DNA from: CAVPRW01 sp046727435 [NCBI: bacterium]
GTDB taxonomy: Bacteria; Tectomicrobia; Entotheonellia; J063
Direction of reading: 5' to 3'
Length of the DNA stretch: 7,378 bases
NCBI GenBank assembly: GCA_046727435.1
Contig: JBKPCR010000350.1
Span: 1 to 7,378, forward strand
Part shown: positions 1 through 7,378 of the stretch, in pieces
Layout: the number at the start of each line of letters is the position of its first letter
Numbering within the stretch: the first letter of the stretch is position 1
Program-made: the position numbers and the translations under genes
Notes under the pieces: model-generated
What the model saw: the letters and a program-made list of their open reading frames with translations, nothing else
What the model was told of the DNA's origin: nothing
Databases searched by the model: none

Positions 1-98
1 AGTCATCGATGAACGACCATCACCGCATTGGCCTTCCCCTAGTCCATGACATTGGTCGGGAATCTTGGAGAGCCATACTAGAGAAGGACCTATCATGA
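1..98 (+). CDS. 3' end of an unidentified gene, cut by the window start
   Basis: An open frame runs from the window edge (codon phase starting at base 3) to a TGA at 96-98. It encodes about 31 residues, ending in ...RESWRAILEKDLS. The TGA overlaps the ATG at 95 of the next frame as ATGA, the usual layout of translationally coupled neighbours. That overlap is the main reason to believe the frame is coding, because the fragment is too short and its third-position bias too mixed to judge otherwise. I do not recognise the family. An internal ATG lies at bases 9-11, so the true start could be there or left of the window. Confidence 0.35.
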   Translation, partial: SSMNDHHRIGLPLVHDIGRESWRAILEKDLS

Positions 99-253
99 AG
101 GTCGCGTATGTGTTTGCCTTGCCCCGGTCAGCCAGTTACAAGCTAGGACAGATAATCCTGCCGCAGCTCGAAGCGGGCACCCACGGCGTGAGCGCACCTG
201 GGCCTCGTTGCCGCTGCTCGGCAGAGGCTTCTACTACTTCCCCAAACGCCTAG
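95..253 (+). pseudogene. DsrE-like protein, N-terminal remnant
   Basis: The ATG at 95 sits behind GAGAAGGA (81-88), a reasonable ribosome-binding site. The first 32 residues begin MKVAYVFALPRSASYKLG and continue through ILPQLEAGTHGV (to base 190). From memory this closely resembles the N-terminus of small DsrE/DsrF-like (SaoD-type) proteins, which go on with a segment like VVGMFFFDDN. Here the downstream residues become Ser/Cys/Arg-rich and unlike the family, and the frame stops at 253 after 53 residues, where relatives have roughly 110-150. Family members are cytoplasmic proteins linked to sulfur-relay and sulfur-oxidation chemistry. The likely reading is a decayed gene truncated by an indel or deletion near base 190. 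Neither other frame after 190 gives a clear continuation. A sequencing error is possible but would explain only part of the loss. Confidence 0.5.
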
Positions 254-438
254 GCGTGTATGATGCTAAGTGCAGCCAAGCCTCTCCGCGCGCCCAAAGG
301 GAACCCCTTTGAGCAGCGCTCAATATGCCCATCGTCGGCATTGGTCCCATAGTGGGATCAGAACTGAGTTGGCGCGCCATTCGGTTATCCTTTCTCTCAA
401 GGGTCACGGCCATGGTGGCAGGGCCCACATATATTTAT
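254..438. other. Gene-poor stretch between the DsrE remnant and the cytochrome cluster
   Basis: No convincing gene is seen on either strand. The open frames here lack a good ribosome-binding site and do not look like protein. The bases probably include the eroded rest of the DsrE-like gene plus the upstream region of the cytochrome cluster. One frame at about 222-250 reads GFYYFPKRLG, which might be a scrap of former coding sequence. Confidence 0.4.
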
Positions 439-467
439 TTGGAAAAATTCGATAATTTTTGATAAAC
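439..467 (+). promoter_or_regulatory. Possible sigma70-like promoter of the cytochrome cluster
   Basis: A TTGGAA box at 439-444 is followed 16-17 bases later by an AT-rich GATAAA/ATAAAC (461-467). This is the most AT-rich stretch of the window and lies about 85 bases upstream of the octaheme cytochrome start. Both boxes are imperfect, so this is a candidate only. The spacer contains the palindrome listed separately, which would suit a regulated promoter. Confidence 0.3.
443..460. repeat. AT-rich perfect inverted repeat, possible operator
   Basis: AAAAATT (443-449), loop CGAT (450-453), then AATTTTT (454-460): seven perfect pairs around a four-base loop. It lies inside the spacer of the possible promoter at 439-467. 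As DNA it could be a repressor or activator site. As RNA it is a weak A-U hairpin ending in T5, so a poor terminator for the upstream genes is the alternative. Confidence 0.4.
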
Positions 468-551
468 AAAGGATGTCCCAGATAGTTAGGGCAGCACTCT
501 CAATCATTGCGGTTGACGCCGGGGTGCAATCCTTCGCATGGGGGATGGGAG

Positions 552-1775
552 ATGGGAGCACAGGGGAGAGGTGGTCTGTACATCAGCCTGCCGGTGCTTG
601 TGCTGTTCGGGGTACTGTCTCTCTGGGGTCGCGAAGGGCTTGCGGCCACGGCTAAACCTTCCACGTATGTGGGATCGTTGCAGTGCCGGGAGTGTCACGA
701 CAAGATCTACGCTACCTGGCGGAAGACCATCCATGCTCAAGCCATCCAAGACGTCCACCAGAATCCCCGCGCCGTCCAAGGAGATTGGACCAAACCCTTC
801 GACGGGCGGACGTTTACCCCACAGGACGTGAAGTTGACCCACGGGGTCCAGTGGAAACAGCGGTACATCGATAACGACTGGCATATCCTGCCCGCGCAGT
901 GGAATTTCGATGACGAGAAATGGACGCCCACCCCGGATGCCCAGAAGTGGCGCGAGACCAACTGGATTAGCGAGTGTGCCCAGTGCCATGTGACCGGGTT
1001 CGACCCCGCGAAGCGTACCTGGAAGGAGCTGTCCGTCGGCTGTGAAGCCTGCCATGGTCCTGGGAGTGCCCACGTCGAGGCCAAACCGGCGGAGCGCTTT
1101 GGCACCATTGTCAACCCGGCCTCCCTACCGTTTGATTACGCCGCGTCCGTCTGTGGCCAGTGCCACGCGCGGGGCAAGAGCCCGGATGGTAAGTGGCCGC
1201 ATCCGATTGGCTTCCAGGTTGGCGATATCTTGACCACCGCGCACTTCCGCGTGGTGTCAAAGGAGGATCAGGCGGCGTGGTGGCCCGACGGCAGCGTCAA
1301 GCAGCACCGCCAACAATACCCGGAGTGGAAGGCCTCGAAGCACGCCAAAGCTGGCGTCACCTGCATCACCTGCCATAGCGTGCACGAGGCCCCCGGCAAG
1401 TTCGCCACGCGTTTGGCCCCGAATAACCTGTGTATCTCGTGCCATTCTAACGTCAGTACCGATTCCGTGACCGGGCATGCGCCCATCACCAATGCGCCCC
1501 AGCATAGCGACTGCATCGGCTGCCACATGGCGCCTACTGGGAAGAGCGGTGCGACACGGGGGGATGAGCGCGTCCATACCTTCAAGGTGGTCAAGCCCAG
1601 CGCCACCATCACGCTGGGCGGGGGGAGTGTGGACAAGCAGCCCAACGCGTGTAACAGCTGCCATTGGCATCAAGGGGATGCGCCGGAGAGGCTGCAACAG
1701 GCGTTGGAGGCGGGCCTCGCGTTCCGGTTCCAGCGCGAAGCGACGCAAGGTCCCACCTGGCAAGAGTCCAGATAA
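552..1775 (+). CDS. Exported octaheme c-type cytochrome (c554-like multiheme family)
   Basis: The protein has 407 residues from the ATG at 552. A longer frame from a TTG at 507 is open, but the ATG puts a normal Sec signal at the very N-terminus: an Arg-containing start, a hydrophobic core at about 9-25, and cleavage near GLA-AT (about 30). GGGGGA at 540-545 can serve as ribosome-binding site. Eight CXXCH heme sites are visible at 45-49, 142-146, 164-168, 201-205, 271-275, 294-298, 321-325 and 367-371. The segment YVGSLQCRECHDKIYATWR and the paired-motif layout match the cytochrome c554/doubled-CXXCH group of periplasmic multiheme proteins. Additional His residues outside the motifs could be distal ligands. 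The likely role is periplasmic electron transfer, or reduction/oxidation of a small N or S compound; the substrate cannot be told from sequence. Its TAA overlaps the ribosome-binding site of the NapC-like gene, so the two are probably co-translated. Confidence 0.9.
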   Translation: MGAQGRGGLYISLPVLVLFGVLSLWGREGLAATAKPSTYVGSLQCRECHDKIYATWRKTIHAQAIQDVHQNPRAVQGDWTKPFDGRTFTPQDVKLTHGVQWKQRYIDNDWHILPAQWNFDDEKWTPTPDAQKWRETNWISECAQCHVTGFDPAKRTWKELSVGCEACHGPGSAHVEAKPAERFGTIVNPASLPFDYAASVCGQCHARGKSPDGKWPHPIGFQVGDILTTAHFRVVSKEDQAAWWPDGSVKQHRQQYPEWKASKHAKAGVTCITCHSVHEAPGKFATRLAPNNLCISCHSNVSTDSVTGHAPITNAPQHSDCIGCHMAPTGKSGATRGDERVHTFKVVKPSATITLGGGSVDKQPNACNSCHWHQGDAPERLQQALEAGLAFRFQREATQGPTWQESR

Positions 1776-1779
1776 GGAG
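1774..1779 (+). promoter_or_regulatory. Ribosome-binding site of the NapC-like gene
   Basis: AAGGAG overlaps the TAA stop (1773-1775) of the octaheme cytochrome and sits eight bases before a GTG start at 1788. It fixes that start and implies translational coupling. Confidence 0.7.
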
Positions 1780-1787
1780 AGCCACCC

Positions 1788-2362
1788 GTGGCAAGGTTGG
1801 TGGTGGTGGGCCTGCTGCTCGCGGCCGTAGTCCTGGCCATTGTCATCGGCCTCGGCTGGGGGGTGATGGCGTATACATCGACGCCAGATTTTTGCAACAG
1901 CTGCCACGTCATGAACACCCGGTATGTGTCCTGGCAGCGGTCCCCGCATGGGGCGGCGGCCACCTGCATCGAGTGCCATTCGGAGCCCGGGTGGGGGGGG
2001 AGCTGAAAGCCCACCTCAACGGGGCGCGCTACCTCGTCGTCATGCTCACCGGAGAGATGTCCGGGCCATTGATTCGGGCCGAGGTCAGCGATGCGTCCTG
2101 CGTGCATTGTCATCCGCCCGAACACCTGCCGGAGACCGTGCGGAATCACCGGATTCTCCACGCAAAGCACATGAATATGGGGCTGCACTGCGCCGATTGT
2201 CACGCTGGTCTCGTGCATGGCACGCTGTATGGGGGGCAGACCCGGCCGGCGATGGCGCTCTGCGTCGACTGCCATGCGCGGCGAAGCCCGATCTTGGCGG
2301 GATGCCACACCTGTCACGTGCAACTGGCTGTCCCGGCGGCGGGCTTTCCCATCACACGCTGA
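1788..2362 (+). CDS. NapC/NrfH-like membrane cytochrome with six heme sites, frame broken at a G8 run
   Basis: The gene starts at GTG 1788. As written the frame stops at TGA 2004-2006 after 72 residues, but the protein continues in the -1 frame from base 2000 to TGA 2360-2362. Joining them by one extra G, or by a -1 slip at 1993-2000, gives 191 residues. Residues 4-26 form a single membrane anchor. CXXCH sites are at 36-40 (followed by xM), 60-64, 105-109 and 135-139, the last in CADCHAGLVHG, which resembles the fourth-heme motif of NapC/NrfH quinol dehydrogenases. Two further sites at 159-163 and 173-177 go beyond the usual four. Family role: oxidise membrane quinol and pass electrons to a periplasmic partner, here plausibly the octaheme cytochrome encoded just upstream. 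Both halves are well conserved, so the break is either an assembly error, a recent mutation, or real slippage. Confidence 0.8.
1993..2000 (+). repeat. Run of eight G at the frame break
   Basis: Eight consecutive G follow TGG-rich sequence inside the NapC-like gene. Reading ...TGG GGG GGG and slipping back one base gives GAG CTG AAA, which restores ELKAHLNGARY. Such runs are prone to sequencing or assembly miscounts, replication slippage, and polymerase or ribosome slippage. No clear stem-loop was identified just downstream. Confidence 0.75.
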
Positions 2363-2372
2363 GGTGGCGGTG

Positions 2373-3137
2373 ATGCATCTGTTCTATCGGGCAAGTGTCG
2401 GACGGGCGACGTGGGAAGGAATCTTGGTCGTGGCGGTGCTCTTCCCGCTCCACTTTCTCTTGGAGCGGCCACGTCCCTCCGTGGCGAGTAACCTCCTCAT
2501 CCTGTTCTTGTTCTTTGTGCCGCCGATCTGGACGGCGTTGCGTCTGCGGACGAGTCCACGGCCTGCTCCCTGGCATATCCTGGAGTATGCCCTGTTCGGG
2601 TTCCAACTGGGACTTTGGGCGGGCATGCTGGGGGGTGTCGAGCTTGTGTTGCTGAAAGTGGGGGCCGGCGAGCCGTTCCTCGTGCCGCTCGCCACCTGGA
2701 TCATGATCGCCTTCATCTTTGCTTGGGCATCGGGGACCGCCTATGCGGTCTTCGTGCTCATCCTCCGAGCGATTTTGGCATTGGGTCAGGACGCAGCACT
2801 CCCTTCCACGCTGATATTCCGTGGCAGCGTCACGCCTGACACACCATCGCTGAAGCGCGCCATCCTCTATAGCGTCATCCCAGGAATCGGGCATTATTAT
2901 CTCCACAGGTCCGGGCGGGGAGCCGCCTATTTAGGCGTGGCCTGTAGCGTGGCTCTGCTTGGGCTGTTCACCGGAACGGCCGCCGTCGTGCTGCTCGTCG
3001 AAGGGCGCGTGATGCCCACCCCCTACCTGATCGTTGCCGCGCTCCTCATCCTCAGTCCGGCGTTCCTCGCCATCGTGGCGGCCGTTGACGTGTACGTCAC
3101 GACCCACAATGCTCTGGGAAGCACCGCGCATAGCTGA
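2373..3137 (+). CDS. Polytopic membrane protein with a TM2-like C-terminal segment
   Basis: The chosen ATG at 2373 has GAGGTGG at 2361-2367 and begins only 10 bases after the NapC-like stop. An upstream extension to 2217 is open but merely shadows the cytochrome in another frame. The 254-residue product is strongly hydrophobic, with likely membrane segments near 16-31, 38-56, 72-95, 101-135 (one or two), 183-209 and 217-240. Residues 167-187 (SVIPGIGHYYLHRSGRGAAYL, given as key residues P170, G171, G173, H174, Y175, G181, G183) look like the Pro-Gly-hairpin core seen in TM2-type and related small membrane proteins. No heme motif or enzyme active site was seen. Its place after two cytochrome genes suggests a membrane partner of the electron-transfer unit, but the function is unknown. 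The N-terminal half is not recognised. Confidence 0.75.
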   Translation: MHLFYRASVGRATWEGILVVAVLFPLHFLLERPRPSVASNLLILFLFFVPPIWTALRLRTSPRPAPWHILEYALFGFQLGLWAGMLGGVELVLLKVGAGEPFLVPLATWIMIAFIFAWASGTAYAVFVLILRAILALGQDAALPSTLIFRGSVTPDTPSLKRAILYSVIPGIGHYYLHRSGRGAAYLGVACSVALLGLFTGTAAVVLLVEGRVMPTPYLIVAALLILSPAFLAIVAAVDVYVTTHNALGSTAHS

Positions 3138-3443
3138 ATACCGAATCTAACTCATGAAAAGGCGTTGAGGCCAACTGAAGAAGCCTATGGCCACGCCATC
3201 GTCACCGCTGTCGAGTGGACCGCTGGCGGAAGAGCGTGCCTGGGAGGCCCGTGAGCCGCCGCCACGATCTGCGATGTTGGCGAAGCTGCAGGCCCGGCAC
3301 TTTGTCGTCTCCGTACAGCCTTCCCCCCCAGAAGCCCGCAGCTCGGGCGACTCCTCAGCGCTGCCGCAGCCCCCCACTGAGCCCCCTCTGGCAGGGGCAG
3401 GCCCTAGACGGTCGCTCGACCATCTCAGCCCGTAACGCTGGCC
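3138..3443. other. Intergenic stretch between convergent genes
   Basis: This lies between the ends of the plus-strand membrane gene and the minus-strand UspA gene. Open frames are present on both strands (for example 3187-3435 plus, Pro/Ser-rich) but lack a good ribosome-binding site and look like low-complexity readings of GC-rich DNA. Weak hairpins are possible: GTTG/CAAC at 3164-3175, and an imperfect palindrome at 3405-3424 around GGTC-GCTC-GACC. Neither has a T-run, so no terminator can be claimed. Confidence 0.45.
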
Positions 3444-3860
3444 TTATTTCACCAGGAGCACGGGGCAATGCGCCAAAATGCCAACCTGGTGGCTCACGGG
3501 TCCCCAACCGGCATTGGGATCGCTAGGGTCGATGCGGCGCGAGGTAAGTACGATCAGATCGATGCCCGCCTCCAGTGCGTAGCATACAATTTCATGGGCT
3601 CGATTGCCGTGGACGATCTCTTTCCGTCCCAGAACCTGGTCTGCTTCAAGGGATCGACCTAAACTCGTCAAGTGGTTGTGGGCGAGCTCTGCGATCCGCT
3701 TAATGAAGTCGGTCTCCTGCGGCCATGTCCCTGGAATGATTTCGATGATATGCAGCAGCGTGACTTCTCCGTGGCTTTCCCTGGCAAGGCCCGCGGCGAC
3801 CTCCAAGGCGTGTTGGTTGCGGTCTGACAAATCCACCGGTACGAGAATGTGCTTAAACAC
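3444..3860 (-). CDS. UspA-family universal stress protein
   Basis: The product has 138 residues from GTG 3860, chosen because AGGAGG lies eight bases upstream; an in-frame GTG at 3869 overlaps that site and is unlikely to be used. The start MFKHILVPVDLSDRNQHAL is the classic beta1-alpha1 opening of the UspA fold, and the end HCPVLLVK is the classic last strand. Residues 84-104 (HGNRAHEIVCYALEAGIDLIV) match the region leading to the nucleotide-binding loop. The usual loop G-x2-G-x9-G-(S/T) is not intact: the segment from about 106 to 125 reads SRRIDPSDPNAGWGPVSHQ, so ATP binding is doubtful and it may belong to the non-ATP-binding type. It is a cytoplasmic stress-related protein; the specific signal is unknown. 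It stands alone, with no close upstream partner on the same strand. Confidence 0.9.
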   Translation of the reverse strand: MFKHILVPVDLSDRNQHALEVAAGLARESHGEVTLLHIIEIIPGTWPQETDFIKRIAELAHNHLTSLGRSLEADQVLGRKEIVHGNRAHEIVCYALEAGIDLIVLTSRRIDPSDPNAGWGPVSHQVGILAHCPVLLVK

Positions 3861-3868
3861 TGGCCTCA

Positions 3869-3874
3869 CCTCCT
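3869..3874 (-). promoter_or_regulatory. Ribosome-binding site deciding the UspA start
   Basis: A perfect AGGAGG (minus strand) lies eight bases from GTG 3860. It overlaps the alternative GTG at 3869, which therefore could not use it. Confidence 0.7.
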
Positions 3875-4403
3875 GTGCATGCGAGCGAGATCGCCATCAG
3901 TCGTTCAGCAACATCCTGAAGATGGTGCAAGCCCTATGCCTTGGCGAGAGACGCAAAGGGTGCCCTCCGCCTGCAGGGGCGCAGCGCGCAGCCTGATCCG
4001 TTCAGCAGACGAGGGTCAATGCGGCGAAGGAAGAGGGTCTTTCGCGTGGCGGAGACCCCGCAAGCGGGGCACCGTGACTCATGGTGGGACGAAAATTCTC
4101 AACCATGGACGCTAGCCACGTTGATAGGCCGGCGTCCTCCGATGGCATGGTTCTCTGGTCGACGGCTTCCTTCTGGATGCCAGCCACTCGGCCGAGCCAG
4201 AACGTGATCAACAGGGATGATTTACGGTGCACCCGCCTCATGCCAATCCCCGCGCAGCGAGGCCGCCAACCAAGTCTTCCGGCGAAAAGCCTGCGCCCCA
4301 CGCAAAGCCCCTGGCGTCATAATGCCGCGTGCTGCGCAACGTCGCCCCGACACCCTGGGACTGCTCGTCACCCTGACCACACGCTGGCATACTCGGCGTG
4401 CAT
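3875..4403. other. Long gap between the UspA and CBS genes
   Basis: About 530 bases carry no gene I can support. Overlapping frames exist on both strands (for example 4081-4407 plus, 4002-4301 minus) but have no convincing start signals or recognisable sequence. The stretch contains a GC hairpin at 4056-4069 and, just after it, CATGGT (4080-4085) and ACCATG (4102-4107) as a spaced inverted pair. The UspA promoter must lie near its left end and the CBS gene's terminator near its right end, but neither is clear. A relic of a mobile element is possible and unproven. Confidence 0.4.
4056..4069. repeat. Perfect GC hairpin in the UspA-CBS gap
   Basis: The sequence CCCCGCAAGCGGGG can fold as a five-pair CCCCG/CGGGG stem with a CAAG loop. 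No T-run follows on either strand, so it is not an ordinary terminator. It may be a REP-like element or the end of a vanished mobile element. Confidence 0.4.
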
Positions 4404-4874
4404 TTAGGCGTATGTGGCCCACCAGTGATATTCTTCAGCTTCCACTTCGGCCGGCCTGCGGAAGAAGGCTTCAGAGACAGTCCTCCCCAGATCCGACATC
4501 TCGTCGCTGAGCAGCGTGAGGAGATCATCGAGCGTCACAATACCGATCGCCCGACCGCTCGCATCGATGATCGGTACACGTCGCACATGCTGGCTATGCA
4601 TGAGCATCGTCCGTTCGTGCAACGTGCTGTCCACGGGGATGCGGACCGGGTTGGCAGTCATAATCGTTCCCACGCGGGTCAGTTTCGGGTCTTTCCCCTG
4701 CCCCACGACCCTGAGGGCGATGTCTCGGTCGGTGAGAATGCCGCACAGCTTGCCATGCTCCTCCACGACGAGGCATCCGACATTGCGCTCCTCCAACAAC
4801 TGACAGGCCTCCCGGACGGTTTTCTCCGGAGCGATCGTCACGGTGGGCCGTTTGCAAAACCGCCGCAATGACAT
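4404..4874 (-). CDS. Protein with two CBS domains
   Basis: The product has 156 residues from ATG 4874, chosen because GGAGG lies six bases upstream; a longer frame to 4910 has no such signal. CBS domain 1 spans about 8-62, ending in CGILTDRDIALRVV. VGTIMTANPV (68-77) opens the second, about 68-125, ending in IGIVTLDDLLTLL. The pair is expected to form one Bateman module that binds an adenosine nucleotide, and no other domain is present. The C-terminal 30 residues are charged and aromatic (AEEYHWWATYA). Such stand-alone modules are cytoplasmic sensors or regulators of unknown partners. The gene is separated from both neighbours by gaps over 100 bases, so it is probably its own unit. Confidence 0.92.
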   Translation of the reverse strand: MSLRRFCKRPTVTIAPEKTVREACQLLEERNVGCLVVEEHGKLCGILTDRDIALRVVGQGKDPKLTRVGTIMTANPVRIPVDSTLHERTMLMHSQHVRRVPIIDASGRAIGIVTLDDLLTLLSDEMSDLGRTVSEAFFRRPAEVEAEEYHWWATYA

Positions 4875-4891
4875 GGAACACCTCCATTGCC

Positions 4892-4903
4892 TATCGATCG
4901 ATA
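4892..4903. promoter_or_regulatory. 12-base perfect palindrome upstream of the CBS gene
   Basis: TATCGATCGATA lies 17 bases upstream of the CBS gene's ATG, next to its ribosome-binding site. It could be a small operator or simply chance in a short stretch. No clear promoter boxes were found with it. Confidence 0.3.
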
Positions 4904-4982
4904 ACATCACAGATCGCGGACTTCACATCCAATTGTCGTGCTAGTCGTACCATCCACGAGGCACTGGGCGGCGCCTCATCCA

Positions 4983-5723
4983 TCAAGGTGCAACCGGACG
5001 CCTGCCTGTGAACAGGTCAACGCAAGCACCTTGCCGTCTGCGGATATTGGAAATCGGCCCGGTGTAGTGCCGTTCACCGCGCTGGGTGTGCCACACCGGC
5101 AGCCACGCCTCCCCTGTCGGATTGAAGCGTCGTGGGGCAATGGTGGGCAATGCCCCGGCAGCCGCCTTGTCCCGATATTCCCGATCGACGTCCAGCAATT
5201 CACCAACCGGCGGCTCGTCCGCGGCCTGCGCCGCATGGGTTCGTCCGCGTACCCGCCCAAGCCGGGCGGCGACCGAATCGATGATCCCGGCCAGCCGTTT
5301 CGGCCCGACGCCCGCCAGGTTCGCGAGGCGGCCATTGTAGGCGGACATCTCGAGATCTTCGAGTGTGTCGATGCCAAGGTCGTGATGCAGCCGTCGCGCC
5401 AGCACCTTGCCGACGCCAGGGACCGAGGCCAACAGCGCGACGGCATCGACCTCGCCGCGCAACCGCTCGAGCATCGGCAACCGGCCGCTGGTGACCAGCG
5501 TATGGATCGAGCGCGCTAAGCTGTCGCCGATGCCGGGAAGCTTATGAAGCCCTTCGATACCTTCCTTGTGTACGATCTCCATCAGGGAGGGTGGTAGTTG
5601 TCGTAAGGTGTCCGCCGCGTGCCGGTACGCCCGGATGCGGAAGGGGTTGGCGCCCTGCTCAGTGAGCAGCTCTGCGACTTCATCCAGACGGCGTGCGATC
5701 GCGACGTTCATCATTTCAACCAT
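4983..5723 (-). CDS. Helix-hairpin-helix DNA-binding protein, PolX N-terminal-like, without polymerase domain
   Basis: The start is uncertain: ATG 5723 gives 246 residues, while ATG 5714 or 5711 (MNVAIARRLDEVAELL) would match typical relatives as well; none has a strong ribosome-binding site. Residues 7-45 form the helical 8-kDa-like domain (ANPFRIRAYRHAADTLRQL). Three hairpin motifs follow: LPGIGDSLA (62-70), VPGVGKVLA (101-109) and LAGVGPKRL (136-144), as in the front part of DNA polymerase beta/PolX proteins. The nucleotidyltransferase and PHP nuclease domains of full PolX are absent. The C-terminal part contains LPTIAPRRFNPTGEAWLPVWHT (key residues P193, R198-F200, E205-P209), a block that I recall from short HhH proteins of this kind. 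The end from about 221 (GPISNIRRRQGACVDLFTGRR) looks shorter and altered compared with those. Likely role: DNA binding, perhaps repair; unproven. Confidence 0.85.
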   Translation of the reverse strand: MVEMMNVAIARRLDEVAELLTEQGANPFRIRAYRHAADTLRQLPPSLMEIVHKEGIEGLHKLPGIGDSLARSIHTLVTSGRLPMLERLRGEVDAVALLASVPGVGKVLARRLHHDLGIDTLEDLEMSAYNGRLANLAGVGPKRLAGIIDSVAARLGRVRGRTHAAQAADEPPVGELLDVDREYRDKAAAGALPTIAPRRFNPTGEAWLPVWHTQRGERHYTGPISNIRRRQGACVDLFTGRRPVAP

Positions 5724-5954
5724 GTGGCGGGCCAAGGCCGGTTCTGTCAGGGAGTTCGTATCATCCTAGCTGACTATCCGGCTATCCGTGTGGATGAGCA
5801 GGGCATCGCTAGTCTTGTGTGACAAAATGTCACAAAGAGTCGCACTATGTCCCATCGGAGCTTTGTACGGGCGCACGATGAAAGCATTCGTTTTAGTTAA
5901 TGAACCGACCATTACACCGCCCACGGCTGCAAGGGGCAACCACCTTCGGGGTCA
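5724..5954. other. Upstream region of the helix-hairpin-helix gene
   Basis: About 230 bases hold no credible gene. The region should contain the promoter of the minus-strand helix-hairpin-helix gene and includes the palindrome at 5818-5834. I could not place promoter boxes with confidence. Confidence 0.4.
5818..5834. promoter_or_regulatory. Operator-like palindrome TGTGACA-AAA-TGTCACA
   Basis: Seven perfect pairs flank a three-base AAA centre, about 95 bases upstream of the helix-hairpin-helix gene start (minus strand). The half-sites TGTGA/TCACA are those of CRP/FNR-family sites, but the spacing is seven bases rather than CRP's six. A TetR- or GntR-type site is equally possible. Its length and symmetry make chance less likely than for the other palindromes here. 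Confidence 0.5.
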
Positions 5955-6267
5955 TCACGCAGGTATGGGTTTGACTGGCCTCACCCTGTGTTTGAGGTAT
6001 CCCGCCGCCAGCAACTCCAACGGCCCCAGTTTCTGGAGGATTTCGGTGAGGATATATCCCGCAAAAGCTCGATCTGCTATAGGCTGGCGTGTTCGCCCGT
6101 GAAAGTACCACAAGCCTATGAACATGCTGGCATCGATAGCCCCCACGCCGCTGACACCGAGTCCAGCCGGAAGGAAAAGTCGGTCCCTCTACAGCACGCT
6201 GCAGCTCTCCCAGGAGCTCAGTCATCTCGCGTTCTAGGAGCAGACCCTCCTCGTACACCTCATTCAT
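5955..6267 (-). pseudogene. Small protein of unknown function, apparent frameshift
   Basis: ATG 6267 has AGGAGGAG placed about six bases upstream, an excellent start. The first 28 residues, beginning MNEVYEEGLLLEREMTELLG, look like a charged helix. After that the frame becomes Cys/Arg/Ser-rich and unnatural. The +1 frame is protein-like from about FLPAGLGVSGVGAIDAS, through SMFIGLWYF, RTRQPIADRAF and LGPLELLAAGYL, to TGA 5955-5957. Dropping one base near the TTTT at about 6176-6179 joins the two into one reading frame of 103 residues. I do not recognise the family. The composite would be a small protein with an N-terminal helix and a compact, partly hydrophobic core, possibly membrane-associated. 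The break is either a sequence error or a true inactivation. Confidence 0.5.
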
Positions 6268-6719
6268 TTGGGGCTCCTCCTCTCGCCACCATATCATCCT
6301 TAGCCATGCGGTGATGACTAGCGCTATCCCTCTCTTACGAAATCATGCAAGCGCCGTGCACGCCGCAGCCTCACCGAGGACAGGGGCTGCCCCCTGCTCG
6401 GCTGGCATGCAGTATGCTATGCCGTGGTTGTGAACCCAGTATATATTGACTCTGTTGGGTAACTCAGCCCCTTGTGGAGAACGGGCTTACAAACCACGTT
6501 CGAAAGCCAGAGACACCGAGTCCATGGTTCTGGTGACATGCACTCCCATGGCGTTGGCGATTGTCCCTCGTGACCACCTCCTGGACGTCTGTGCAGCGTG
6601 CAGCCGACGCACCCGAGGGGTGGAGGCAGGACCGAGCCGCGGAAGGAGATGAGAAATTTTACCTCTTGAGGGGTATCGCTGAAAAACAGCTAACATTTTG
6701 GTTTTGTTGACGTTTTTGC
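6268..6719. other. Gene-poor stretch before the oxidase promoter
   Basis: No supported gene was found. The frame at 6446-6652 (plus) has no ribosome-binding site and reads like noise. The long minus-strand frame over 6487-7356 runs opposite the oxidase start and is a GC-rich shadow. On the minus strand TATACT-like sequence occurs near 6440, a possible -10 box for the small gene starting at 6267, but no matching -35 box was found. AT-rich DNA at 6652-6720 leads into the promoter at 6720. Confidence 0.4.
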
Positions 6720-6747
6720 TTGACATGCGGCACGAGTCCGGTACACT
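6720..6747 (+). promoter_or_regulatory. Sigma70-type promoter for the leader ORF and multicopper oxidase
   Basis: A perfect TTGACA at 6720-6725 is followed, after 16 bases, by TACACT (6742-6747; four of six consensus bases). T-rich and A-rich DNA directly upstream (6691-6719) could act as an UP element. Transcription would start near 6754, leaving a leader of about 310 bases before the oxidase start. This is the best promoter match in the window. Confidence 0.6.
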
Positions 6748-6818
6748 GGGCCTACTTGCCATCACTGCCCCGCTCCACGTTGCGGATGATGCGGCGGTTC
6801 CCGAGAAGGAGGCTGCCC

Positions 6819-6896
6819 ATGCCCAGGCGTCTCTTGCGCTCCGGGTCAGCATCTCTTCTCGACTCGCGCGTCCCCACTCTAGGCGGTGCTCTCTAG
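6819..6896 (+). CDS. Short leader ORF (25 codons) before the multicopper oxidase
   Basis: ATG 6819 is preceded by AGGAGG (6807-6812) at an ideal six-base spacing, the strongest translation start in this part of the window. It lies about 65 bases after the expected transcription start. The peptide begins MPRRLLRSGSASLL, is Arg/Leu/Ser-rich, and ends at TAG 6894-6896. It has no Cys, His or Met cluster that would suggest direct copper sensing and no run of a single amino acid as in classical attenuators. It could be a regulatory leader peptide, a small functional protein, or the leftover start of a decayed gene. About 170 bases separate it from the oxidase. Confidence 0.4.
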   Translation: MPRRLLRSGSASLLDSRVPTLGGAL

Positions 6897-7065
6897 GCGA
6901 GCGTGTCTCACCCTTCTCAACATCGTGCACCTGACGGGGCGGCGGGCGCTCGTGTGGCGCGTTGCCCCACACCCCTCGGCACCACAGCAGACCAGCCGGG
7001 TCCTTGAGCAGCCTTGTGGTCCCGCGTATGTCGCTGGGGTCCCAGACGCGGAACGGAGACAGGCC

Positions 7066-7378
7066 ATGATCAGCAGGCGAGCATTTTTGAAGGGCAGCGC
7101 CGTAGGCGCAGGGACGTTCCTGTTCACGAAGTTGGGCGTCATCCGGCGTGCCTTCCCCGCCATCCCGGGTGGGTCGCTGGACCCGACCACCATCCCCAAG
7201 TATGCGATGCCCCTGGTCATCCCGCCGGCCATGCCGAGAACAGGCAGGGTAGGCGCGGCTGACTACTACGAGATCGCCGTCCGGCAGTTTCCGCAGCAGA
7301 TCCTGCCGACCAGCATGCCCACGACGACCGTGTGGAGTTACGGCTCCGTCAATCATCCGGGGACGTTCAACTACCCCG
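7066..7378 (+). CDS. Multicopper oxidase (bilirubin oxidase/CotA-like), N-terminal part, cut by the window end
   Basis: ATG 7066 follows GGAG (7055-7058) at seven bases. The same frame is open upstream to about 6880, but this start puts the Tat motif SRRAFLK at residues 3-9, followed by a hydrophobic stretch (11-24), with cleavage perhaps near AFPA (29-32). Mature residues 39-60 (DPTTIPKYAMPLVIPPAMPRTG, key D39, P40, I43, P44, P49, P53-P54, P57) and ADYYEIAVRQFPQQILP with TTVWSYGSVNHPGTFNYP are highly typical of the first cupredoxin domain of bilirubin-oxidase/CotA-like enzymes. The copper-ligand HxH motifs would lie to the right of the window, so activity cannot be judged. Family role: four-copper oxidation of metals, phenols or pigments coupled to O2 reduction, in the periplasm after folding in the cytoplasm. 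Confidence 0.88.
   Translation, partial: MISRRAFLKGSAVGAGTFLFTKLGVIRRAFPAIPGGSLDPTTIPKYAMPLVIPPAMPRTGRVGAADYYEIAVRQFPQQILPTSMPTTTVWSYGSVNHPGTFNYP

What the first reader, a model, noticed from the sequence alone, without database searches (positions are those of the whole stretch)
1788..2362. NapC-like cytochrome gene split by a run of eight G: error, phase variation or programmed slippage
Seen: two halves with well-formed CXXCH motifs in adjacent frames, joined exactly at a G8 run. One extra G, or a -1 slip, restores one 191-residue protein. Both halves still look selected, which argues against old decay. Known: homopolymer runs cause both sequencing errors and real slippage (transcriptional, or phase variation). 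Inferred: if the break is real, production of the quinol-oxidising subunit could be adjustable.
Basis: partly seen in the sequence, partly recalled or inferred. Interest (0 to 1): 0.6.

Follow-up and report, generated by a model that had tools for sequence, protein, structure and literature searches.

The report
Cytochrome gene with miscounted G run
A bacterial gene for an electron-carrying membrane cytochrome is cut in two by a reading-frame break at a run of eight Gs, most likely because the run was miscounted or recently slipped in length, which is ordinary rather than a new control switch.

Summary
G8 lies at 1993-2000; the frame from GTG 1788 stops at TGA 2004-2006 (72 aa), and the continuation runs in the next frame to TGA 2360-2362. 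Read through, it is one 191-aa NapC/NirT-type protein with six CXXCH sites. PF03264 rises from 44.2 bits (first half) to 58.9 bits (read-through, across the junction). 42 loci (41 distinct) align across the junction in one frame without a stop; the closest, L022, L051 and L061, have no gap there in the one-extra-residue reading. None of the 42 has a G run above five there.

Signs of programming are weak: the downstream fold is no better than shuffles, and the all-G heptamer is not in the efficient-motif list I saw. Run length, register and one upstream GGAG are the only signs for it. The window's five G6 runs lie in open frames; only its longest run is out of register.

Best reading: wrong run length in the record (about 0.58), or a recent real indel (about 0.25). 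Without reads, a held genome or close orthologues these cannot be separated here.

The parts
1774..1779 (+). AAGGAG, ribosome-binding-like site, 8 bases before GTG 1788
   Evidence: sequence printed
1788..2006 (+). first half of the NapC/NirT-type gene: hydrophobic N-terminus, CNSCH, CIECH, ends at TGA 2004-2006
   Evidence: PF03264 at 44.2 bits, cut-off 24.1
1993..2000 (+). run of eight G at the frame change; 1994-2000 reads G_GGG_GGG in frame 0
1982..1985 (+). GGAG, SD-like, 8 bases before the all-G heptamer; the only upstream SD-like match found in 1951-1993, may be chance
2000..2362 (+). second half in the neighbouring frame: CVHCH, CADCH, CVDCH, CHTCH, ends at TGA 2360-2362
   Evidence: weak C7/NrfB-like matches below cut-off
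507..1775 (+). intact upstream gene, eight-CXXCH cytochrome (ORF as listed; true start not determined)
   Evidence: PF13435 at 63.5 bits, cut-off 20.8
2373..3137 (+). intact downstream gene, hydrophobic protein by eye; GAGGTGG 2361-2367 before its ATG overlaps the stop of the broken gene
   Evidence: DUF6677 match below its cut-off; sequence printed

Best explanation
In the organism this is one continuous gene for a NapC/NirT-type cytochrome with six heme sites, and the G run is recorded here at the wrong length (a homopolymer miscount in sequencing or assembly). Shown: the two halves belong to one domain and the break sits at the window's longest homopolymer. Inferred: that the fault lies in the record and not in the DNA. 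As a working protein it would be held in the inner membrane by its N-terminal helix and pass electrons through periplasmic hemes to a partner, perhaps the eight-heme cytochrome encoded just upstream (inference from family and gene order).
For: Domain crosses the junction: PF03264 44.2 bits to profile position 73 for the first half, 58.9 bits to position 100 for the read-through; TIGR03153 56.4 to 66.9 bits. 42 of 65 loci given to tblastn align across the junction region, none with a stop in the aligned stretch. No gap at the junction in L022, L051, L061. Only the longest G run is out of register; five G6 runs lie in open frames. The GeneTack survey expects unclustered, BLASTp-confirmed frameshifts to be sequencing errors rather than indels (PMC3711429, passages).
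Against: No reads were seen, so error and true indel are not separated. Five other genes of the window are open over their length, so the record is not poor in general, although two further gene remnants or splits are suspected in the flanks. 14 of 42 loci score slightly better with the two-fewer-bases reading.
Confidence: 0.58

Rival explanations
1. A real, recent one-base indel in the G run has broken the gene in this strain; the gene is a young pseudogene.
For: Homopolymer runs are mutable as well as hard to read; there are no other stops in either half, as expected of a young break; gene remnants are suspected elsewhere in the window (94-190, 5955-6297 minus, by eye).
Against: Six CXXCH sites, codon use and ribosome-binding-like site are all still there, but a young break predicts that too, so it hardly counts.
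Confidence: 0.25
2. Phase variation: the run length changes reversibly between cells, switching the cytochrome on and off.
For: G/C runs serve this in some genes (PMC3711429, passages, names poly-C/poly-G in type III methyltransferase genes); the break sits in a long G run.
Against: None of 42 relative loci has a G run above five at the junction, so there is no sign of a kept switch, though these relatives are distant; most phase-variable proteins are said to be exposed to the environment (same paper).
Confidence: 0.08
3. Programmed -1 ribosomal frameshifting or RNA polymerase slippage at the G run joins the halves at a set rate, giving a short diheme and a full hexaheme form.
For: G_GGG_GGG is in register with a stop 3 bases further on; GGAG lies 8 bases upstream; polymerase slippage sites are often homopolymers of eight or more (PMC3711429, passages), and other nucleotides than A/T are allowed for in PMC1088944 (passages).
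Against: Downstream RNA folds like its shuffles, z -0.27 (2001-2090) and +0.68 (2006-2066). In E. coli the lowest heptamer value quoted is G_GG.G_GG.U, and the list of efficient motifs includes all-C but not all-G (PMC4066793, passages; the value for the all-G heptamer itself was not seen). Known polymerase slippage is mostly at A or T runs. None of the 42 loci shares the run.
Confidence: 0.06
4. Two separate genes, the second translated by coupling or by initiation at the G run.
For: GGGGGAG looks like a ribosome-binding site; in the E. coli study G_GG.G constructs probably gave low-level initiation downstream (PMC4066793, passages).
Against: After a CTG at 2003 the first start codon in the second frame is ATG 2042, inside the conserved region; the longer ORF of that frame starts at TTG 1664 within the upstream gene; no export signal is visible by eye in the second half, and c-type heme attachment needs export (general knowledge); one domain crosses the junction.
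Confidence: 0.02

Closest known systems
Frameshifts at homopolymers in prokaryotic genes (GeneTack survey, PMC3711429)
   Same: break at a homopolymer, a Pfam domain across the break, no relative with the same break among 42 loci
   Different: nothing seen here sets it apart; only distant relatives were available
NrfH, menaquinol-linked subunit of cytochrome c nitrite reductase (PDB 2j7a; TIGR03153)
   Same: N-terminal membrane helix, first hemes, read-through covers model positions 5-138 of 138 and aligns with 2j7a over residues 3-148
   Different: 66.9 bits against a cut-off of 134.2; six CXXCH sites rather than four; His and Tyr opposite Lys82 and Asp89
NapC/NirT protein of a Selenomonas ruminantium plasmid (L022 2279-2806, beside a molybdopterin oxidoreductase gene)
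   Same: 28% identity over the junction in one piece, no gap at the junction
   Different: 175 codons in one frame, different neighbours

Membership tests
NapC/NirT cytochrome c family (PF03264) | score above Pfam's gathering cut-off | tested here: met
   44.2 bits for the first half, 58.9 for the read-through; cut-off 24.1
NrfH (TIGR03153 equivalog) | score above the curated cut-off | tested here: not met
   66.9 of 134.2 bits
NrfH (TIGR03153 equivalog) | menaquinol-site Lys82 and Asp89 (as named in PMC4683180, passages) | tested here: inconclusive
   His and Tyr stand opposite in the one alignment seen, which is weak there
napC_nirT subfamily (TIGR02161) | score above the curated cut-off | tested here: not met
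   28.3 of 310.6 bits
programmed -1 frameshift gene | slippery motif in register | tested here: met
   G_GGG_GGG 1994-2000, stop at 2004
programmed -1 frameshift gene | stimulatory structure downstream | tested here: not met
   z -0.27 and +0.68; pseudoknots not modelled
programmed -1 frameshift gene | upstream SD-like stimulator | tested here: inconclusive
   one GGAG at 1982-1985, in G-rich coding sequence
programmed -1 frameshift gene | site kept in relatives | tested here: not met
   no G run above five and no stop in 42 loci; all distant
phase-variable gene | run length differs between cells or isolates | not testable with these tools
   no reads, no isolates; no whole genome held

The most novel reading that the evidence does not exclude
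The eight G are real and fixed, and a slip at the run makes a set ratio of a short diheme membrane anchor and the full hexaheme cytochrome: a programmed frameshift in a respiratory c-type cytochrome, of which I know no example (recall; one search found no paper with both of its terms, and the capped listings show no such title).
Probability: 0.05. Interest if true: 0.6.

Novelty: already known. Interest (0 to 1): 0.12.

Why it matters
It matters mainly for annotation: the gene should be called as one NapC/NirT-type cytochrome with a doubtful run length, not as two small proteins or a regulated switch. Only reads that prove eight G in the DNA would reopen the question of slippage or phase variation.

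Tried and rejected
Close orthologues were sought and not found. The one genome-contig scan gave 53 pattern matches and 2 loci, both weak multiheme matches. Three viral-contig scans gave no relative. Plasmid tblastn of the second half gave none at 1e-5; with the limit at 10, 7 records, of which one (Selenomonas, 1e-4) is below 1e-3; the read-through found 4 records at 1e-5. The genome search reached only the groups of G001 (82 genomes) and G002 (7 genomes), whose kinship to the window is unknown: second half, 38 of 82 genomes with a match, the best at 1.3e-7; PF03264, 68 of 82 and 5 of 7. So the comparison rests on distant relatives.

Also tried: Rfam, no match at the gathering score; tRNA genes, none. 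The designed protein 7on7 outscored NrfH for the first half in the PDB search but not for the read-through; I take it as chance similarity of repeats. A second suspected split gene at 5955-6297 (minus) and a fragment at 94-190 could not be confirmed: no Pfam match, no plasmid match, and for the former no match in 82 genomes. The organism was not identified. Paper searches on nanopore and metagenome homopolymer errors gave one paper each, seen only as listings and not used. Passages of PMC5009743, PMC3475470 and PMC9415397 added nothing to the case.

Rejected: two coupled genes (and the domain). Old pseudogene: no other disabling change, but one search shows that this is weak.

Full report
Observation. 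The window holds a run of eight G at 1993-2000, its only homopolymer of eight or more. The frame opened by GTG 1788, with AAGGAG eight bases before it, ends at TGA 2004-2006 after 72 residues; the sequence goes on in the neighbouring frame to TGA 2360-2362. The first half carries a hydrophobic N-terminus and CNSCH and CIECH; the second carries CVHCH, CADCH, CVDCH and CHTCH. A codon model trained on five other window genes supports the first frame before, and the second frame after, the bin 1956-2015; the 12 best switch points that I printed are 1976-1987, 6-17 bases before the run, with nearly equal scores, and the score at the run was not printed. A run of eight or more G or C appeared in 27%, 39% and 51% of simulated windows under three models, so the run alone is not rare.

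One gene. The first half alone matches PF03264 at 44.2 bits up to profile position 73; the read-through matches at 58.9 bits up to position 100. TIGR03153 rises from 56.4 to 66.9 bits and is then covered to its end. NrfH of PDB 2j7a aligns along residues 3-148. I gave 65 of the 66 loci then held (E. coli L024 left out) to tblastn with two read-through versions; 42 loci have an alignment over the junction at E up to 1e-3, and none has a stop in it. L022 and L025 are the same place; 41 junction segments are distinct. The closest distinct loci are the Selenomonas NapC/NirT protein (L022, 91.3 bits), L051 (82.8) and L061 (67.4); none has a gap at the junction, while many weaker relatives have gaps nearby (27 alignments printed). 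The one-extra-residue version beats the two-fewer-bases version at 24 of 42 loci, loses at 14 and ties at 4; in the 12 best that one search lists, the first loss is seventh. For L022, L051 and L061, sliding the downstream residues by one to three places lowers the score each time, although for L061 even the unslid score is negative.

Is anything programmed? For: G_GGG_GGG lies in register, a stop follows at once, GGAG sits 8 bases upstream, and polymerase slippage sites are often homopolymers of eight or more (PMC3711429, passages). Against: the downstream RNA folds like its shuffles (z -0.27 for 2001-2090, +0.68 for 2006-2066). In the E. coli motif study the lowest heptamer value quoted is for G_GG.G_GG.U without stimulator, and the list of efficient motifs has all-C but not all-G (PMC4066793, passages; I did not see the value for the all-G heptamer). 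The polymerase-slippage work whose passages I read concerns A and T runs, while allowing for others (PMC1088944). In 42 loci no G run above five lies within about 25 bases of the junction; one locus (L047) has a C7. The five G6 runs of the window (1558, 1620, 1858, 2231, 2630) lie inside open frames, so only the longest run is out of register, as length-dependent miscounting or mutation would give.

Error or mutation? The GeneTack survey expects unclustered frameshifts confirmed by protein similarity to be sequencing errors rather than genuine indels (PMC3711429, passages). Five other genes of the window are open over their length, so the record is not poor in general; but two suspected remnants or splits in the flanks (94-190; 5955-6297 minus) would speak for decay or for further errors, and neither could be confirmed. 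The absence of other stops dates the break only loosely: 2.7% of single changes would make a stop, so at 0.1 neutral substitutions per site there is a 22% chance of none. I give 0.58 to an error in the record, 0.25 to a recent real indel, 0.08 to phase variation, 0.06 to programmed slippage and 0.02 to two genes.

What the protein would do. It belongs to the NapC/NirT family by PF03264, but not to NrfH by the curated cut-off (66.9 of 134.2 bits). NrfH Lys82 and Asp89 (PMC4683180, passages) fall opposite His and Tyr, so quinol oxidation is plausible by family but not shown. Upstream is an eight-CXXCH protein with a cytochrome c554 domain (PF13435), a plausible partner. Downstream, 2373-3137 is an open, hydrophobic protein whose ribosome-binding-like GAGGTGG overlaps the stop of the broken gene, so an early stop could also lower its translation (inference).

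Limits. No genome is held for the window, the organism is unknown, and only distant relatives were found; the absence of the run in them says little about close kin.

Noticed in passing
window 507-1775 (+): The eight-CXXCH cytochrome resembles the N-terminal part of longer proteins annotated as tetratricopeptide repeat or multiheme proteins on Rhizobium and Methylosinus plasmids (27-28% identity) but is itself only 422 aa.
   Followed up: no
window 5955-6297 (-): Two ORFs in adjacent frames read, by eye, like one protein split by a frame change; no Pfam match, no plasmid relative, no match in 82 genomes (second piece only).
   Followed up: partly
window 94-190 (+): A short stretch MKVAYVFALPRSASYKLGQIILPQLEAGTHGV looks (recall only) like the start of a DsrE-type protein that then breaks off; no Pfam match, no plasmid match.
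   Followed up: partly
window 4983-5735 (-): A 250-aa protein matches only the N-terminal helix-hairpin-helix part of PolX (profile positions 5-146 of 571; HHH domains), without the polymerase part.
   Followed up: no
window 7066-7378 (+): Start of a gene with a twin-arginine signal (weak match), cut by the window end; by recall it resembles a multicopper oxidase.
   Followed up: no
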